A DNA stretch of 64,000 nt, taken from assembly GCA_022710485.1 (NCBI GenBank), contig JAKLGU010000004.1, positions 62,001 to 126,000 of the forward strand, read 5' to 3'. The notes under the pieces were generated by a model. The model was given only the letters and a program-made list of their open reading frames with translations, ran no database searches and was not told the origin of the DNA. The DNA is from Gemmatimonadota bacterium (GTDB lineage: Bacteria > Gemmatimonadota > Gemmatimonadetes > Gemmatimonadales > GWC2-71-9). The position numbers and the translations under genes were made by a program. This document shows, piece by piece, positions 1 through 64,000 of this stretch; the first letter of the stretch is position 1, and every line of letters begins with the position of its first letter.

Positions 1-114
1 TACGGCTCCGCGTGGGGTGGACTGGGGACCGATACCGAACGGAGCGCCATGAGTTCGGGCGCTCCGGGGAAGTGTACCGCTGATTATCGAGACGGGAAGA
101 GGGGCGGGACAGTT

Positions 115-636
115 TCAGGCGGCGACACGCCCGCCGCAGGAGGCGCAGTAGCGACTGCCGGGGACCAGGTCGGTGCCGCACTTGCCACATGCCGTCGGCG
201 CCCGGAGGGGCTTGCCGCAGGCGGGGCAGAACCGGGCGCCGGCCCCGGCCATGGTGCCGCAGGCGCCACAGACCGCCTCGGTCCCGCCGTCGGACCGGAG
301 TGTCGCCACCCGGGCCGACACCTGCGCCTCGACCCGTGCCTCCAGGTCCCCAGGCGTGGGATCCTCCTCCGCCCGCATCGCCGCCAGCGCCTCGACCGTG
401 TACTTCTGCTTCAGGAACTCGTAGTCGTTGTCGCTGAGCTTGCCCGTCTCCCGGTCGAACTCGATTTCCTTGAGCGCCGCCAACGCCACCCCGCTCCGGG
501 TATCCTCGAGGTCCTCCAGTGCGTCCATGTCGATGGCGTCGGCGGGCCGGGCGCCCGCCGTGGTGAAGACCGGCTCGAAGACCAGCCAGAGCAGCGACAA
601 TCCGACGAGCGCCGCGGCGACGACCTCGATCCACAT
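115..636 (-). CDS. CcmI-like membrane protein with C-terminal zinc ribbons
   Basis: A 173-residue protein last in the ccm run. Residues 4-24 form one membrane helix. Residues 52-80 (ALKEIEFDRETGKLSDNDY) closely resemble the N-terminal signature of CcmI, the protein that presents apocytochrome to the haem lyase. Instead of the usual CcmI TPR domain, the C-terminus holds CxxC pairs typical of two zinc ribbons (about 123-140 and 150-167). The start ATG overlaps the stop of the upstream ccmH-like gene in an ATGA arrangement, so the two are probably translationally coupled. The CcmI relationship comes from sequence feel and gene position. The zinc ribbons are directly visible. A role in cytochrome c assembly is inferred. 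Confidence 0.75.
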   Translation of the reverse strand: MWIEVVAAALVGLSLLWLVFEPVFTTAGARPADAIDMDALEDLEDTRSGVALAALKEIEFDRETGKLSDNDYEFLKQKYTVEALAAMRAEEDPTPGDLEARVEAQVSARVATLRSDGGTEAVCGACGTMAGAGARFCPACGKPLRAPTACGKCGTDLVPGSRYCASCGGRVAA

Positions 637-1253
637 CAGTCCTTGACCTCCGACAGCGCGCGCCGGAGGCGCTCGAGTTCTTCCGGTGTCGCGCCGGCCA
701 CCGCCGAGATGTTCACCGCCTCCGTCGCGGCAAGCGAGGGCACCGAGGCCACCTGTCGCTGGCGCCGGAGGATCCACATCGAGAGGAGGCCGATGCCGAG
801 GAGCATCACGAGGCCCGGCACGAAGTAGCCGGCCAGGTTGAAACCCTCTGCCTTCGGCGCCATCAGCGCCTGCTCGCCGTACTGCCGGACGAAGTCCTCG
901 CGGATCTGCTCCGCGGTCAGGCCCCGCTCCCGCAGCGCGACGATGTCGCGATGCAGCGCCGGTGATGTGGTGCAGGTGAAGTCCGTGGTGCGGCAGGTGT
1001 AGATGTCGAGGTTGCAGCCGCACTGGCACTTGAGGGTCTTTTCGACGCCCATGATGAGCGCGTCGTTGTCGGCCCCCACCGTCGGGGCGCGCTGCTGCAC
1101 GGCGTTGGGATTGTAGAGCCGGCCCGTTTCCCCGCCGCCGGGCGCGTCCTGCGGCGCCGCCTGCCCGGGCAGCGCCCCTGCCCCGACCAGCGCCAAGCCG
1201 CCCAGCGCCACCTGCCGGAAGAACTCTCGACGTTCGGTCATGGTCGGGGTCAT
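636..1253 (-). CDS. ccmH: CcmH-like cytochrome c biogenesis protein
   Basis: A 205-residue protein of the CcmH/NrfF family, which handles apocytochrome thiols before haem ligation. Residues 7-14 (ERREFFRQ) followed by a hydrophobic stretch look like a twin-arginine signal. The family domain runs from about residue 68 to 145, followed by a membrane helix (about 148-168). The usual LRCxxC motif is replaced by LKCQCGC at 74-80, with extra Cys at 87 and 94, so the redox site differs from classical CcmH. A second possible start is Met5. It lies one base downstream of ccmF and overlaps the next gene by ATGA, so all are one transcription unit. Confidence 0.82.
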   Translation of the reverse strand: MTPTMTERREFFRQVALGGLALVGAGALPGQAAPQDAPGGGETGRLYNPNAVQQRAPTVGADNDALIMGVEKTLKCQCGCNLDIYTCRTTDFTCTTSPALHRDIVALRERGLTAEQIREDFVRQYGEQALMAPKAEGFNLAGYFVPGLVMLLGIGLLSMWILRRQRQVASVPSLAATEAVNISAVAGATPEELERLRRALSEVKD

Positions 1254-1254
1254 C

Positions 1255-3285
<2,031 letters not shown>

Positions 3286-3291
3286 GGCGCG

Positions 3292-3714
3292 TCAGGCTGC
3301 GGGAGGAGCTTCAGGCGTGGCTTCGTAGCGCGACCCGCACTTGGCGAGAACGTCGGTGGCGTGGAAGACCCCGTCCGCGCCCAGCCGGCCCTCGACCACC
3401 ACCTCGATGTCGCTGGCGTCCGTAAAGGTGTCCGGCACCAACCCCCGGTAAGTCACGGGGTAGACCTGAGTGCCGTCGGTGACCTGGAAGTCCACCGTCT
3501 GCGTCGCGGCGTCTCGGCGGACCGACCCGGGCACCACGCGGGCGCCCATCTTGACGCCGACGTTGTGGAAGGTAGGATCGGCGGAGGCTTTCGAGGCGAG
3601 CTCGGTCGGGGTGAGGAAATAGACGCCCGTTTCCTTCACTCCCTGGAACATCAGGAGGCCGACGCTGCCGACGATCAGCACCGCGCCGAAGAGGAACTTG
3701 TGGCCAGGCTTCAT
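3292..3714 (-). CDS. ccmE: Haem chaperone CcmE, Cys-type (CxxxY)
   Basis: A 140-residue haem chaperone. It has an N-terminal membrane anchor (residues 7-24) and an OB-fold beta domain. In classical CcmE haem binds covalently to the His of an HxxxY motif; here the motif is CGSRY, with Cys126 and Tyr130. Cys-type CcmE is known from archaea and some sulfate reducers. The ATG is preceded by GGGAGAT, a good ribosome binding site. It is the first of the ccmE-ccmF-ccmH-ccmI-like run. The gap upstream (3715-3833) may contain its promoter, but I could not define one. Confidence 0.93.
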   Translation of the reverse strand: MKPGHKFLFGAVLIVGSVGLLMFQGVKETGVYFLTPTELASKASADPTFHNVGVKMGARVVPGSVRRDAATQTVDFQVTDGTQVYPVTYRGLVPDTFTDASDIEVVVEGRLGADGVFHATDVLAKCGSRYEATPEAPPAA

Positions 3715-3833
3715 GGTCCATCTCCCTGCGTGTGGTTGGGATTCCGACTCGACTCCTCAACAATCGATGGACGGCCGCCCCGGAGCAAGTGCCGGGGCAC
3801 CGCCTAAGGAGATCTTCACGGCTCCCTTCAGGC

Positions 3834-4634
3834 TCACGAACCCGAGGTTGCGGCCGTCTGGAAGTCCGTCATCATCCGCTCGTGGTCGCCGTATTCCGGC
3901 CGGCCCTTCTTCATCTCTGCATCGTAATGACCCAGGAAGTCCTTGTAGGCCTTCTTGAGGGCAGCATCGTCCTTCCTCCACCGGGCCACCGTGCCCTGGA
4001 TCACGTAGCCGAACAGGTGCCCAGGGTCCTTCTTGAGGAGGGTGTCCGCAATCGCTTCAGCCCCATCCACATCACCGCTGTGCAGCTTCAGCGTTGCAAG
4101 ATGAAACCGCGCGTCGGCGTCCACCGAATCGAGCTGTTCATACGCCTGGAGCGCCATCGGGGTAAACGTCGTGACCGTCTGCTGGTCGCCCGATTCCGAC
4201 GCCCGCATGATCCGGTTGTACAACCGGTCGAAGCGCTCACGCGGGGTCATGGTGCTCAGGTCCGGCGGCGTGCCCTCTCCCCCGCCGCCCGCAAAGGGAG
4301 CCACCGCTCCGCCCGCACCGACGGGACCCGCCGCCTCCACCGCGCCGCCGCTGCCCTTGACCACGAGTGCCAGGACGGCCACGAGCAGGAGCGCGCAGAC
4401 CACCGCCGCGACCGCCCACGCCTTCCGCTCGCCGGGCGCGGCCGGAGTGGCCGTTCCGCCACCGGCGCCGCCGGCGGCGGGTGTGCCACACTGGACGCAG
4501 AACTTGGCGCCCGCGGCCAGCGGGGCCTTGCAGGAACTGCAAGCGCGGGGGCCGAGGCTGGCTCCGCACTGACGACAGAAGTTCCCTTCGGCGTCAGCGC
4601 CGCAGGAGGGGCAACGAGTGTGCTTGGCAGCCAT
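3834..4634 (-). CDS. Zinc-ribbon membrane protein with helical-repeat C-terminus
   Basis: A 266-residue protein of unknown function. The N-terminus has a double zinc ribbon with four CxxC pairs (first at residues 8-11, last near 46-49). A Gly/Ala/Pro-rich linker and one membrane helix (about 72-91) follow. The C-terminal half (about 130-266) is helical and TPR-like, with text such as ARFHLATLKLHSGDVDGAE. The architecture suggests cytoplasmic zinc ribbons and an extracytoplasmic helical domain. It lies between hypE and ccmE on the same strand, so it could belong to either unit. It shares a zinc-ribbon theme with the CcmI-like protein at 115-636. No specific function is supported. Confidence 0.7.
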   Translation of the reverse strand: MAAKHTRCPSCGADAEGNFCRQCGASLGPRACSSCKAPLAAGAKFCVQCGTPAAGGAGGGTATPAAPGERKAWAVAAVVCALLLVAVLALVVKGSGGAVEAAGPVGAGGAVAPFAGGGGEGTPPDLSTMTPRERFDRLYNRIMRASESGDQQTVTTFTPMALQAYEQLDSVDADARFHLATLKLHSGDVDGAEAIADTLLKKDPGHLFGYVIQGTVARWRKDDAALKKAYKDFLGHYDAEMKKGRPEYGDHERMMTDFQTAATSGS

Positions 4635-4726
4635 CGGGCAGGGTCCAGGGTATGAGAGTTGGAATCGGTCCAGCGGAAATGTAGCCGGACCGATGGGAGA
4701 GTGGCACCGCGCGCTGGTCTATGGAC

Positions 4727-5785
4727 TCAGCAGATGCGGGGCAGCTGGTCGCCGGGAAGCATGTCCACGATCCGCGTGCCGCCGAGCCCCGTTCGGAGGA
4801 CGACCATGCCGGGGTGCTCACGCACCACGGTGCCGGCGAGGACCGCGTCCCGGCCGAGCGGATGGCTGCGCAGCGCGGCGAGCGCGGCGTCGGCCGCAGC
4901 AGCCTCCACGAACGCGACCAGCACCCCCTCGTTGGCCACGTACATCACGTCGAGCCCGAGGAGGTCGCACACCGACGCCACCGGCCCGGGCACCGGCAGC
5001 GCCCCGTCCTCGAGCACCACTCCCACCTTCGACGCCGCGGCGATCTCATTAAGCGCGCTCGCCAGGCCGCCGCGGGTCGGGTCGCGCAGCACGTGGACCG
5101 CCGGCCCGACCGTTTCGCGCAGCAGTTCCACCAGCGGGAAGAGGGTGGCGGCGTCGCTCTCGATGGCCGCCTCGAAGGCGATGCCCTCGCGCGCCGCCAT
5201 GATGGCCATGCCATGCGAGCCGATCGGCCCGCTCACCAGCACCGCGTCGCCGACGCGCGCACGGTCCGGCCCAGGGCGGAAATCGGGCCGCAGTTCGCCG
5301 ATCCCGGTCGTGTTGATGTAGAGCTTGTCGGCCTTTCCCCGCTCCACCACCTTCGTGTCGCCCGACACCACCGGCACTCCCGCCTCGGCCGCCGCCGCCG
5401 CCATCGAGGCGAGGACCCGGTCGAGCAACGCCATGTCGAGCCCTTCCTCCAGCACGAATCCCACCGTGAGGCAGACCGGCCGGGCGCCGACCATCGCCAA
5501 ATCGTTGAGCGTCCCGTGCACTGCCAGCGAGCCGATGTTGCCGCCGGGAAACTCGACCGGGCTCACCACGAAGGTGTCCGTCGAGACGGCGATGTCGCTC
5601 CCGTTGACCGGGAGCACTGCCGCGTCTCCCAGCTGCTCCAGGACCGGATTGCCGAGATGGGGGAGGAACCGCTCCTTGAGGAGGGCCGCGCTCATCTTGC
5701 CGCCGGAGCCGTGACCCAACTGGATCCGGTCGGCGTCTAGGATCGGCACGGGGCACGATGGACCGCTGCCCAGGGTGGCCGTCAT
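4727..5785 (-). CDS. hypE: Hydrogenase maturation protein HypE
   Basis: A 352-residue HypE. It dehydrates the HypF-generated thiocarboxamide on its own C-terminal Cys to a thiocyanate, the source of the CN ligands of the [NiFe] active site. The protein has the AIR-synthase-like fold signatures (LGHGSGGKM near residue 23, DPTRGGL near 237) and ends in PRIC, with the terminal Cys352 expected for the carrier. It is the last gene of the hydrogenase/hyp operon, starting one base after the hypD stop. Confidence 0.97.
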   Translation of the reverse strand: MTATLGSGPSCPVPILDADRIQLGHGSGGKMSAALLKERFLPHLGNPVLEQLGDAAVLPVNGSDIAVSTDTFVVSPVEFPGGNIGSLAVHGTLNDLAMVGARPVCLTVGFVLEEGLDMALLDRVLASMAAAAAEAGVPVVSGDTKVVERGKADKLYINTTGIGELRPDFRPGPDRARVGDAVLVSGPIGSHGMAIMAAREGIAFEAAIESDAATLFPLVELLRETVGPAVHVLRDPTRGGLASALNEIAAASKVGVVLEDGALPVPGPVASVCDLLGLDVMYVANEGVLVAFVEAAAADAALAALRSHPLGRDAVLAGTVVREHPGMVVLRTGLGGTRIVDMLPGDQLPRIC

Positions 5786-5786
5786 G

Positions 5787-6896
5787 TCACGACTCCGGGG
5801 CCACGGCCGCCCGGTGACGGCCGAAGTTGTAGTACGCGGCGCAGGCGCCCTCCGAGGAGACCATCGGCGCGCCGAGCGGCCGTTGGGGAGTGCACAGGGT
5901 GCCGAACGCCGGACACTGGTAGGGCTTGAGGGTACCGCGCAGCACCTCGCCGGCTCGGCACTCCGCCGGCTCGTCCACGGCGATGTCCTCCAACCCGAAG
6001 CGGAGCTCTGCGTCGAAGTCCGAAAACTCCGGCCGCAGCACGAGCCCGCTCCGCGGGATCGTCCCCACCCCGCGCCACTTCCGGTCAGCCAGCTCGAAGA
6101 CCTGGTTGACGAGGTCCTTGGCCGGAGGAGTGCCCGCGCGGCGGACGGCCCGCACGTACTGGTTTTCCACCTCGTGGCGCCCCTCCTCGAGCTGGCGCAC
6201 CGCGAGGGCGATCCCCTCGAGAATGTCCACAGGCTCGAAGCCGGTCACGACGATCGGCACCTTGTACCGGGCGGCGATCGGTTCGTACTCGGTCCACCCC
6301 ATCACGCTGCACACATGCCCGGCGGCCAGGAAGCCCTGCACCCGGTTGTCCGGTGCGTCGAGGATGGCGATCATGGCGGGCGGCACCGTCACGTGGGACA
6401 CCAGCACGCTGAAATTGCCGACGCCCAGCTCCCGGGCCCGGAAGACCGCCATCGCGTTGGCCGGGGCCGTCGTCTCGAAGCCGACCGCGAAGAAGACGAC
6501 CTGCTTGTCGGGGTGCTTGATGGCGAGTTCGAGTGCGTCGAGCGGCGAATACACCACCCGCACGTCCCCGCCCCGGGCGCGGATCTGCTGGAGGTCGCAC
6601 TCGCTGCCGGGCACCCGGAGCATGTCGCCGAACGAGGTGAAGAGGACGTCAGGCCGCGCCGCCAGCGCGAGCGCCTTGTCGATCTGCTCCAGCGACGTGA
6701 CGCACACCGGGCACCCCGGGCCGTGGATCATCTCGACCGCCGGCGCCAGGATCTCGTCGAGGCCCTGCTTCACGATGGTGTGCGTCTGCCCGCCGCACAC
6801 CTCCATCAACACCCAGCGCCGCGTCGCGGTGTCGAGGATCTGGCGCACCAGGGCGCGGGCGACGGCGGGGTCGCGATACTCGTTGAGGTACCTCAT
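5787..6896 (-). CDS. hypD: Hydrogenase maturation protein HypD
   Basis: A 369-residue iron-sulfur scaffold protein that, with HypC, assembles Fe(CN)2CO for [NiFe] hydrogenase. Signature motifs are present: CGGQTH at 34-39, GPGCPVC at 59-65, and a C-terminal cluster of four Cys (about 318-361) expected to bind [4Fe-4S]. Full length. Its start overlaps the hypC stop by four bases, and hypE begins one base after its stop, so the order hypC-hypD-hypE is tightly coupled. Confidence 0.97.
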
Positions 6897-7147
6897 GGCG
6901 TCGCCCCCAGCTCCCCCTCGAGCAGGCTCATCTCGCGAAGCATGTCATACGTCCGCTGCGCCTCCTCCTCGTCCACCTTGGAGATGGCGAAGCCGACGTG
7001 CACCACCACGTAGTCCCCCGCCTTCACCTCGTCGGCCACGTAGGCGAGGCAGACTTCCCGGCGGACCCCGCCGAAGTCCACGGTGCCCATCGGAAGCCCG
7101 CGATCGCCGCGGATGTCCACGATTCGTCCTGGAATGCCGAGACACAT
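6893..7147 (-). CDS. hypC: Hydrogenase maturation chaperone HypC
   Basis: An 84-residue HypC/HybG/HupF chaperone. It begins MCLGIPGRI, with the essential Cys2 that binds the iron centre and the hydrogenase large subunit. A strong ribosome binding site (AGGAGGCG) precedes the ATG by about four bases, which fixes the start. It overlaps hypD by four bases and follows hypF by 24 bases. Confidence 0.97.
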
Positions 7148-7171
7148 GGAACGCCTCCTGGGGTCAGTCCG

Positions 7172-9502
7172 TCACTGTGCGAGCCGCGCCGCGGCCACCG
7201 CCGCCTGGCCGTAGCTGATGGCGCCGTCGTTGGGGCTCAGCCGGCGGGGCCAGAGTACCGTCAGCCCGAATCCCTGCAGCCGCCCGACCATCGAGGCGAG
7301 CAACCGCGCGTTCTGGAAGCTGCCCCCGCCGAGGGTGACGGTCCGGATACCCGTCTCCTCCGCGAGGCGCCGCACGACTTCCGCCGCCGCCCACGCCACG
7401 CTGGCATGGAAGTCGGCCGCCAGGTCCGCCATGTCGTCGCCGCGCTGGCGCCGGGACCCGATCACGGCCAGCAGGTGCAGCGGGTCGATGATCCAGGCAC
7501 CGCCGTTGGTCCGCTCCAGGCCCACCCGAATCTCCGAGGCGACCCGCCGTCCCGCAAGCGACTCGAGCTCCATGGCCGCCTGGCCCTCGAACTCCGCCTT
7601 GAGCCGAAGTCCGAGCACCGCCGCCGCCGCGTCGAAGAGACGCCCCATCGAGGAGGCCCATGGCGCGTTCACGCCCCGTGTCGCCTGCATCTCCGCCATG
7701 GCGCGCTCCGCCTCCTGGACGCCGTCCAGCGCGAGCGCGAATGCCGGGGCGAGGTGCTGGTCCAGCATCAGGTAGCCAAGCGCGGCGCGCCAGGGGTTCC
7801 GGGCGGCCAGGTCCCCACCGGGGAGCGGCGCGGGCCGGAGGTGCCCCACCCTTCGGAAGCCGAGCAGGTCGGCCTGGAGAATCTCCCCGCCCCAAACGGT
7901 GCCGTCCTCCCCGTACCCCACGCCATCGAACGCGAGGGCGAGCACCGGCCCGGTGCGGCCGTGCTCGGCCATGACCGCCGCGGCGTGGGCGTGGTGGTGC
8001 TGCACCGGCGGGAGCACCCGCAATCCCGACTCCCGTGCCACGCGGGTCGAGAAATATCCGGGATGCAGGTCGTGGACGACCGCTTCCGGCTCGATGCGGA
8101 AGAGCGCCTTGAACCGATCCAGCGACGAGTGGAAGTGCTCAAGCGTCTCGAGGTTCTCGAGATCCCCGATGTGCTGGCTCACGAACGCCCGGCGGCCGTG
8201 CACGAGGGTGAAGGTGTTCTTGAGGTGCGGCCCCACCGCCAGGAACGGCACCGGGCTCGGCACCGGCAGGTCGAGCGGGAGCGGGGCATAGCCGCGCGCG
8301 CGCCGAAGGAGGACGGGCCCCGCGGAAGTCGGGCGAACGACCGAGTCGTCGTAGCGGGACACGATGTCACGGTCGTGAAGGAGGAAGCCGTCGGCGATGC
8401 CGGCGAGCCGGGCGAGCGCCTCCTCGTTTCCGGTGGCGATCGGCTCCTCGCTCACGTTGCCGCTGGTCATCACGAGCGGGCGGCGCACCCGGTCGAGCAG
8501 CAGGAAATGCACGGGCGTCGTCGGGAGCATCACCCCCACCCACCCGAGCCCGGGCGCGACGCCGGCCGCCAGCGGCCCCCCCTCATGGCGCTCCAGCAGC
8601 ACGATCGGTCGCTCGGGGGAGGCGAGCAGCTCGGCCTCCGCGGCCCCGACATGCCCGAGCAGCGCCGCCTCCTCCAGCGTGCGGACCATGACCGCGAGCG
8701 GCTTCGCCTCCCGCCGCTTGCGCTCGCGCAGCAGCGCCACGGCGCGCTCGTCCGTGGCGTCCACCGCCAGCTGGAAGCCGCCGACCCCCCGCACCGCGAG
8801 GACCCCTCCGCCGACAAGGACGAGCGCCGCTGCGGAGAGCGCCTCGTCCGCTCCCGCCGTCCGCGACGCGCCGTCGGCCGCCGCGAACCAGAGCCGCGGC
8901 CCGCAGGAGAAGCAGCTGTTCGTTTCCGAGTGATACCGTCGACTGCCAGGCGATTCATACTCCGCGCGGCAGTCGGGGCACTGGGCGAAGGCCGCCATGC
9001 TTGTCCGCTCGCGGTCGTACGGCATGGCGTGGATGACCGTGAAGCGCGGTCCGCAGTCGGTGCAGGTGATGAACGGGTACTCGAACCGGCGGTTGGCGGG
9101 ATCCCGCAACTCGGCTTCGCAGGCGGCGCAGACCGCGACGTCGGGGGAGACCGGCTGCCGTTGGTCGGGCTGGTCCTGGCTCGCCTCGATGGCGAAGCCG
9201 CTCAGCCCCCGGGCCGCGCGGCGCTCGACCTCGACCCGTTCGATCCGCGCCAGAGGAGGCGCCTCGAGCTCGAGCGCGTCAAGAAACTCCTGCAGGGCGG
9301 CCGCCGCTCCCTCAAGCTCGATCCGCACCTCGCCGGCGGCGTTCAGCACCCATCCGTCGAGCTGGTGTCGCACGGCCAGGCGGTGCACGAAGGGGCGGAA
9401 GCCCACCCCCTGCACGACGCCCGTGACCCGTACGGCGAGCCCCTCCCGGTCGCTCAGACCGAGGCGGGGCGCCGAGCCAGCTGCCGGAGAAAGTTGAACC
9501 AC
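7172..9502 (-). CDS. hypF: Carbamoyltransferase HypF
   Basis: A 776-residue HypF. It uses carbamoyl phosphate and ATP to carbamoylate the HypE C-terminal Cys. Domains in order: acylphosphatase (about 22-110, with VTGVVQGVGFRPFVHRL), two zinc fingers with paired CxxC motifs (about 127-155 and 177-205), a YrdC-like domain (about 220-410), and a Kae1-like carbamoyltransferase domain containing HHHAHAAAVMAEHG. Length is normal for the family. The ATG start overlaps the 3' end of hypB by 49 bases. No in-frame ATG or GTG lies between it and the acylphosphatase motif, so this start is preferred. Confidence 0.96.
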   Translation of the reverse strand: MVQLSPAAGSAPRLGLSDREGLAVRVTGVVQGVGFRPFVHRLAVRHQLDGWVLNAAGEVRIELEGAAAALQEFLDALELEAPPLARIERVEVERRAARGLSGFAIEASQDQPDQRQPVSPDVAVCAACEAELRDPANRRFEYPFITCTDCGPRFTVIHAMPYDRERTSMAAFAQCPDCRAEYESPGSRRYHSETNSCFSCGPRLWFAAADGASRTAGADEALSAAALVLVGGGVLAVRGVGGFQLAVDATDERAVALLRERKRREAKPLAVMVRTLEEAALLGHVGAAEAELLASPERPIVLLERHEGGPLAAGVAPGLGWVGVMLPTTPVHFLLLDRVRRPLVMTSGNVSEEPIATGNEEALARLAGIADGFLLHDRDIVSRYDDSVVRPTSAGPVLLRRARGYAPLPLDLPVPSPVPFLAVGPHLKNTFTLVHGRRAFVSQHIGDLENLETLEHFHSSLDRFKALFRIEPEAVVHDLHPGYFSTRVARESGLRVLPPVQHHHAHAAAVMAEHGRTGPVLALAFDGVGYGEDGTVWGGEILQADLLGFRRVGHLRPAPLPGGDLAARNPWRAALGYLMLDQHLAPAFALALDGVQEAERAMAEMQATRGVNAPWASSMGRLFDAAAAVLGLRLKAEFEGQAAMELESLAGRRVASEIRVGLERTNGGAWIIDPLHLLAVIGSRRQRGDDMADLAADFHASVAWAAAEVVRRLAEETGIRTVTLGGGSFQNARLLASMVGRLQGFGLTVLWPRRLSPNDGAISYGQAAVAAARLAQ

Positions 9503-10125
9503 TCGTCGAGCCCCTCGCCCGTGAGGGCGGATGTCCGGAAAAATTGCAGGTCGGGGTTGACCTCGCGCGCGAAGCCGAGCGCCTGCTCGACATTGAACGG
9601 GACATAGGGCAGGAGGTCGGTCTTGGTGAGCACCGCGTACCGCGCCTGCCGGAACACCTTCGGATACTTGAGTGGCTTGTCCTCGCCCTCGGTGACCGAG
9701 AAGAGCACCACCTTGGCGTCCTCCCCCAGGTCCCAGCTGGCGGGGCAGACGAGGTTGCCGACGTTCTCGACGAAGAGCAGGTCGGTCGCCGCCAGGTCGA
9801 TGGCCTCGAGCGCGGTGTCCACCTGCTTCGCGTCGAGGTGGCAGGCCCCGCCGGTCACCACGGCCTGCACCAGGCGGGTCGTGTGGCGTGCCAGCCGGTC
9901 GGCGTCGTTCTGGGTCTGCACGTCGCCGGTCACCACCGCCATGCGGAGCTCGTCGCCGAGGGCGGCCAGGGTGCGCTCAAGGAGCAGCGTCTTTCCCGAA
10001 CCCGGGGAGGAGACGAAGTTGAGCGCCGGCACGCCGGCCGCGGCGAGGCGCGCACGCACGGTTTCGGCGATCTCGTTGTTCCGGGCCATCACCGGTTCGC
10101 GCAGTTCAATCGTCCGGACGGTCAT
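9454..10125 (-). CDS. hypB: Nickel-insertion GTPase HypB
   Basis: A 223-residue SIMIBI GTPase that helps insert nickel into the hydrogenase large subunit. It has the P-loop SPGSGKT at 40-46, the metal-site GGACHLD stretch, NVGNLVCPASWDLGE, and the guanine-specificity motif LTKTD. The N-terminal CxxCGC nickel site and the His-rich stretch of some HypB proteins are absent. The start chosen (ATG at 10125, MTVRTIELREPV) matches family N-termini; a longer reading would overlap hypA further. Start overlaps hypA by 20 bases; the 3' end overlaps hypF. Confidence 0.95.
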   Translation of the reverse strand: MTVRTIELREPVMARNNEIAETVRARLAAAGVPALNFVSSPGSGKTLLLERTLAALGDELRMAVVTGDVQTQNDADRLARHTTRLVQAVVTGGACHLDAKQVDTALEAIDLAATDLLFVENVGNLVCPASWDLGEDAKVVLFSVTEGEDKPLKYPKVFRQARYAVLTKTDLLPYVPFNVEQALGFAREVNPDLQFFRTSALTGEGLDEWFNFLRQLARRPASV

Positions 10126-10366
10126 CGTCGAGCTCCAGGTAGGTGACGCGGAGAACATCGCCGGGGCACCGGGTCAGGTCCGGCCGCGCGTTGCGAAACG
10201 GCGGGGCGGCCAGGAGCGCCTCGAGGCAAAAGAGAAGATTGTCGGGCTCGAGGCCGGAATCGTCTCCGACGTCGAGCCCGACGGTGATGAGCTGGGGGAG
10301 TTCGGCCGGCGAGAGGCGTTCCTCCGCCAGCCGGCAGACCTCCATCGCCACGCTCATTTCATGCAT
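10106..10366 (-). CDS. hypA: HypA-like nickel metallochaperone lacking the zinc finger
   Basis: An 86-residue HypA. It begins MHEMSVAMEV, so the nickel-binding His2 and Glu3 are present. Family members are about 113 residues with a zinc ribbon of two CxxC pairs; here that segment is missing. The text passes from NARPDLTRCPG directly to DVLRVTYLELDD, which corresponds to the final strand of the family. Only one Cys lies in that region. This looks like a clean in-frame loss and not a truncation, since the C-terminal strand is kept. It overlaps hyaD by 8 bases and hypB by 20. Confidence 0.85.
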   Translation of the reverse strand: MHEMSVAMEVCRLAEERLSPAELPQLITVGLDVGDDSGLEPDNLLFCLEALLAAPPFRNARPDLTRCPGDVLRVTYLELDDDRPDD

Positions 10367-10868
10367 GGGCGGGCGTCCGCGGCGAAACGCGGATTCCCCA
10401 TTCCCTCAACTGGCGGGCCATCCGCTCGGGCAGCCGGGCCGCCCCGCGGTCCACCGCTGGGGTCATGCTGGCGCGCATCTCGATGGTGGACGGCTCGACG
10501 CCCAAGGCTACCGTCGTCGCCGGCAGCGTGCCGCGCACCTGGGCCAGCGTGAGCACGTCCACGATGTCCACCTGGTGGGCCGAGAGCTTCTGGCCCAGCA
10601 CGCGGGGGAGGTCGGGGCCGTCGAGGAAAACATCCGCGCCGGGCTCGAGCCCGGCGCGGATGGCGTCCACGAGCAGGAGCTTGCCTGCGGACTCGATGTA
10701 CGGGAGCAGGTTCATCCCCCAGGTGCCGCCGTCCATGAGCTCGACACCCTCGGACACCTCGAACCGCTCCCGGAACTGCTCGAGCGCCACGATGCCGACC
10801 CCGTCGTCCCCCATGATGGGGTTGCCGAGGCCGAGAACGAGGACCGGCCGGGCGCTATTCGTCCACAT
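10359..10868 (-). CDS. hyaD: Hydrogenase maturation protease (HyaD/HupD type)
   Basis: A 169-residue endopeptidase of the HyaD/HybD/HupD family, which trims the C-terminal tail of the large subunit after nickel insertion. The signature GLGNPIMGDDGVG (13-25) carries the expected acidic metal ligand, and SAHQVDIVDVL contains the conserved His region. Its presence fits the 15-residue tail seen on the large subunit encoded upstream. The start overlaps the cytochrome b gene by 14 bases. Confidence 0.95.
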   Translation of the reverse strand: MWTNSARPVLVLGLGNPIMGDDGVGIVALEQFRERFEVSEGVELMDGGTWGMNLLPYIESAGKLLLVDAIRAGLEPGADVFLDGPDLPRVLGQKLSAHQVDIVDVLTLAQVRGTLPATTVALGVEPSTIEMRASMTPAVDRGAARLPERMARQLREWGIRVSPRTPAHA

Positions 10869-11622
10869 ACTGCTTGTCGGCGCGGATGTAGTGCCCGCCG
10901 TTGATGATGCCCGACAACCCGCCGCCGCGCTCGGTGACTTCCTTCCGGATCACGAGATAGATGTGCATGATCGGGAAGATGATGAACCACCAGACGCAGA
11001 GGTGGTGGACCAGCCGGACGACCTGGATCCCGCCGACGGCGAGGGTGAGCGGCTGGGTGATCGTGTAGAAGAATCCGCCGGGCGCGGCCTGGCCGTACAT
11101 CGCGAAGCCCGTGAACATCACCACGATGGACACCACGTAGGTCGTGGTGTAGCTCAGCTGTTGGAGCGGATTGTGGCCGATGTAATGGGGCGCGCGCTCC
11201 GGGTGGATCATCAGGTAGTACTTGACCTGCGTGACGAGGTTGACCCAGTCACGCTTCCGGATCGGGAAGAGCGCCGGAAGCCGCTCGAACTGGTTGCCGG
11301 CAAAGAGCCAGTAGACCCGGACCAGGCCGGTCATCACGAACACGCCGGCCGCCACGTAGTGGATGAGCCGGATGTACCCCATGAGGTACTGGGGCGGCGC
11401 GCCGGTGGTCATGAAATAGGGACGCCCGATGTAGAACCCGGTCACGATCAGCACGAGGATGGCGAGGGCCGCCACCCAGTGCATGACGCGCAGCGGAGCT
11501 CCCCAGGGCTCCACCCAGCGGTAGTTGCCGCTGGGCGGGGCGAACCGGGCGCCGAGGGGGAAGAGCGGAGAATCGGCCATGGGCGGCGGCGCGGGGCCAT
11601 GCCGCGGAGTCGGGACGGTCAT
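10855..11622 (-). CDS. hyaC: Ni/Fe-hydrogenase b-type cytochrome subunit
   Basis: A 255-residue dihaem membrane cytochrome b of the HyaC/HupC/CybH family. It anchors the hydrogenase and passes electrons to the quinone pool. Four hydrophobic segments are visible (about 45-66, 84-105, 160-178, 205-225), with candidate axial His in VMHW (48), LIHYV (88), VHHL (206/207) and IMHIY (220). The N-terminal 30 residues are Pro-rich and atypical; an internal Met15 is an alternative start. ATG at 11622 overlaps the large-subunit stop as ATGA, supporting this start. Confidence 0.93.
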   Translation of the reverse strand: MTVPTPRHGPAPPPMADSPLFPLGARFAPPSGNYRWVEPWGAPLRVMHWVAALAILVLIVTGFYIGRPYFMTTGAPPQYLMGYIRLIHYVAAGVFVMTGLVRVYWLFAGNQFERLPALFPIRKRDWVNLVTQVKYYLMIHPERAPHYIGHNPLQQLSYTTTYVVSIVVMFTGFAMYGQAAPGGFFYTITQPLTLAVGGIQVVRLVHHLCVWWFIIFPIMHIYLVIRKEVTERGGGLSGIINGGHYIRADKQYVDE

Positions 11623-13334
11623 TGGACCTTGACCTCCACGACCGAGTGTCCGTCGGCGTCGAGCACGTGGACGCCGCAGGACATGCAGGGGTCGAACGAG
11701 TGGATGGTGCGCAGGATCTCCAGCGGCTGTTCCGGCCGGAGCAGCGGATGGTGGTCCATCAGCGCCGCCTCGTACGGACCGGGCACGCCGGCTTCGTCCC
11801 GCGGCGAGCAGTTCCAGGTGCTGGGCACCACGCACTGGTAGCGGGAAATCTTGCCGTCCTCGATCTGCACCCAGTGGCCGAGCGCGCCGCGGGCGGCGTC
11901 GAGGTACCCGTAACCCTGCGCCGTCTTCGGCCAGGAGGAGGGATCCCACTTGTCGCCGTTGAAGGTCTTGGTGTCGCCGTTCTTGATGCGGGCCACCAGC
12001 TGGCCGTACCAGTTCTGCATCTGGTTGGCCACCAGGACCGTCTCCATGCAGCGCGCGCCGACCCGGCCGAGCGTCGAGAAGAGGGCGGCGGGCGGCACAT
12101 CGAGCCGGGTCAGGAGCTCGGTGACGATCTCCTTGATGTCCTTCTGCCCCGCGGCGTAGCCGACCAGCATCCGGGCCAGCGGACCGACTTCCATGGCGCG
12201 GCCGTCGTACCGCGGCGACTTCATCCAGGTGTACTTCTTCTCGTCCTGCAGGTAGGTCCACGGGGTCGGCGGGCCGGTGTACTTCGGCACCGTTTCCCCT
12301 TCCCACGGGTGGAGCGAGGCGGCGTCGCCGCCGCTGTACTCGTACCACGAGCTCGTGATCCCCTCCTTCACCAGGGTGTGGTCGTACGGGTACACCTTGG
12401 AGAGGTCGCGGTTCATCACGATCCCGCGCGGGAAGTACAACGAGTCGAGGTCGTTGGTGTCCACCGAGGCGAACTCGCCCACGGTCAGGTAGTTGCCGGT
12501 GCCGCCGCCGATGGCGCCCCAGTCCTTGTAGAAGCCGGCGATGGCCTGCACGTCCGGCCAGTACACCTCGTCCACGAAGCGCTTGGCGCGGGTGATCATG
12601 GCCTGCACGTCGGCCAGGCGCGCCGCGTTGATGGTGGCGGTGTCGTTGAGGTTGATGGCGCTCGCCATGCCGCCGACGAGGAAGTTCGGGTGCGGGTTCT
12701 TGCCGCCGAAGATCGTGTGGAGGCGGATGACGTCCTTCTGCCAGTCCAGCGCCTCGAGGTAGTGCGCCACCGCCAGGAGGTTGACCTCCGGCGGGAGCTT
12801 GTACGCGGGATGGCCCCAGTAGCCGTTGGTGAAGATGCCGAGCTGGCCGCCGGCCGCGAAGGTCTTGACCCGGTTCTGCACTTCCGCGAAGTAGGTGGCG
12901 GAGTTGTTGGGCCAGGGGGAGATGCTCTTCGCAATGGCGGATGTCTTGGCCGGGTCGGCGCTGAGCGCGCTGATGATGTCCACCCAGTCGAGCGCGTGCA
13001 GGTGGTAGAAGTGGATGACGTGGTCCTGGATGGTCTGCATCCCGTGGACCAGGTTGCGGATCAGGGTGGCGTTGGGCGGGATGGTGATGCCCAAGGCGTC
13101 CTCGACGGCGCGGCAGGAGGCCACGGCGTGCACCACGGTGCAGACGCCGCAGATCCGCTGGGTGAAGGCCCAGGCGTCGCGCGGGTCGCGGCCCTGCATG
13201 ATGGTCTCGATGCCGCGGAACTGCGTGGACGAGGCCCAGGCGGTGGAGATCATGCCGTTCTCCGACTGCGCCTCGATCCGGAGGTGTCCCTCGATCCGGG
13301 TGATGGGGTCTACGACCACCTTAGTCTTGGCCAT
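11619..13334 (-). CDS. hyaB: [NiFe] hydrogenase large subunit
   Basis: A 571-residue catalytic subunit. The nickel ligands are supplied by RICGVC (Cys62, Cys65) and DPCMSCGVH (Cys550, Cys553). Cleavage after His556 by HyaD would remove a 15-residue tail. Sequence and partners (small subunit with Tat signal, cytochrome b) place it among group 1 membrane-bound, periplasm-facing uptake hydrogenases; subgroup assignment needs a tree. Start ATG at 13334 (MAKTKVVVDPITRIEGH) fits the family and overlaps the small-subunit gene by 14 bases. Confidence 0.97.
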   Translation of the reverse strand: MAKTKVVVDPITRIEGHLRIEAQSENGMISTAWASSTQFRGIETIMQGRDPRDAWAFTQRICGVCTVVHAVASCRAVEDALGITIPPNATLIRNLVHGMQTIQDHVIHFYHLHALDWVDIISALSADPAKTSAIAKSISPWPNNSATYFAEVQNRVKTFAAGGQLGIFTNGYWGHPAYKLPPEVNLLAVAHYLEALDWQKDVIRLHTIFGGKNPHPNFLVGGMASAINLNDTATINAARLADVQAMITRAKRFVDEVYWPDVQAIAGFYKDWGAIGGGTGNYLTVGEFASVDTNDLDSLYFPRGIVMNRDLSKVYPYDHTLVKEGITSSWYEYSGGDAASLHPWEGETVPKYTGPPTPWTYLQDEKKYTWMKSPRYDGRAMEVGPLARMLVGYAAGQKDIKEIVTELLTRLDVPPAALFSTLGRVGARCMETVLVANQMQNWYGQLVARIKNGDTKTFNGDKWDPSSWPKTAQGYGYLDAARGALGHWVQIEDGKISRYQCVVPSTWNCSPRDEAGVPGPYEAALMDHHPLLRPEQPLEILRTIHSFDPCMSCGVHVLDADGHSVVEVKVQ

Positions 13335-14454
13335 CGTGTGCTCCTTCGGCTGCGGCGGCCTTGCGATGAGACCGGATCTGGTGGACGGTGGTGGCGGCGG
13401 CGTGCGCGGCCACGCCGGCCAGGGCACCGGCGGCGAGGGCGGCGCCGATCGTGTCGGCGGTCTGCTCGATCCCGAGCCCGGCGACGTTCGGCAGCCGGTT
13501 GTAGAACGGGGTCATGGTATCCCAGAAGTTGCGCTCGGTGCACCCGATGCAGGGATGCCCGGCGCCGATCGGCCAGCTGGTCTTCATGTTCCACATGAAG
13601 ATCGGGCAGGGGCTGAAGGTCGCGGGGCCCTTGCAGCCGACCTTGTAGAGGCACCACCCCTTGCGGGCGGCGTCGTCGTCGAAGACCTCCACATACTGGC
13701 CGGCGTCGAAGTTGGCGCGCCGCGGGCACTGGTCGTGGATCCGCGCCCCGTAGGCGAAGAGCGGACGGCCGTCGGAATCGAGTTCCGGCAGCGCACCGAA
13801 GGTCAGGTAGTGGACGAAGGTGGCCGTGATCGTCTCGGCGATCGGCGGGCATCCGGTCAGGTGGACGATCGGCTTGTCCTTGATGATCTCGGCCACGCCC
13901 ACCGCCCCGGTGGGGTTCGGCTTGGCGGCCTGGACGCTGCCCCAGTGGGCGCAGGCGCCGACCGCGAACACGGCCTTGGCGCCGGCGGCGGCCTCGACCA
14001 GCACGTCCTTGGCGGTCCGGCCGCCCATGGTGGTATAGATGCCGCCCTCGGCCAGCGGCACCGAGCCGGTCACCACCAGGAGGTACTCCCCCATGTTCGC
14101 CTTCATGGACGAGGCGAGCGCCGCCTCGGCGGCGGTCCCGGAGGCCGCCATCAGGGTGTGGGAGTAGTCAAGGGAGACGATGTTGAGGATGAGTTCGCCG
14201 ATCGAGGGATCGGCACTGCGGAGAATGCTCTCGACGCAGCCCGTGCACTCCTGCAACTGGATCCAGATGACCACCGGCCGCTTCACGCCTTCCAGCGCGG
14301 CGGCCACACGGGGGGCGGCCATCTCGGTGAGTCCGAGCAGCACGGCCATCTGGCCGCAGAACTCCAGGAAGTCCCGGCGCGAGACGCCGCTGGCCTCCAG
14401 GTGCTCGCCGAGGGACTGATCCTTGGCCCACGGGAACTGCGTTGGGAAGAACAT
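13321..14454 (-). CDS. hyaA: [NiFe] hydrogenase small subunit
   Basis: A 377-residue electron-transfer subunit. A Tat signal, SRRDFLEFC at 25-33, targets the folded heterodimer to the periplasm. The proximal cluster region begins CTGC (70-73); the distal/medial region has HDQCPRR, GWCLYKVGC, SPCPIFMWN and GHPCIGC. The supernumerary Cys of O2-tolerant enzymes are not present: CTGCV replaces CTCC, and WGSVQ replaces WGCVQ. A C-terminal Ala/Gly-rich helix (about 325-350) is the likely membrane anchor. GGAGG at 14463-14467 lies 8 bases before the ATG and fixes the start. First gene of the hydrogenase operon. Confidence 0.97.
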   Translation of the reverse strand: MFFPTQFPWAKDQSLGEHLEASGVSRRDFLEFCGQMAVLLGLTEMAAPRVAAALEGVKRPVVIWIQLQECTGCVESILRSADPSIGELILNIVSLDYSHTLMAASGTAAEAALASSMKANMGEYLLVVTGSVPLAEGGIYTTMGGRTAKDVLVEAAAGAKAVFAVGACAHWGSVQAAKPNPTGAVGVAEIIKDKPIVHLTGCPPIAETITATFVHYLTFGALPELDSDGRPLFAYGARIHDQCPRRANFDAGQYVEVFDDDAARKGWCLYKVGCKGPATFSPCPIFMWNMKTSWPIGAGHPCIGCTERNFWDTMTPFYNRLPNVAGLGIEQTADTIGAALAAGALAGVAAHAAATTVHQIRSHRKAAAAEGAHDGQD

Positions 14455-14828
14455 CGTGTAGACCTCCGGTCCACTGGTGCGGGATGGACCGGCGGCGGGC
14501 CACGCCCGCCGTCGGGGGGAAGAGCACTGAACGAAGATTCGCCCACGCGGATAAATCGGCGCTGAAGGCTTTCTGAAGATGACTTCAGTAACTTTACGGA
14601 ACGGCGCGGCGAGCGGAAGAGGTGGTCGAGGCGGTTCGAGCGGACCGATGGTTGGCGAGCGGGTGCCGACGGCTGGCTGCGCGGGGTTGAAGCCAAGTTT
14701 TGCCAAAGACTTAGTGAAGGAACCGTGAACTTTGTAACGATACCCCCGTATTGCCACGGAGACCCATTGCGCGAATCCACGGAGCAGGGAAAATTGAGCG
14801 CGTCCTCCCTCACCCAAGGGTCTTTCCT
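14455..14828. promoter_or_regulatory. Divergent intergenic region, hydrogenase / multihaem operons
   Basis: A 374-base gap with no convincing gene. It must hold the start signals for the leftward hydrogenase operon and the rightward cytochrome operon. Visible structure: an inverted repeat CTGAAG-atga-CTTCAG at 14573-14588 (possible operator), and a GC-rich hairpin with an 8-bp stem at 14493-14511 in the hyaA leader. No sigma-70 pair of good quality and no sigma-54 site with correct spacing was found, so promoter positions remain undefined. Confidence 0.5.
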
Positions 14829-16529
14829 ATGACGTCTCGCACCTTCGGTTCCCGATCCTTCGCCGCCCTCCTGGGCACGCTGGCCCTCGTCCTTGTGGCC
14901 GCGTGTACGGAAACGAACACCGAGTATGTGGAGCGGCCGCAGTTCAACCCGCCGCCGGACTCGGTCAACGGCTTCATGGGGTATTACGACGCCGCCACTC
15001 GGCAGACGACGTGCGGCAACTGCCACTCGGGCTACCAGGGGCAGTGGGTCGACACCAAGCATGCCGATGCCTATGACGACCTCGTGAACTCCGGCCACGC
15101 CGCCAGCTACTGCTACGGGTGCCACACGGTGAGCGGCTACGGCAACTCCGTGGCCGTCACGGCGGACTCGCTCACTGCGGGGTACAACTTCACGCCGAGC
15201 ACGGCCTACCACGACGTGCAGTGCGAGAGCTGCCACGGCCCCGGCTTCGAGCACGTGTCGAACCCGAACTCCAACAACCACCCGATGGCCCGGGCGGGCG
15301 TCTACGGCATGCGCGGGGCTGTGAAGGACTCCAGCGCCAGTTGCGGCGGGTGCCACAGTGGCACGCACGAGCCCTTCATCGAGCAGTGGGCCCAGACTGG
15401 CCATGCCGACTCCGCGGCCAACGCATACCCGGCCGGCACGCCGGCGGCGCCGGGCTGCGGCGCCTCCTGCCATGAGGGCCGCACCGCCCTGGCCCGCTTC
15501 AATGGCGAGCCGAGCACCTACGTCGAGAAGGACTCGGTCGGCCAGACGACCACCCTGCCGCCGGCCACCTGCGCCGTCTGTCACGACCCGCACGGCAGCC
15601 CCTACCAGGGCCAGCTCCGGGCGCCGATCGACGTACCCGACGTGACCTTGAACCTCTGCATGAGCTGCCACAACCGGAGCACCACCCCGTCGGGCAGCTT
15701 CACCAATTCGACCGCGACGACCACCGTGCGCGGCTCCCACTCCGCCCAGGGCCCGGTCCTGCTCGGCGAGGGCGCCGGGTACATCCCCGCCGGATTCATT
15801 TTCGACACCACGGCGGCCTTCACCACGCACAGTTCGAGCAGGAACCCGCGCCTCTGCGCCGGCTGTCACGTCACGCGGTTCACGGTCACCGACGAGGCGA
15901 CAGGCGGCTTCCAGTTCCAGTCGGTCGGCCACCTGTTCTCGCCGAACCCGTGCCTCGATGCCAACGGGGTCCCGACCGCGGACAACAACTGCGCCTACCT
16001 GCCCAGCACCACACGGAATTGGTCAGGTTGCGTCGGGGCCGGCTGCCACGCGACTCAGGCGGTCGCTGCCTCGGCTCTCTCGAACGAGCGGACCACCGTG
16101 CAGAATCTCGTCAACCAGCTGTGGAACGACGTCAATCCCACGCTGAACAACGGCGCCGAACCCTACATGGACGCCGGCGACTCGGGCGACCTGGTCTACC
16201 TCCTGTTCACCGCGGGCAACCCCACGGTGAACGGCACCCAGGCCTTCAACGGGACGGACTCGAAGGTGTCGCCGGCGGAAGGCGCGCTCTACAACGCCAT
16301 GATGCTGGCGGAAGACCTCTACGGCCACAACGACGGGTCGTTCGGCGTCCACAACCCGTTCTTCTATGAAGCCCTGCTGGCCGCGAGCATCGCCGAGGTG
16401 CAGTCAGTGTACGCGGCCTACCTCCCGGCACCGCCCAGCCCGTCGGTCAGGGCGCTGATGGACAAGGCGCTGAGGCGTGAGGGGGTCCGATACACCTCTG
16501 GACAATCGAAGCTGCGCGCCGCACGTTAG
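14829..16529 (+). CDS. Multihaem c-type cytochrome lipoprotein (nine haem-site motifs)
   Basis: A 566-residue predicted lipoprotein: signal peptide ending LVLVAAC, with lipidation Cys at about residue 25. It carries seven CxxCH motifs (CGNCH, CYGCH, CESCH, CGGCH, CAVCH, CMSCH, CAGCH) and two wider ones, CGASCH (Cx3CH) and CVGAGCH (Cx4CH). The C-terminal 180 residues lack haem motifs. Likely exported and attached to a membrane facing the periplasm or cell surface. First gene of the operon with the next three. ATG at 14829 is chosen because it starts the signal peptide; the upstream extension is poor in signal features. No specific family name is claimed. Confidence 0.88.
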   Translation: MTSRTFGSRSFAALLGTLALVLVAACTETNTEYVERPQFNPPPDSVNGFMGYYDAATRQTTCGNCHSGYQGQWVDTKHADAYDDLVNSGHAASYCYGCHTVSGYGNSVAVTADSLTAGYNFTPSTAYHDVQCESCHGPGFEHVSNPNSNNHPMARAGVYGMRGAVKDSSASCGGCHSGTHEPFIEQWAQTGHADSAANAYPAGTPAAPGCGASCHEGRTALARFNGEPSTYVEKDSVGQTTTLPPATCAVCHDPHGSPYQGQLRAPIDVPDVTLNLCMSCHNRSTTPSGSFTNSTATTTVRGSHSAQGPVLLGEGAGYIPAGFIFDTTAAFTTHSSSRNPRLCAGCHVTRFTVTDEATGGFQFQSVGHLFSPNPCLDANGVPTADNNCAYLPSTTRNWSGCVGAGCHATQAVAASALSNERTTVQNLVNQLWNDVNPTLNNGAEPYMDAGDSGDLVYLLFTAGNPTVNGTQAFNGTDSKVSPAEGALYNAMMLAEDLYGHNDGSFGVHNPFFYEALLAASIAEVQSVYAAYLPAPPSPSVRALMDKALRREGVRYTSGQSKLRAAR

Positions 16530-16533
16530 AGGC

Positions 16534-18534
16534 GTGACCGCCCAGACGCTCGCCTCGCTCTTCCCGACCATGGCTCCCGGCACTTCGCCGGTGGCCATGG
16601 TCGATTCGTTGCAGGCCACCCAGGCCGACAGCGGGCTGGTCCCCTCGCCGCTGCCGGACCCGGTGGTCAACCTGGTGCAGTGGATCTTCCAGCGGCCAGG
16701 CTGGGTCATGATCTCGGGCATCGTCATCGGCGCCGTCGTCGGTGTGGCGGTGCTCTGGTACCTCTGGAAGCACCGCCGGGATATCTGGACCTGGCTCACC
16801 ACCCGGAGCCAGGGGACCAAGCTCCTCATGGCGTCCACGGCCGGGCTGTTCCTCCTGGCCGCGGCGGGTGCAGGGTACAAGGTCAACCATTACATGGCCC
16901 ACGACAACGACTTCTGCCGTGGCTGCCATATCTTCATCCCGGCCGGCCAGCCCTTCGTCCATCCCGACACCGGCACCTACCTGCTCGTGAACCAGCTCGA
17001 GGGCAAGCACGACTCCCTCGAGTGCCACGACTGCCACCTGCCTGACATGCTGGCACAGGCCCAGGAACTGGTGCTCTGGATGGTGGACCGGCCCGACAAG
17101 GTGCCGGAGCACGCCAAGGTGCCCCCCACCGTCTGCAAGAACTGCCACGAGCAGGGCGAGGCCAAGGAGACCTGGCAGGAAATCGTCTCCACGGCGGGGC
17201 ACCGGGTGCACTTCGAGTCCGATTCGCTCAAGGACAAGAACGTCGAGTGCCTCACCTGCCACGCCCGCTCGGCGCACCGGTTCGTGCCGGTGGACTCGAC
17301 CTGCGCCCAGCAGGGCTGCCACCTGACCGACGACGTCACCATCAAGCTCGGCAAGATGACCGACGCGGTCGGCCTGCACTGCGCGGTCTGCCACGAGTTC
17401 ACCGCCGCGGTGCCCAAGCTGGCCACCGTGGACTCCGCCACCGGCACCCTCGTCCCCGGTGACGCGCAATGCTTCAGCTGCCACGAGATGAAGCAGCGGC
17501 TCCAGGACTTCGACCCCACGCGCGACCCGCACGAAGGGAAGTGCGGGATGTGCCACAACCCGCACACCAACGCCAAGCCGGAGGACGCGCTCAAGAGCTG
17601 CGCCTCGGCCGCCTGCCACGGCGACTGGCGCAAGGTGGAGTTCCACACCGGCGCGGCGCACCGCAAGGGCATCGAGAACTGCGAAACCTGCCACACGCCG
17701 CACGCAGCACGGGTGGACGCCAGCGCCTGCGCCACCTGCCACGAACGGGTGCGCGGATCCGCCACCGGAAAGGCGGCGGGCCGAAAGCCTCCCCTGCCCT
17801 TCGACACCACCAAGGCGCTCCGGTCGAGTTCGGCGCTGCCAGACCCGACCAGCCCCCACGGAAAGGGCGATGCGCCGCCGGATGACGACCCTCCGGCGGC
17901 GTTGGTCTCTCGGGCCCCGGCCGACAGCTTCGAGCACGCCCGCCACAAGGGCATGGCCTGCATCGCGTGCCACACGACCTCGAATCCAAACGCCATCCTG
18001 AACTTCAGCGCCCCGCGCGGCTGCCAGATCTGCCACCACACCGCATCCGCCAAGCGGGACTGCGCCGTCTGCCACACCTCCACCGAGCTGGTACCGGAGG
18101 CGGTTCGCGTGACCGTCACCGTCCCGGAGCATGCCCCACGCCCGCGCGAGGTCAGCTTCCAGCACACGCAGCACACCGATGTGGCCTGCAAGGAATGCCA
18201 CGCCACGGCGGTCACCCTGTCGCCGGCGGCGCCGGTCAAGGAATGTGTCTCGTGCCATGAGCAGCACCACACCGAGGCCGAGAATTGCGCCGCGTGCCAT
18301 GCGGGCGGCAACATCACCCCCCCCCACACACCGCCCGCCGTGGCGCATGAGGGGTGCGACGCCTGCCATACGCCGGCGCGCATCGCCCAGCTGACCCCCT
18401 CGCGGCCCTTCTGCCTCACTTGCCACCAGCCGCAGCAGGCGGACCACTACCCCGGCCGCGAATGCACGCCGTGCCACCTCGATGCGACGCCGGCTGAGTG
18501 GCGGACCCGCCTGGTCGGTGGGAGGGGGGCATGA
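16534..18534 (+). CDS. Membrane-anchored polyhaem cytochrome c (about 20 haems)
   Basis: About 666 residues. Two membrane helices lie near the N-terminus (WVMISGIVIGAVVGVAVLWY and a second ending LFLLAAAGAGYKV). The connecting loop KHRRDIWTW is basic, so both termini are predicted outside the cytoplasm. The remainder has 18 CxxCH motifs plus two Cx4CH motifs (CAQQGCH, CASAACH), giving about 20 haems. The segment after helix 2 (NDFCRGCH) resembles NapC/NirT-type quinol dehydrogenases. Likely role: moving electrons between the quinone pool and periplasmic or outer-membrane carriers. The start is uncertain: GTG 16477 overlaps the upstream gene, GTG 16534 is preferred, ATG 16570 is possible. Confidence 0.87.
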   Translation: MTAQTLASLFPTMAPGTSPVAMVDSLQATQADSGLVPSPLPDPVVNLVQWIFQRPGWVMISGIVIGAVVGVAVLWYLWKHRRDIWTWLTTRSQGTKLLMASTAGLFLLAAAGAGYKVNHYMAHDNDFCRGCHIFIPAGQPFVHPDTGTYLLVNQLEGKHDSLECHDCHLPDMLAQAQELVLWMVDRPDKVPEHAKVPPTVCKNCHEQGEAKETWQEIVSTAGHRVHFESDSLKDKNVECLTCHARSAHRFVPVDSTCAQQGCHLTDDVTIKLGKMTDAVGLHCAVCHEFTAAVPKLATVDSATGTLVPGDAQCFSCHEMKQRLQDFDPTRDPHEGKCGMCHNPHTNAKPEDALKSCASAACHGDWRKVEFHTGAAHRKGIENCETCHTPHAARVDASACATCHERVRGSATGKAAGRKPPLPFDTTKALRSSSALPDPTSPHGKGDAPPDDDPPAALVSRAPADSFEHARHKGMACIACHTTSNPNAILNFSAPRGCQICHHTASAKRDCAVCHTSTELVPEAVRVTVTVPEHAPRPREVSFQHTQHTDVACKECHATAVTLSPAAPVKECVSCHEQHHTEAENCAACHAGGNITPPHTPPAVAHEGCDACHTPARIAQLTPSRPFCLTCHQPQQADHYPGRECTPCHLDATPAEWRTRLVGGRGA

Positions 18535-20021
18535 GGTTCCGCACCGCCGCCGCGGCGGCCGGATTGCTCGTGCTCCTGCCGGGGCTCGCCGCCGCCCAGG
18601 GGTATCAACTCCGGCTGACCGGCGGGATCCAGGGGGTGAGCTTCCGGGGGTACAGCGCGGACAGCATCCCGGTGGACAGCGTCGTCACCGCCAGCAACGG
18701 GAGCCTCGAAACCCCCACCGGCTACGCGGTGACCTGCACCTCGGGCATGCCGTACTGCAATTACTGGGTGCCCGGTCCGATCCAGACCACCAGTCCCGCG
18801 GTGGCGCAGGCCGCCCTCACCATGTGGGGGCTCGGGCTCCCCGGCCTCCGGGTGCAGGTGAACGGCTACGCCACCACCGATTTCAGTGACGCCGCCTCGT
18901 GGCCCGGCACCTCCCCCAATTTCCAGCTGATCGAAGGCTACGCCGAGTACGCCGCCCCAGCCTGGACCATCGTGGCAGGCCGGAAGCTCATTGCCGGACG
19001 GCTCGGCGCGTACGGGTTCGACGGTGGACAGCTGACGGGCCGGCTGGCGAGCGCCGGGCTCCAGCTCTCCGGCTACCTCGGCGTCGGCCTGGCGCAGGGC
19101 TCTAATCTGTACGTCAGCTCGAGCGAGGTGAGCCCGCAGGGCGAATACCAGCCCGCCCAGAGCCCACTGGTGGCCGGCCTCCTGGGCTCGTGGAATTCTC
19201 CTCACGCCGAGGTCGCCGCCGAGTACCGGCGCGAGGTGGACCAGACGAGCGACTACTTCGGCTCCGAGCGCGTGGCGGCGTCGGCGACGGTGCGGCCGTA
19301 TGGTGCCTGGAGCCTGGTGGGCGGCGCCATCTACGACATGGCGAGCGCGAACTGGGGGAGCGCCGACGCTGCCCTCCGCTTCGCGACCCCGAAACTGGGC
19401 GTGGTGGCGGGGTACCGTCGCTACGCGCCGTTCTACGAGCTCTGGACGGTGTGGGGCGCCTTCAGTCCCGTGCCCTACAACGCCTGGTACGGCTCGCTGT
19501 CCTATCAAACCACGAAGCGCCTCCAGCTGCGGGTGCGCGGCGAGTCCTACAAGTTCGAGGACGCCGACGTCTCCACGCCACTGGTGACCATCGAGGACGC
19601 CGGATGGCGGGTGTCCGGCGGGGGCACCTACCAGATCTCCAACGCGTGGCAGGCCCAGCTCGGGTACCAGAACGAATTCGGGGTCGGGGCCGCCTCCAGC
19701 GGGTGGGACGGCAGCGTCACCTTCGCGCCGAACAGCCAGTACTCCATCATGGTCTACGGCAATTCGCTGTCACGGCCACTCGAGTACCGGTGGGACCAGT
19801 CGGTCGTCCTGGTGTACGGCATGCAGGCCTCCGTGGTGGCGCGCGACAACCTCACCTTCGCGTTCACGCTCGCGCGGTACGACGAGGACCGCCAACGCCC
19901 CGATGCCGCCTCGTTCGAGTGGGACCAGCTCCGGTTCGGCGCGAAGGCCGTGCTGACCTTCAGCTCGGCGGACAGGCTGCCGCTCCCCAAGGCCATCACC
20001 AACCGTCCGGCGGGGTACTGA
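18531..20021 (+). CDS. Outer-membrane beta-barrel, probable porin of the cytochrome conduit
   Basis: A 496-residue exported protein: signal peptide MRFRTAAAAAGLLVLLPGLAAAQ, then repeated amphipathic strands rich in Gly and aromatic residues (for example LRVQVNGYATTDF, LRFGAKAVLTF), typical of an outer-membrane barrel. No haem motif. The ATG overlaps the stop of the preceding cytochrome gene (ATGA), and the 16-haem gene starts one base after its stop. By analogy with MtrABC and PioAB porin-cytochrome systems it could sheath a cytochrome across the outer membrane. Homology to MtrB or PioB is not evident by eye; the assignment rests on fold pattern and context. Confidence 0.8.
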   Translation: MRFRTAAAAAGLLVLLPGLAAAQGYQLRLTGGIQGVSFRGYSADSIPVDSVVTASNGSLETPTGYAVTCTSGMPYCNYWVPGPIQTTSPAVAQAALTMWGLGLPGLRVQVNGYATTDFSDAASWPGTSPNFQLIEGYAEYAAPAWTIVAGRKLIAGRLGAYGFDGGQLTGRLASAGLQLSGYLGVGLAQGSNLYVSSSEVSPQGEYQPAQSPLVAGLLGSWNSPHAEVAAEYRREVDQTSDYFGSERVAASATVRPYGAWSLVGGAIYDMASANWGSADAALRFATPKLGVVAGYRRYAPFYELWTVWGAFSPVPYNAWYGSLSYQTTKRLQLRVRGESYKFEDADVSTPLVTIEDAGWRVSGGGTYQISNAWQAQLGYQNEFGVGAASSGWDGSVTFAPNSQYSIMVYGNSLSRPLEYRWDQSVVLVYGMQASVVARDNLTFAFTLARYDEDRQRPDAASFEWDQLRFGAKAVLTFSSADRLPLPKAITNRPAGY

Positions 20022-20022
20022 C

Positions 20023-21462
20023 ATGCGATTTGTGCTCCCGTCGCTGACCCTCGCGCTGGCCCTGACGGCGGCCCCCCTCGCCGCGCAGCGGCCGGACCGG
20101 TTCGACCACCCGCAGCACGCCAAGGTGTTCCCGACCTGCACCGCCTGCCATGCGGGCGCCACGGACGGCACCATGGCGCTGCTCCCGACCGGGAAGGGCT
20201 GCGCCGCCTGCCACGACGGCACCATCGAGCGGCGGGTCAACTGGACGACCCCGGCCCCCGAGGGGAGCAACCTCCGGTTCACCCACACCGAGCACCGCCG
20301 GGAAGTGGCCGAACGCGCGGGCCGCGACTCCACCGTGGCCTGCCAGGCGTGTCACGCGCCGGCTGGCAGCCCCTGGATGACCGTCCAGCCGGCGGTCGTG
20401 GAACAGTGTCTCAGTTGCCACGGCGTGCGCACCGCGCACCTCGCCGCGCCGGACACCGCCTGCGCCACCTGCCACCTGACCCTGGCCCAGGCGACGACGC
20501 TCACCTCGGCCGAGGTGAAGGCGTTCCCGGCTCCTCCATCGCACGACGCGCCCGGCTTCATGGGGGCTGGGGGCCACGGGGCCCAGGCAAAGCTCGGCAC
20601 CGGGCCGGCCACGTATGGGGTGGCCCCCAGCTGCGCCACCTGCCACGCGCAGGACTTCTGCATCACCTGCCACGTGAACGCTCCTGAGACGCCGACCATC
20701 CAGGCGCTGGCGCCGGACCCCCGGTCGCTGGCCATCCCGGTCACGCTGACCGCGCCGGCCACGCACCAGCAGCCGAACTTCGTCACGATGCACGGCAAGC
20801 CGGCCCAGAAGAGCACGGCCGCCTGCCAGACCTGCCACACGCAGGAGAGCTGCGTGGCGTGCCACGTCACGCCACCGAAGCCGGTCACGACCCTCTACGC
20901 CAGCGGGCCCGGGCGTGGCGAGGGCGCGGTGGTGATCCGGAGCCGCCCGGCGAGCCACATGGCGGACTTCAGCGCCATCCACGCCCCGGTGGCCAACAGC
21001 AACCAGCAGTCGTGCCAAGGGTGCCACACCCGGCCGCAATGCCTCGACTGTCACCGTGGCACGCCGGACCGCACGCCGCAGTATCACCCTCAGACGTTCC
21101 TGGAGCGGCACCCGGCCGCCGCGTACTCGAGGGAAACCAACTGCAGCGACTGCCACAACCCGGGCGCCTTCTGCCAGAACTGCCATGCGCAGGCCGGGAT
21201 CGGGAGCCCGAGGGGCGCGCTCGCGGCCGGCTACCACGACGCCTTCAAGGGCTTCCTGCTGAACCACGGCCAGGCCGCCCGCCAGAGCCTCGAGACCTGC
21301 ACCTCATGTCACGTCGAGAAGGACTGCCTCACCTGCCATTCGGCGCTCTACGGACGGGGATTCAACCCGCACGGCCCCGGCTTCGATGCCGATCAGCTTC
21401 GGGAGAAGAACCCGCAGATGTGTACCGTCTGTCATGGCAGCAGGGTGCCGGGAGGGAAGTGA
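20023..21462 (+). CDS. Secreted 16-haem c-type cytochrome
   Basis: A 479-residue protein with a Sec signal (MRFVLPSLTLALALTAAPLAAQ) and 16 CxxCH motifs from CTACH (about residue 39) to CTVCH near the C-terminus. Many extra His residues, as in DHPQHAK and THTEHRR, can serve as distal ligands. No membrane anchor, so it is probably periplasmic or threaded through the barrel encoded upstream. Last gene of the four-gene operon, followed by a strong hairpin terminator at 21521-21552. Confidence 0.9.
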   Translation: MRFVLPSLTLALALTAAPLAAQRPDRFDHPQHAKVFPTCTACHAGATDGTMALLPTGKGCAACHDGTIERRVNWTTPAPEGSNLRFTHTEHRREVAERAGRDSTVACQACHAPAGSPWMTVQPAVVEQCLSCHGVRTAHLAAPDTACATCHLTLAQATTLTSAEVKAFPAPPSHDAPGFMGAGGHGAQAKLGTGPATYGVAPSCATCHAQDFCITCHVNAPETPTIQALAPDPRSLAIPVTLTAPATHQQPNFVTMHGKPAQKSTAACQTCHTQESCVACHVTPPKPVTTLYASGPGRGEGAVVIRSRPASHMADFSAIHAPVANSNQQSCQGCHTRPQCLDCHRGTPDRTPQYHPQTFLERHPAAAYSRETNCSDCHNPGAFCQNCHAQAGIGSPRGALAAGYHDAFKGFLLNHGQAARQSLETCTSCHVEKDCLTCHSALYGRGFNPHGPGFDADQLREKNPQMCTVCHGSRVPGGK

Positions 21463-21520
21463 CTTCGGCGGGGCAGCTGGGCAGGGGGGCGGCGAGGCAG
21501 GGATGCAGGACGCGGCGCAG

Positions 21521-21552
21521 AACGGCCCCGGGCGATGACGCCCGGGGCCGTT
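21521..21552. terminator. Bidirectional hairpin terminator
   Basis: A perfect 14-bp stem (AACGGCCCCGGGCG / CGCCCGGGGCCGTT) with loop ATGA, between the convergent 16-haem cytochrome gene and hsp20. No strong T-run follows on either strand. Nearly identical arms recur at 23586-23618. Confidence 0.75.
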
Positions 21553-21590
21553 CGTCGGTGTGGCGGCCAGCAGATCCGCTTGCCGGCGGC

Positions 21591-22043
21591 CTACCTGATG
21601 AGGATCTTGCTCGTGACCGCCGACGGCACCTTCGGCAGGTGGACGAGCAGCACGCCCTCCTGGTAGGTGGCGGTGATCTGTTCCGCCACGACCGGCGCCG
21701 GGAGTCGGATCATCCGCCGGAACTCGCCCCATGCCCGTTCCGTGTGGACAAAGCGGTCATGCTCCTCCGCCGAGGGGAGTTCGCGGCGGCCGCTCAGGGT
21801 GAGCAGCGTCCCGGCGAGGGAAATGTCGAGGTTCTCCCGGTGGGCGCCCGGGACATCGAGCCGGACCACATACTCGGTGGCGGTCTCGAGCAGGTCGAAC
21901 GGGGGGAGCCATGCCTCGGGAGCCGGTGCCGGCGTCCTGAACAGGGCCTCGGGGGCCAGGGTGGTCCGGAACAGGCGATCGAACACCTGGTCGATGTCGT
22001 CCCGCACCTTGGCCATGACGGGTGCAGCCTTCACGATTCTCAT
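21591..22043 (-). CDS. Hsp20 small heat-shock protein (first copy)
   Basis: A 150-residue alpha-crystallin-domain chaperone that holds unfolding proteins in the cytoplasm. The domain spans about 48-140, with DVPGAHRENLDISL and a C-terminal ILIR that supplies the I-x-I/V type tail. AGGAGG six bases before the ATG fixes the start. Divergent from ubiA; a second Hsp20 lies 1.1 kb away in inverted orientation with related flanks. Confidence 0.95.
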   Translation of the reverse strand: MRIVKAAPVMAKVRDDIDQVFDRLFRTTLAPEALFRTPAPAPEAWLPPFDLLETATEYVVRLDVPGAHRENLDISLAGTLLTLSGRRELPSAEEHDRFVHTERAWGEFRRMIRLPAPVVAEQITATYQEGVLLVHLPKVPSAVTSKILIR

Positions 22044-22119
22044 TGGATCCTCCTGATGGAGATCGTGCCACCACGATACCACGCCTGCCCTGAGGCCGGC
22101 GTGAAGAGGTGTTGAAGCG

Positions 22120-23031
22120 ATGTCCACGAAGTTCGCCCAGGGCCTCTGGCGGCTCGCCGATCCCAAAATTTCGCTTGCCTCCGCCGCCGGGATGCTGCTT
22201 GGCGCGTCCTCGGCGGCCGCTGCGGGCCCGATCGCCGTGGGGTGGCTCCTTCTGACCGTCCTGGGGATCTTCGCCATAGAGGTGGCCAAGAACGCGTCAG
22301 GCGAGGTGTTCGACTGGGACTCCGGCACCGACCTCCGGGTCCGGAAGGAGGACCGGACCCCGTTTTCCGGGGGGAAGCGGGTCCTCGTGGACGCGCTGCT
22401 AACCCGGCACCAGGCCTGGGGCATCGCGATCGGGGGGTATCTCCTCGGAGCCATGGCGGGGCTGGTGATCGTCGGGTGGCGCGAGCCGACCGTGGCCTGG
22501 TTCGGGTTGGCGGGGATGGCGTTCGCCTTCTTCTACCACGCCCCGCCCTTCCGGCTCAGCTACCGCGGACTCGGCGAGCTGGCGGTGGCCGTTTCCTATG
22601 GCCCGCTCGTCACCACCGGCACCTATCTCGTCCAGCGCGGCGGGGTCCCGACCAGCATCCTGTTCCTTTCCCTGCCGCTCGGCGTGCTGATCGCCGCCTT
22701 CCTCTGGATCAACGAGCTTCCCGACTATTCCGCCGACGCCCTCTCGGGCAAGCGGACCCTGGTGGTGCGGCTGGGACGCGCCGGCGCCGCCGAGGGCTTC
22801 GCGTGGCTTGGGATCGCCGCGGCGGCCATCCTGGCGTTGCTCCCCGCCGCGGGACTGCCCCCGTCGGTGTGGCTGGGCGGCGTGGCGGCATTCCGGTTCG
22901 TGCCCGCCGCGCACATCCTGATGGCCTCACCGGAGGACACCCCGCGGCTCGTCCCGGCGCAGGCGATGGCGCTGCAGGCGTTCCTGCTGTATGCCGTCGG
23001 CGCCTCCGCCGGCATGCTGCTCGGTCGCTGA
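22120..23031 (+). CDS. UbiA-family prenyltransferase
   Basis: A 303-residue polytopic membrane enzyme of the UbiA superfamily, which attaches prenyl chains to aromatic or quinone precursors. The two Asp-rich signatures are visible: NASGEVFDWDSGTD (about 59-72) and DYSADALSGKRTLVVRLG (about 202-219). The general pattern is closest to MenA-like enzymes, so a menaquinone role is plausible, but the substrate cannot be fixed from sequence. It sits alone between two hsp20 genes, 76 bases from the divergent one. Confidence 0.88.
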   Translation: MSTKFAQGLWRLADPKISLASAAGMLLGASSAAAAGPIAVGWLLLTVLGIFAIEVAKNASGEVFDWDSGTDLRVRKEDRTPFSGGKRVLVDALLTRHQAWGIAIGGYLLGAMAGLVIVGWREPTVAWFGLAGMAFAFFYHAPPFRLSYRGLGELAVAVSYGPLVTTGTYLVQRGGVPTSILFLSLPLGVLIAAFLWINELPDYSADALSGKRTLVVRLGRAGAAEGFAWLGIAAAAILALLPAAGLPPSVWLGGVAAFRFVPAAHILMASPEDTPRLVPAQAMALQAFLLYAVGASAGMLLGR

Positions 23032-23122
23032 CCGCGTCGGAGAAGGAAGTTTCGCCGCCGGTTCATCGTCGTTTCACGCCTCCGGTCGTAGCTTGCGGTC
23101 GCACCATTCACCAGGGGGCGTT

Positions 23123-23563
23123 ATGAAACTCGCCAAGCTGAACCCGATCCTCGGCAACGTGGAGAAGATCGATCGTCTGTTCGATCCCTTCCTCACGGGG
23201 CCGCTCTTCCCCGAGTTCGCGGTCAAGGGATTCGAGGGCGCATGGCTTCCGACGCTGGACCTCGCCGAGAACGACAAGGCGTTCATGGTCCGGATCGAGG
23301 TGCCGGGCATGCCCAAGGAGAACTTGGACGTGAAGCTCACAGGTGAGGTGCTGACCATCACAGGCCATCGCGAGGCCGCGAAGGAAGTTCCCGGCGAGAA
23401 CTACCTGTACCGGGAGCGCGAGGCCGGCAAGTTCGTCCGGACCATCCGGCTGCCGGCGCACGTGGTGGAGGGGAAGATCGAGGCGCACTACACCGACGGC
23501 GTGCTCAACGTGACGCTGCCGAAGGCCGCACCGGAAGTGCGGAGCAAGATCACCATCAAGTAA
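23123..23563 (+). CDS. Hsp20 small heat-shock protein (second copy)
   Basis: A 146-residue small heat-shock protein. The alpha-crystallin domain runs about 42-135 with EVPGMPKENLDVKLTGEVLT, and the C-terminus is KITIK (I-x-I motif). ATG at 23123 follows a GGGGCG ribosome binding site. It is clearly paralogous to the copy at 21591-22043 but diverged. The 19-base motif at 23062-23080 upstream also occurs upstream of the other copy. Confidence 0.95.
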   Translation: MKLAKLNPILGNVEKIDRLFDPFLTGPLFPEFAVKGFEGAWLPTLDLAENDKAFMVRIEVPGMPKENLDVKLTGEVLTITGHREAAKEVPGENYLYREREAGKFVRTIRLPAHVVEGKIEAHYTDGVLNVTLPKAAPEVRSKITIK

Positions 23564-23585
23564 GGCGATCTGCGCCTCGAAGGAC

Positions 23586-23618
23586 GAACGGCCCCGGGCA
23601 TGTCGCCCGGGGCCGTTC
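23586..23618. terminator. Hairpin terminator after second hsp20
   Basis: A 14-bp perfect stem (GAACGGCCCCGGGC / GCCCGGGGCCGTTC) with loop ATGTC, between convergent hsp20 and glpK. The arms match those at 21521-21552. Confidence 0.75.
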
Positions 23619-23630
23619 CGCGTGGTGAGG

Positions 23631-25121
23631 TCATTGGTCCCGTTTCTCGAATCGGGCCCACGCAAGGGCCGCGTGCACGGCCCGGTCCCAGCCCTCGCGG
23701 CCCCGCCTCCGTTCCGCCTCGGTGGACGCCGGCTCGAACCGGGCGAAGCGCCTCCCCTCGAGAAACTGGGCGGTATCGCGCCACACCCCGAGGGTGATCC
23801 CGGCCAGCCCTGCCGCGCCGAGCGCGGTGGTCTCGAACATGTCGGGCCGTTCCACGGGCGCCCCGAGCGCGTCGGCTAGGAACTGCATGAGCCAGTCGTT
23901 GGCGCTCGCGCCCCCGTCCACCCGGAGCGCCCCCGCCCCGAGGCGCGCGTCGTCCCGCATCAATTCCACCAGCTCCGCACTGCTGAACGCCATCGCCTCG
24001 AGCGCGGCGCGCACCAGGTGCGCGCGGGTGGTTCCTCTGGTGAGGCCGGTGACGGTGCCGCGCGCCTCCGCTTCCCAGTGGGGGGAGCCGAGGCCGACGA
24101 ACGCCGGGACGAAATGGACGCCGCCGGTGTCCGGCACGCTGCGGGCCAGCGCCTCCGACTCGTCGGCGCGGGCCACGATCCCCAGGCCGTCTCGGAGCCA
24201 CTGGACGGCGGCGCCGGCGATGAAGACGCTGCCTTCGAGCGCGTACGCCGGTTCGCCGCGGGGGCCGCAGGCGGCGGTGGCCAAGAGGCCGTGCGGCGAG
24301 CGCGGTCGGCGATCGCCGGTGTGCATGAGCAGGAACGTGCCCGTGCCATAGGTGTTCTTGGCGCTCCCCGCTTCGACGCACCCCTGCCCGAAGAGCGCAG
24401 ACTGCTGATCCCCGGCGATCCCGGCGATCGGCATCGCGTGGCCGAAATGCCCGGGCCGGCACTCGCCGCTCACCGCGCCGGATGGCACGATCGTCGGCAG
24501 CAGGGCCGCGGGGATCGAGAAGAGCGTGATGAGTTCCGGATCCCAGGCCCGCGACTCGAGGCCGTAGAGCATGGTCCGCGAGGCGTTGGTATGGTCGGTG
24601 GCGTGCACCGCGCCGTTGGTGAGCCTTGCGACAAGCCAGCTGTCGACCGTTCCCGCGGCGAGCTCCCCTCGTTCCGCCCGGCGCCGCACCTCCCCGTCCG
24701 CCAGCATCAGCTCGAGTTTCGTCGCGGAGAAATAGGGGTCCGGAACGAGGCCGGTCTTTTCCCGAAGCATCTCGGCGAGACCCAGCGCGCGGAGCTCGGC
24801 GCAGCGGGCGGCGGTCCGGCGATCCTGCCAGACGATGGCCCGCCCCAGCGGCTCGAGCGTCTTCCGGTCCCAGAGCAGGACCGTCTCGCGCTGGTTGGTG
24901 ATCCCGAGCCCGACAGGGTGTTCCCCAGCCTGGGCAATCGCCTCCCGCCCGGCCTCGATGGCGCCGCGGAAGAGGTCCATCGGGTCATGTTCGACCCAGC
25001 CGGGGCGGGGGAAGTGCTGCGGGAGCTCCCGGTATCCGCGGCCGATGACGGACCCGTCCGCGTGGATCACGAGGGCGGTCGTGCCGGTGGTGCCCGAATC
25101 GATGGAGAGAATCGAGGACAT
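23631..25121 (-). CDS. glpK: Glycerol kinase
   Basis: A 496-residue FGGY-family kinase converting glycerol to glycerol 3-phosphate with ATP. The N-terminus SILSIDSGTTGTTALV is the family phosphate-binding motif; ITNQRETVLLWD and later GVAGDQQ-like text (GIAGDQQSALFGQ) and VDGGASANDWLMQFLAD match glycerol kinase rather than other FGGY sugars. Full length. No glycerol transporter or glpD is adjacent; the EamA transporter gene ends one base upstream of its start codon, so they may be co-transcribed. Confidence 0.96.
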   Translation of the reverse strand: MSSILSIDSGTTGTTALVIHADGSVIGRGYRELPQHFPRPGWVEHDPMDLFRGAIEAGREAIAQAGEHPVGLGITNQRETVLLWDRKTLEPLGRAIVWQDRRTAARCAELRALGLAEMLREKTGLVPDPYFSATKLELMLADGEVRRRAERGELAAGTVDSWLVARLTNGAVHATDHTNASRTMLYGLESRAWDPELITLFSIPAALLPTIVPSGAVSGECRPGHFGHAMPIAGIAGDQQSALFGQGCVEAGSAKNTYGTGTFLLMHTGDRRPRSPHGLLATAACGPRGEPAYALEGSVFIAGAAVQWLRDGLGIVARADESEALARSVPDTGGVHFVPAFVGLGSPHWEAEARGTVTGLTRGTTRAHLVRAALEAMAFSSAELVELMRDDARLGAGALRVDGGASANDWLMQFLADALGAPVERPDMFETTALGAAGLAGITLGVWRDTAQFLEGRRFARFEPASTEAERRRGREGWDRAVHAALAWARFEKRDQ

Positions 25122-25122
25122 G

Positions 25123-26043
25123 TTAACGGCTGGGCAGGGGGGCAGCGGGGCGGTTGGCCTGTACCGTCCGCCGGGACAGGAGCACGCCGCTCACGATGAG
25201 CACGGCGCCCCCGATCTGCACCGGACGCGGATGCTCGCCGAGGAGAGGCCACGCCACGAGCATGGCCACGAGCGGGATCATCGAGTTGAAGATGGCGGTC
25301 CGCCCGCTCCCGACCACGCGCACTGCGTTGTTCCAGAGGATGTAGGCGACGACGATGGCGAGCAGGGTGGAATAGGCGACCCCGCTCCAGGCCCGCGGGC
25401 TGAGTCCACCCCAGTCGAGCGCGCGCAGCGACGGCGCGCCCAGGAGCAGGAGCCCCGGCGCGCCGGTCACCATGGTCCAGGTGGTGAGCCGCAGGGTGGA
25501 GATCCGCACCCGGAGAGCCCGCACGCCCAGGGTGAAGACGGCCCAGCAGAGCGTCGCCCCGAAGACGGCGGCATCACCCGCCAGGCGGCCCACGCCGAGC
25601 TCCGCCCCCTTCCCTGCCAGGATCAGCGCCACCCCGGAGAAGCCCAGCAGCCCGCCGGTCACCACCGGCCGCCGCAACGCCTCGATGCCGGTAGCCGCGC
25701 CGAGGAACGCAACGATGAGTGGAGTGGTGGCGACGATGAGCGAGGCGTTGGCCACCGAGGTGTGGGTGAGGCCGTACATGAAGCAGACCTGGTAGAGCGT
25801 GTTCGAGAGCACCCCCATCCAGGCCAGCGGCCACCACGCCTCCCTCGGGGCGCCGACCGAGCCCTCGCGCCACTGGAGCACCGCGAGCAGGATGCAGGCG
25901 GCGAGCGTGAACCGCAGCCCCGCGAAGGCGAGCCCCGACATCTCGCCGAGCGCCATTTTCATGAAGCTGAAGTTGGCGCCCCAGATGAGCACCACGGCCA
26001 GCATGGCCACTTCGGCCCGGACCACCTGCCGCGACTCGGTCAC
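25123..26043 (-). CDS. EamA/DMT-family transporter
   Basis: A 306-residue inner-membrane protein with ten hydrophobic segments in two EamA repeats, typical of the drug/metabolite transporter superfamily. The first repeat includes ILIWGANFSFMKMAL near the N-terminus, and the second has AYILWNNAVRVVGSGRTA near 245. The substrate cannot be predicted. GTG start. Upstream of glpK in the same direction. Confidence 0.9.
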   Translation of the reverse strand: MTESRQVVRAEVAMLAVVLIWGANFSFMKMALGEMSGLAFAGLRFTLAACILLAVLQWREGSVGAPREAWWPLAWMGVLSNTLYQVCFMYGLTHTSVANASLIVATTPLIVAFLGAATGIEALRRPVVTGGLLGFSGVALILAGKGAELGVGRLAGDAAVFGATLCWAVFTLGVRALRVRISTLRLTTWTMVTGAPGLLLLGAPSLRALDWGGLSPRAWSGVAYSTLLAIVVAYILWNNAVRVVGSGRTAIFNSMIPLVAMLVAWPLLGEHPRPVQIGGAVLIVSGVLLSRRTVQANRPAAPLPSR

Positions 26044-26164
26044 GCCACCCCCGACCGGATGGCGCCATGGCCCGACGGCTCCTGAACAGGCACACGGCGC
26101 GTCATGGCATTAAAATGCTCTCGTCACGGAAAGTTGGCCACCGCCCTCCAACCCGACCTCACCC

Positions 26165-26947
26165 ATGTCATTCCAGACCCTGCTCTACGAGGTGCGCGAC
26201 GGCATCGCCATCGTCACCGTCAACCGCCCCGACAAGCTCAACGCCCTCAACGACGCGGTCATCGCGGACCTGGATCAGGCCGTCGCACGGATCGAGGCCG
26301 ACAACGCCGTCAAAGGGGTGATCCTGACCGGCGCCGGCCCAAAGGCTTTCGTGGCCGGGGCCGACATCGGCGAGCTCTCCAAGCAGACCCAGTTCCTGGG
26401 GAAGGCCCGGGCAATGCGCGGGCAGGCGGTCTTCCGGCGCCTCGAGCGGTGCGGCAAGCCGGTCGTGGCCGCCGTGAACGGCTTCGCCCTCGGCGGCGGG
26501 TGCGAGCTGGCCATGGCGTGCCACCTCCGCGTGGCGAGCGAAGGCGCCAAATTCGGGCAGCCTGAGGTGAAGCTGGGCATCGGGCCCGGCTACGGCGGCA
26601 CCGTCCGGCTCCCGCGGCTGGTCGGCAAGGGACGCGCGCTCGACCTCCTGCTCACCGCCCGGATGGTCGGCGCCGAGGAGGCGCTGCAGATGGGGCTCGT
26701 GAATCGGGTGGTGCCTGCCGACAAGCTCATGGCGGAAGCGGAGCAGCTCCTCCGCACCATCCTTGCGAACGGGCCGCTCGCGGTCCGGCTCTGCATCGAG
26801 GCGGTGGACGCCGGGCTGGAGATGAGCCTGGAGGAGGCGCTGCTCCTCGAAGCCAACCACTTCGGGCTGCTGGCGTCCACCGACGACATGCGCGAGGGGA
26901 TGGGTGCCTTCCTGGAGAAGCGGACGGCGTCGTTCCGCGGAAGCTGA
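26165..26947 (+). CDS. Enoyl-CoA hydratase/isomerase family protein
   Basis: A 260-residue crotonase-fold enzyme. The oxyanion-hole text is AFVAGADIGEL (about 61-71). Both catalytic Glu residues of true hydratases are present, in LGGGCELAM and GQPEVKLG, so it probably hydrates short-chain trans-2-enoyl-CoA in fatty-acid beta-oxidation. ATG start. It is six bases upstream of recF in the same direction, probably fortuitous co-transcription. Confidence 0.94.
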   Translation: MSFQTLLYEVRDGIAIVTVNRPDKLNALNDAVIADLDQAVARIEADNAVKGVILTGAGPKAFVAGADIGELSKQTQFLGKARAMRGQAVFRRLERCGKPVVAAVNGFALGGGCELAMACHLRVASEGAKFGQPEVKLGIGPGYGGTVRLPRLVGKGRALDLLLTARMVGAEEALQMGLVNRVVPADKLMAEAEQLLRTILANGPLAVRLCIEAVDAGLEMSLEEALLLEANHFGLLASTDDMREGMGAFLEKRTASFRGS

Positions 26948-26953
26948 AGCGCC

Positions 26954-28036
26954 GTGCATCTTGAGCGCATCGTCCTGCGCGGATTCCGGAACCTCCGCGA
27001 TCTCGAGCTTGCCCTGCCGCCTGCGGGAGCCGTGCTCCTCGGGCCGAACGCCCAGGGCAAGACCAACTTCCTCGAGGCGCTCGGATATCCGGTCCTTTTC
27101 CGCGCCCTACGGGGGGCGACCGACGCCGAGCTGACGCAGTTCGGGGGGCCAGGCTTCCGGGTAGAGGCCGCCTTCCACGACGGCCAGCGGAGCCGGGCCG
27201 CCGAGGTGACCTACACCGCCGGCAACCGCCACAAGCGAATCCTGCTGGACGGTGCGCCGGTGGCGCGGCTCTCCGAGGCGGTCGGCGCGTGGATCGCCGT
27301 GGCGTTCCTGCCAAGGGACGTGGCGCTGGCGGGCGGGCCGGCCACGGAGCGGCGGCAGTATCTGGATCGCATGCTCTCACTCGCCTCGACGGAGTATCTC
27401 CGCGCGCTGGTGAGATACCGGGCCGCGCTGGCCCAGCGAAACGCGGCACTGCGCCAGGGCCAGGAGCCCTTGGCGCGCGCCTTCGACGCCCCGCTCGCAG
27501 CGGCCGGCAGCGAGGTGACCATGCTCCGTCTCCGGTGGGTGACGAGCGCCGCCAGTCGGTTCGCGGAGGGTTTCGCCTCACTCGGTGAGCGCGGGCCGGT
27601 CGGGCTGTCGTACCGCACCGATGCGGCGCTGTCGGACCCACTCGGTTGGACCGAGGCGCTCCAGCGGGTCCGGAGCCGTGACCTGGGCCGAGGGATGACG
27701 ACGATCGGGCCGCACCGGGACGACCTGATCCTCACCGTGGATGGCCGGTCGCTCCGGGAGTACGGATCCACCGGCCAGCTCCGGAGCGCGGCCGTGGCGC
27801 TCAGGCTGCTGGAGTTGACGACCATCGAGGAGGCGAGCGGGGTTCCCCCCGCCCTGCTCCTCGACGATGTCTTCGCCGAACTGGACGCCGACCGACAGGC
27901 TCGGCTAGCGGACCGCCTGCTGGCTCAGCGGGTCGGCCAGGTCTTCGTGACGGCGCCGCGCCGAGACGAACTCCCCTCGGGGCTCCGGTTGCCGGTCTGG
28001 GCTGTCCTCAACGGTGTCATCACGGAAGCGACATGA
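26954..28036 (+). CDS. recF: DNA replication and repair protein RecF
   Basis: A 360-residue SMC-like ATPase that loads RecA at single-strand gaps. Walker A GPNAQGKTN (about 34-42), ABC signature STGQLRSAAVALRLLEL, Walker B ALLLDDVFAELD, all in order. GTG start giving MHLERIVLRGFRNL, the classical N-terminus. It is followed by a DUF721/DciA-like gene (4-base overlap) and then gyrB, a common bacterial order. dnaA and dnaN are not adjacent upstream. Confidence 0.97.
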   Translation: MHLERIVLRGFRNLRDLELALPPAGAVLLGPNAQGKTNFLEALGYPVLFRALRGATDAELTQFGGPGFRVEAAFHDGQRSRAAEVTYTAGNRHKRILLDGAPVARLSEAVGAWIAVAFLPRDVALAGGPATERRQYLDRMLSLASTEYLRALVRYRAALAQRNAALRQGQEPLARAFDAPLAAAGSEVTMLRLRWVTSAASRFAEGFASLGERGPVGLSYRTDAALSDPLGWTEALQRVRSRDLGRGMTTIGPHRDDLILTVDGRSLREYGSTGQLRSAAVALRLLELTTIEEASGVPPALLLDDVFAELDADRQARLADRLLAQRVGQVFVTAPRRDELPSGLRLPVWAVLNGVITEAT

Positions 28037-28371
28037 GCCGAGGAGCACGATCCGTGGACAAGAAGCGGCCGCTGACGCCCCTGTCCCAGGTACTCGAGGA
28101 GTACCTCGCGTCGTCCGGGCTCGGGAAAGGAGTCGAGCGCGCGGAGGTGGTGCAGCGCTGGCCCGAGCTGGTCGGGCCGCAGATCGCCGCGGTCACGCAG
28201 GCGGAATCGGTTTCGGCGGACGGGGTGCTGCGGGTGCGCGTGGCCACGGCGCCGTGGGCCACCGAGTTGAGCCTGATGACGCCGCGGATCCTGGCCCGCG
28301 TCAACGCCGGCCGGAAGGGGAGGATCAATTCGATTCGGTGGATTGCCGGACCGCTTGAACGGAGGGACTGA
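28033..28371 (+). CDS. DUF721 (DciA-like) protein
   Basis: A 112-residue DUF721 protein. The domain has the family pattern WPELVGPQIAAVTQAESVSADGVLRVRV and a C-terminal RINSIRWI strand. DciA proteins load the replicative helicase DnaB in most bacteria that lack DnaC. ATG overlaps the recF stop by four bases. The stop codon lies inside the first unit of a heptamer tandem repeat. Confidence 0.88.
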   Translation: MSRGARSVDKKRPLTPLSQVLEEYLASSGLGKGVERAEVVQRWPELVGPQIAAVTQAESVSADGVLRVRVATAPWATELSLMTPRILARVNAGRKGRINSIRWIAGPLERRD

Positions 28372-28427
28372 GGACTGAGGACTGAGGACTGAGGACTGAG
28401 GACTGAGGACTGAGGACTGAGGACTGA
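28365..28427. repeat. Heptamer tandem repeat (GGACTGA)9
   Basis: Nine perfect copies of GGACTGA, starting within the last codons of the DUF721 gene and ending eight bases before the stop of the convergent LpxR-like gene. A copy-number-variable microsatellite-type repeat; units are identical, which suggests recent slippage. Confidence 0.97.
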
Positions 28428-28435
28428 GCGGGAAG

Positions 28436-29446
28436 CTACTGGACGATAGCGAGGGTGGTGTAGGTGTGTGGTCCCGGCTGGGTGGGGTAGAGGCGCGAGG
28501 TGTTGATCACGCGCCATTCGATGCGGCGGCCCTGGAGGTGGATGCCCGCGCCGACCTCCGCCACGTAGACGAAGGGCTCGTGCCCCACGCTCGGGCCCTG
28601 ATGGAAGAATCCGCCATCCAGAAAGAGATCGCCCGCGACCATTCGCCCTGAGATGCCTCCGAGCAGGTAGACAGGTGCGGTCGGCCGGGTGGACTCGATG
28701 CCCGGCCACTCCGCGACCCCGCCCGCGCCGAACTCTATCGCCCCTTCGAGCCCCGCCCCCACCTCCGTCCGTACCGTGCCCACCCCCGCGCACCAGGTCG
28801 GGCGAACCCGAAGTCTGGATGATTGCCCGAGCCGGTACTGCGCCGCCCGCAGCGCCCCACGATACGCGATGCCGATGGTGGGTTCGCTGGCGAGCTGGCC
28901 ACGCCATCCCCTCGAGGTCCCCTCCCCCAGCAGGTCATGGAACCAGCGCTGGACCGGCTCTGCAAGCGACGGCGTCCCAGTCACTCCGAGTGCGACCGTC
29001 AGCTGGTGGTCGAGCCGGGCCGTGTGCACCCCCGTGTGCATGGAGGCGCCGAGCCAGCCCGCGAACGGCCGGCGCTCGGGCCAGAACCGCTTGTAGTTGG
29101 TGCCGGGAGTGTAGACCTGGTGCCCGAGGACGAGCGTCCAGTCCTGACAGGCCTGTTGCGCCTCAGCGCCTCCGCAAACGGTCAAGTCGGGGAAGAGCCA
29201 CGTTCCCAGCGGCGACCGGCCCCCGACCGGCAGAAACAGCCGCATGCCGTGGGAGTATTCCCCGTCGCTCGGGGCGCCCAGCACGCCGACGTTGAGAGCG
29301 TCGTTGTCGATCTCGATGACGATTGGCCGCTGCGCTGCGGCGGCAGGCGTACTCCCGGCGAGGGCGAACGCGATCAGCAACAGGAATATTCGGCAATGGC
29401 GGGGCCGAGCCCGGACAGCGAGGAATTCAGCGAAGACAGTCCCCAT
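28436..29446 (-). CDS. LpxR-like (DUF2219) outer-membrane protein
   Basis: A 336-residue exported protein with a signal peptide (hydrophobic core about 20-37). It has the DUF2219 signatures IEIDNDALN, YSHGMRLFLP, LGHQVYTPG and RPFAGWLGASM. LpxR is an outer-membrane beta-barrel that removes 3'-acyloxyacyl chains from lipid A; the ND pair near the mature N-terminus corresponds to its catalytic Asn/Asp region. Activity is inferred, since many DUF2219 proteins are uncharacterised. Divergent from gyrB and convergent with the recF cluster. Confidence 0.8.
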   Translation of the reverse strand: MGTVFAEFLAVRARPRHCRIFLLLIAFALAGSTPAAAAQRPIVIEIDNDALNVGVLGAPSDGEYSHGMRLFLPVGGRSPLGTWLFPDLTVCGGAEAQQACQDWTLVLGHQVYTPGTNYKRFWPERRPFAGWLGASMHTGVHTARLDHQLTVALGVTGTPSLAEPVQRWFHDLLGEGTSRGWRGQLASEPTIGIAYRGALRAAQYRLGQSSRLRVRPTWCAGVGTVRTEVGAGLEGAIEFGAGGVAEWPGIESTRPTAPVYLLGGISGRMVAGDLFLDGGFFHQGPSVGHEPFVYVAEVGAGIHLQGRRIEWRVINTSRLYPTQPGPHTYTTLAIVQ

Positions 29447-29614
29447 GAGCTTCCCAACTTTTGTGAGGAAGGCCGTGGCGAATGGTGGTGGCGCCGAGCG
29501 TCTGGTCCCAATCTGGGAAGGGCCGCGCGCGCAGGCAACAGGGACAGTCGCAGGCAGCCATCACGACCCATCCCGAGGGGGCGGCAATTGGTTCCGGAAA
29601 ATTGCCCTAATGGC

Positions 29615-31637
<2,023 letters not shown>

Positions 31638-31658
31638 CGCAGCATGAGGCCCAATGGA

Positions 31659-31690
31659 CGAAGCCCCCCGAGAGTTCCCGGGGGGCTTCG
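31659..31690. terminator. Terminator after gyrB
   Basis: A perfect 12-bp stem (CGAAGCCCCCCG / CGGGGGGCTTCG) with an 8-base loop, between gyrB and a convergent gene. The flanks CCAATG and CATTGG extend the symmetry after short interruptions. Confidence 0.8.
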
Positions 31691-31717
31691 CATTGGTCGG
31701 GACGAACCGGCCGGGCG

Positions 31718-32155
31718 TCAGGCGCGCAGGTGATCCGCCCGCCACTCCTTGATCAGTCGCTTGATCGCCTTCTGGTCCGTGAGCTTCTCGTCGAGCACGC
31801 GCCGAGCCAGCGCCGGCAGTTCCGCATCCGAGGCGAATCGGAGCGCGACGAGCTGATGTGGCGAAAACTCCGGGATCCTGGGCTTGAGGTCCGCCGGCAG
31901 GAGCGCCTCCATCCTGAGCCGCTCCTCGAGCCGGATGACCCGGTCCTGCACCGTGACCGCGAAGACCCGCATGTACCAGTACATGAGGATGAGCGCGACG
32001 GCCAGGATCAAGCCGAGCGCCGTGCCGAGGCTCGGCCGGATGGCGAGGTAGTAGATCTGCCAGCCGAGGATCGCCAACAAGAGCACCGAGAGGAGGAAAT
32101 GGTACCCCGGCACGTAACGGGAGTGATTGGACATGTTCTGTGGGGCGACCGCCAT
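31718..32155 (-). CDS. DUF6526-like small membrane protein
   Basis: A 145-residue protein with two membrane helices (about 18-38 and 43-63). A soluble helical tail follows, with VQDRVIRLEERLRMEALLP and ending KAIKRLIKEWRADHLRA. It matches the general pattern of the conserved DUF6526 family; function unknown. ATG at 32155 is chosen because the upstream extension is Arg-rich shadow sequence. It lies 37 bases downstream of the pyrimidine phosphorylase gene on the same strand. Confidence 0.75.
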   Translation of the reverse strand: MAVAPQNMSNHSRYVPGYHFLLSVLLLAILGWQIYYLAIRPSLGTALGLILAVALILMYWYMRVFAVTVQDRVIRLEERLRMEALLPADLKPRIPEFSPHQLVALRFASDAELPALARRVLDEKLTDQKAIKRLIKEWRADHLRA

Positions 32156-32192
32156 GGGAATCTCCACTAGTTGATTGGTTCGAGGCGTTGCG

Positions 32193-33518
32193 CTACAGGA
32201 TCTCGACACCCTGCGCACTGACGCGATGTGATACCAGCGAGCGCGGTGCTGGCGCGGTCCCACCGATGATAATCGCCTCCGAGAGCGCCGCCTCGCCCGC
32301 CTGCAGGCCCGCGGCATCCGCGGCATAGACCGTCGCGAGGGGCTGCCCGGCTTTCACGGTGTCACCGGGGCGCACGGTGATGACGAAGCCGACCGCCGGA
32401 TCCACACCGTCCTCTACCCGGGTCCGGCCGCCGCCCATTGCGATGATCCCCTGCCCCACCGGCCTCGGGTGCACCGCCACGACCCGCCCCGCGGACCGGG
32501 CGACGTAAACGGCCGAATGCGGGGCCTGCGGCAGGCTGGCGGGATCATCCGTCACGGCGGGATTGCCACCCTGCGCCTCGATGATCTCGGCCAGCTTCCG
32601 GAGGGCGGCCCCGGACGCGATCGTGCCCTGCAGCCGCAGGCACGCGGCCTCGCGGTCGCGCTCCAGACCCGCCGCCACCAAGGCCTCCGCCCCAAGTGCC
32701 AGGGTGACCTCCATGAGGTCGGCCGGCCCCTCCCCGTGGAGCGCCAGGAGGCACTCCTCCACCTCCAGCGCGTTACCGCACGCGTGGCCGAGTGGCCGGT
32801 CCATGGCGGTCACCAGCGCCACCGTCCGGACTCCACTCGATTCGCCGAGGTCGATCATGGTCCGGGCGAGTTCGAGGGCATGCGCCTCATCGGGCAGGAA
32901 CGCCCCGCTCCCCGCCTTGACGTCCAGGACCAGCGCATTCAATCCCTCGGCGAGCTTCTTCGACATGATGCTGGCCGCGATCAGCGGCACCGACGGGACG
33001 GTGCCGGTGACGTCCCGGAGCGCATACAACCGCCGGTCCACTGGAGCGATTTCCGGCGTCTGGCCGAAGAGCGCGCACCCGAGTGCTCGCACCTGCGCGG
33101 TCGCGGCCGGAAGCGCGAGCTGCGTGGAAAACCCGGGGATCGATTCCAGCTTGTCGAGGGTGCCGCCGGTGTGGCCGAGGCCCCGGCCCGACATCATCGG
33201 TACGGCGGCCCCGCAGCAGGCGAGCATCGGAGCCAGGAGCAGTGAGGTCTTGTCCCCGACTCCGCCGGTCGAGTGCTTGTCCACCCGCGGCACGGCCCAG
33301 CCGTCGAACTGGAGCCGGGCGCCGGAGGCCAGCATGGCCGCGGTCAGCTCGGTCAGCTCGGCGTTGGAGAGCCCCCGCCAGACCACCGCCATCAGCAGCG
33401 CTGACATCTGGTAGTCTGGGATCTCGTCCGCGGCGTAGGCGCGCACGATGGCGGCCCAGGTGCCGGGGGGGAGCTCCCCACCGTCTCGCTTGCATTCGAT
33501 GAGCGATGGAATCACCAT
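32193..33518 (-). CDS. Pyrimidine-nucleoside / thymidine phosphorylase
   Basis: A 441-residue class II nucleoside phosphorylase. It cleaves thymidine or uridine with phosphate to the free base and a sugar phosphate. Signature VDKHSTGGVGDKTSLLLAP (about 80-98) and SGRGLGHTGGTLDKLESIPGF (about 110-130) are typical. Length and C-terminal alpha/beta domain match the family; deoA versus pdp cannot be decided by eye. ATG at 33518 follows a short divergent gap of 46 bases that contains a 12-bp perfect palindrome AAGGGTACCCTT (33520-33531). Confidence 0.95.
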   Translation of the reverse strand: MVIPSLIECKRDGGELPPGTWAAIVRAYAADEIPDYQMSALLMAVVWRGLSNAELTELTAAMLASGARLQFDGWAVPRVDKHSTGGVGDKTSLLLAPMLACCGAAVPMMSGRGLGHTGGTLDKLESIPGFSTQLALPAATAQVRALGCALFGQTPEIAPVDRRLYALRDVTGTVPSVPLIAASIMSKKLAEGLNALVLDVKAGSGAFLPDEAHALELARTMIDLGESSGVRTVALVTAMDRPLGHACGNALEVEECLLALHGEGPADLMEVTLALGAEALVAAGLERDREAACLRLQGTIASGAALRKLAEIIEAQGGNPAVTDDPASLPQAPHSAVYVARSAGRVVAVHPRPVGQGIIAMGGGRTRVEDGVDPAVGFVITVRPGDTVKAGQPLATVYAADAAGLQAGEAALSEAIIIGGTAPAPRSLVSHRVSAQGVEIL

Positions 33519-33564
33519 TAAGGGTACCCTTCCCAACTGATGGATCCCCACACCCGGAGCCGAA

Positions 33565-37144
<3,580 letters not shown>

Positions 37145-37165
37145 TCTTCCGGCGAGGAGAACCCC

Positions 37166-37729
37166 ATGACGAATCCCGAACCGTTTTCCCAGTACCAGTG
37201 CCTCGGCCTCGGCCGGCGTGCCCTCCACCAGCTCCGCGCCAGCCTGGAGCGGGACCGCGGCGTCCAGACCGCCACGCTCCTGCAGGAAGCGGGGGTGGCC
37301 GGTGGCGAAGGACTGTATGCGGCTTTTGCGGGATGGCTCCAGACCGCGTACGGCGTGATGCAGCCGGGCGACCTCGACGCGGCGTACCTGCCGGAGGCGC
37401 TGAAGGGGTTCTTCGGGGATTACGGGTGGGGCACGCTGACCGTGAGCGAACTCGCGCCCGCCGTGATGGCGCTGGACAGCGAGGACTGGGCCGAAGCGGC
37501 CCCCGATCAGGGCAGCTCGTATCCCGCGTGCCACCTGACCAGCGGCATGCTCGCCGATTTTCTGGGTCGGATGGCGCAGGGGCAGGTGGCGGTCATGGAG
37601 GTGGAGTGCCGCACGCGGGGAGATAGCCGGTGCCGCTTCCTGGTCGGCGCACCGGACTCGCTCTCGGTGCTCTACGACCGGATGTCGCGGGGGCTCACCT
37701 ACGCGGAGGCGCTCGGGCCGGCGAAGTAG
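37166..37729 (+). CDS. V4R-like domain protein
   Basis: A 187-residue protein resembling the V4R (4-vinyl reductase) small-molecule-binding fold. Its C-terminal part (about 112-165) has the family pattern ACHLTSGMLADFLGR then EVECRTRGDSRCRFLVG with conserved Cys. Such domains bind hydrophobic ligands or metals in regulators and enzymes; here it stands alone. ATG follows a GAGGAG site. Function unknown. A strong hairpin at 37729-37750 follows. Confidence 0.7.
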   Translation: MTNPEPFSQYQCLGLGRRALHQLRASLERDRGVQTATLLQEAGVAGGEGLYAAFAGWLQTAYGVMQPGDLDAAYLPEALKGFFGDYGWGTLTVSELAPAVMALDSEDWAEAAPDQGSSYPACHLTSGMLADFLGRMAQGQVAVMEVECRTRGDSRCRFLVGAPDSLSVLYDRMSRGLTYAEALGPAK

Positions 37730-37750
37730 GGGCGCACAGGCGTGCGCCCC
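37729..37750. terminator. Bidirectional hairpin terminator
   Basis: A perfect 9-bp stem GGGGCGCAC / GTGCGCCCC with loop AGGC, starting at the last base of the V4R-like gene and lying before the convergent DUF4097 gene. Confidence 0.7.
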
Positions 37751-37759
37751 GACCCATGC

Positions 37760-38812
37760 CTAGGGCTGCTGCTTCAACGTCACGTCGCCTGAGGCCGTGT
37801 CGATCGAGATCCTCCCCTTTCCGTTGCCGATCGTTCCCGACAATCCATCCCGGCCCTTCCGCGTCACCTGGAGCGGAAACTCGGTCGTGATGTCCCCGCT
37901 GCTGGTCTCGATCTCCACGACAGCGCCGAGCGACTTCGGCGCGGCGACCTCCACGTCACCCGAGCCTGTGTCCACAGACAACTCCTCGACGTCGCCTGTC
38001 AGGCCGATCCGGATCTCGCCGCTCCCGGTGTCCACGCCTATGCCCCTCACATCGGCCGCGCTGACCACCACGTCACCCGACCCGGTGTCGATCTCGAGAC
38101 GGCTCGCGGTGAGCCCATCCACGCGAACGTCGCCGGAGCCGGTGTCCAGGGAGACCTCGCCCGACTTGACCGCGCCGACGACGATGTTTCCCGAACCGGT
38201 GTCCACCGACAGGTCGCCGTCGTGGCCCGCCAGCGTCACGTCGCCGGAGCCGGTGTCGATCGAGAGCGAGCCCGCGGTCGACTTCCCCTCCACGTCACCG
38301 CTCGCCGTCTCTACCTCGATCGAGCCGTTGACGTTCGCAAGCGTGACCTTGCCGACGCCGAGGTTCAGCTCGGCACGCACACCGACAGGCAGCATGAGCC
38401 GCACGTCCGCCCAGGCCGCGAGACCGCTGCCGCTCGAGGAGATCCTCACCTTGCGGCCGCCGCCGTCATAATCATCATCGCCGTTGAAGGTGCCGTCGTC
38501 CCGGACCCGGAGGCTCGCCTCGTAATTGCCGCCCAGCGCTGGATAGACGAATTGGGTGCCAGGATAGACCACGCGGAGGGTGCCGGCGGCGTGCTCGACG
38601 CTCAGCTTGGCGCCGTCGCCGCCCTGCCGGGTGACCTCGGCCACGGTGGCACTGCCGGAGGCCGCCGAGACCTGCAGGGTGCCGATCAGGTTGTAGACCT
38701 TGATGGTGCCGCCGGAGAGTTCGACGCGCTCGGCCTGCTGGGCGTGCAGCCCGGCAACGGAACTCGCGGAGATGCCCAGGGCCAGGGCCAGGAAGCGAAC
38801 GGGGTGGGTCAC
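37760..38812 (-). CDS. Exported DUF4097-type beta-repeat protein
   Basis: A 350-residue exported protein: GTG start, signal peptide to about residue 25. From about 165 onward it contains about nine repeats centred on T(G/A/S)SG(D/N/E)(V/I), for example VDTGSGDVRV, which would build a right-handed beta-helix or beta-roll (DUF4097/LiaG-like). An AGGAG site lies about ten bases before the start. Likely surface or periplasmic; partner unknown. It stands alone between convergent and distant genes. Confidence 0.85.
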   Translation of the reverse strand: MTHPVRFLALALGISASSVAGLHAQQAERVELSGGTIKVYNLIGTLQVSAASGSATVAEVTRQGGDGAKLSVEHAAGTLRVVYPGTQFVYPALGGNYEASLRVRDDGTFNGDDDYDGGGRKVRISSSGSGLAAWADVRLMLPVGVRAELNLGVGKVTLANVNGSIEVETASGDVEGKSTAGSLSIDTGSGDVTLAGHDGDLSVDTGSGNIVVGAVKSGEVSLDTGSGDVRVDGLTASRLEIDTGSGDVVVSAADVRGIGVDTGSGEIRIGLTGDVEELSVDTGSGDVEVAAPKSLGAVVEIETSSGDITTEFPLQVTRKGRDGLSGTIGNGKGRISIDTASGDVTLKQQP

Positions 38813-38878
38813 GGTGCGGGCTCCTGAAGGCAGGGATCAGGAGGTTGGACGGGTCCCGACGGGAAAAGGTTGCAGGAG

Positions 38879-40174
38879 CTACCGCGGCGTGACCGAGACG
38901 CCTTCCAGGAGGATCGGGGGAGCGGCAAGGCTCCCCCGCCACTCCACGTTTCGCCCCAGCCCGGCGATCCGGCCAAGCAGTTCATAGGCGTTTCCCGCCA
39001 CGGCCGCGTCCTTCACCCGGCCCACGATCTCACCGCCGACGACGCGATAGGCCAGGGCCACCGGGTGAGAAAACGCCCCGCCGATCACGTTGCCTTGCCC
39101 CACGCCGATGAGGTCGTCCACGACGAGGCCGTCGGCCACCTTGGACAGGAGATCCTCCCAGCTGCACTCACCCGGGGAAACCACCAGGTTCGAGTACGCC
39201 GCCTGCGGCTTGCCGAAGGTGGTGCGCCGAGCGTGGCCGGTGGCGGGGACCCCGGCGCGCGCCGCCGTTTCGAGGTCGTACACGAAGCCGCCGACGAGGC
39301 CGCCCTCCACCAGCGGGAGGCGCCGGGTCGGCACCCCCTCGTCATCGACGGCCCGGGAGCCGGAGGCGCCAGGTACCCAGGGATCGTCGGTCACGGTGAG
39401 CGTCGGGTCGAAGGCGCGCTCCCCGATGCGACCGCCAAGCGGGGAGATCCCCTGCAGGACGGCCTTGCCGAGGCAGGCCTGGCGGAGGGGGAGGAAGAGC
39501 GCACCCGTTCCGGCGGGTGTGAAGAGCACCGGCAGCTCTCCCCGCGGCGGCGCGGCGGGCCGCTCGGCCCAGGCCACCCGCCGCCGGATCGACTCGGCCA
39601 GCGCCGCGACCCCCGGCTCGCCGGGGAGGTCGGCAGCGGCGCAGAAATCGCCGACCATCAGGATATCGTCGCCGGTGACGCGGGTGATTTCGGCGGAGAG
39701 GGAGACCGCCGTCACGTCGTAGCTGGCCTCGACGCCCCGGGTGTTCGCCACCCGCACGGTGCCGACGCTCCGTTCCACCGTGGCGCTCACCTGCCAGCCG
39801 TCGTGCGACAGCCGCTCCACCAGCGACTGCCCGAGCGCGGCGAGGTCCGCCACCGAGGCAGCCGCCGCCGCGGGGGAATGGGTACGGACCGCCTGGAGCG
39901 GCGAGGGTGCCGGCAAGATGAGGTCCACCTGGTCGCCGATGGCGGCCGAGGCGAGCGCCGCCTCGAACAACGCCTCCGGGTCGTTGGCCGTCGTGCCGGC
40001 AAAGCCGAGCCTGCCGTTGGCCCGGATCCGGACATTGACGCCCCGCTCCTGCGACCACGCGGTGCTCTTGAGCCGGCCCGATTCGAAGACGAGCGTCACC
40101 GTCTCGTCGTTCTTGACGGCGGCGTCGGCGGACTCGGCGCGGCGGGACGCCTGTTCGAGGAGCCGGCCGATCAC
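38879..40174 (-). CDS. tldE: TldE/PmbA-family protein
   Basis: A 431-residue PmbA/TldE subunit. TldD-TldE form a heterodimeric metalloprotease that degrades unfolded or leader-bearing peptides. The metal-binding HExxxH is carried by TldD, and this partner lacks it, as expected. The C-terminal half has the family pattern GGLVGGFVYDLETAARAGV. GTG start at 40174 overlaps the tldD stop as GTGA. Confidence 0.88.
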   Translation of the reverse strand: MIGRLLEQASRRAESADAAVKNDETVTLVFESGRLKSTAWSQERGVNVRIRANGRLGFAGTTANDPEALFEAALASAAIGDQVDLILPAPSPLQAVRTHSPAAAAASVADLAALGQSLVERLSHDGWQVSATVERSVGTVRVANTRGVEASYDVTAVSLSAEITRVTGDDILMVGDFCAAADLPGEPGVAALAESIRRRVAWAERPAAPPRGELPVLFTPAGTGALFLPLRQACLGKAVLQGISPLGGRIGERAFDPTLTVTDDPWVPGASGSRAVDDEGVPTRRLPLVEGGLVGGFVYDLETAARAGVPATGHARRTTFGKPQAAYSNLVVSPGECSWEDLLSKVADGLVVDDLIGVGQGNVIGGAFSHPVALAYRVVGGEIVGRVKDAAVAGNAYELLGRIAGLGRNVEWRGSLAAPPILLEGVSVTPR

Positions 40175-41547
40175 GCGACGCTCCCGCCCACGAGCGCCTC
40201 GCTGAGCCGCACGTGCGGCGCGCCCTCGGTCACCGGCAGCGGCGCCTGCCCTCCCTTGCCGCATCCGCCGCCCATCTCGTTCCACTGGAAGTCGCCGGCG
40301 ACGCGGTCGATCCGGTCCATCGTCTGGAAAAGGTTCCCGGCGATCACGACGTCCTTGACCAGTTCCGCCAGCTGCCCGTCCCGGATCATGAAGCCGTGGC
40401 CCGCCGTGAAGGAGAAGTCCTCGAGGTAGGTCTGGCCGCCCTGGGCGTCGCAGGCGTAGATGCCGAGCTTGATGTCCCGGAACAGGTCGTCGCGCGTGCC
40501 GGTCCCGCTGGCGATGTAGGTGTTGGTCATCCGCACGATCGGCGGATGGCGGAAGGAGAGGGCGCGGGCGTTGCCGGTGGGCGCCTCCTGCATCTTCGCG
40601 GCGGTCTCCCGGGAGTGCAGCCGCCCGACGAGCACGCCGTTCTGGATCAGCACCGTGTTCCGCGTTGGCGTGCCTTCGTCGTCGAACGGAAGGGTGCCGC
40701 GGAGGGCGGCGGCGCTCCCGTCGTCGCCGATGGTCAGGTGCGGTCCGCCGAAGCGGCGCCCGAGGGTCATCATCTCCCGGGCCTGGGGATTCTCGTAGAC
40801 GAAGTCGGCTTCGCTCAGGTGCCCGAACGCCTCATGCACGAACACCCCCGCCAGCTTCGGGTCGAGCACCACCGGGTAGGTGCCGCCCCGGACGCGCGGG
40901 GCGCCGAGCAGCGCGACGGCACGGTCGGCGGCGGCCAGGAACTGGTCCTCCCGGTGCTGGACAGCGTCCCATCCGGAGCGCCGGCCGAGCGACTCGAGCG
41001 CCCGCTCGATGGTGCCCTGGTCTCGCGCCACCGCCACGGCGGAGAGGGTCACCTCGGGCCGCAACTCGAAGAGCATGGTGCCCTCGGAGTTGGCGTACCA
41101 GTATTCCACCACCTCGTCGCGGTAGGCGGCCTGCGTGTCCACGACGCGCCGGTCCCGGCCGAGCATCAGGGCGTTCAGCGATTCGAGGTGGCGTTTCTTG
41201 GCGTCGAGCGGGATACCGCGGACGTCGCCGCCCAGCGGAAGGGTCACGTCCGCCTCGCGGACCGGGACGTCAGCGAGCCGGATGGGGGCGTCGAGCCGGA
41301 CGGCCAGGGAAAGCTCGTGCGCACGGGCCACCATGGCGGGGAGGTCGTCGAGCGAGGTGAAGCTCGCCATGCCCCAGCCGTAGCCCCGGTTCAGGCAGCG
41401 GACGAAGCCCCCCTCGTCGGTGCTCACGGTGGCCCCCTCGAGCCGGGGGCCGCGAAAGGTCACCGCGGAGGTGGTGCTTCGCTCGAGGCGAATTTCGGTG
41501 TAGTCTGCCCGGGAGGAGTTGAGGGCGTCGCGCAGGCGGTTCTTCAC
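40171..41547 (-). CDS. tldD: TldD-family metalloprotease
   Basis: A 458-residue TldD subunit. The zinc motif HEAFGH lies at about 244-249, within FVHEAFGHLSEADFV, and the C-terminal GGGCGKGG loop near the end is typical. Works with the TldE subunit encoded immediately downstream. GTG start at 41547 overlaps the upstream phosphoribosyltransferase stop as GTGA, so three genes (phosphoribosyltransferase, tldD, tldE) are coupled. No target peptide precursor gene was seen nearby. Confidence 0.92.
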   Translation of the reverse strand: MKNRLRDALNSSRADYTEIRLERSTTSAVTFRGPRLEGATVSTDEGGFVRCLNRGYGWGMASFTSLDDLPAMVARAHELSLAVRLDAPIRLADVPVREADVTLPLGGDVRGIPLDAKKRHLESLNALMLGRDRRVVDTQAAYRDEVVEYWYANSEGTMLFELRPEVTLSAVAVARDQGTIERALESLGRRSGWDAVQHREDQFLAAADRAVALLGAPRVRGGTYPVVLDPKLAGVFVHEAFGHLSEADFVYENPQAREMMTLGRRFGGPHLTIGDDGSAAALRGTLPFDDEGTPTRNTVLIQNGVLVGRLHSRETAAKMQEAPTGNARALSFRHPPIVRMTNTYIASGTGTRDDLFRDIKLGIYACDAQGGQTYLEDFSFTAGHGFMIRDGQLAELVKDVVIAGNLFQTMDRIDRVAGDFQWNEMGGGCGKGGQAPLPVTEGAPHVRLSEALVGGSVA

Positions 41548-42050
41548 GGGCGTCGGGCGGCGTACTCGGGATGAGGCACCAGCTCGCCGTCCACGACGAT
41601 TTCCCTGTCCCACGGCAGGATGATGAACTTGTCCGTCTCGAAGGCGTGGAAGTCGGGGAGGTAGGGGCCGGTCTTGAACGACACGGCGGTACGCACCTCG
41701 GCCGGCTGCAGGAGCCGAACCTCGCTCAGGGCCAGCTTCATGGTGCTGCCGGATTCGCAGGTTTCGTCCACCACCAGGACGCGCCGTCCGCGGATCGTGG
41801 CGGGTGGGCCGGCCACCAGCACCGGTTCCTTCCGTGCGCTGCGCCGGGTGACGACCATCGAGGCGAACTCGCGCTGGAGAATCGACGCGACCACGACGCC
41901 GGGCATGACGCCGGCCTTGGCGATGCCGAGGACGATCTCGGGATCGAACTCTCGGGCGACCTTGAGCGCCAGGGCGCGACAGACCTCGCCGAAGAACGGC
42001 CAGTCGATCTCCATCACTTCGCGAGTGTCGGGATTCGGGGCTCGAGGCAT
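41544..42050 (-). CDS. Phosphoribosyltransferase-family protein
   Basis: A 168-residue type I phosphoribosyltransferase. The PRPP-binding motif is VLVVDETCESGSTMKLAL (about 92-109). Related to hypoxanthine/xanthine PRTases, but the substrate base cannot be told. ATG at 42050 (MPRAPNPDTREV) is chosen; an internal Met at 42014 is also possible. Its 3' end overlaps tldD. Confidence 0.85.
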   Translation of the reverse strand: MPRAPNPDTREVMEIDWPFFGEVCRALALKVAREFDPEIVLGIAKAGVMPGVVVASILQREFASMVVTRRSARKEPVLVAGPPATIRGRRVLVVDETCESGSTMKLALSEVRLLQPAEVRTAVSFKTGPYLPDFHAFETDKFIILPWDREIVVDGELVPHPEYAARRP

Positions 42051-42089
42051 GCTCCAAACTACCCCCACGCTCCGGGTCGGGCAACCACG

Positions 42090-42118
42090 TTGCGACCCTC
42101 CAAAATCGGGGCTATCTT
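42090..42118 (+). promoter_or_regulatory. Sigma-70-type promoter of the TPR/lipoprotein genes
   Basis: TTGCGA at 42090-42095, a 17-base spacer and TATCTT at 42113-42118, 57 bases before the ATG at 42176. Confidence 0.6.
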
Positions 42119-42175
42119 GCGAGAATACCACGACTTGAGTCCCTTCTCACCCCGCGTCAAGGATCCGTCGACCGT

Positions 42176-42619
42176 ATGAGCTTCTGGCGTCGGTTGCTCG
42201 GCAAGGGAAAGTCCTCCACGCTGCGTCCGCAGCGCCTCGATTACCTGAACGAGGCGCTGGCGCTCGAGCGGCAGGGGGATTTCGAGGCGGCGCTCACCTC
42301 CTACCGGCTGGCGCTGCGCGACAACGCGCAGGACACCCGGATCCTGCAGAACATGGCCATCGCGTTCACCAAGACCGGCCAGCCCGACGAGGCGATCCGC
42401 CACTATCGCCGTGCCATCGAGCTCGACCCGACGCTGGTCGGCGCGCACTACGGCGTCGCGTTCCTCCTCCTCAAGCGTGGCGACGCGGGACTCGCGGCGG
42501 ACCACCTCCGCGCCTTCCTGGCCCGGCCTCCGAAGGGACCCGACGCCGACCGATGGATCAAGCACGCGGAGGCGGCGCTCGAGGACGCCGAACGGGCGGT
42601 GGAAGGGGGACAGGGGTGA
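42176..42619 (+). CDS. Small TPR protein
   Basis: A 147-residue cytoplasmic protein with about three TPR units between residues 22 and 125 (for example ALALERQGDFEAALTSYRLAL and DEAIRHYRRAIELDPTLVGA). A basic N-terminus (FWRRLLGKGK) precedes them. Protein-protein adaptor of unknown partner. Promoter at 42090-42118. The stop overlaps the next GTG start, so it is coupled to a lipoprotein gene. Confidence 0.85.
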   Translation: MSFWRRLLGKGKSSTLRPQRLDYLNEALALERQGDFEAALTSYRLALRDNAQDTRILQNMAIAFTKTGQPDEAIRHYRRAIELDPTLVGAHYGVAFLLLKRGDAGLAADHLRAFLARPPKGPDADRWIKHAEAALEDAERAVEGGQG

Positions 42620-43326
42620 AGCTCGCGCGGACGGGGCTCGTGGTCATGACGCTGGCCGGCTGCAGCGAGCTCGCCTCCAGCGACGACACCGTCGTCGCAC
42701 TGCAGGTGACCGCACCGCCCGGCAGCGCGGTCGAAGTCGGCGACACGGTCACGTACACCGTCGTCGCGGTCAACCGCAACGGCGACCCGATCCCCGCCCC
42801 CATCTACTGGTCCACGCCCGACACGCTGGTCATCGCGGTGGACAGCGTCTCCGGCGTGGTGCTCGGGAAGTCGCCGGGCCAGGGCCGGGTGCAGGCCATC
42901 TCCGACGGGCTCGTATCTCCCCTCAACATCCTGACCGTCGTCGCGACGCCGGACACCCTCATTCTGGTGCCCCCCGACACCGTCACGCTCGACACGCTGG
43001 CGAGCACGACCACGACACCCCTGGTGGCCCGGCTCGAGTCGTACAACCCCGTCGGGCCGATCGCCGGCCGGCTCATCATCTACGAGTTGGTGGAGCCGGT
43101 GTTTGCGGACTCGGCGAGCCGCACCGTCCAGTTCTCCTCCGGCGGAGTGGCCGACACCGCCACCACCGCCGCCAACGGTGAACCGGTCGACGCGGTCACC
43201 CTCGCGCGCATTCCGGGCGTGGCGCCGCCGGACAGCGCCATCGTCGAGATCCGCGCCACCCGCTACAAGGACAACCAGCCGGTCCCCGGGTCGGGACAGC
43301 GCTGGATCATTCGGTTCGGCATCTAG
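42616..43326 (+). CDS. Lipoprotein with Ig-like (Big2-type) domain
   Basis: A 236-residue predicted lipoprotein: GTG start, signal VKLARTGLVVMTLAGC with lipidation Cys16. The first 100 residues have the bacterial Ig-like pattern (VEVGDTVTYTVVAVNRNGDPI, then GVVLGKSPGQGRVQAI). The rest is beta-rich and Thr/Val/Asp-rich. Probably outer-membrane-anchored; function unknown. GTGA overlap with the TPR gene. Confidence 0.8.
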   Translation: MKLARTGLVVMTLAGCSELASSDDTVVALQVTAPPGSAVEVGDTVTYTVVAVNRNGDPIPAPIYWSTPDTLVIAVDSVSGVVLGKSPGQGRVQAISDGLVSPLNILTVVATPDTLILVPPDTVTLDTLASTTTTPLVARLESYNPVGPIAGRLIIYELVEPVFADSASRTVQFSSGGVADTATTAANGEPVDAVTLARIPGVAPPDSAIVEIRATRYKDNQPVPGSGQRWIIRFGI

Positions 43327-43347
43327 CGACGATTCTCGGGAGGTTCT

Positions 43348-45165
43348 GTGAGCACCCCGCCCCGCACACTCAACGAAATCTTCTTCGGCGCCATGGACCG
43401 TTCGGCCTCGCGCCCCGTCGCCATGCGGGTCAAGCGCGGCGGGACCTGGGTCGGCACCAGCTTCGCCGAACTCCTCTCCCAGGTCCAGGCGTTCAGCATC
43501 GGGCTCCACGAACTCGGCGTCAACGCCGGCGACCGGCTGGCCATCCTCTCCGAGAACCGGCCCGAATGGGCGGTGACCGACTTCGCCTGCCTGGCCTGCC
43601 GCTGCGCCGACGTGCCGGTGTACCCCACGCTGCCCGCCCACCAGATCGAGTACATCCTGCGCGACTCGGGCGCCGTGGCGGTCTGCTGCTCTTCCGCCGC
43701 CCAGCTCGGGAAGATCCTCGAGATCCGCGGCAATCTGCCGGCGCTCAAGACGATCGTCGTCTTCGACGGGGACGCCGCCACCGGCGGCGCCGTCACCTTC
43801 GAATCGGTCCTCGCCAAGGGTCGCGCCGCCATCCCGAAGTACCCGACCTGGCGAGCCGACGCCCTCGCGGTGAAGCCGGACGACCTCGCCACCCTGATCT
43901 ACACCTCGGGCACCACCGGCGACCCGAAGGGCGTGATGCTCACCCACGGCAACATCACCTCCGACGTGATGGCCGGGCTCCAGGTCCTCGACCTGCGGCA
44001 GAGTGACGAGTGCCTCTCCTTCCTGCCGCTCTCGCACATCTTCGAGCGAATGGCGGGCCACTACTGCATGACGCAGCAGGGGGCCATCATCAACTACGCC
44101 ACCAGCATCGAGAGCGTCCCGATCGAGATGGGCGAGCTCCGGCCGACGGTGGTTTGCTCGGTGCCGCGCCTCTACGAGAAGATCTACGCCCGCGTGCTGG
44201 AGAACGCGATGGCGGGCTCGCCGACGAAGCAGAAGATCTTCCTCTGGGCCAAGCGGATCGGCGAGGCGTGGGCCGAGCTGGCCATCGAAGGCAAGCCGAT
44301 CCCGGCGGCCCTCGGGTTCAAGTACCGCATCGGGCACAAGCTGGTCTTTTCCAAGCTGGTGGCGCGCGTGGGCGGACGGCTGCGGTTCTTCGTCTCCGGC
44401 GGCGCCCCGCTCGCGGCCGACATCGCCCGGTTTTTCTACGCGGCCGGCCTCCCGATCATGGAGGGCTACGGCCTGACGGAGACCTCGCCGGTCATCACCG
44501 TGAACGGCTTCGGGCGGGCGCGGTTCGGCACCGTGGGCAAGGTGGTGCCCGGCGTCGAGGTCAAGATCGCCGCCGACGGTGAGATCCTGACCCGCGGGCC
44601 CAACGTGATGAAGGGGTACTACAACAAGCCGGAGGCCACGGCGGAGGTGCTAAGCCCCGACGGCTGGTTCAGCACCGGCGACATCGGCAAGCTCGACGCC
44701 GACGGCTACCTGTGGATCACCGACCGGAAGAAGGACATCATCGTGACCGCCGGCGGCAAGAACATCGCGCCCCAGCCGATCGAGAACCTCGTGAAGACGA
44801 ATTCGTTCGTCCTGAGCGCCGTCATGATCGGTGACAAGCGCAAGTATCCGATCATGCTCGTGGTGCCGAACATGGAGACGCTGCGGAAGTGGGCGGAGGC
44901 GGAGGGGATGACGGGGCGCACCGACGCCGCGCTGCTGGGCGACATCGTGGTCCACAACAAGCTGACGGGCGAGATCAAGAAGACGCTGCGCGAACTGGCC
45001 CAGTACGAGATGCCGAAGAAGTTCCTGATCCTCGACCGCGACTTCAGCATCGAGGCGGGCGAACTGACGCCGACGCTCAAGGTGAAGCGGCGGGTGGTCG
45101 AGAAGATCCACCAGGCGCGCATCGAGGAACTGTACGCCGCCGGGGGCGTCGAAACGGTCTACTAG
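43348..45165 (+). CDS. Long-chain acyl-CoA synthetase
   Basis: A 605-residue ANL-superfamily adenylate-forming enzyme. It activates fatty acids to acyl-CoA through an acyl-AMP. Motifs: P-loop YTSGTTGDPKG (about 186-196), GYGLTETSPVIT (about 372-383), and the hinge/gate STGDIGKLDADGYLWITDRKKD (about 445-466) with TAGGKNIAPQ. Length and overall sequence are those of bacterial AMP-dependent long-chain ligases. GTG start preceded by GGGAGG. Converges with and overlaps the Trm112-like gene by four bases. Confidence 0.95.
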   Translation: MSTPPRTLNEIFFGAMDRSASRPVAMRVKRGGTWVGTSFAELLSQVQAFSIGLHELGVNAGDRLAILSENRPEWAVTDFACLACRCADVPVYPTLPAHQIEYILRDSGAVAVCCSSAAQLGKILEIRGNLPALKTIVVFDGDAATGGAVTFESVLAKGRAAIPKYPTWRADALAVKPDDLATLIYTSGTTGDPKGVMLTHGNITSDVMAGLQVLDLRQSDECLSFLPLSHIFERMAGHYCMTQQGAIINYATSIESVPIEMGELRPTVVCSVPRLYEKIYARVLENAMAGSPTKQKIFLWAKRIGEAWAELAIEGKPIPAALGFKYRIGHKLVFSKLVARVGGRLRFFVSGGAPLAADIARFFYAAGLPIMEGYGLTETSPVITVNGFGRARFGTVGKVVPGVEVKIAADGEILTRGPNVMKGYYNKPEATAEVLSPDGWFSTGDIGKLDADGYLWITDRKKDIIVTAGGKNIAPQPIENLVKTNSFVLSAVMIGDKRKYPIMLVVPNMETLRKWAEAEGMTGRTDAALLGDIVVHNKLTGEIKKTLRELAQYEMPKKFLILDRDFSIEAGELTPTLKVKRRVVEKIHQARIEELYAAGGVETVY

Positions 45166-45752
45166 CCGCGCCGCGCCTGCGCCACCCAGACCCCGTCCGC
45201 GCTGGCGAGCACCTCGAGCTCCGGCGCGGACGGGGTCACGCCTTCCCCCACCACCCTGAGGCCAGGGAGGAGGCAGCGCACGGCCTCGGCCAGCCACGCC
45301 GCGTCGGACGCGAAGCCGGGACCGAGCACCACCCCCCGCAGCTGCCGGCTCTTGACCGGAATGCGGCCGCCGCGCGCCAGGCTCACGCCCCGCCCCGCGG
45401 GAATGCCGGCAGGAGGATTCACCGCCAGGATGTGCACCCCTTCCGACGCCGCCGCGAATCCCTCCCACCCCTCCCCCGCACCACCCACCATCACCACGTA
45501 GCCGCCCGGCCCGCCGAGTCCGAGCAGCGCCGCCATGGCCGCCCCCGTCAGGCGCTCGGAACGCAGGATATCCGGTGGCGCCGGGCCGAACTCCGCCACC
45601 CCATCGCGGACCGGATACACCGTGCCGCAATCCATGCAGCCGAGGTGGCCGCCCCGGACCTGGCGATCGAGGACGCCGTCCGGCAGCAGCACGAGGACGT
45701 TCTCCTCGTGCTCGGCGGGACAGCGCAGGATGTCGGTGAGCTCAATGAACAT
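45162..45752 (-). CDS. Trm112-like zinc protein with methyltransferase-like remnant
   Basis: A 196-residue protein. The N-terminal 55 residues match the Trm112 zinc-binding fold (LTDILRCPAEHEEN, then GCMDCGTVYPVRDGVAEF). The rest is alpha/beta with MVGGAGEGWEGFAAA resembling a degenerate Rossmann methyltransferase, but no clear SAM-binding motif. Unknown function; Trm112 normally activates methyltransferases. Three bases downstream of the M23 peptidase gene. Confidence 0.65.
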   Translation of the reverse strand: MFIELTDILRCPAEHEENVLVLLPDGVLDRQVRGGHLGCMDCGTVYPVRDGVAEFGPAPPDILRSERLTGAAMAALLGLGGPGGYVVMVGGAGEGWEGFAAASEGVHILAVNPPAGIPAGRGVSLARGGRIPVKSRQLRGVVLGPGFASDAAWLAEAVRCLLPGLRVVGEGVTPSAPELEVLASADGVWVAQARRG

Positions 45753-45755
45753 GGG

Positions 45756-47318
45756 TCAGGGGCGGAAGACGACCCAGGTCAGCTTCCCCTCCTCCACCGT
45801 CACCTTCCGGAAGACCTTCCGGCCGCCGATCTCGGTGCCGACGATGTAGGTGCCCGGCGGGACGTCGCCGACGGCGAAGTTCTCGCCGTAGAGCGGGTGA
45901 GGATGGTTCTTCGGTCCGTATGTCTCGGCGAACGAATAGGGCGTCTCCGCCGGTTCGGGCTTGATGATGCCGTAGATCCGGGCCTGCTCGACCGGCTTGC
46001 CCTCGTCGTCGAGCACCTGCCCCGCCACGATCCCGGTGCCGGGCAGCGGCTGGATCCAGAGCTCGGGGTTGGTGGTGTAGGCGGGGTAGCGCTGCAGGGA
46101 ATCCACGATCAGCGCCACGTCGGCCGTCGGGGCCACGTGCACCTCGAGGTGGAGGTGGTCGTTCGTCGCCCGGCCGGTGTTGCCGACCTCGCTGACCACG
46201 TCGCCCGCCGCCACCCGCTGCCCCACGGCCACTCGCAGCGCGGAGTTGTGGTAGTACACGGAGAAGAGGAGCTTCGGCCCGTCGGCCTCGATGATCGAGT
46301 CGTGGCGGATGGCCACGGTGAGCGCCCCCGCCTCCGCCGGCCCCGCATACACCACGACTCCGCCGCCGATCGCGTGGACGAGGGTCCCGTCGGGATTGTT
46401 GAACTCGACGCCCTGGTGGGGCTGGAAGTTGCCGCCCATCGTCGAGCCGTAGCGGTAGGTCTGGTCGATGAAGCTGTTGTCGTCGAGGGCGATCGGCCGC
46501 TCGAACCAGGTGGTCCGGGGCGCCGCCGGCGCCTCGGCGGCGCGCGCGAGACGCCCGGCGCGCTCGTAGCAGGGGGTGCTGTCGTTCACCGCGCGGATGC
46601 CGCAGAGGGTGCCGCGCCAATTGTCGAGCCGAGCCAGCGGAGGGAAGCCGGCGTAGCCGCGCTGGCTCAGGGCAATGGTGCCGTCGGGGCTCATGTTCAT
46701 GGCCACCGAGCCGCGCAGCGTCGAGAGGAGGATGCCGGTCCGCGAGCGGGTGATCCGGCGGATATATTCGTTGGGGAGGATGGGGAGGACGCTGTCGGCG
46801 GGGCCGCGCGCCGCCGGCCCGGTCGCGTCCACGAAGGCGGTCCAGCGCTCGCCGCCGTCGCTCGTGACCTGCACCCCGTCGGCGGTGCCGATATACGTCG
46901 CCTCGCCGCGGACCACGATCCCCGCGGGCGCCACGTACTGCCACTCCGGCCCGAGCTCGCTGAACTTCCAGTTGCGCCAGCTGCGCCCGCCGTCCCGCGA
47001 GACGCCCCAGCCGTTCCCTACCGTGCCGTACCACACTTCCCCGCGGGCGCCGAACGCGATCGAATGGACGAAGTCCCAGGACAGCGACGTGGCCGTCGTG
47101 TCGCTCCGGATCTGCTGCCAGGCGACCCCGCCGGCGGGAAGGACGTAGATGCCCTGGCCGTACGTCCCGGCCCAGATGCCGCCCGACGGATCGCGGGCCA
47201 GCGTCAGGACGTGGACGCCCCAGCCGGTGGAATCGGGCAGCGGCGGCAGCTTCGCCTGCGCGAACGCCGGCGCCGGCAGGAGCACGAGACCGAGCACCAA
47301 CAATCGAGCGAGCGTCAT
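45756..47318 (-). CDS. Exported beta-propeller / M23 peptidase protein
   Basis: A 520-residue exported protein: signal peptide to about residue 21. An N-terminal propeller-like region (about 25-215) has repeats such as GGIWAGTYGQGIYV and GEVWYGTVGNGWGVS. A LytM/M23 peptidase domain (about 290-405) follows, then a carboxypeptidase-regulatory-like beta domain to the C-terminus. The M23 metal motif reads HQGVE where HxGxD is usual; the second motif HLHLEVH is intact. May trim peptidoglycan. ATG at 47318 starts the signal peptide. Confidence 0.85.
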   Translation of the reverse strand: MTLARLLVLGLVLLPAPAFAQAKLPPLPDSTGWGVHVLTLARDPSGGIWAGTYGQGIYVLPAGGVAWQQIRSDTTATSLSWDFVHSIAFGARGEVWYGTVGNGWGVSRDGGRSWRNWKFSELGPEWQYVAPAGIVVRGEATYIGTADGVQVTSDGGERWTAFVDATGPAARGPADSVLPILPNEYIRRITRSRTGILLSTLRGSVAMNMSPDGTIALSQRGYAGFPPLARLDNWRGTLCGIRAVNDSTPCYERAGRLARAAEAPAAPRTTWFERPIALDDNSFIDQTYRYGSTMGGNFQPHQGVEFNNPDGTLVHAIGGGVVVYAGPAEAGALTVAIRHDSIIEADGPKLLFSVYYHNSALRVAVGQRVAAGDVVSEVGNTGRATNDHLHLEVHVAPTADVALIVDSLQRYPAYTTNPELWIQPLPGTGIVAGQVLDDEGKPVEQARIYGIIKPEPAETPYSFAETYGPKNHPHPLYGENFAVGDVPPGTYIVGTEIGGRKVFRKVTVEEGKLTWVVFRP

Positions 47319-47352
47319 GGAGCGCACCGTGGAAGGGTCGGTTGGGGACGGC

Positions 47353-48048
47353 TCACGCGGGTCCGAGCCGGAGCCAGTCGAGCTGCACGTGAGCCGGCCG
47401 GGTGGCGGCGAAGGCCACGGCGGCGGCCACATCCTCGGGACGCAGCATCCGCGCGCGGGGCGTGAACCCCGGACGGGAGTCGGGATCGACGGCATCCCAC
47501 GCCGCGGTGTCGGTCGGTCCCGGCGAGACCAGCGTGAATCGTAGTGCCGAGCCCTGGTATTCGGCGAGGAGGGCCTCGTGCAGGCCGCGCACGCCGTACT
47601 TGGCCGCGGCGTAGGCGGCGTTGCCGGGGAATCCGACGTGATCGGCCACCGAACCGATGGTCACGACGCGCCCGCCCCCGCCCACGCGCATCAGCGGCAC
47701 GAACGCCTTGGCGACGAGCCACGGCCCCCGCAGGTTGGCGGCGACCTGGGCGTCGAAGTCGGCGGTGGACGTCTCCTCGAACGGCGCCAGGTGGAACGCG
47801 CCGGCGTTGTTGACCAGGATGTCGGGCGCTCCCCACTCCGCCTGCACGAGGTCGGCGGCCACCCTGACCTGCGCCGCGTCGGTCACGTCGCAGCGGACGT
47901 CGAGCGCCTCCCCGGCGCGCCGCTCCTTCAGCGAGCGGGCCAGGCGGACCACCCGCGCGCCGTCCCGGGCGAGCAGGTCGGCCGTGGCCGCGCCGATGCC
48001 GCGCGAGGCGCCGGTGACCACCGCCACTTTCCCGCGGAGCGCGCTCAC
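47353..48048 (-). CDS. Short-chain dehydrogenase/reductase
   Basis: A 231-residue SDR. NAD(P)-binding TGASRGIG (13-20), NNAG (about 80-83), and the catalytic Ser and YxxxK (YAAAK) are visible. Substrate unknown by sequence. GTG start overlaps the folE stop as GTGA, and folE overlaps the PTPS gene. This puts it in the position expected for sepiapterin reductase in a biopterin pathway; alternatively it is an unrelated oxoacyl reductase. Confidence 0.9.
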
Positions 48049-48635
48049 GCCGACTCGGCGCCGGTCCCGTGGGCGAGCCGGAGGAATTCGGCGCGCGTCT
48101 TGGGGTCGGTGGTGAAGATGCCGCGCAGGGCGCTGGTGACGGTGCGCGAGCGCTGCTTTTCCACCCCGCGCATCATCATGCAGAGGTGCGAGGCCTCGAG
48201 CACCACGCCCACGCCGAGGGGCGCCACGACGTCCATGATGGCGTTGGCGACCTGGTCGGTCAGCCGCTCCTGCACCTGCAGCCGCCGGGCGAAGATGTCC
48301 ACGATGCGCGGCAGCTTGGAGAGGCCGAGGATGCGCTTGTCGGGAATGTACGCCACGTGCGCCACCCCGAAGAAGGGGAGGAGGTGGTGCTCGCAAAGCG
48401 AGTAGAACTCGATGTCGCGCACGAGGATCATGCTCTCGTGCTCCTCCTCGAACAGGGCGTCGCCGACGGCGTCCTCGACGGTGAGATGGTACCCCCGGGT
48501 GAGCCACCGAAGGGAGGCCTCGACCCGGTCCGGCGTCTTGACCAGGCCCTGGCGGTCGGGATCCTCGCCGAGGCCGGCGAGCAGCGAGCGCACCAGCGGC
48601 GCGAGCGGGGTGTCAGCCACCGTAGTACTCGACAT
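48045..48635 (-). CDS. folE: GTP cyclohydrolase I
   Basis: A 196-residue FolE. It converts GTP to 7,8-dihydroneopterin triphosphate, the first step of folate and biopterin synthesis. Zinc/catalytic signatures are [10 protein letters not shown] (about 81-90) and [10 protein letters not shown] (about 149-158). Overlaps the upstream PTPS gene by 23 bases and the downstream SDR gene by four. Confidence 0.97.
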
Positions 48636-49026
48636 AATTCCTCGGAGTTTCCCAGAGCCGGATCCGCTGGAGCCGCCCCGCCGGGAGGACCGGCGCGATC
48701 GCCTCCCAGCAGAAGACGGCGATGTTCTCGGCGGACGGGATGTGGTCCCGGAAATACGGCACGTCGAGATTCAGGTTGCGGTGATCCAGCACGGAACTGA
48801 CGCGCCGGTCCACCAGGTCCTTCAGCACGGCGATGTCGAGGACGTACCCGGTCTTCGGGTCGATGTCGCCCTCGACGGTCACCTCGAGCTCGTAGTTGTG
48901 CCCGTGGTAGTTGGGGTTGTTGCACGGGCCGAAGGTGGCGCGGTTCCACGCGTCGGATTCGGCGGGATTATGGAGTCGGTGGGCCGCGTTGAAGTGGACC
49001 CGCCGGGTGATGGTGCACGAGGGCAT
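48613..49026 (-). CDS. queD: 6-pyruvoyltetrahydropterin synthase family protein
   Basis: A 137-residue PTPS/QueD family protein. Zinc ligands are His in HFNAAH and HGH; the catalytic Cys lies in [14 protein letters not shown]. This stretch and [18 protein letters not shown] are closer to animal-type 6-PTPS than to E. coli QueD. It could therefore act in biopterin rather than queuosine synthesis; this is an inference by eye. ATG at 49026. First gene of a folE-SDR-M23-Trm112 run. No queC, queE or queF is in the window. Confidence 0.9.
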
Positions 49027-49053
49027 CGGGGCTCCCTGATGGGGAAGCACAAA

Positions 49054-49076
49054 GCGCCGACGAGGTGCGTCGGCGC
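49054..49076 (-). promoter_or_regulatory. Hairpin in the PTPS-folE leader
   Basis: A perfect 9-bp stem GCGCCGACG / CGTCGGCGC with a 5-base loop, 27 bases upstream of the PTPS ATG. On the minus strand it is followed by TTTGTGCTT, so it could be an attenuator-type terminator. No known riboswitch consensus was recognised. Confidence 0.4.
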
Positions 49077-49299
49077 CCGGGTGCGGACGGGAGTGGGGAG
49101 GGTGTCTTGAAGCCCGAAGAAAATTCGCGGTATCCTCGCCCTGGCTTCTGTCTTCCCCCGGGGGGCATGGCATCGGCCACGGTATGTGGACCCAATCTAC
49201 GGACCTGTTGGCTCAAGCACGTGGTTCCCCACCACCGCCCGACACTGCTAAGATACGGAACGGTCCCGACCCAGTCAACAATGACGCTGGAGCCTGCCG

Positions 49300-49461
49300 A
49301 TGTCGTCCCGAATCACGCTCGTCCTTGCGCTCGCCGCGCTGGGACTCTGGTACATCCTCGCGTTCGTGACCGGCGTCACCGCGGGGGCGGTGCACCTCCT
49401 CCTGGCGGCCGGCGTCGTCCTCGCGGTCCGCTGGTGGGCGCTCCGGCCGGACCGCGCATGA
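49300..49461 (+). CDS. Small lmo0937/DUF5670-like membrane protein
   Basis: A 53-residue protein with two hydrophobic segments (about 5-22 and 28-46) separated by a short Gly turn, ending in basic residues (RPDRA). It has the pattern of the lmo0937/DUF5670 family of tiny membrane proteins (LALAALGLWYILAFVTG then VHLLLAAGVV). Function unknown. No clear promoter seen. Confidence 0.7.
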   Translation: MSSRITLVLALAALGLWYILAFVTGVTAGAVHLLLAAGVVLAVRWWALRPDRA

Positions 49462-49464
49462 CCC

Positions 49465-50691
49465 TCAGCCGAGGGTCAGCACCAACACACCCCACCCCAG
49501 CGTCAGCAGGCAGATCGGGACGCCCGCCCGGGCATACTCCCAGAAGCCGATGTGCACTCCCCGCGCCGCCGCGCGCTCGGCCACGATCAGGTTGGCCATC
49601 GACCCGATCAGCAGCAAGTTTCCCGCGAAGGTCGAGCTCATCGACACCATGAGCCACATCCGCTCCGGGTCGGGCAGCGTCGGCACGACGTTCCGCCAGA
49701 GCAACACCGCCGGGACGTTGCTGATCAGGTTCGAGAGGGCGGTCATGGCCGCCGTGACCGACACCGCCGAGCGGAAGGGGGCGTCCGGCGCCACCGCCGA
49801 CAGCGCGACCCGGTCGAGCGCATCGGCCGCCCCCGACCAGGCAAGGCCGCGCATCACCACGAACAGCGACCCGAAGAAGAGGAGGAGCGGCCAGTCCACC
49901 TTGGCCAGGGCGGGCCCGGGGTCCTGCCGGCCCAGTGCGATCATCAGCGCGCCGGCCACGATCGCCACGAGCGGAAGGCTGCCGCCGAGGAGCCACGCGA
50001 GCAGCGCACCGGCAAAGAGCGCAAGCGCGGTGAAGACGATCCGCCGGTCGAGGGCTGGTTCCCCTATGTGGACGCGATCCGGCAGCGGACCAGCGAGTTC
50101 TCGCCGATAGACGAGCAGGAGTATGGCGGTCGCGATGCCGAGCCCCCCCACCACCACCGGGGTCATCCGCCACGAGAAGCTCGCGAACGGCACGCCGCTC
50201 CACAGGCCGATCAGCATGTTCTGCGGGTTGCCGACGACGGTCAGCGCGCTCCCGATGTTCGCGCCCATCGCCAGCGCGATGAGGTACGGCACCGGCCGGA
50301 TCCCGAGGGGAACGAGGGTGGCGAGCAGGACCGGCGTCAGCATCAGGCACACGGTGTCGTTGACGAAGAGCGCCGAGAGCGCCGCGCTCCCCATCAGGAC
50401 AGCCACCATCAGCTGCCGCTGGGTGCGCACCCGCGGCAGCACCCAGCCCGCCGCCCACTCGAAAAAGCCCCCCAGCTCGAGATACGCGACGAGGATCATG
50501 ACGCCGAGCAGAAAGACCAGGACGTCCAGGTCGATGGCGGCGTACGCCTCGCCGAGCGGCAGGCCGGCCACCACCACCATGGCCACGGCGCCGAGCAGGC
50601 TCGCCGCCGGCCGGTTGAGGTGGAGGCCGGGTATGCGCTGCACTGAAATCATGAGGTAGGTGGCGGCGAAGACCAGGAGGGGCAGCGTCAC
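49465..50691 (-). CDS. ArsB/NhaD/CitM-superfamily ion transporter
   Basis: A 408-residue membrane protein of the ion transporter superfamily with about eleven helices. Two related motif regions are present: VNDTVCLMLTPVLLATLVPL with ANIGSALTVVGNPQN in the first half, and ISNVPAVLLWRN with AGNLLLIGSMANLIVAE in the second. Substrate (Na+, arsenite, dicarboxylate) cannot be settled; no ars genes are adjacent. GTG start directly after the stop of the acetyltransferase gene. Last gene of the sbcDC-containing run. Confidence 0.88.
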   Translation of the reverse strand: MTLPLLVFAATYLMISVQRIPGLHLNRPAASLLGAVAMVVVAGLPLGEAYAAIDLDVLVFLLGVMILVAYLELGGFFEWAAGWVLPRVRTQRQLMVAVLMGSAALSALFVNDTVCLMLTPVLLATLVPLGIRPVPYLIALAMGANIGSALTVVGNPQNMLIGLWSGVPFASFSWRMTPVVVGGLGIATAILLLVYRRELAGPLPDRVHIGEPALDRRIVFTALALFAGALLAWLLGGSLPLVAIVAGALMIALGRQDPGPALAKVDWPLLLFFGSLFVVMRGLAWSGAADALDRVALSAVAPDAPFRSAVSVTAAMTALSNLISNVPAVLLWRNVVPTLPDPERMWLMVSMSSTFAGNLLLIGSMANLIVAERAAARGVHIGFWEYARAGVPICLLTLGWGVLVLTLG

Positions 50692-51645
50692 TCAAATTTC
50701 CCAATTGGAGAACAGGATGCCGGCGGTCGGCTGCTCCGGGAAACCCGCCAGCGTCATCCGGAGGTCGGTCCAGTGCGCCTGCCATCCGGCGGCGACGAGC
50801 GAGGCGTACGCCTCGCCCTGGGCCGTCTGGCACCGGACCGTGACCCGCTCCGCCCCGTCGGCGTCGGCCACCGATTCCACCGCGCCCAGCACCGCATGCA
50901 TGGCTGGCGGGTCCTCCGCCACGAGCTTGAGGACGCGCAGGTCCTCTATTGGCCGCCCCTGGGCGAGCGGCGTGATGTGCCAGAGCGCGAACGCCGCCAG
51001 CGCGCCGTCCCGGCGGTAGAGCGTAGTGTCGCCGATGCCGAGTTCGCCGGTCAGCCGAATCTCGTGCTCGAAGGACCTCCCCGCGGCCACCCGACCCGTC
51101 AGCGCGTTGCACTCGTCGATGACGGCGGCGGGTGCGGACTCGCGGGAGAGTCGGGTGCAGCCGGGGGTGGAGTTCGGCTCCGGCGCGCGTGCCACGGTGA
51201 CGGTGAGGTGGCCGGGGAGGAAGCCGAGCCGGCTGTAGAACCCGATGTTGTCCACGGTGCGGGGCATCGTCTCCAGCCCGATGGTCCGCGCGGACTGCGA
51301 CGTGAGCCACTCGACGCCGGCCTGCACAATCTGCCGCCCAAGTCCCTCCCCCTGGCGGTCGGGGCGCACGGCGAGGGGGCCCATCCACCCCTCGACGCCC
51401 GAGAGGTGTGCGAGGTTGAAGGCCACGATCTCGTCAGACTTGTCGCGCCAGACCATCGCGCCGCGCCCCGCCGATTCGAGTGCGAAGCGCCAGACCAGGT
51501 CGTTGAGGTGGGGGACGCGCACCCCGGGCATGCCGTCCCGCCGGTACCGGTCGGTGAACGCGTGCGAGAAGATCTTGTTCAGCGGGTCGATGTCCGCGAC
51601 GGTGGGGCGCTCGGGGCCACGGATCACGCGCTCACGCCGCCACAT
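50692..51645 (-). CDS. GNAT-family N-acetyltransferase
   Basis: A 317-residue protein. The N-terminal half is a GNAT domain with acetyl-CoA-binding VRPDRQGEGLGRQIV (about 93-107) and the IGFYSRLGF beta-bulge. The C-terminal half is a second, weaker acetyltransferase-like region without a clear Q/RxxGxG/A motif. Substrate unknown. Overlaps the sbcC 3' end by 14 bases. Confidence 0.85.
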   Translation of the reverse strand: MWRRERVIRGPERPTVADIDPLNKIFSHAFTDRYRRDGMPGVRVPHLNDLVWRFALESAGRGAMVWRDKSDEIVAFNLAHLSGVEGWMGPLAVRPDRQGEGLGRQIVQAGVEWLTSQSARTIGLETMPRTVDNIGFYSRLGFLPGHLTVTVARAPEPNSTPGCTRLSRESAPAAVIDECNALTGRVAAGRSFEHEIRLTGELGIGDTTLYRRDGALAAFALWHITPLAQGRPIEDLRVLKLVAEDPPAMHAVLGAVESVADADGAERVTVRCQTAQGEAYASLVAAGWQAHWTDLRMTLAGFPEQPTAGILFSNWEI

Positions 51646-54058
51646 CGCGTCCCCCTCCCTCGAGCGTCTCCTCGCGCACCACCGACACCCGGCGCCCCGG
51701 GTCCCGCTCGACGCGGATGATCCGGTCGAATCCTTCCCGCACCGCCTCGATGTGGGTGATGAGGACGACCTGCGGAAAGCGGTCGGCCAGGCTGCGGAGG
51801 AGGTCCATCACCGCGGCGCGGCGCTCCTCGTCGAGCGACCCGAAGATCTCGTCGAGCACCAGCAGCGAGAGCGGCTGCCCCGCCCGCTCCGCGATCATCT
51901 GGCTGATGGCGAGCCGGAGCGCGAGGTAGGCCACGTCCTCCTCGCCCCCGGAGATGACCGGCTTGACCTCGCCTTCGTCCACCAGTGTCGGCGTGTAGCT
52001 CTCGTCGAGCTCCAGGTCGGAGTAGCGGCCGTTGGTCAGGTCGCGCAGGAAGCTGGAGGCCAGCTCCGACAGGTCGGGCCGGAGCTGGGTGTTGAGGTCG
52101 GTGCGAAGGTCGGTGAGCGCCCGGTCAAGCTCCTGGGTGACGAGGAACCGCTGCTCGACCTGCTTCACCTCCTCCTCGCGATGCGTCCGTTCCGTGCGGC
52201 GCTGGGCCGCGGCGCGGGCGGCCTCGTCGGCCGTGGCCCGCTCGCCCTTCGCCTCGACCACCTGCAGCTCGGCGCGGCGGCGCTCCTCGTCGACGGCGGC
52301 CATCAAGGCGCGCACCTCCTCGAACACCGGCTCCGAAAACCCGAGTTCCTCGCGCTGATGCCGGAGCGCCGTCAACACCTCCTCGCGCGTGCTGACCGCC
52401 TGCTCGGCGGCCAGGAGCTCCGGTGCGAGCCGCGCGGCGCGCTCCGCCAGGGCCCGGTACCGCTCCGCCTCGAGCGCCTTCGCCTCCAGCGTCTTGAGCT
52501 CGAGCTGCACCTGCTTGTGCCGTTCGGGATCGTAGGTGCCCTCGGCACCCTGCAGCGAGGACTGCAGCTCCGCGATCGTCTTCTCCTGTCGGGCCCGCCG
52601 CTCGCGCAGGGCTGGCGCGTCCTTGAGCGGCGCCTCGAGCCGGCTGAGGGCTGCCGATGCCGCCTCGGCCGCCCCCTCGGCCTGCTCCCGCTGGCGCTCC
52701 AACTCCCGCACCTCCAGCGGCTCCTCCTCGAGCTGGTCGAGGCGCTGGCGGTAGAACTTCCCGTTGAACTTCACCTCCTCCAGCTGCCGTCCGAGCACGG
52801 CGAGCACCGGCTCGAAGTCCTTCCCCAGAGGACGGGAGCAGGTCGGGCAGGCGCCGTCCTGGCCTGCCGCCGTGATCCGGTCGAGTTGCTCCTGCAGGTC
52901 GGCGTACTGGTCGAGCAACGCCTGCCGCTTTGTCGTGGCGTCCTGCAGGTCGCGCACCCAGGTCGTGCGCTTCTCCTCCGCCAGCTCGGCAGCCGCGTTG
53001 GCCGCGGCGCGAGCGGCCGTGGCGGCGGAACGCGCCGCCTCCAGTTGATCCGCGGTGGGGAGCGCAGCAAGGCGCTGGTCGAGATCCGCGAGGGCGGCGC
53101 GGGCCGCCTCGATCCTGGCATGGAGCCCAGCCCGGTGCGACGACGCCGCGTACAACTGCTGCAGCGTCTCGTGCTCGGCCCGGAGCGCCGCCAGCGGCGC
53201 CAGCTCCTCGGCCAGCGCCGCGAGATGCGCCTGCGCCTGGAGCGCGTCGGCGATCTGCCGGTCGAGGTCCCGGGTCCGCTCCTGCGAGGTGGTGACCTGG
53301 TGCTCCGCGACGCGGATGTCGCCCTCGAGCGACTGCACCCGGGTCCGGAGCTGCTGCATCGCGTCCCAGCGCGGCGTGGCCTCGGCGAGGCGGAGGGCGG
53401 CCAGCCGCACCGCCTCCTGCGCATTCGCGTCCCGGTCGGCGGCGGCGGCGGCGAGCGCCGCCACCCGCTGCTCCTCCGCGTCGAGCGCCCCGGCATCGGG
53501 CAGGCCCGCTTGGAGCGCCTGCAGCCGGGCCCGCAGTTCACTGCGCGTCTCCTTCAGACGCTCCTGCGCGATGCGCAGCCGCTCGAACCCGAGCACCCGG
53601 GCCAGGAACTGCGCGCGCTCGGGGGCGCTCATCCTGGCCATGACCATCAGGTCTTTCTGACCGGTGAAGTAGGTGTTGAAGAACTCCGCCCGCGTCATCC
53701 CCAGCAGGTGCGAGAGCTTTTCGGTGACGGTGGCGAGGCTGTTGGCGATCGGCGCGGGATCGCCGTCCTGGAAGAGTTCCGCCTGGCTGAGGCTCCGGAC
53801 CACGCGGAATTCGTGCGCCCCCAACGCGAAGTCGAGCTCGACCCGGACCGGTGAGCGGGGCGGCGCGCCGCGGCGCCGGATCGACTCCCGGGTGCCACGC
53901 GCCGCCGGCGTTCCGTACATGGCGAAGGCGATCGCCTCGAGCAAGGTGGACTTGCCCGAGCCGTTGGCGCCCACGATACCGGTCAGGCCGGCGCCGAACA
54001 CGAGCTCGGAGTCCTCATGCTGCCGGAAGTTCACGAGCCGGAGGCGGTGGATCTGCAT
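51632..54058 (-). CDS. sbcC: SbcC/Rad50-type exonuclease subunit
   Basis: An 808-residue SMC-like ATPase. Walker A GANGSGKST at 30-38; long coiled coils flank a zinc hook CPTC near residue 406; the ABC signature region SGGEEDVAYLALRLA and Walker B LLVLDEIFGSLDEERR lie near the C-terminus. With SbcD it processes DNA ends and hairpins. At about 800 residues it is nearer to archaeal Rad50 than to E. coli SbcC (over 1000). ATG overlaps the sbcD stop as ATGA. Confidence 0.96.
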   Translation of the reverse strand: MQIHRLRLVNFRQHEDSELVFGAGLTGIVGANGSGKSTLLEAIAFAMYGTPAARGTRESIRRRGAPPRSPVRVELDFALGAHEFRVVRSLSQAELFQDGDPAPIANSLATVTEKLSHLLGMTRAEFFNTYFTGQKDLMVMARMSAPERAQFLARVLGFERLRIAQERLKETRSELRARLQALQAGLPDAGALDAEEQRVAALAAAAADRDANAQEAVRLAALRLAEATPRWDAMQQLRTRVQSLEGDIRVAEHQVTTSQERTRDLDRQIADALQAQAHLAALAEELAPLAALRAEHETLQQLYAASSHRAGLHARIEAARAALADLDQRLAALPTADQLEAARSAATAARAAANAAAELAEEKRTTWVRDLQDATTKRQALLDQYADLQEQLDRITAAGQDGACPTCSRPLGKDFEPVLAVLGRQLEEVKFNGKFYRQRLDQLEEEPLEVRELERQREQAEGAAEAASAALSRLEAPLKDAPALRERRARQEKTIAELQSSLQGAEGTYDPERHKQVQLELKTLEAKALEAERYRALAERAARLAPELLAAEQAVSTREEVLTALRHQREELGFSEPVFEEVRALMAAVDEERRRAELQVVEAKGERATADEAARAAAQRRTERTHREEEVKQVEQRFLVTQELDRALTDLRTDLNTQLRPDLSELASSFLRDLTNGRYSDLELDESYTPTLVDEGEVKPVISGGEEDVAYLALRLAISQMIAERAGQPLSLLVLDEIFGSLDEERRAAVMDLLRSLADRFPQVVLITHIEAVREGFDRIIRVERDPGRRVSVVREETLEGGGRDVAA

Positions 54059-55236
54059 CAGTCTTCCGCCAGCTCGCGTTCGGCGGATGCGACGAGTTCC
54101 ACCCCTTCGTTCACGAACGCCGCGCGGTCGATCCCGGCGGGCAGCTGGCGCCGGCTGAGGTAGTCCTGGACGATGTCGGGCAGCGTCTGGCGCCGACCCG
54201 GCGCACCGACGCCGGTGATCCGGGTCGGCTCCGGTCGCCGCAGGTCGAGCTGGAAGTGCAGCGCCTCCGCCTTCCATCCCCGGAGCACGGCGTGATCGAG
54301 CTGACGGCCCACGTGCCGAGGCACCCCGGTCACGACCAGTCGCACCACCTGGTCGGCGATGCCGCCGGGGACGGCCGCCACCCGATCGGAGATCGCCGCC
54401 TGCAGCTCTTCCGCGGACATGTCGCTGCCGTCGAGCCGGGGCAGGTCCAGCACCCGCCGCGCCGGGATGATCGGCCGCGGTTCCGCGATGCCGGTGTCGA
54501 GGTTCACGAGCAGCCACGACTTGCCCGCCACCCCCTTCTCCGCCTCGTCTCGCAGTTCGCCCCAGGGATTCGTACTCACGTATTCGAGCGAGCCGCAGTA
54601 CCAGGCGCGGGGCCCGAGCTCGGTCTGCACGTGATAGTGGCCGAACGCCACGTAGCTCCACTCGCCGGGGCCGAACTCGTCGGCGCGGACCAGCGCGCCG
54701 CCGTACTCCACCGTGGACCGGTCGGACGGGAAGACACCGTCCACCTCGCCGTGGGCCACGAGCACCTCGTAGCGCGCACTGCCGTCAGGCCGGAGGACCG
54801 GTCGCTCGGCCTGCGCCAGTGCCTCGTGCGGCACGGCCAGGACGCTGAGCTCCAGCTGGGGGTAGCTGAAGCGCCGCGCCTCGTGCGTCGCGACGTCCAC
54901 GCCGAGCTCGTCGAAGAGGCGGAGGATGCTGCCGGTCTCGGTGGAACGGGGCGTGTCGTGGTTGCCGGCGATCAGGACGATCGGCGCGTCGGGCAGATCC
55001 GCGCGGATGCGCTGGAACTGCTGGAAGGCGAAGACGATGGCAGCATTGGTGGGACGGACCGAGTGGAACAGATCGCCGGCCACGATGACGGCGTCGGGCC
55101 GCGCCGCGAGCACGCCGTCCACCGCCTGGCGGAAGGCGAGGGCGGTGTCCGCCTCACGCTGGTTGATGCCGGCGGGAGTCTGCCGATGATATTGCCGGAA
55201 GCCGAGATGCAGGTCGGCGAGGTGCGCGATTTTCAC
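54058..55236 (-). CDS. sbcD: SbcD/Mre11-type nuclease subunit
   Basis: A 392-residue metallophosphoesterase nuclease. The metal-binding motifs of Mre11 are present: ADLHLG (about 6-11), GDLFH (about 52-56), GNHD (about 90-93), HGEVDG and GHYH. GTG at 55236 gives VKIAHLADLHLG, the standard N-terminus; a longer TTG-initiated form has no family support. Coupled to sbcC and 54 bases downstream of herA. Confidence 0.95.
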   Translation of the reverse strand: MKIAHLADLHLGFRQYHRQTPAGINQREADTALAFRQAVDGVLAARPDAVIVAGDLFHSVRPTNAAIVFAFQQFQRIRADLPDAPIVLIAGNHDTPRSTETGSILRLFDELGVDVATHEARRFSYPQLELSVLAVPHEALAQAERPVLRPDGSARYEVLVAHGEVDGVFPSDRSTVEYGGALVRADEFGPGEWSYVAFGHYHVQTELGPRAWYCGSLEYVSTNPWGELRDEAEKGVAGKSWLLVNLDTGIAEPRPIIPARRVLDLPRLDGSDMSAEELQAAISDRVAAVPGGIADQVVRLVVTGVPRHVGRQLDHAVLRGWKAEALHFQLDLRRPEPTRITGVGAPGRRQTLPDIVQDYLSRRQLPAGIDRAAFVNEGVELVASAERELAED

Positions 55237-55290
55237 AGGTAGGAGAATGCGCCGCCCGGGGGCGGGGGGCAAGGCGGCAGGAGCGTCGGC

Positions 55291-57132
55291 CTAGGAGGAA
55301 TACGGATCGGCGGTGCCCCGGAGCGGGATCACCCCGGTCCTGCGGGTGACGAGCTCCGGCTCGACCCGTCGGCCCAGCGCCGCCGTGAAGTAGGCCAGGA
55401 CATCGTCGGGACGCAGCTGCCGGGTGCGGGCGAGCGCCCGGCGCACGTCGTCCTCCCGCCGCCCATCCACGATCGCGCGGACCCGGTCCGTCGCGATCCC
55501 CGGGTCCATCGAGCGGAGCTGGCGGGCCACCGCCTCGTCGAAGGGGAGGTCGGGCGCGGGCGGGAACCGCTCCACGCCCTCGCGGCCGGAGAGAACGCAG
55601 GGCCTGGGAAAGCGGAGGAACACCGGCTGGGTGAAGTGAGGATGCCGCACCATCAGCTCGCCCTTCGGCAGCGTGGCGAGCTTGATCTTGGTGGCCGGCG
55701 AGAGGGTCGCGTAGCCGGCGGTGGCCAGTTCATCAGGATCCATCCGGCCGTAGATGGTGGTCCCCGCGTTGCCGACCACCCGCCGAAGCACCTGCGATCG
55801 AAACTGCTGGGCGGAGAACAGCACGAGCCCCAGGTACCGACCGCGCTCCGACAAGTCCAGCAACATCTTCCGTACGTAGGTGTCCGGACCGTCGGCGGGC
55901 GCGTATTTGTTGAGTTCGTCCACGAACACGACCACGTGGTCCACACCGAGGTCCCGGCGCTCGAGGTGCTCGCGGAGCTTGCTGACCACGCGCGCGAAGA
56001 CGAGGTCCTGCGCCAGCGGATCCACGCTCGCCACGTCCACCACGTACACCGAGCGGTCCGCGAAGGCGCCCCAGGGGAGGTCGTTCGAGGCGCCGTCGTC
56101 GGTCACCAGCCCCTTGGCCCGGGTAGTGATGTTGCCGAGCCGGTTCCGGACCTTCCGGATTGTGGCGATGTGGTGCGTCCGCCAGATGTCGCCGCGATTG
56201 CTGTTCTCCAGGGAGTCGAAGATGGCGCGGAAGAACGCCTCGAGGTCGGCGAAGGTCAGCACCCGCCACTCCTGAGGGTGCAGCTCCGGCGCCTGGAAGT
56301 CGCGGCCGACCACCCGGTCCGCCAGAAAATCGATGAACGCGTCCGCCTTCGCGTCCAGGTCATCCCGGTTGAGGACGACCTCGGCGTACTCCAACACCTC
56401 CCGCAATCCCCAGGTCAACGGCTCGGTGTTGGCGGCCAGGTCCGGGTGTGTGCGCAGCGTGTTGAGGTTGACGCCGTCGGGCTTGCAGGGGGCGTAGTAC
56501 CGCACGTTGTCGAACGGCGTGGGCGACAAGCCGAGCCGGGCGTAGGAGGCGAGGTCTTCAGTCGACAACTCCGCCGGCTGGTCGAGAAAGCAGAGGTCGG
56601 GGCCCTTCACGTTGAAGCAGAGCGCGGCCACCGACCCCTTGTGCGCCGGGAACGTCTGGAAGATGCTGGCGAGCAGGAACTCCACGGCGCTCGTCTTCGT
56701 GGCCAAGCCCGACACGCCGGTGATGTTGAGGTGCGCCGCCTCGGGACCGAGGAGGAAATCGGCGTCGAGATACACCGGGGCGGCCAGCCCGGCGGAGCCA
56801 TAGGTGCCGACCGGAATGCCAGTGCCACGATTGCCACCGGTGTAGCCGTCCATCCGGAGGGCCATGCGCACGTCGTCGTCGGTGGCCATGCGCACTTCAC
56901 CCAGGGGCACCGGCTGGAGCGGCTCCTCCGGGTCCTGGCGGAGCACGGCGGCGGTGTAGAGCCGAGTTTCGTCGTAGGCCGCCGCGTCCATGACGACCCC
57001 GAACACCACCCGCCCGGGGGCGTCCACGCGCACGATGGCGCCGACCCCCACGGGAGATTCCCGAGCGGCCGTGAAATGGAATTGGTGTGGGGTGGAGGGC
57101 CGGGCCTCGGTGGCGACGACGCGGCCGATCAG
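55291..57132 (-). CDS. herA: HerA-like ATPase, probable CTG start
   Basis: A 613-residue hexameric-translocase-type ATPase (HerA/DUF87). Walker A GVSGLATKT (about 139-147), Walker B VVVFVDELNKYAP (about 410-422), and a C-terminal Arg-rich domain. Without extension the first usable codon is GTG 57051, which removes part of the conserved N-terminal HAS-barrel. Reading upstream gives IGRVVATEARPSTPHQFHF, a typical HerA start. The only plausible initiation codon there is CTG at 57132-57130, which overlaps the upstream stop as CTGA. In archaea HerA works with Mre11, Rad50 and NurA. Confidence 0.85.
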   Translation of the reverse strand: MIGRVVATEARPSTPHQFHFTAARESPVGVGAIVRVDAPGRVVFGVVMDAAAYDETRLYTAAVLRQDPEEPLQPVPLGEVRMATDDDVRMALRMDGYTGGNRGTGIPVGTYGSAGLAAPVYLDADFLLGPEAAHLNITGVSGLATKTSAVEFLLASIFQTFPAHKGSVAALCFNVKGPDLCFLDQPAELSTEDLASYARLGLSPTPFDNVRYYAPCKPDGVNLNTLRTHPDLAANTEPLTWGLREVLEYAEVVLNRDDLDAKADAFIDFLADRVVGRDFQAPELHPQEWRVLTFADLEAFFRAIFDSLENSNRGDIWRTHHIATIRKVRNRLGNITTRAKGLVTDDGASNDLPWGAFADRSVYVVDVASVDPLAQDLVFARVVSKLREHLERRDLGVDHVVVFVDELNKYAPADGPDTYVRKMLLDLSERGRYLGLVLFSAQQFRSQVLRRVVGNAGTTIYGRMDPDELATAGYATLSPATKIKLATLPKGELMVRHPHFTQPVFLRFPRPCVLSGREGVERFPPAPDLPFDEAVARQLRSMDPGIATDRVRAIVDGRREDDVRRALARTRQLRPDDVLAYFTAALGRRVEPELVTRRTGVIPLRGTADPYSS

Positions 57133-57629
57133 GTCGGGGCGAATGGCGGGACCTCCGTCAGCCAGAACCCCGCGAGGCGGCGCTTGTGGTCGAGCTCCAC
57201 GAGCAGGTGATCGGCGACGCGCACCACCTCGACGTCGCGGCGACCCCCGATGCGCAGGTGGACGACCTTTTCATCTGGCGTGGCCGACACGGAGAGTGTC
57301 GTGTCCACCTCCACGGCCGAAACGACCTGCCGCGCCGACTTGGTGGGGAGGACCACCCGTCCGCTCCGCGCGCCGGCGGGCGGGGCCAGCCCCGGCACGG
57401 TGTCCACCTCGGGCCAGACCACGACGTCGAGGCCGCAGAGCACGCCGCCGGCCACGTCGAGGACGACCACCGATCCCTCTTCATCCGAGAGCTCGACGCT
57501 CCCCTCCTGGCCGCCATCGACCAGGGCCGCGCGGAATCCGCCGGAGAGGATATCGGTCTCGACGTCCCACCGCCATTCCACGGTCGGCAGCCGTCCCTCG
57601 AGCGGTTCGACGCGGGTATCGATGTTCAT
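57129..57629 (-). CDS. Uncharacterised protein upstream of HerA
   Basis: A 166-residue soluble protein of unknown family. It is beta-rich, with repeated short hydrophobic strands (GSVVVLDVAGGVLCGLDVVV), and a C-terminal segment VVRVADHLLVELDHKRRLAGFWL that loosely resembles DUF2283. It has no visible nuclease motif, so it is not an obvious NurA. Nine bases downstream of the aminotransferase gene; its stop overlaps the proposed herA CTG start. Confidence 0.65.
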   Translation of the reverse strand: MNIDTRVEPLEGRLPTVEWRWDVETDILSGGFRAALVDGGQEGSVELSDEEGSVVVLDVAGGVLCGLDVVVWPEVDTVPGLAPPAGARSGRVVLPTKSARQVVSAVEVDTTLSVSATPDEKVVHLRIGGRRDVEVVRVADHLLVELDHKRRLAGFWLTEVPPFAPT

Positions 57630-57638
57630 CGCGCGTCC

Positions 57639-58847
57639 CTACGCGGCCCTGGCCGCGGTCAGCCGCCTGATGAAGCGGATGATGCGGTCCACGCCGGCGT
57701 CCAGTTCCTTGTCCGCGGCGGCATAGCTAAGGCGCACCCAGCGGTCGTCGCCGAATGCGGCACCCGGCACGAGCGCCACTCCCTCCTCGGCCATCAGCTT
57801 TTCACAGAAGGCGGCCCCGCCGCCGCCCGGCCCGGTCAGCCCGTCCACGCGGAAGAAGAAGTAGAAGGCGCCGTGCGGTTCGACGAACTCGACGCCGGGC
57901 ACCTCGGCGCGGAACCGCGAGACGAGCCGGTCGCGGCGGGCGCGGAACGCCGCCACCATGCGAAGCACGTCCGCCTCCACCCGCTCGTCGCCGAAGGCCG
58001 TGGCCGCGGCCCACTGCGCCGGGTGGTTGGCGCCGGTGGTGGTGTGCGACTGCAGCGCCGCCATCCCCTTGAACACGTGCGGCGGCGCGAAGGCGGCGCC
58101 GATCCGCCAGCCGGTCATCGCGTACGCCTTGCTGGCGCCGCAGACGACCACCGTCCGCTCCAGCAGGTCATCCGGAAGGTCGAGGAAGCTCGGCGCCGAG
58201 ACGGCCCCGTAATTGATCCGTTGGTAGATCTCGTCGGCGATGATCCACACCTCGTTCTTCTTCGCCCACTCCGCGATCGAGCGCAACTCCGCGAGGGTAT
58301 ACACTGCCCCGGTCGGGTTGCACGGGGAACAGATGATCAGCCCCTTCGTACGCGTGGTGGAGTGCTTGTCGAGGTCCCTGGCGCTCACCTTGAGACCCCA
58401 CTCGATGTCCCCGGGCACCAGCACCGGCTCGGCGCGGCACAGATGCACGATCTGGGGATACGACACCCACGCCGGCGCCGGGATCAGCACCTGGTCATTG
58501 GGGCCGAAGAGGGTGAAGCAGGCGTTGAAAATGGAATGTTTCGAGCCGGAGCTCACCAGTATCTGGTCGGGATTGACCGGCCGGCCGCCGCTCTGCGCGG
58601 AGAGGTTCTTCGCGATGGCGGCCCGCAGCTCGGGAATGCCGGGATTGGGCGGGTAGTGGGTCATCCCCTTCTGGATGGCCTGGACGCCGGCCTGCGCCAC
58701 GAGCGCGGGAGTGTCGAAGTCCGGCTCGCCCAGGCTGAGGTCGTACACCTCTTCGCCGGCCGCGCGGCGCCGCTTCGTTTCCGCGCTGATCGCGATGGTC
58801 TCGGAGGCCTTGAGGTGCACCAGGTTGATCGAGAGCGGTTCGGGCAT
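57639..58847 (-). CDS. Class I/II pyridoxal-phosphate aminotransferase
   Basis: A 402-residue aspartate-aminotransferase-fold enzyme. The PLP lysine lies in GASKAYAMTGWRIG (about 238-251); SPCNPTGAVYT (about 173-183) and the C-terminal Arg region WVRLSYA are typical of the aspC/prephenate aminotransferase group. Amino-donor specificity not determined. ATG at 58847. First gene of the run to herA-sbcDC. TTGACA on the minus strand (58907-58912) is a good -35, but its -10 is poor. Confidence 0.93.
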   Translation of the reverse strand: MPEPLSINLVHLKASETIAISAETKRRRAAGEEVYDLSLGEPDFDTPALVAQAGVQAIQKGMTHYPPNPGIPELRAAIAKNLSAQSGGRPVNPDQILVSSGSKHSIFNACFTLFGPNDQVLIPAPAWVSYPQIVHLCRAEPVLVPGDIEWGLKVSARDLDKHSTTRTKGLIICSPCNPTGAVYTLAELRSIAEWAKKNEVWIIADEIYQRINYGAVSAPSFLDLPDDLLERTVVVCGASKAYAMTGWRIGAAFAPPHVFKGMAALQSHTTTGANHPAQWAAATAFGDERVEADVLRMVAAFRARRDRLVSRFRAEVPGVEFVEPHGAFYFFFRVDGLTGPGGGGAAFCEKLMAEEGVALVPGAAFGDDRWVRLSYAAADKELDAGVDRIIRFIRRLTAARAA

Positions 58848-58995
58848 TGCGGAGTCCGGAGCGGGAGAAAATCGTCGAGCCGAAAGGTCCCCACCCGGCA
58901 AGTTGATGTCAACTGCGCCCTTGGTGGCATACGGCCCGCCGCCCGCTTATTCTTGAGTCCCGGCGCGAGCCGTCTATTTGACAACCGAGGGTCCT

Positions 58996-60441
58996 GTGTC
59001 CGAGTCATCCATGTTTGCATCGCCTGCCGACCTCGCCGAGGCGGCGGTCACCGCCGAGCGCGGCCACAACGTCGTGGCTGCCCTGCCCCCCTGCGCCGCC
59101 GGCGCGCTCCCGATCCTTGCCGCGCTCGGCAGGCGGCTGGCTGCGGCGCCCTCCACCGGACTCCGGGCCCTCATCCTCACCTCTCCCGACACATCCGCCG
59201 ACTGGACCGAGGCCGCCACGCGGGCCATGCCCTCGTGCCGTGTGCGTTCCGCCGGCAACCTGCTCCGCACCACCCGGCACCTCCGCGCCAACCTCGCGGA
59301 CGTGCTCGTCGTTTCGCCCGCCGAGGCCCGGCAATTGGTCGAGCGCTCCGTCCTCAAGACCGATCAACTCGCCGCCGTGATCCTCGCCTGGCCCGAGTCG
59401 TGGGGCGGCGCGGAAGCGCTGGCCGTGCTGATGCACGACCTCGGCAAGGACACCCAGCGGATCGTGTGCACCGCACAGCCCGAGGCGGCAGCCGACGTCA
59501 TCGAGCGCTACGCGCGGAAGGCGCTGACCGTCGGGTTCCTGCCGGCCGAGGCGCCGCCGATGACGCCGGTCGGCCCGGTGCGCACTGCCAGCACGCCGTG
59601 GACCAGGCGGGCGGCGGCGGTGGCCGAGGTGGTCGAGCTCCTCGACCCTGCCCGGGTGACGGTGTGGTGTATGGATCAGGCGGGTGTGACCGCGGTGAAG
59701 GCCGCAATGGCTGGCCATGACGCCGACGCCTTGGTAACTGACGGCCCTGTCGAGGCGACGGACCTGGTGGTCGCGTACGACCTCCCCACGCCGGCGCAGC
59801 TCCGGACGCTTATCGCCGCCGGCCCCGTGGTGATGCTGGTGCCGCCGGCCGGTGAGGAATACGTAGCGCGGATCACGTCGTCCCGCCGGATCCTCCGGCT
59901 TTCCGGCGTCGTGGATGCCGCGCAGGACGAGGCGGCGAAGCGGCGGGCCACGATCGCCCAGATGCTCGATGCCGGAGTCCCCGGTACGGGGCTCCTGGCC
60001 CTGGCGCCGCTGTTCGAACGGCACGACCCCTCCGCCGTGGCGGCGGCACTGTACCAGCTCTGGACCGGGCATGTGAGCACCCCCGTGGTGGCGGCGCCGC
60101 GTCCTGTGGAGGCGCCCGCGGTGGCGGCCGTGCCGGCCGCGCCGAACGCCACCGCACGAATGTTTGTGAGCGTGGGCCGTCAGGACGGCACGACCGCTGC
60201 GGACCTCGTGGCGGTCCTCACCAAGGAAGTCCGGATCGACAAGTCGAAGATCGGGCGGATCGAGTTGAAGGAAGCCTATTGCCTGGTGGAGTTGCCGGCA
60301 GCCGAGGTGGAGCAGATCGTGCGGGGGATGGATGGGCGGACGGTTCGGAACAAGAAGATCATGGCCAAGGTGGATCGGGGCCCGGTCACGGCGCCGCCGA
60401 AGCGGCGGGCTCCTACTTCCGGCGGTTCACGAGCGCCTTGA
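58996..60441 (+). CDS. Degenerate DEAD-box-like protein with DbpA RNA-binding domain
   Basis: A protein of about 481 residues. The C-terminus (about 380-465) is a DbpA-type RRM (MFVSVGRQDGTTAADLVAVL, then VRIDKSKIGRIELKEAYCLVEL). The N-terminal and central parts follow the layout of a two-RecA-lobe DEAD-box helicase. However, Walker A is missing (the equivalent stretch reads ALPPCAAGALPI), and the DEAD motif reads AWPES. So it is probably not an ATP-driven helicase. Start GTG 58996 is preferred (GAGGG upstream); TTG 58978 and ATG 59011 are alternatives. Its 3' end overlaps hupB-like HU by 29 bases. Confidence 0.82.
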   Translation: MSESSMFASPADLAEAAVTAERGHNVVAALPPCAAGALPILAALGRRLAAAPSTGLRALILTSPDTSADWTEAATRAMPSCRVRSAGNLLRTTRHLRANLADVLVVSPAEARQLVERSVLKTDQLAAVILAWPESWGGAEALAVLMHDLGKDTQRIVCTAQPEAAADVIERYARKALTVGFLPAEAPPMTPVGPVRTASTPWTRRAAAVAEVVELLDPARVTVWCMDQAGVTAVKAAMAGHDADALVTDGPVEATDLVVAYDLPTPAQLRTLIAAGPVVMLVPPAGEEYVARITSSRRILRLSGVVDAAQDEAAKRRATIAQMLDAGVPGTGLLALAPLFERHDPSAVAAALYQLWTGHVSTPVVAAPRPVEAPAVAAVPAAPNATARMFVSVGRQDGTTAADLVAVLTKEVRIDKSKIGRIELKEAYCLVELPAAEVEQIVRGMDGRTVRNKKIMAKVDRGPVTAPPKRRAPTSGGSRAP

Positions 60442-60724
60442 GCGCGCTTCCCGGCCGAAAGGCGGGGACGACGGACGCCCGGATGGAGATGGACTTCCCG
60501 GTTTTCGGGTCGCGGCCGTTCCGGGCGCCGCGCTGGCGGGGTTCGAAGCTCCCGAACCCCGAAATCTGCACGGTGTTTCCCTTTCTCAACTCTCCCGCCA
60601 CGATCCCTTCGGCCCCGAAGAACGCATCCACGATTTCGCCCGCCCGCGCCTTGGACAGGTCGAGCCGCTTGGCGGCTGCGGCCACGAGTTCCGACTTCTT
60701 CACGCTGGACTCCTTCGACGGCAT
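60413..60724 (-). CDS. HU-family DNA-binding protein
   Basis: A 103-residue HU/IHF-type nucleoid protein. Core: KKSELVAAAAKRLDLSKARAG, then VQISGFGSFEPRQRGARNGR (the DNA-binding beta-arm) and a C-terminal helix ending VNRRK. Single polypeptide acting as a dimer. ATG 60724 chosen; GTG 60703 is possible. Promoter at 60747-60776. Confidence 0.93.
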   Translation of the reverse strand: MPSKESSVKKSELVAAAAKRLDLSKARAGEIVDAFFGAEGIVAGELRKGNTVQISGFGSFEPRQRGARNGRDPKTGKSISIRASVVPAFRPGSALKALVNRRK

Positions 60725-60746
60725 CGGCGGGAATGGGGGCGGCGGC

Positions 60747-60776
60747 AATATGGTGCGGCGGACTCCGGCGCCGCAA
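60747..60776 (-). promoter_or_regulatory. Sigma-70-type promoter of the HU gene
   Basis: On the minus strand TTGCGG (60776-60771), an 18-base spacer and CATATT (60752-60747), 22 bases before the ATG. Confidence 0.5.
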
Positions 60777-60809
60777 GACCGCGCAATCGCCTGCGCGACG
60801 TTCGCGTGC

Positions 60810-60838
60810 TTGACCCCACCCCCTCCGCGCGCTAACCT
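60810..60838 (+). promoter_or_regulatory. Sigma-70-type promoter of tdk
   Basis: TTGACC at 60810-60815, a 17-base spacer and TAACCT at 60833-60838, 30 bases before the tdk ATG at 60869. Confidence 0.65.
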
Positions 60839-60868
60839 CAGCGTCCCCCGCTTGTGGAGACCGCCCGG

Positions 60869-61474
60869 ATGTTCCACGGAAGCCGACCCGGTTCAATCGA
60901 AGTCATCAGCGGGGTCATGTTCAGCGGCAAGAGCGAGGAACTGATCCGCCGGGTCCGGCGCGCCATCATCGCGCGCCGTCGCGTGGAAGTATTCAAGTCC
61001 CACCTCGACGCCCGCTACGCCGGCCTCTACCGGGTCAGCAGCCACGACGGCCTCGAAATCGACGCCACGCCGGTGGACACCGCCGCCGAGATATTCCGGC
61101 AGGTGAGTCCAGATTCAGAAATGGTGGCCATCGACGAGGCCCAGTTCCTCGACGACGACATCGTGACGGTCACCACCGCGCTCGCCAACCGCGGCGTGCG
61201 GGTGGTCCTGGCCGGCACCGACACCGATTTCCGCGGCGAGCCGTTCGGGCCGATGGGCTCGCTGATGGCCGTGGCCGAGCAGGTGACCAAGCTCCGCGCC
61301 ATCTGCGTGGTCTGCGGCGACGAGGCCTGCCGCAACCAGCGCCTCATCGACGGCAAGCCCGCCCGGTACGACTCCCCCACCATCATGGTCGGCGGCCGCG
61401 AGAGCTACGAGGCCCGCTGCCGGCACTGCCACCGGGTGCCGAGCGCCGACGAAGACCAGCGGGCGCTCCTGTGA
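60869..61474 (+). CDS. tdk: Thymidine kinase
   Basis: A 201-residue type II thymidine kinase of the salvage pathway. P-loop [11 protein letters not shown] (about 15-25), acidic Walker [10 protein letters not shown] (about 88-96), lasso loop with zinc Cys CVVCG and CRHCH. ATG 60869 chosen over GTG 60854. Its stop overlaps coaE (GTGA). Confidence 0.95.
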
Positions 61475-62076
61475 TCGTCGCCCTTACCGGCAACATCGCC
61501 GCCGGCAAGTCTTCGGTCGTGGCGCTCTTCCGGCAATGGGGCGCCGGGATCGTGGACGCCGACGAGGTGGTACGCGACCTTCAGCGCCCAGGCACCGAGG
61601 TGTTCCAGCAGATCGTGAAGCGGTTCGGGAAGTCCGTGCTCACGCCCGCCGGCGAGCTCGACCGCCCCGCCCTCCGCCGCCTGATCCTCGAGGACACCCG
61701 CGCCCGCTCCGACCTCAACGCCATCGTCCATCCGGCGGTCCGCGCCCAGCGCGACGCCCTCGTGGCCGCCGCGAGGGCGGCGGGGGCCCGGATCATCGTG
61801 GCCGACATCCCGCTCTTGTTCGAGGCGGCCGACCCGGCGGAGTTCGACGCCGTGGTGCTGGTGGACGCCCCCGAGGCGGTGCGGCTCCACCGGCTGGTGA
61901 CGATGCGCGGCCTGCCGCGGGAGGACGCCGAACGGCTCATCGCCGCGCAGCTCCCGAGCGACACCAAGCGGCCGCGGAGCCAGTTCGTCATCGACAACGA
62001 CGGCGATCGCGCCCAGCTCGAGCGCCGCGCCCGCGACGTCTGGCTCGCACTCGAGGCGCGCGCCGCCGCCGCTTGA
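61471..62076 (+). CDS. coaE: Dephospho-CoA kinase
   Basis: A 201-residue CoaE, catalysing the last step of coenzyme A synthesis. P-loop GNIAAGKSS at 6-14; [10 protein letters not shown] and the lid region are present. GTG start overlaps the tdk stop as GTGA. The stop codon lies within the -35 element of the gcvH promoter. Confidence 0.95.
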
Positions 62077-62101
62077 TTTCGGGCCGTTTCCGGTCTATTC
62101 T
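62073..62101 (+). promoter_or_regulatory. Sigma-70-type promoter of gcvH
   Basis: TTGATT at 62073-62078, a 17-base spacer and TATTCT at 62096-62101, 29 bases before the gcvH GTG. It overlaps the coaE stop codon. Confidence 0.65.
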
Positions 62102-62130
62102 CCGCCCCGGACCATCTTCCAGGAGCCCGC

Positions 62131-62520
62131 GTGTCGAACGTGCCGGCCGATCTCCTCTACACCAGCGACCACGAATACGTCAAGACGACGAGCGACCCCG
62201 CCATCGTGCAGGTCGGGATCACCGACTACGCCCAGGGCGAGCTCGGCGACGTCGTCTTCGTCAACCTCCCCAAGAAGGGCGACAAGTTCGGGGCCCACGC
62301 CGTCTTCGGCACCATCGAGGCGGTCAAGGCGGTCTCCGAGCTCTACAGCCCGCTGGCGGGCGAGGTGGTCGAGGTCAACGCCGCCATCGACGCCAACCCG
62401 GCCGCGGTCAACAGTGACCCGTACGGCGCCGGCTACCTGATCAAGCTCAAGGTGGCAGACGCCGGCGCGATGAAGTCGCTGCTCTCGGCGGAGGCCTACA
62501 AGAAGCACATCGGCGAGTAA
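62131..62520 (+). CDS. gcvH: Glycine cleavage system H protein
   Basis: A 129-residue lipoyl carrier of the glycine cleavage complex. The lipoylation Lys lies in GTIEAVKAVSELYSP (about 60-74). GTG start preceded by CAGGAG. It precedes gcvP by 91 bases; that gap holds a 7-bp GC-rich hairpin (62554-62579). No glycine riboswitch was recognised. Confidence 0.96.
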   Translation: MSNVPADLLYTSDHEYVKTTSDPAIVQVGITDYAQGELGDVVFVNLPKKGDKFGAHAVFGTIEAVKAVSELYSPLAGEVVEVNAAIDANPAAVNSDPYGAGYLIKLKVADAGAMKSLLSAEAYKKHIGE

Positions 62521-62611
62521 CCATCCGATGACGCAGTGCCCCGGTTGACCGCGCGCCCCGTTCCCCCCGGACCGGGGCGTGCATCCTTATATGCCCTGAG
62601 GACGTAATTCC

Positions 62612-64000
<1,389 letters not shown>

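Follow-up and report, generated by a model that had tools for sequence, protein, structure and literature searches.

The herA gene of this Gemmatimonadota genus probably starts at an ATT codon (position 57144, minus strand) that is selected by a perfect GGAGGT Shine-Dalgarno (SD) sequence 6 nt upstream and that lies where herA and the preceding gene overlap by 16 nt. The window is the whole 64,000-nt stretch of DNA that was analysed, and the features around the herA junction are as follows.

57129 to 57629, minus strand: upstream gene, 166 aa, without a Pfam or NCBIfam match; C-terminus ...FWLTEVPPFAPT
57151 to 57156, minus strand: GGAGGT Shine-Dalgarno, spaced 6 nt from ATT and 18 nt from CTG; -10.7 kcal/mol; kept in 3/3 species of the genus
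57142 to 57144, minus strand: ATT, proposed herA start codon, in frame and 5 codons before the IGRVVATE anchor
57130 to 57132, minus strand: CTG, rival start put forward in the original prediction; SD energy +1.9 kcal/mol; TTG in congener G001, CTG in congener G002
57129 to 57131, minus strand: TGA, stop of the upstream gene; overlaps CTG by 2 nt and begins 10 nt after the ATT codon
57049 to 57051, minus strand: GTG, first standard start in the herA frame (residue 32); a start there removes 31 residues including IGRVVATE
55291 to 57144, minus strand: herA, 617 codons from ATT plus stop; match to HerA of PDB 7f6d (E 2e-53, profile A1)
54058 to 55242, minus strand: downstream gene with a calcineurin-like phosphoesterase domain (PF00149, E 4.8e-12), presumably Mre11/SbcD-like
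51632 to 54058, minus strand: downstream gene with SMC_N/AAA_23/SbcC Walker B domains (PF02463, E 4e-21; PF13558), presumably Rad50/SbcC-like

The original prediction held that no ATG, GTG or TTG is in frame upstream of GTG 57051, and reading of the herA frame bore this out. Ahead of the I of IGRVVATE the frame stays open for 47 codons, and none of the three codons occurs from the preceding in-frame stop to GTG 57051. The 31 codons from ATT 57144 to GTG 57051 contain the conserved HerA N-terminus; the herA-frame segment ahead of the GTG includes IGRVVATEARPSTPHQF, and the product made from ATT 57144 would begin fMet-RPDLIGRVVATE. On the minus strand positions 57132-57129 read CTGA, the TGA of which closes the open reading frame 57629-57129. 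ATT 57144 is four codons upstream of CTG 57132, with both in frame and no stop between them. The original prediction had placed the start at this CTG; ATT 57144 with GGAGGT at 57156-57151 is a feature that was absent from it.

The genus was sampled with three genomes from three species, the window genome (G000), G001 (locus SPDF01000176.1) and G002 (locus JAHECL010000057.1). The arrangement of GGAGGT, six bases and ATT was found in all three species. SD duplex energies were calculated against what we take to be the anti-SD sequence at the 16S 3' end and came to -10.7 kcal/mol at ATT in each species, so that in every one of them ATT is, of the start-like codons in this part of the herA frame, the one with the best SD. 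At the codon directly before the anchor (position -1) the energy was +1.9 kcal/mol in the window (CTG), +1.9 in G001 (TTG) and +0.7 in G002 (CTG). The TTG of G001 is the sole standard start there. As at infC, the gene for initiation factor IF3, herA combines the lack of a standard start before the conserved N-terminus with a strong SD at proper spacing, and codon and SD are conserved in 3/3 species. From the absence of standard starts, the conserved SD and ATT and the start positions of relatives, we infer that ATT is the codon actually used.

Base rates were taken from 343 genes called roughly, with an ad hoc gene caller, in 464 kb. An SD of -10 kcal/mol or stronger preceded 5 of 320 internal in-frame ATT codons and 377 of 15550 internal start-like codons of any kind. 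Five non-standard near-cognate codons lie in the herA frame ahead of the anchor region, resulting in about a 12% chance that one of them has such an SD; conservation and position lower this chance, though the three species are related. When the 343 genes were scanned for non-standard codons that precede the first standard start and have an SD of -9 or stronger, 12 candidates emerged, most of them unconvincing. It also counts against ATT 57144 that overlaps of 16 nt are less frequent than those of 4 nt and that ATT is a very weak start, with an efficiency of about 0.3% of the best start as cited in a passage of PMC10666635.

The overlap itself carries unusual codon conservation. Over codons 2-13 from the end of the upstream gene, the three species agree at 9 of 10 degenerate codons with a conserved amino acid, compared with 9/27 over codons 14-46 from the end (Fisher p 0.003) and 220/504 in HerA itself (p 0.004), in a comparison where the conserved region was picked post hoc and the three congeners are not independent. 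None of 495 runs of 10 such codons in HerA reached 9 identical. The Pro codon that gives the A of ATT is CCA in 3/3 species, a codon used for 533 of 8273 Pro residues in the 464 kb. GGAGG combined with CCATT occurred in none of the 16 upstream-gene homologues with codons compared (18 homologues were found outside the genus). The Phe codon TTC that follows CCA lies in a VPxF motif, and this Phe is present in 15 of the 18 homologues outside the genus. Changing ATT to ATG would turn the Phe TTC into Cys TGC, and the start may have stayed ATT because this T to G change would alter a conserved residue of the upstream protein. The upstream gene would, on such a history, have been drawn onto herA and the start then held at ATT.

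The comparison was extended to orthologues outside the genus. HerA was matched by protein search in 84 of 101 genomes and at 75 loci of a genome collection, and by record title the relatives are Gemmatimonadota of various ranks, bar one. After removal of duplicates and one spurious locus, 80 distinct loci with the anchor remained, the window included. A standard start codon occupied the ATT position (-5) in 9/80 loci and the CTG position (-1) in 4/80. Other positions were common, with -9 occupied in at least 21/80 when at most the last four start codons of each locus are counted, and since start positions vary this widely among relatives, -5 is not the family rule. Eleven junction regions were compared, two of them from congeners, and in 10/11 the upstream gene lay within about 2.2 kb upstream of herA. 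Outside the genus its stop was no more than 63 nt from the anchor in three (G036, G055 and G023). G036 and G055, which belong to one genus (g35, represented here by these two genomes and not by its third, G171), have the upstream gene adjacent, and each carries GTG at -5, which in G036 forms a GTGA overlap. In G023 the upstream gene lies at a distance of 63 nt and the GTG stands at -9. Five other regions have 660 to 2173 nt between the two genes, and the region compared from G060 does not contain the upstream gene. Comparing start codons among orthologues with the same gene order was the check suggested for the CTG; it favours the ATT position, with GTG there in two of the three relatives from other genera whose upstream gene is close. 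The orthologue comparison, on two related species, thus points to the ATT position.

Termination-reinitiation within the CTGA overlap, with CTG 57132 as the start, is an unlikely alternative that nevertheless has several observations in its favour. The original prediction had likened this overlap to the ATGA and GTGA overlaps of many genes, and such overlaps are indeed common. Among 60 same-strand junctions in the -4 register there were 25 GTGA, 19 ATGA, 13 CTGA, 2 CTAG and 1 GTAA, with ATGA or GTGA at 44/60; this register is the commonest coupled junction. One congener (G001) has a standard start, TTG, at the same place, and three loci outside the genus have ATG at -1. An SD weaker than -3 was found at 7 of the 44 ATGA/GTGA starts (16%), and a missing SD therefore does not by itself exclude reinitiation. 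Against CTG, there is no SD pairing at this codon in any of the three species, and the conservation of the SD and ATT is left unexplained. The upstream TGA dictates the NTG, and C stands there in 13/60 junctions, so that CTGA alone carries little weight. Replacing the C or T by A would leave the upstream protein unchanged (its last codons are ACC, ATT and CTC), yet 0/3 species have the A. With no SD and this high base rate of CTGA, CTG 57132 was demoted as the main start.

Non-standard starts elsewhere in the lineage were examined at infC and truB. infC was looked up in 61 genomes, of which 59 had a match, and 30 loci were compared (25 from f1, the window's family, 3 from f3 and 2 from f2). 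The gene was located in 24/25 f1 loci, and a CTG near the conserved N-terminus had the strongest SD in 23 of the 24, the other being a TTG. The SD at these CTG codons ranged from -15.3 to -4.3 and was -9 or stronger in 21 of 23. In 11/23 of these loci the frame also has an ATG, GTG or TTG farther upstream (within 25 codons), four of the 11 having an SD of -6 or stronger, and in those 11 the CTG is the best candidate, not the only one. In the window genome the upstream alternative is a TTG with an SD of -0.2. ATT with a strong SD appears to start infC in f3 (3/3 loci) and in one of two f2 loci of the same order, with ATG in the second. It counts against the ATT of herA that the apparent non-standard infC start in the window's own family is CTG and not ATT.

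The scan for non-standard codons also led to truB. This gene lies outside the window (L145:8627-9475, corresponding to G000:C1:108627-109475) and has a CTGA overlap with rbfA and an SD of -10.3. It follows rbfA in the window genome, where both were identified with the Pfam TruB_N and RBFA models; elsewhere the overlap was read from the stop in register. Among the first 30 orthologous loci CTGA was present in 21/21 from f1, 5/5 from f3 and 0/4 from f2. In 43 further loci, one of which (f1) was too short, it was present in 7/8 from f1 and 0/2 from f2, and the 32 loci of seven other families had ATGA, GTGA or TTGA in 26, CTGA in 1 and none of these in 5. The loci were partly best matches and partly chosen from different genera, not a random sample, and on them CTGA is near-fixed in f1 and f3, while GTGA or ATGA predominates among the loci examined from the class's other families. 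truB was not matched in congener G001. Only one of the 28 f1 CTGA loci (L200) has standard codons ahead of the CTG as well; in 11 others a GTG or TTG precedes the DKP motif by two or three codons, and a start there would shorten the conserved N-terminus. truB appears to start at CTG in the CTGA overlap, with an SD range in f1 of -12.3 to -2.2.

Because the non-standard codons of infC and truB come with SD pairing, ATT fits the pattern at herA and CTG does not: the SD energy of the herA CTG falls outside the ranges of the 23 f1 infC CTGs and the 28 f1 truB CTGs. At the same time the presence of CTGA at truB in 28/29 evaluable loci of the same family makes the CTG mechanism plausible there, and for that reason we keep CTG 57132 as an unlikely start beside the probable ATT. 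The proposal that HerA initiates at CTG thus holds in calling for a non-standard start upstream of 57051, and the codon it chose is the less supported one. Its general idea, CTG initiation in a CTGA overlap, is supported in this lineage at truB, and at herA the CTG lacks an SD. A general habit of CTG starts was considered and rejected: of the 13 CTGA junctions in the 464 kb, judged by reading start lists with sequence inspected for five, only herA and truB are without a plausible standard start nearby.

Use of both ATT and the CTG/TTG, resulting in two HerA forms, one four residues longer than the other, is quite improbable. The two codons are in frame with no stop between, but nothing in the data speaks for a dual start directly and the arguments against CTG apply to it equally.

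A start at GTG 57051, with the segment ahead of it untranslated, is very unlikely. This GTG is the first standard in-frame start and has a weak SD (-4.3), but the segment that precedes it is conserved, and on that ground it was rejected. A tblastn search with the first 61 HerA residues placed the segment in 104/106 loci, two of these being the window itself and one (L104) being spurious and without the anchor. Orthologues lacking the segment had been named in advance as evidence against an upstream start, and the placement of nearly all loci goes the other way. In 77/80 distinct loci a standard start codon is found no more than 25 codons ahead of the anchor, the exceptions being the window, congener G002, which has no standard start until codon +32, and a locus cut by a contig end (L096). 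In this last locus (L096:1-130) the only candidate is a CTG at -16 with an SD of -9.3, and the real start may be missing. Over codons 0 to +25 third positions accounted for 9/16 of the differences between G000 and G002, 9/11 between G001 and G002 and only 5/10 between G000 and G001. The claim that the conserved HerA N-terminus is encoded upstream of the first GTG was upheld, with solved HerA aligning across the segment and relatives keeping it. From these comparisons the N-terminal segment is very likely protein, and HerA very likely begins upstream of 57051, in the window and G002 at a codon other than ATG, GTG or TTG.

Least probable of all is a fusion by -1 frameshifting from the upstream gene, or a sequencing or assembly error hiding an ATG, as the open frame for 47 codons ahead of the anchor would permit, against which stand a junction identical in layout across three genomes, a standard start codon of their own in 77/80 loci and an RNA fold at the junction that does not go beyond shuffled sequences (z 0.94).

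The identity of the protein was assessed with profile A1, built from 11 sequences. In a search of solved proteins HerA (7f6d) was the single match below E 0.001. The alignment to 7f6d_B consists of two stretches covering the N-terminus and both ATPase regions and begins at IGRVVATE of the window protein. The TKTS variant of the P-loop is common to the window protein and HerA of PDB 7f6d, 7wrw and 7wrx. The HAS-barrel model PF09378 matched the window protein at E 0.0078 and the G002 orthologue (L033) at E 0.00046, both below the curated cut-off, and did not match a third relative (L072); the sub-threshold alignment starts at residue 16, ahead of GTG 57051. A PADLOC mad8 match to HerA (E 2.5e-8) was taken as a shared ATPase fold and not as a defence system. 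Unlike both congeners, the window HerA is without about 25 residues of a loop (56960-56980, minus strand, at HerA residues about 57-60), which is also present in the consensus of 11 relatives, and it has FHFT where both congeners have FHFW. Metallophos and SMC/SbcC genes directly downstream give HerA an Mre11/Rad50-like neighbourhood. The upstream gene was matched in 44/61 genomes.

Initiation at ATT 57144 could proceed as follows. Ribosomes translating the upstream gene would keep the SD open to binding. Either a 30S subunit or a ribosome fresh from termination at the TGA, 10 nt farther along, would bind GGAGGT and so bring ATT into the P site. ATT would be decoded by initiator tRNA with fMet, and with inefficient initiation low herA expression would be expected. 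Upstream translation probably helps herA expression through coupling. IF3 would be expected to disfavour the ATT start, as reported for infC and sigR.

Comparable starts have been described in other systems. Passages of PMC5472188 report an ATT start for infC in E. coli and an ATC start in Streptomyces, with autoregulation by IF3. The start is non-standard in both infC and herA, and the ATT is identical in E. coli infC; infC encodes a translation factor that regulates itself, whereas herA encodes a DNA-repair ATPase, sits in an overlap and has its start read from sequence. The same source describes sigR of Streptomyces, whose GTC start is repressed by IF3 as proven by mutation and protein analysis. 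Like herA, sigR is a gene other than infC with a non-standard start missed by annotation; its codon is GTC. In S. aureus, starts with extended SDs were mapped by retapamulin ribosome profiling at cvfC1 (AUU) and ccpN (AUA), and an effect of IF3 on them is discussed, according to sections of PMC13009471. These share with herA an AUU or AUA start with a strong SD outside infC, but S. aureus belongs to a different phylum and neither gene is HerA. Overlaps of -4 nt and termination-reinitiation are described in parts of PMC10666635 and PMC12548453. Stop and start of neighbouring genes overlap in both those cases and herA, making coupling likely, and herA differs in its 16-nt overlap and non-standard start. 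Among the papers listed by searches of an open-licence literature collection, which does not cover all that is in print, there was no earlier report of a non-standard herA start and none with the phrase CTG start codon for truB/rbfA; for Gemmatimonadetes no paper came up on infC start codons, and for Gemmatimonas none on CTG starts. The ATT of herA would be a new case of a known phenomenon, the SD-driven non-standard start as in infC.

It is conceivable, though we consider it doubtful, that a few genes of the lineage are held under start-codon control by IF3, namely infC (CTG), truB (CTG) and, in one genus, herA (ATT). If true, ribosome-factor levels would tune tRNA modification and DNA-end repair via non-standard starts. 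A gene caller that recognises no start but ATG, GTG and TTG would make the annotated herA 31 residues too short here. The apparent CTG start of truB, in an overlap conserved across two families, would make natural bacterial CTG initiation testable against families with GTG in the same register. An ATT start that is conserved outside infC and kept in place by an overlapping gene would offer a clean case in which to test how overlaps limit the choice of start codon.
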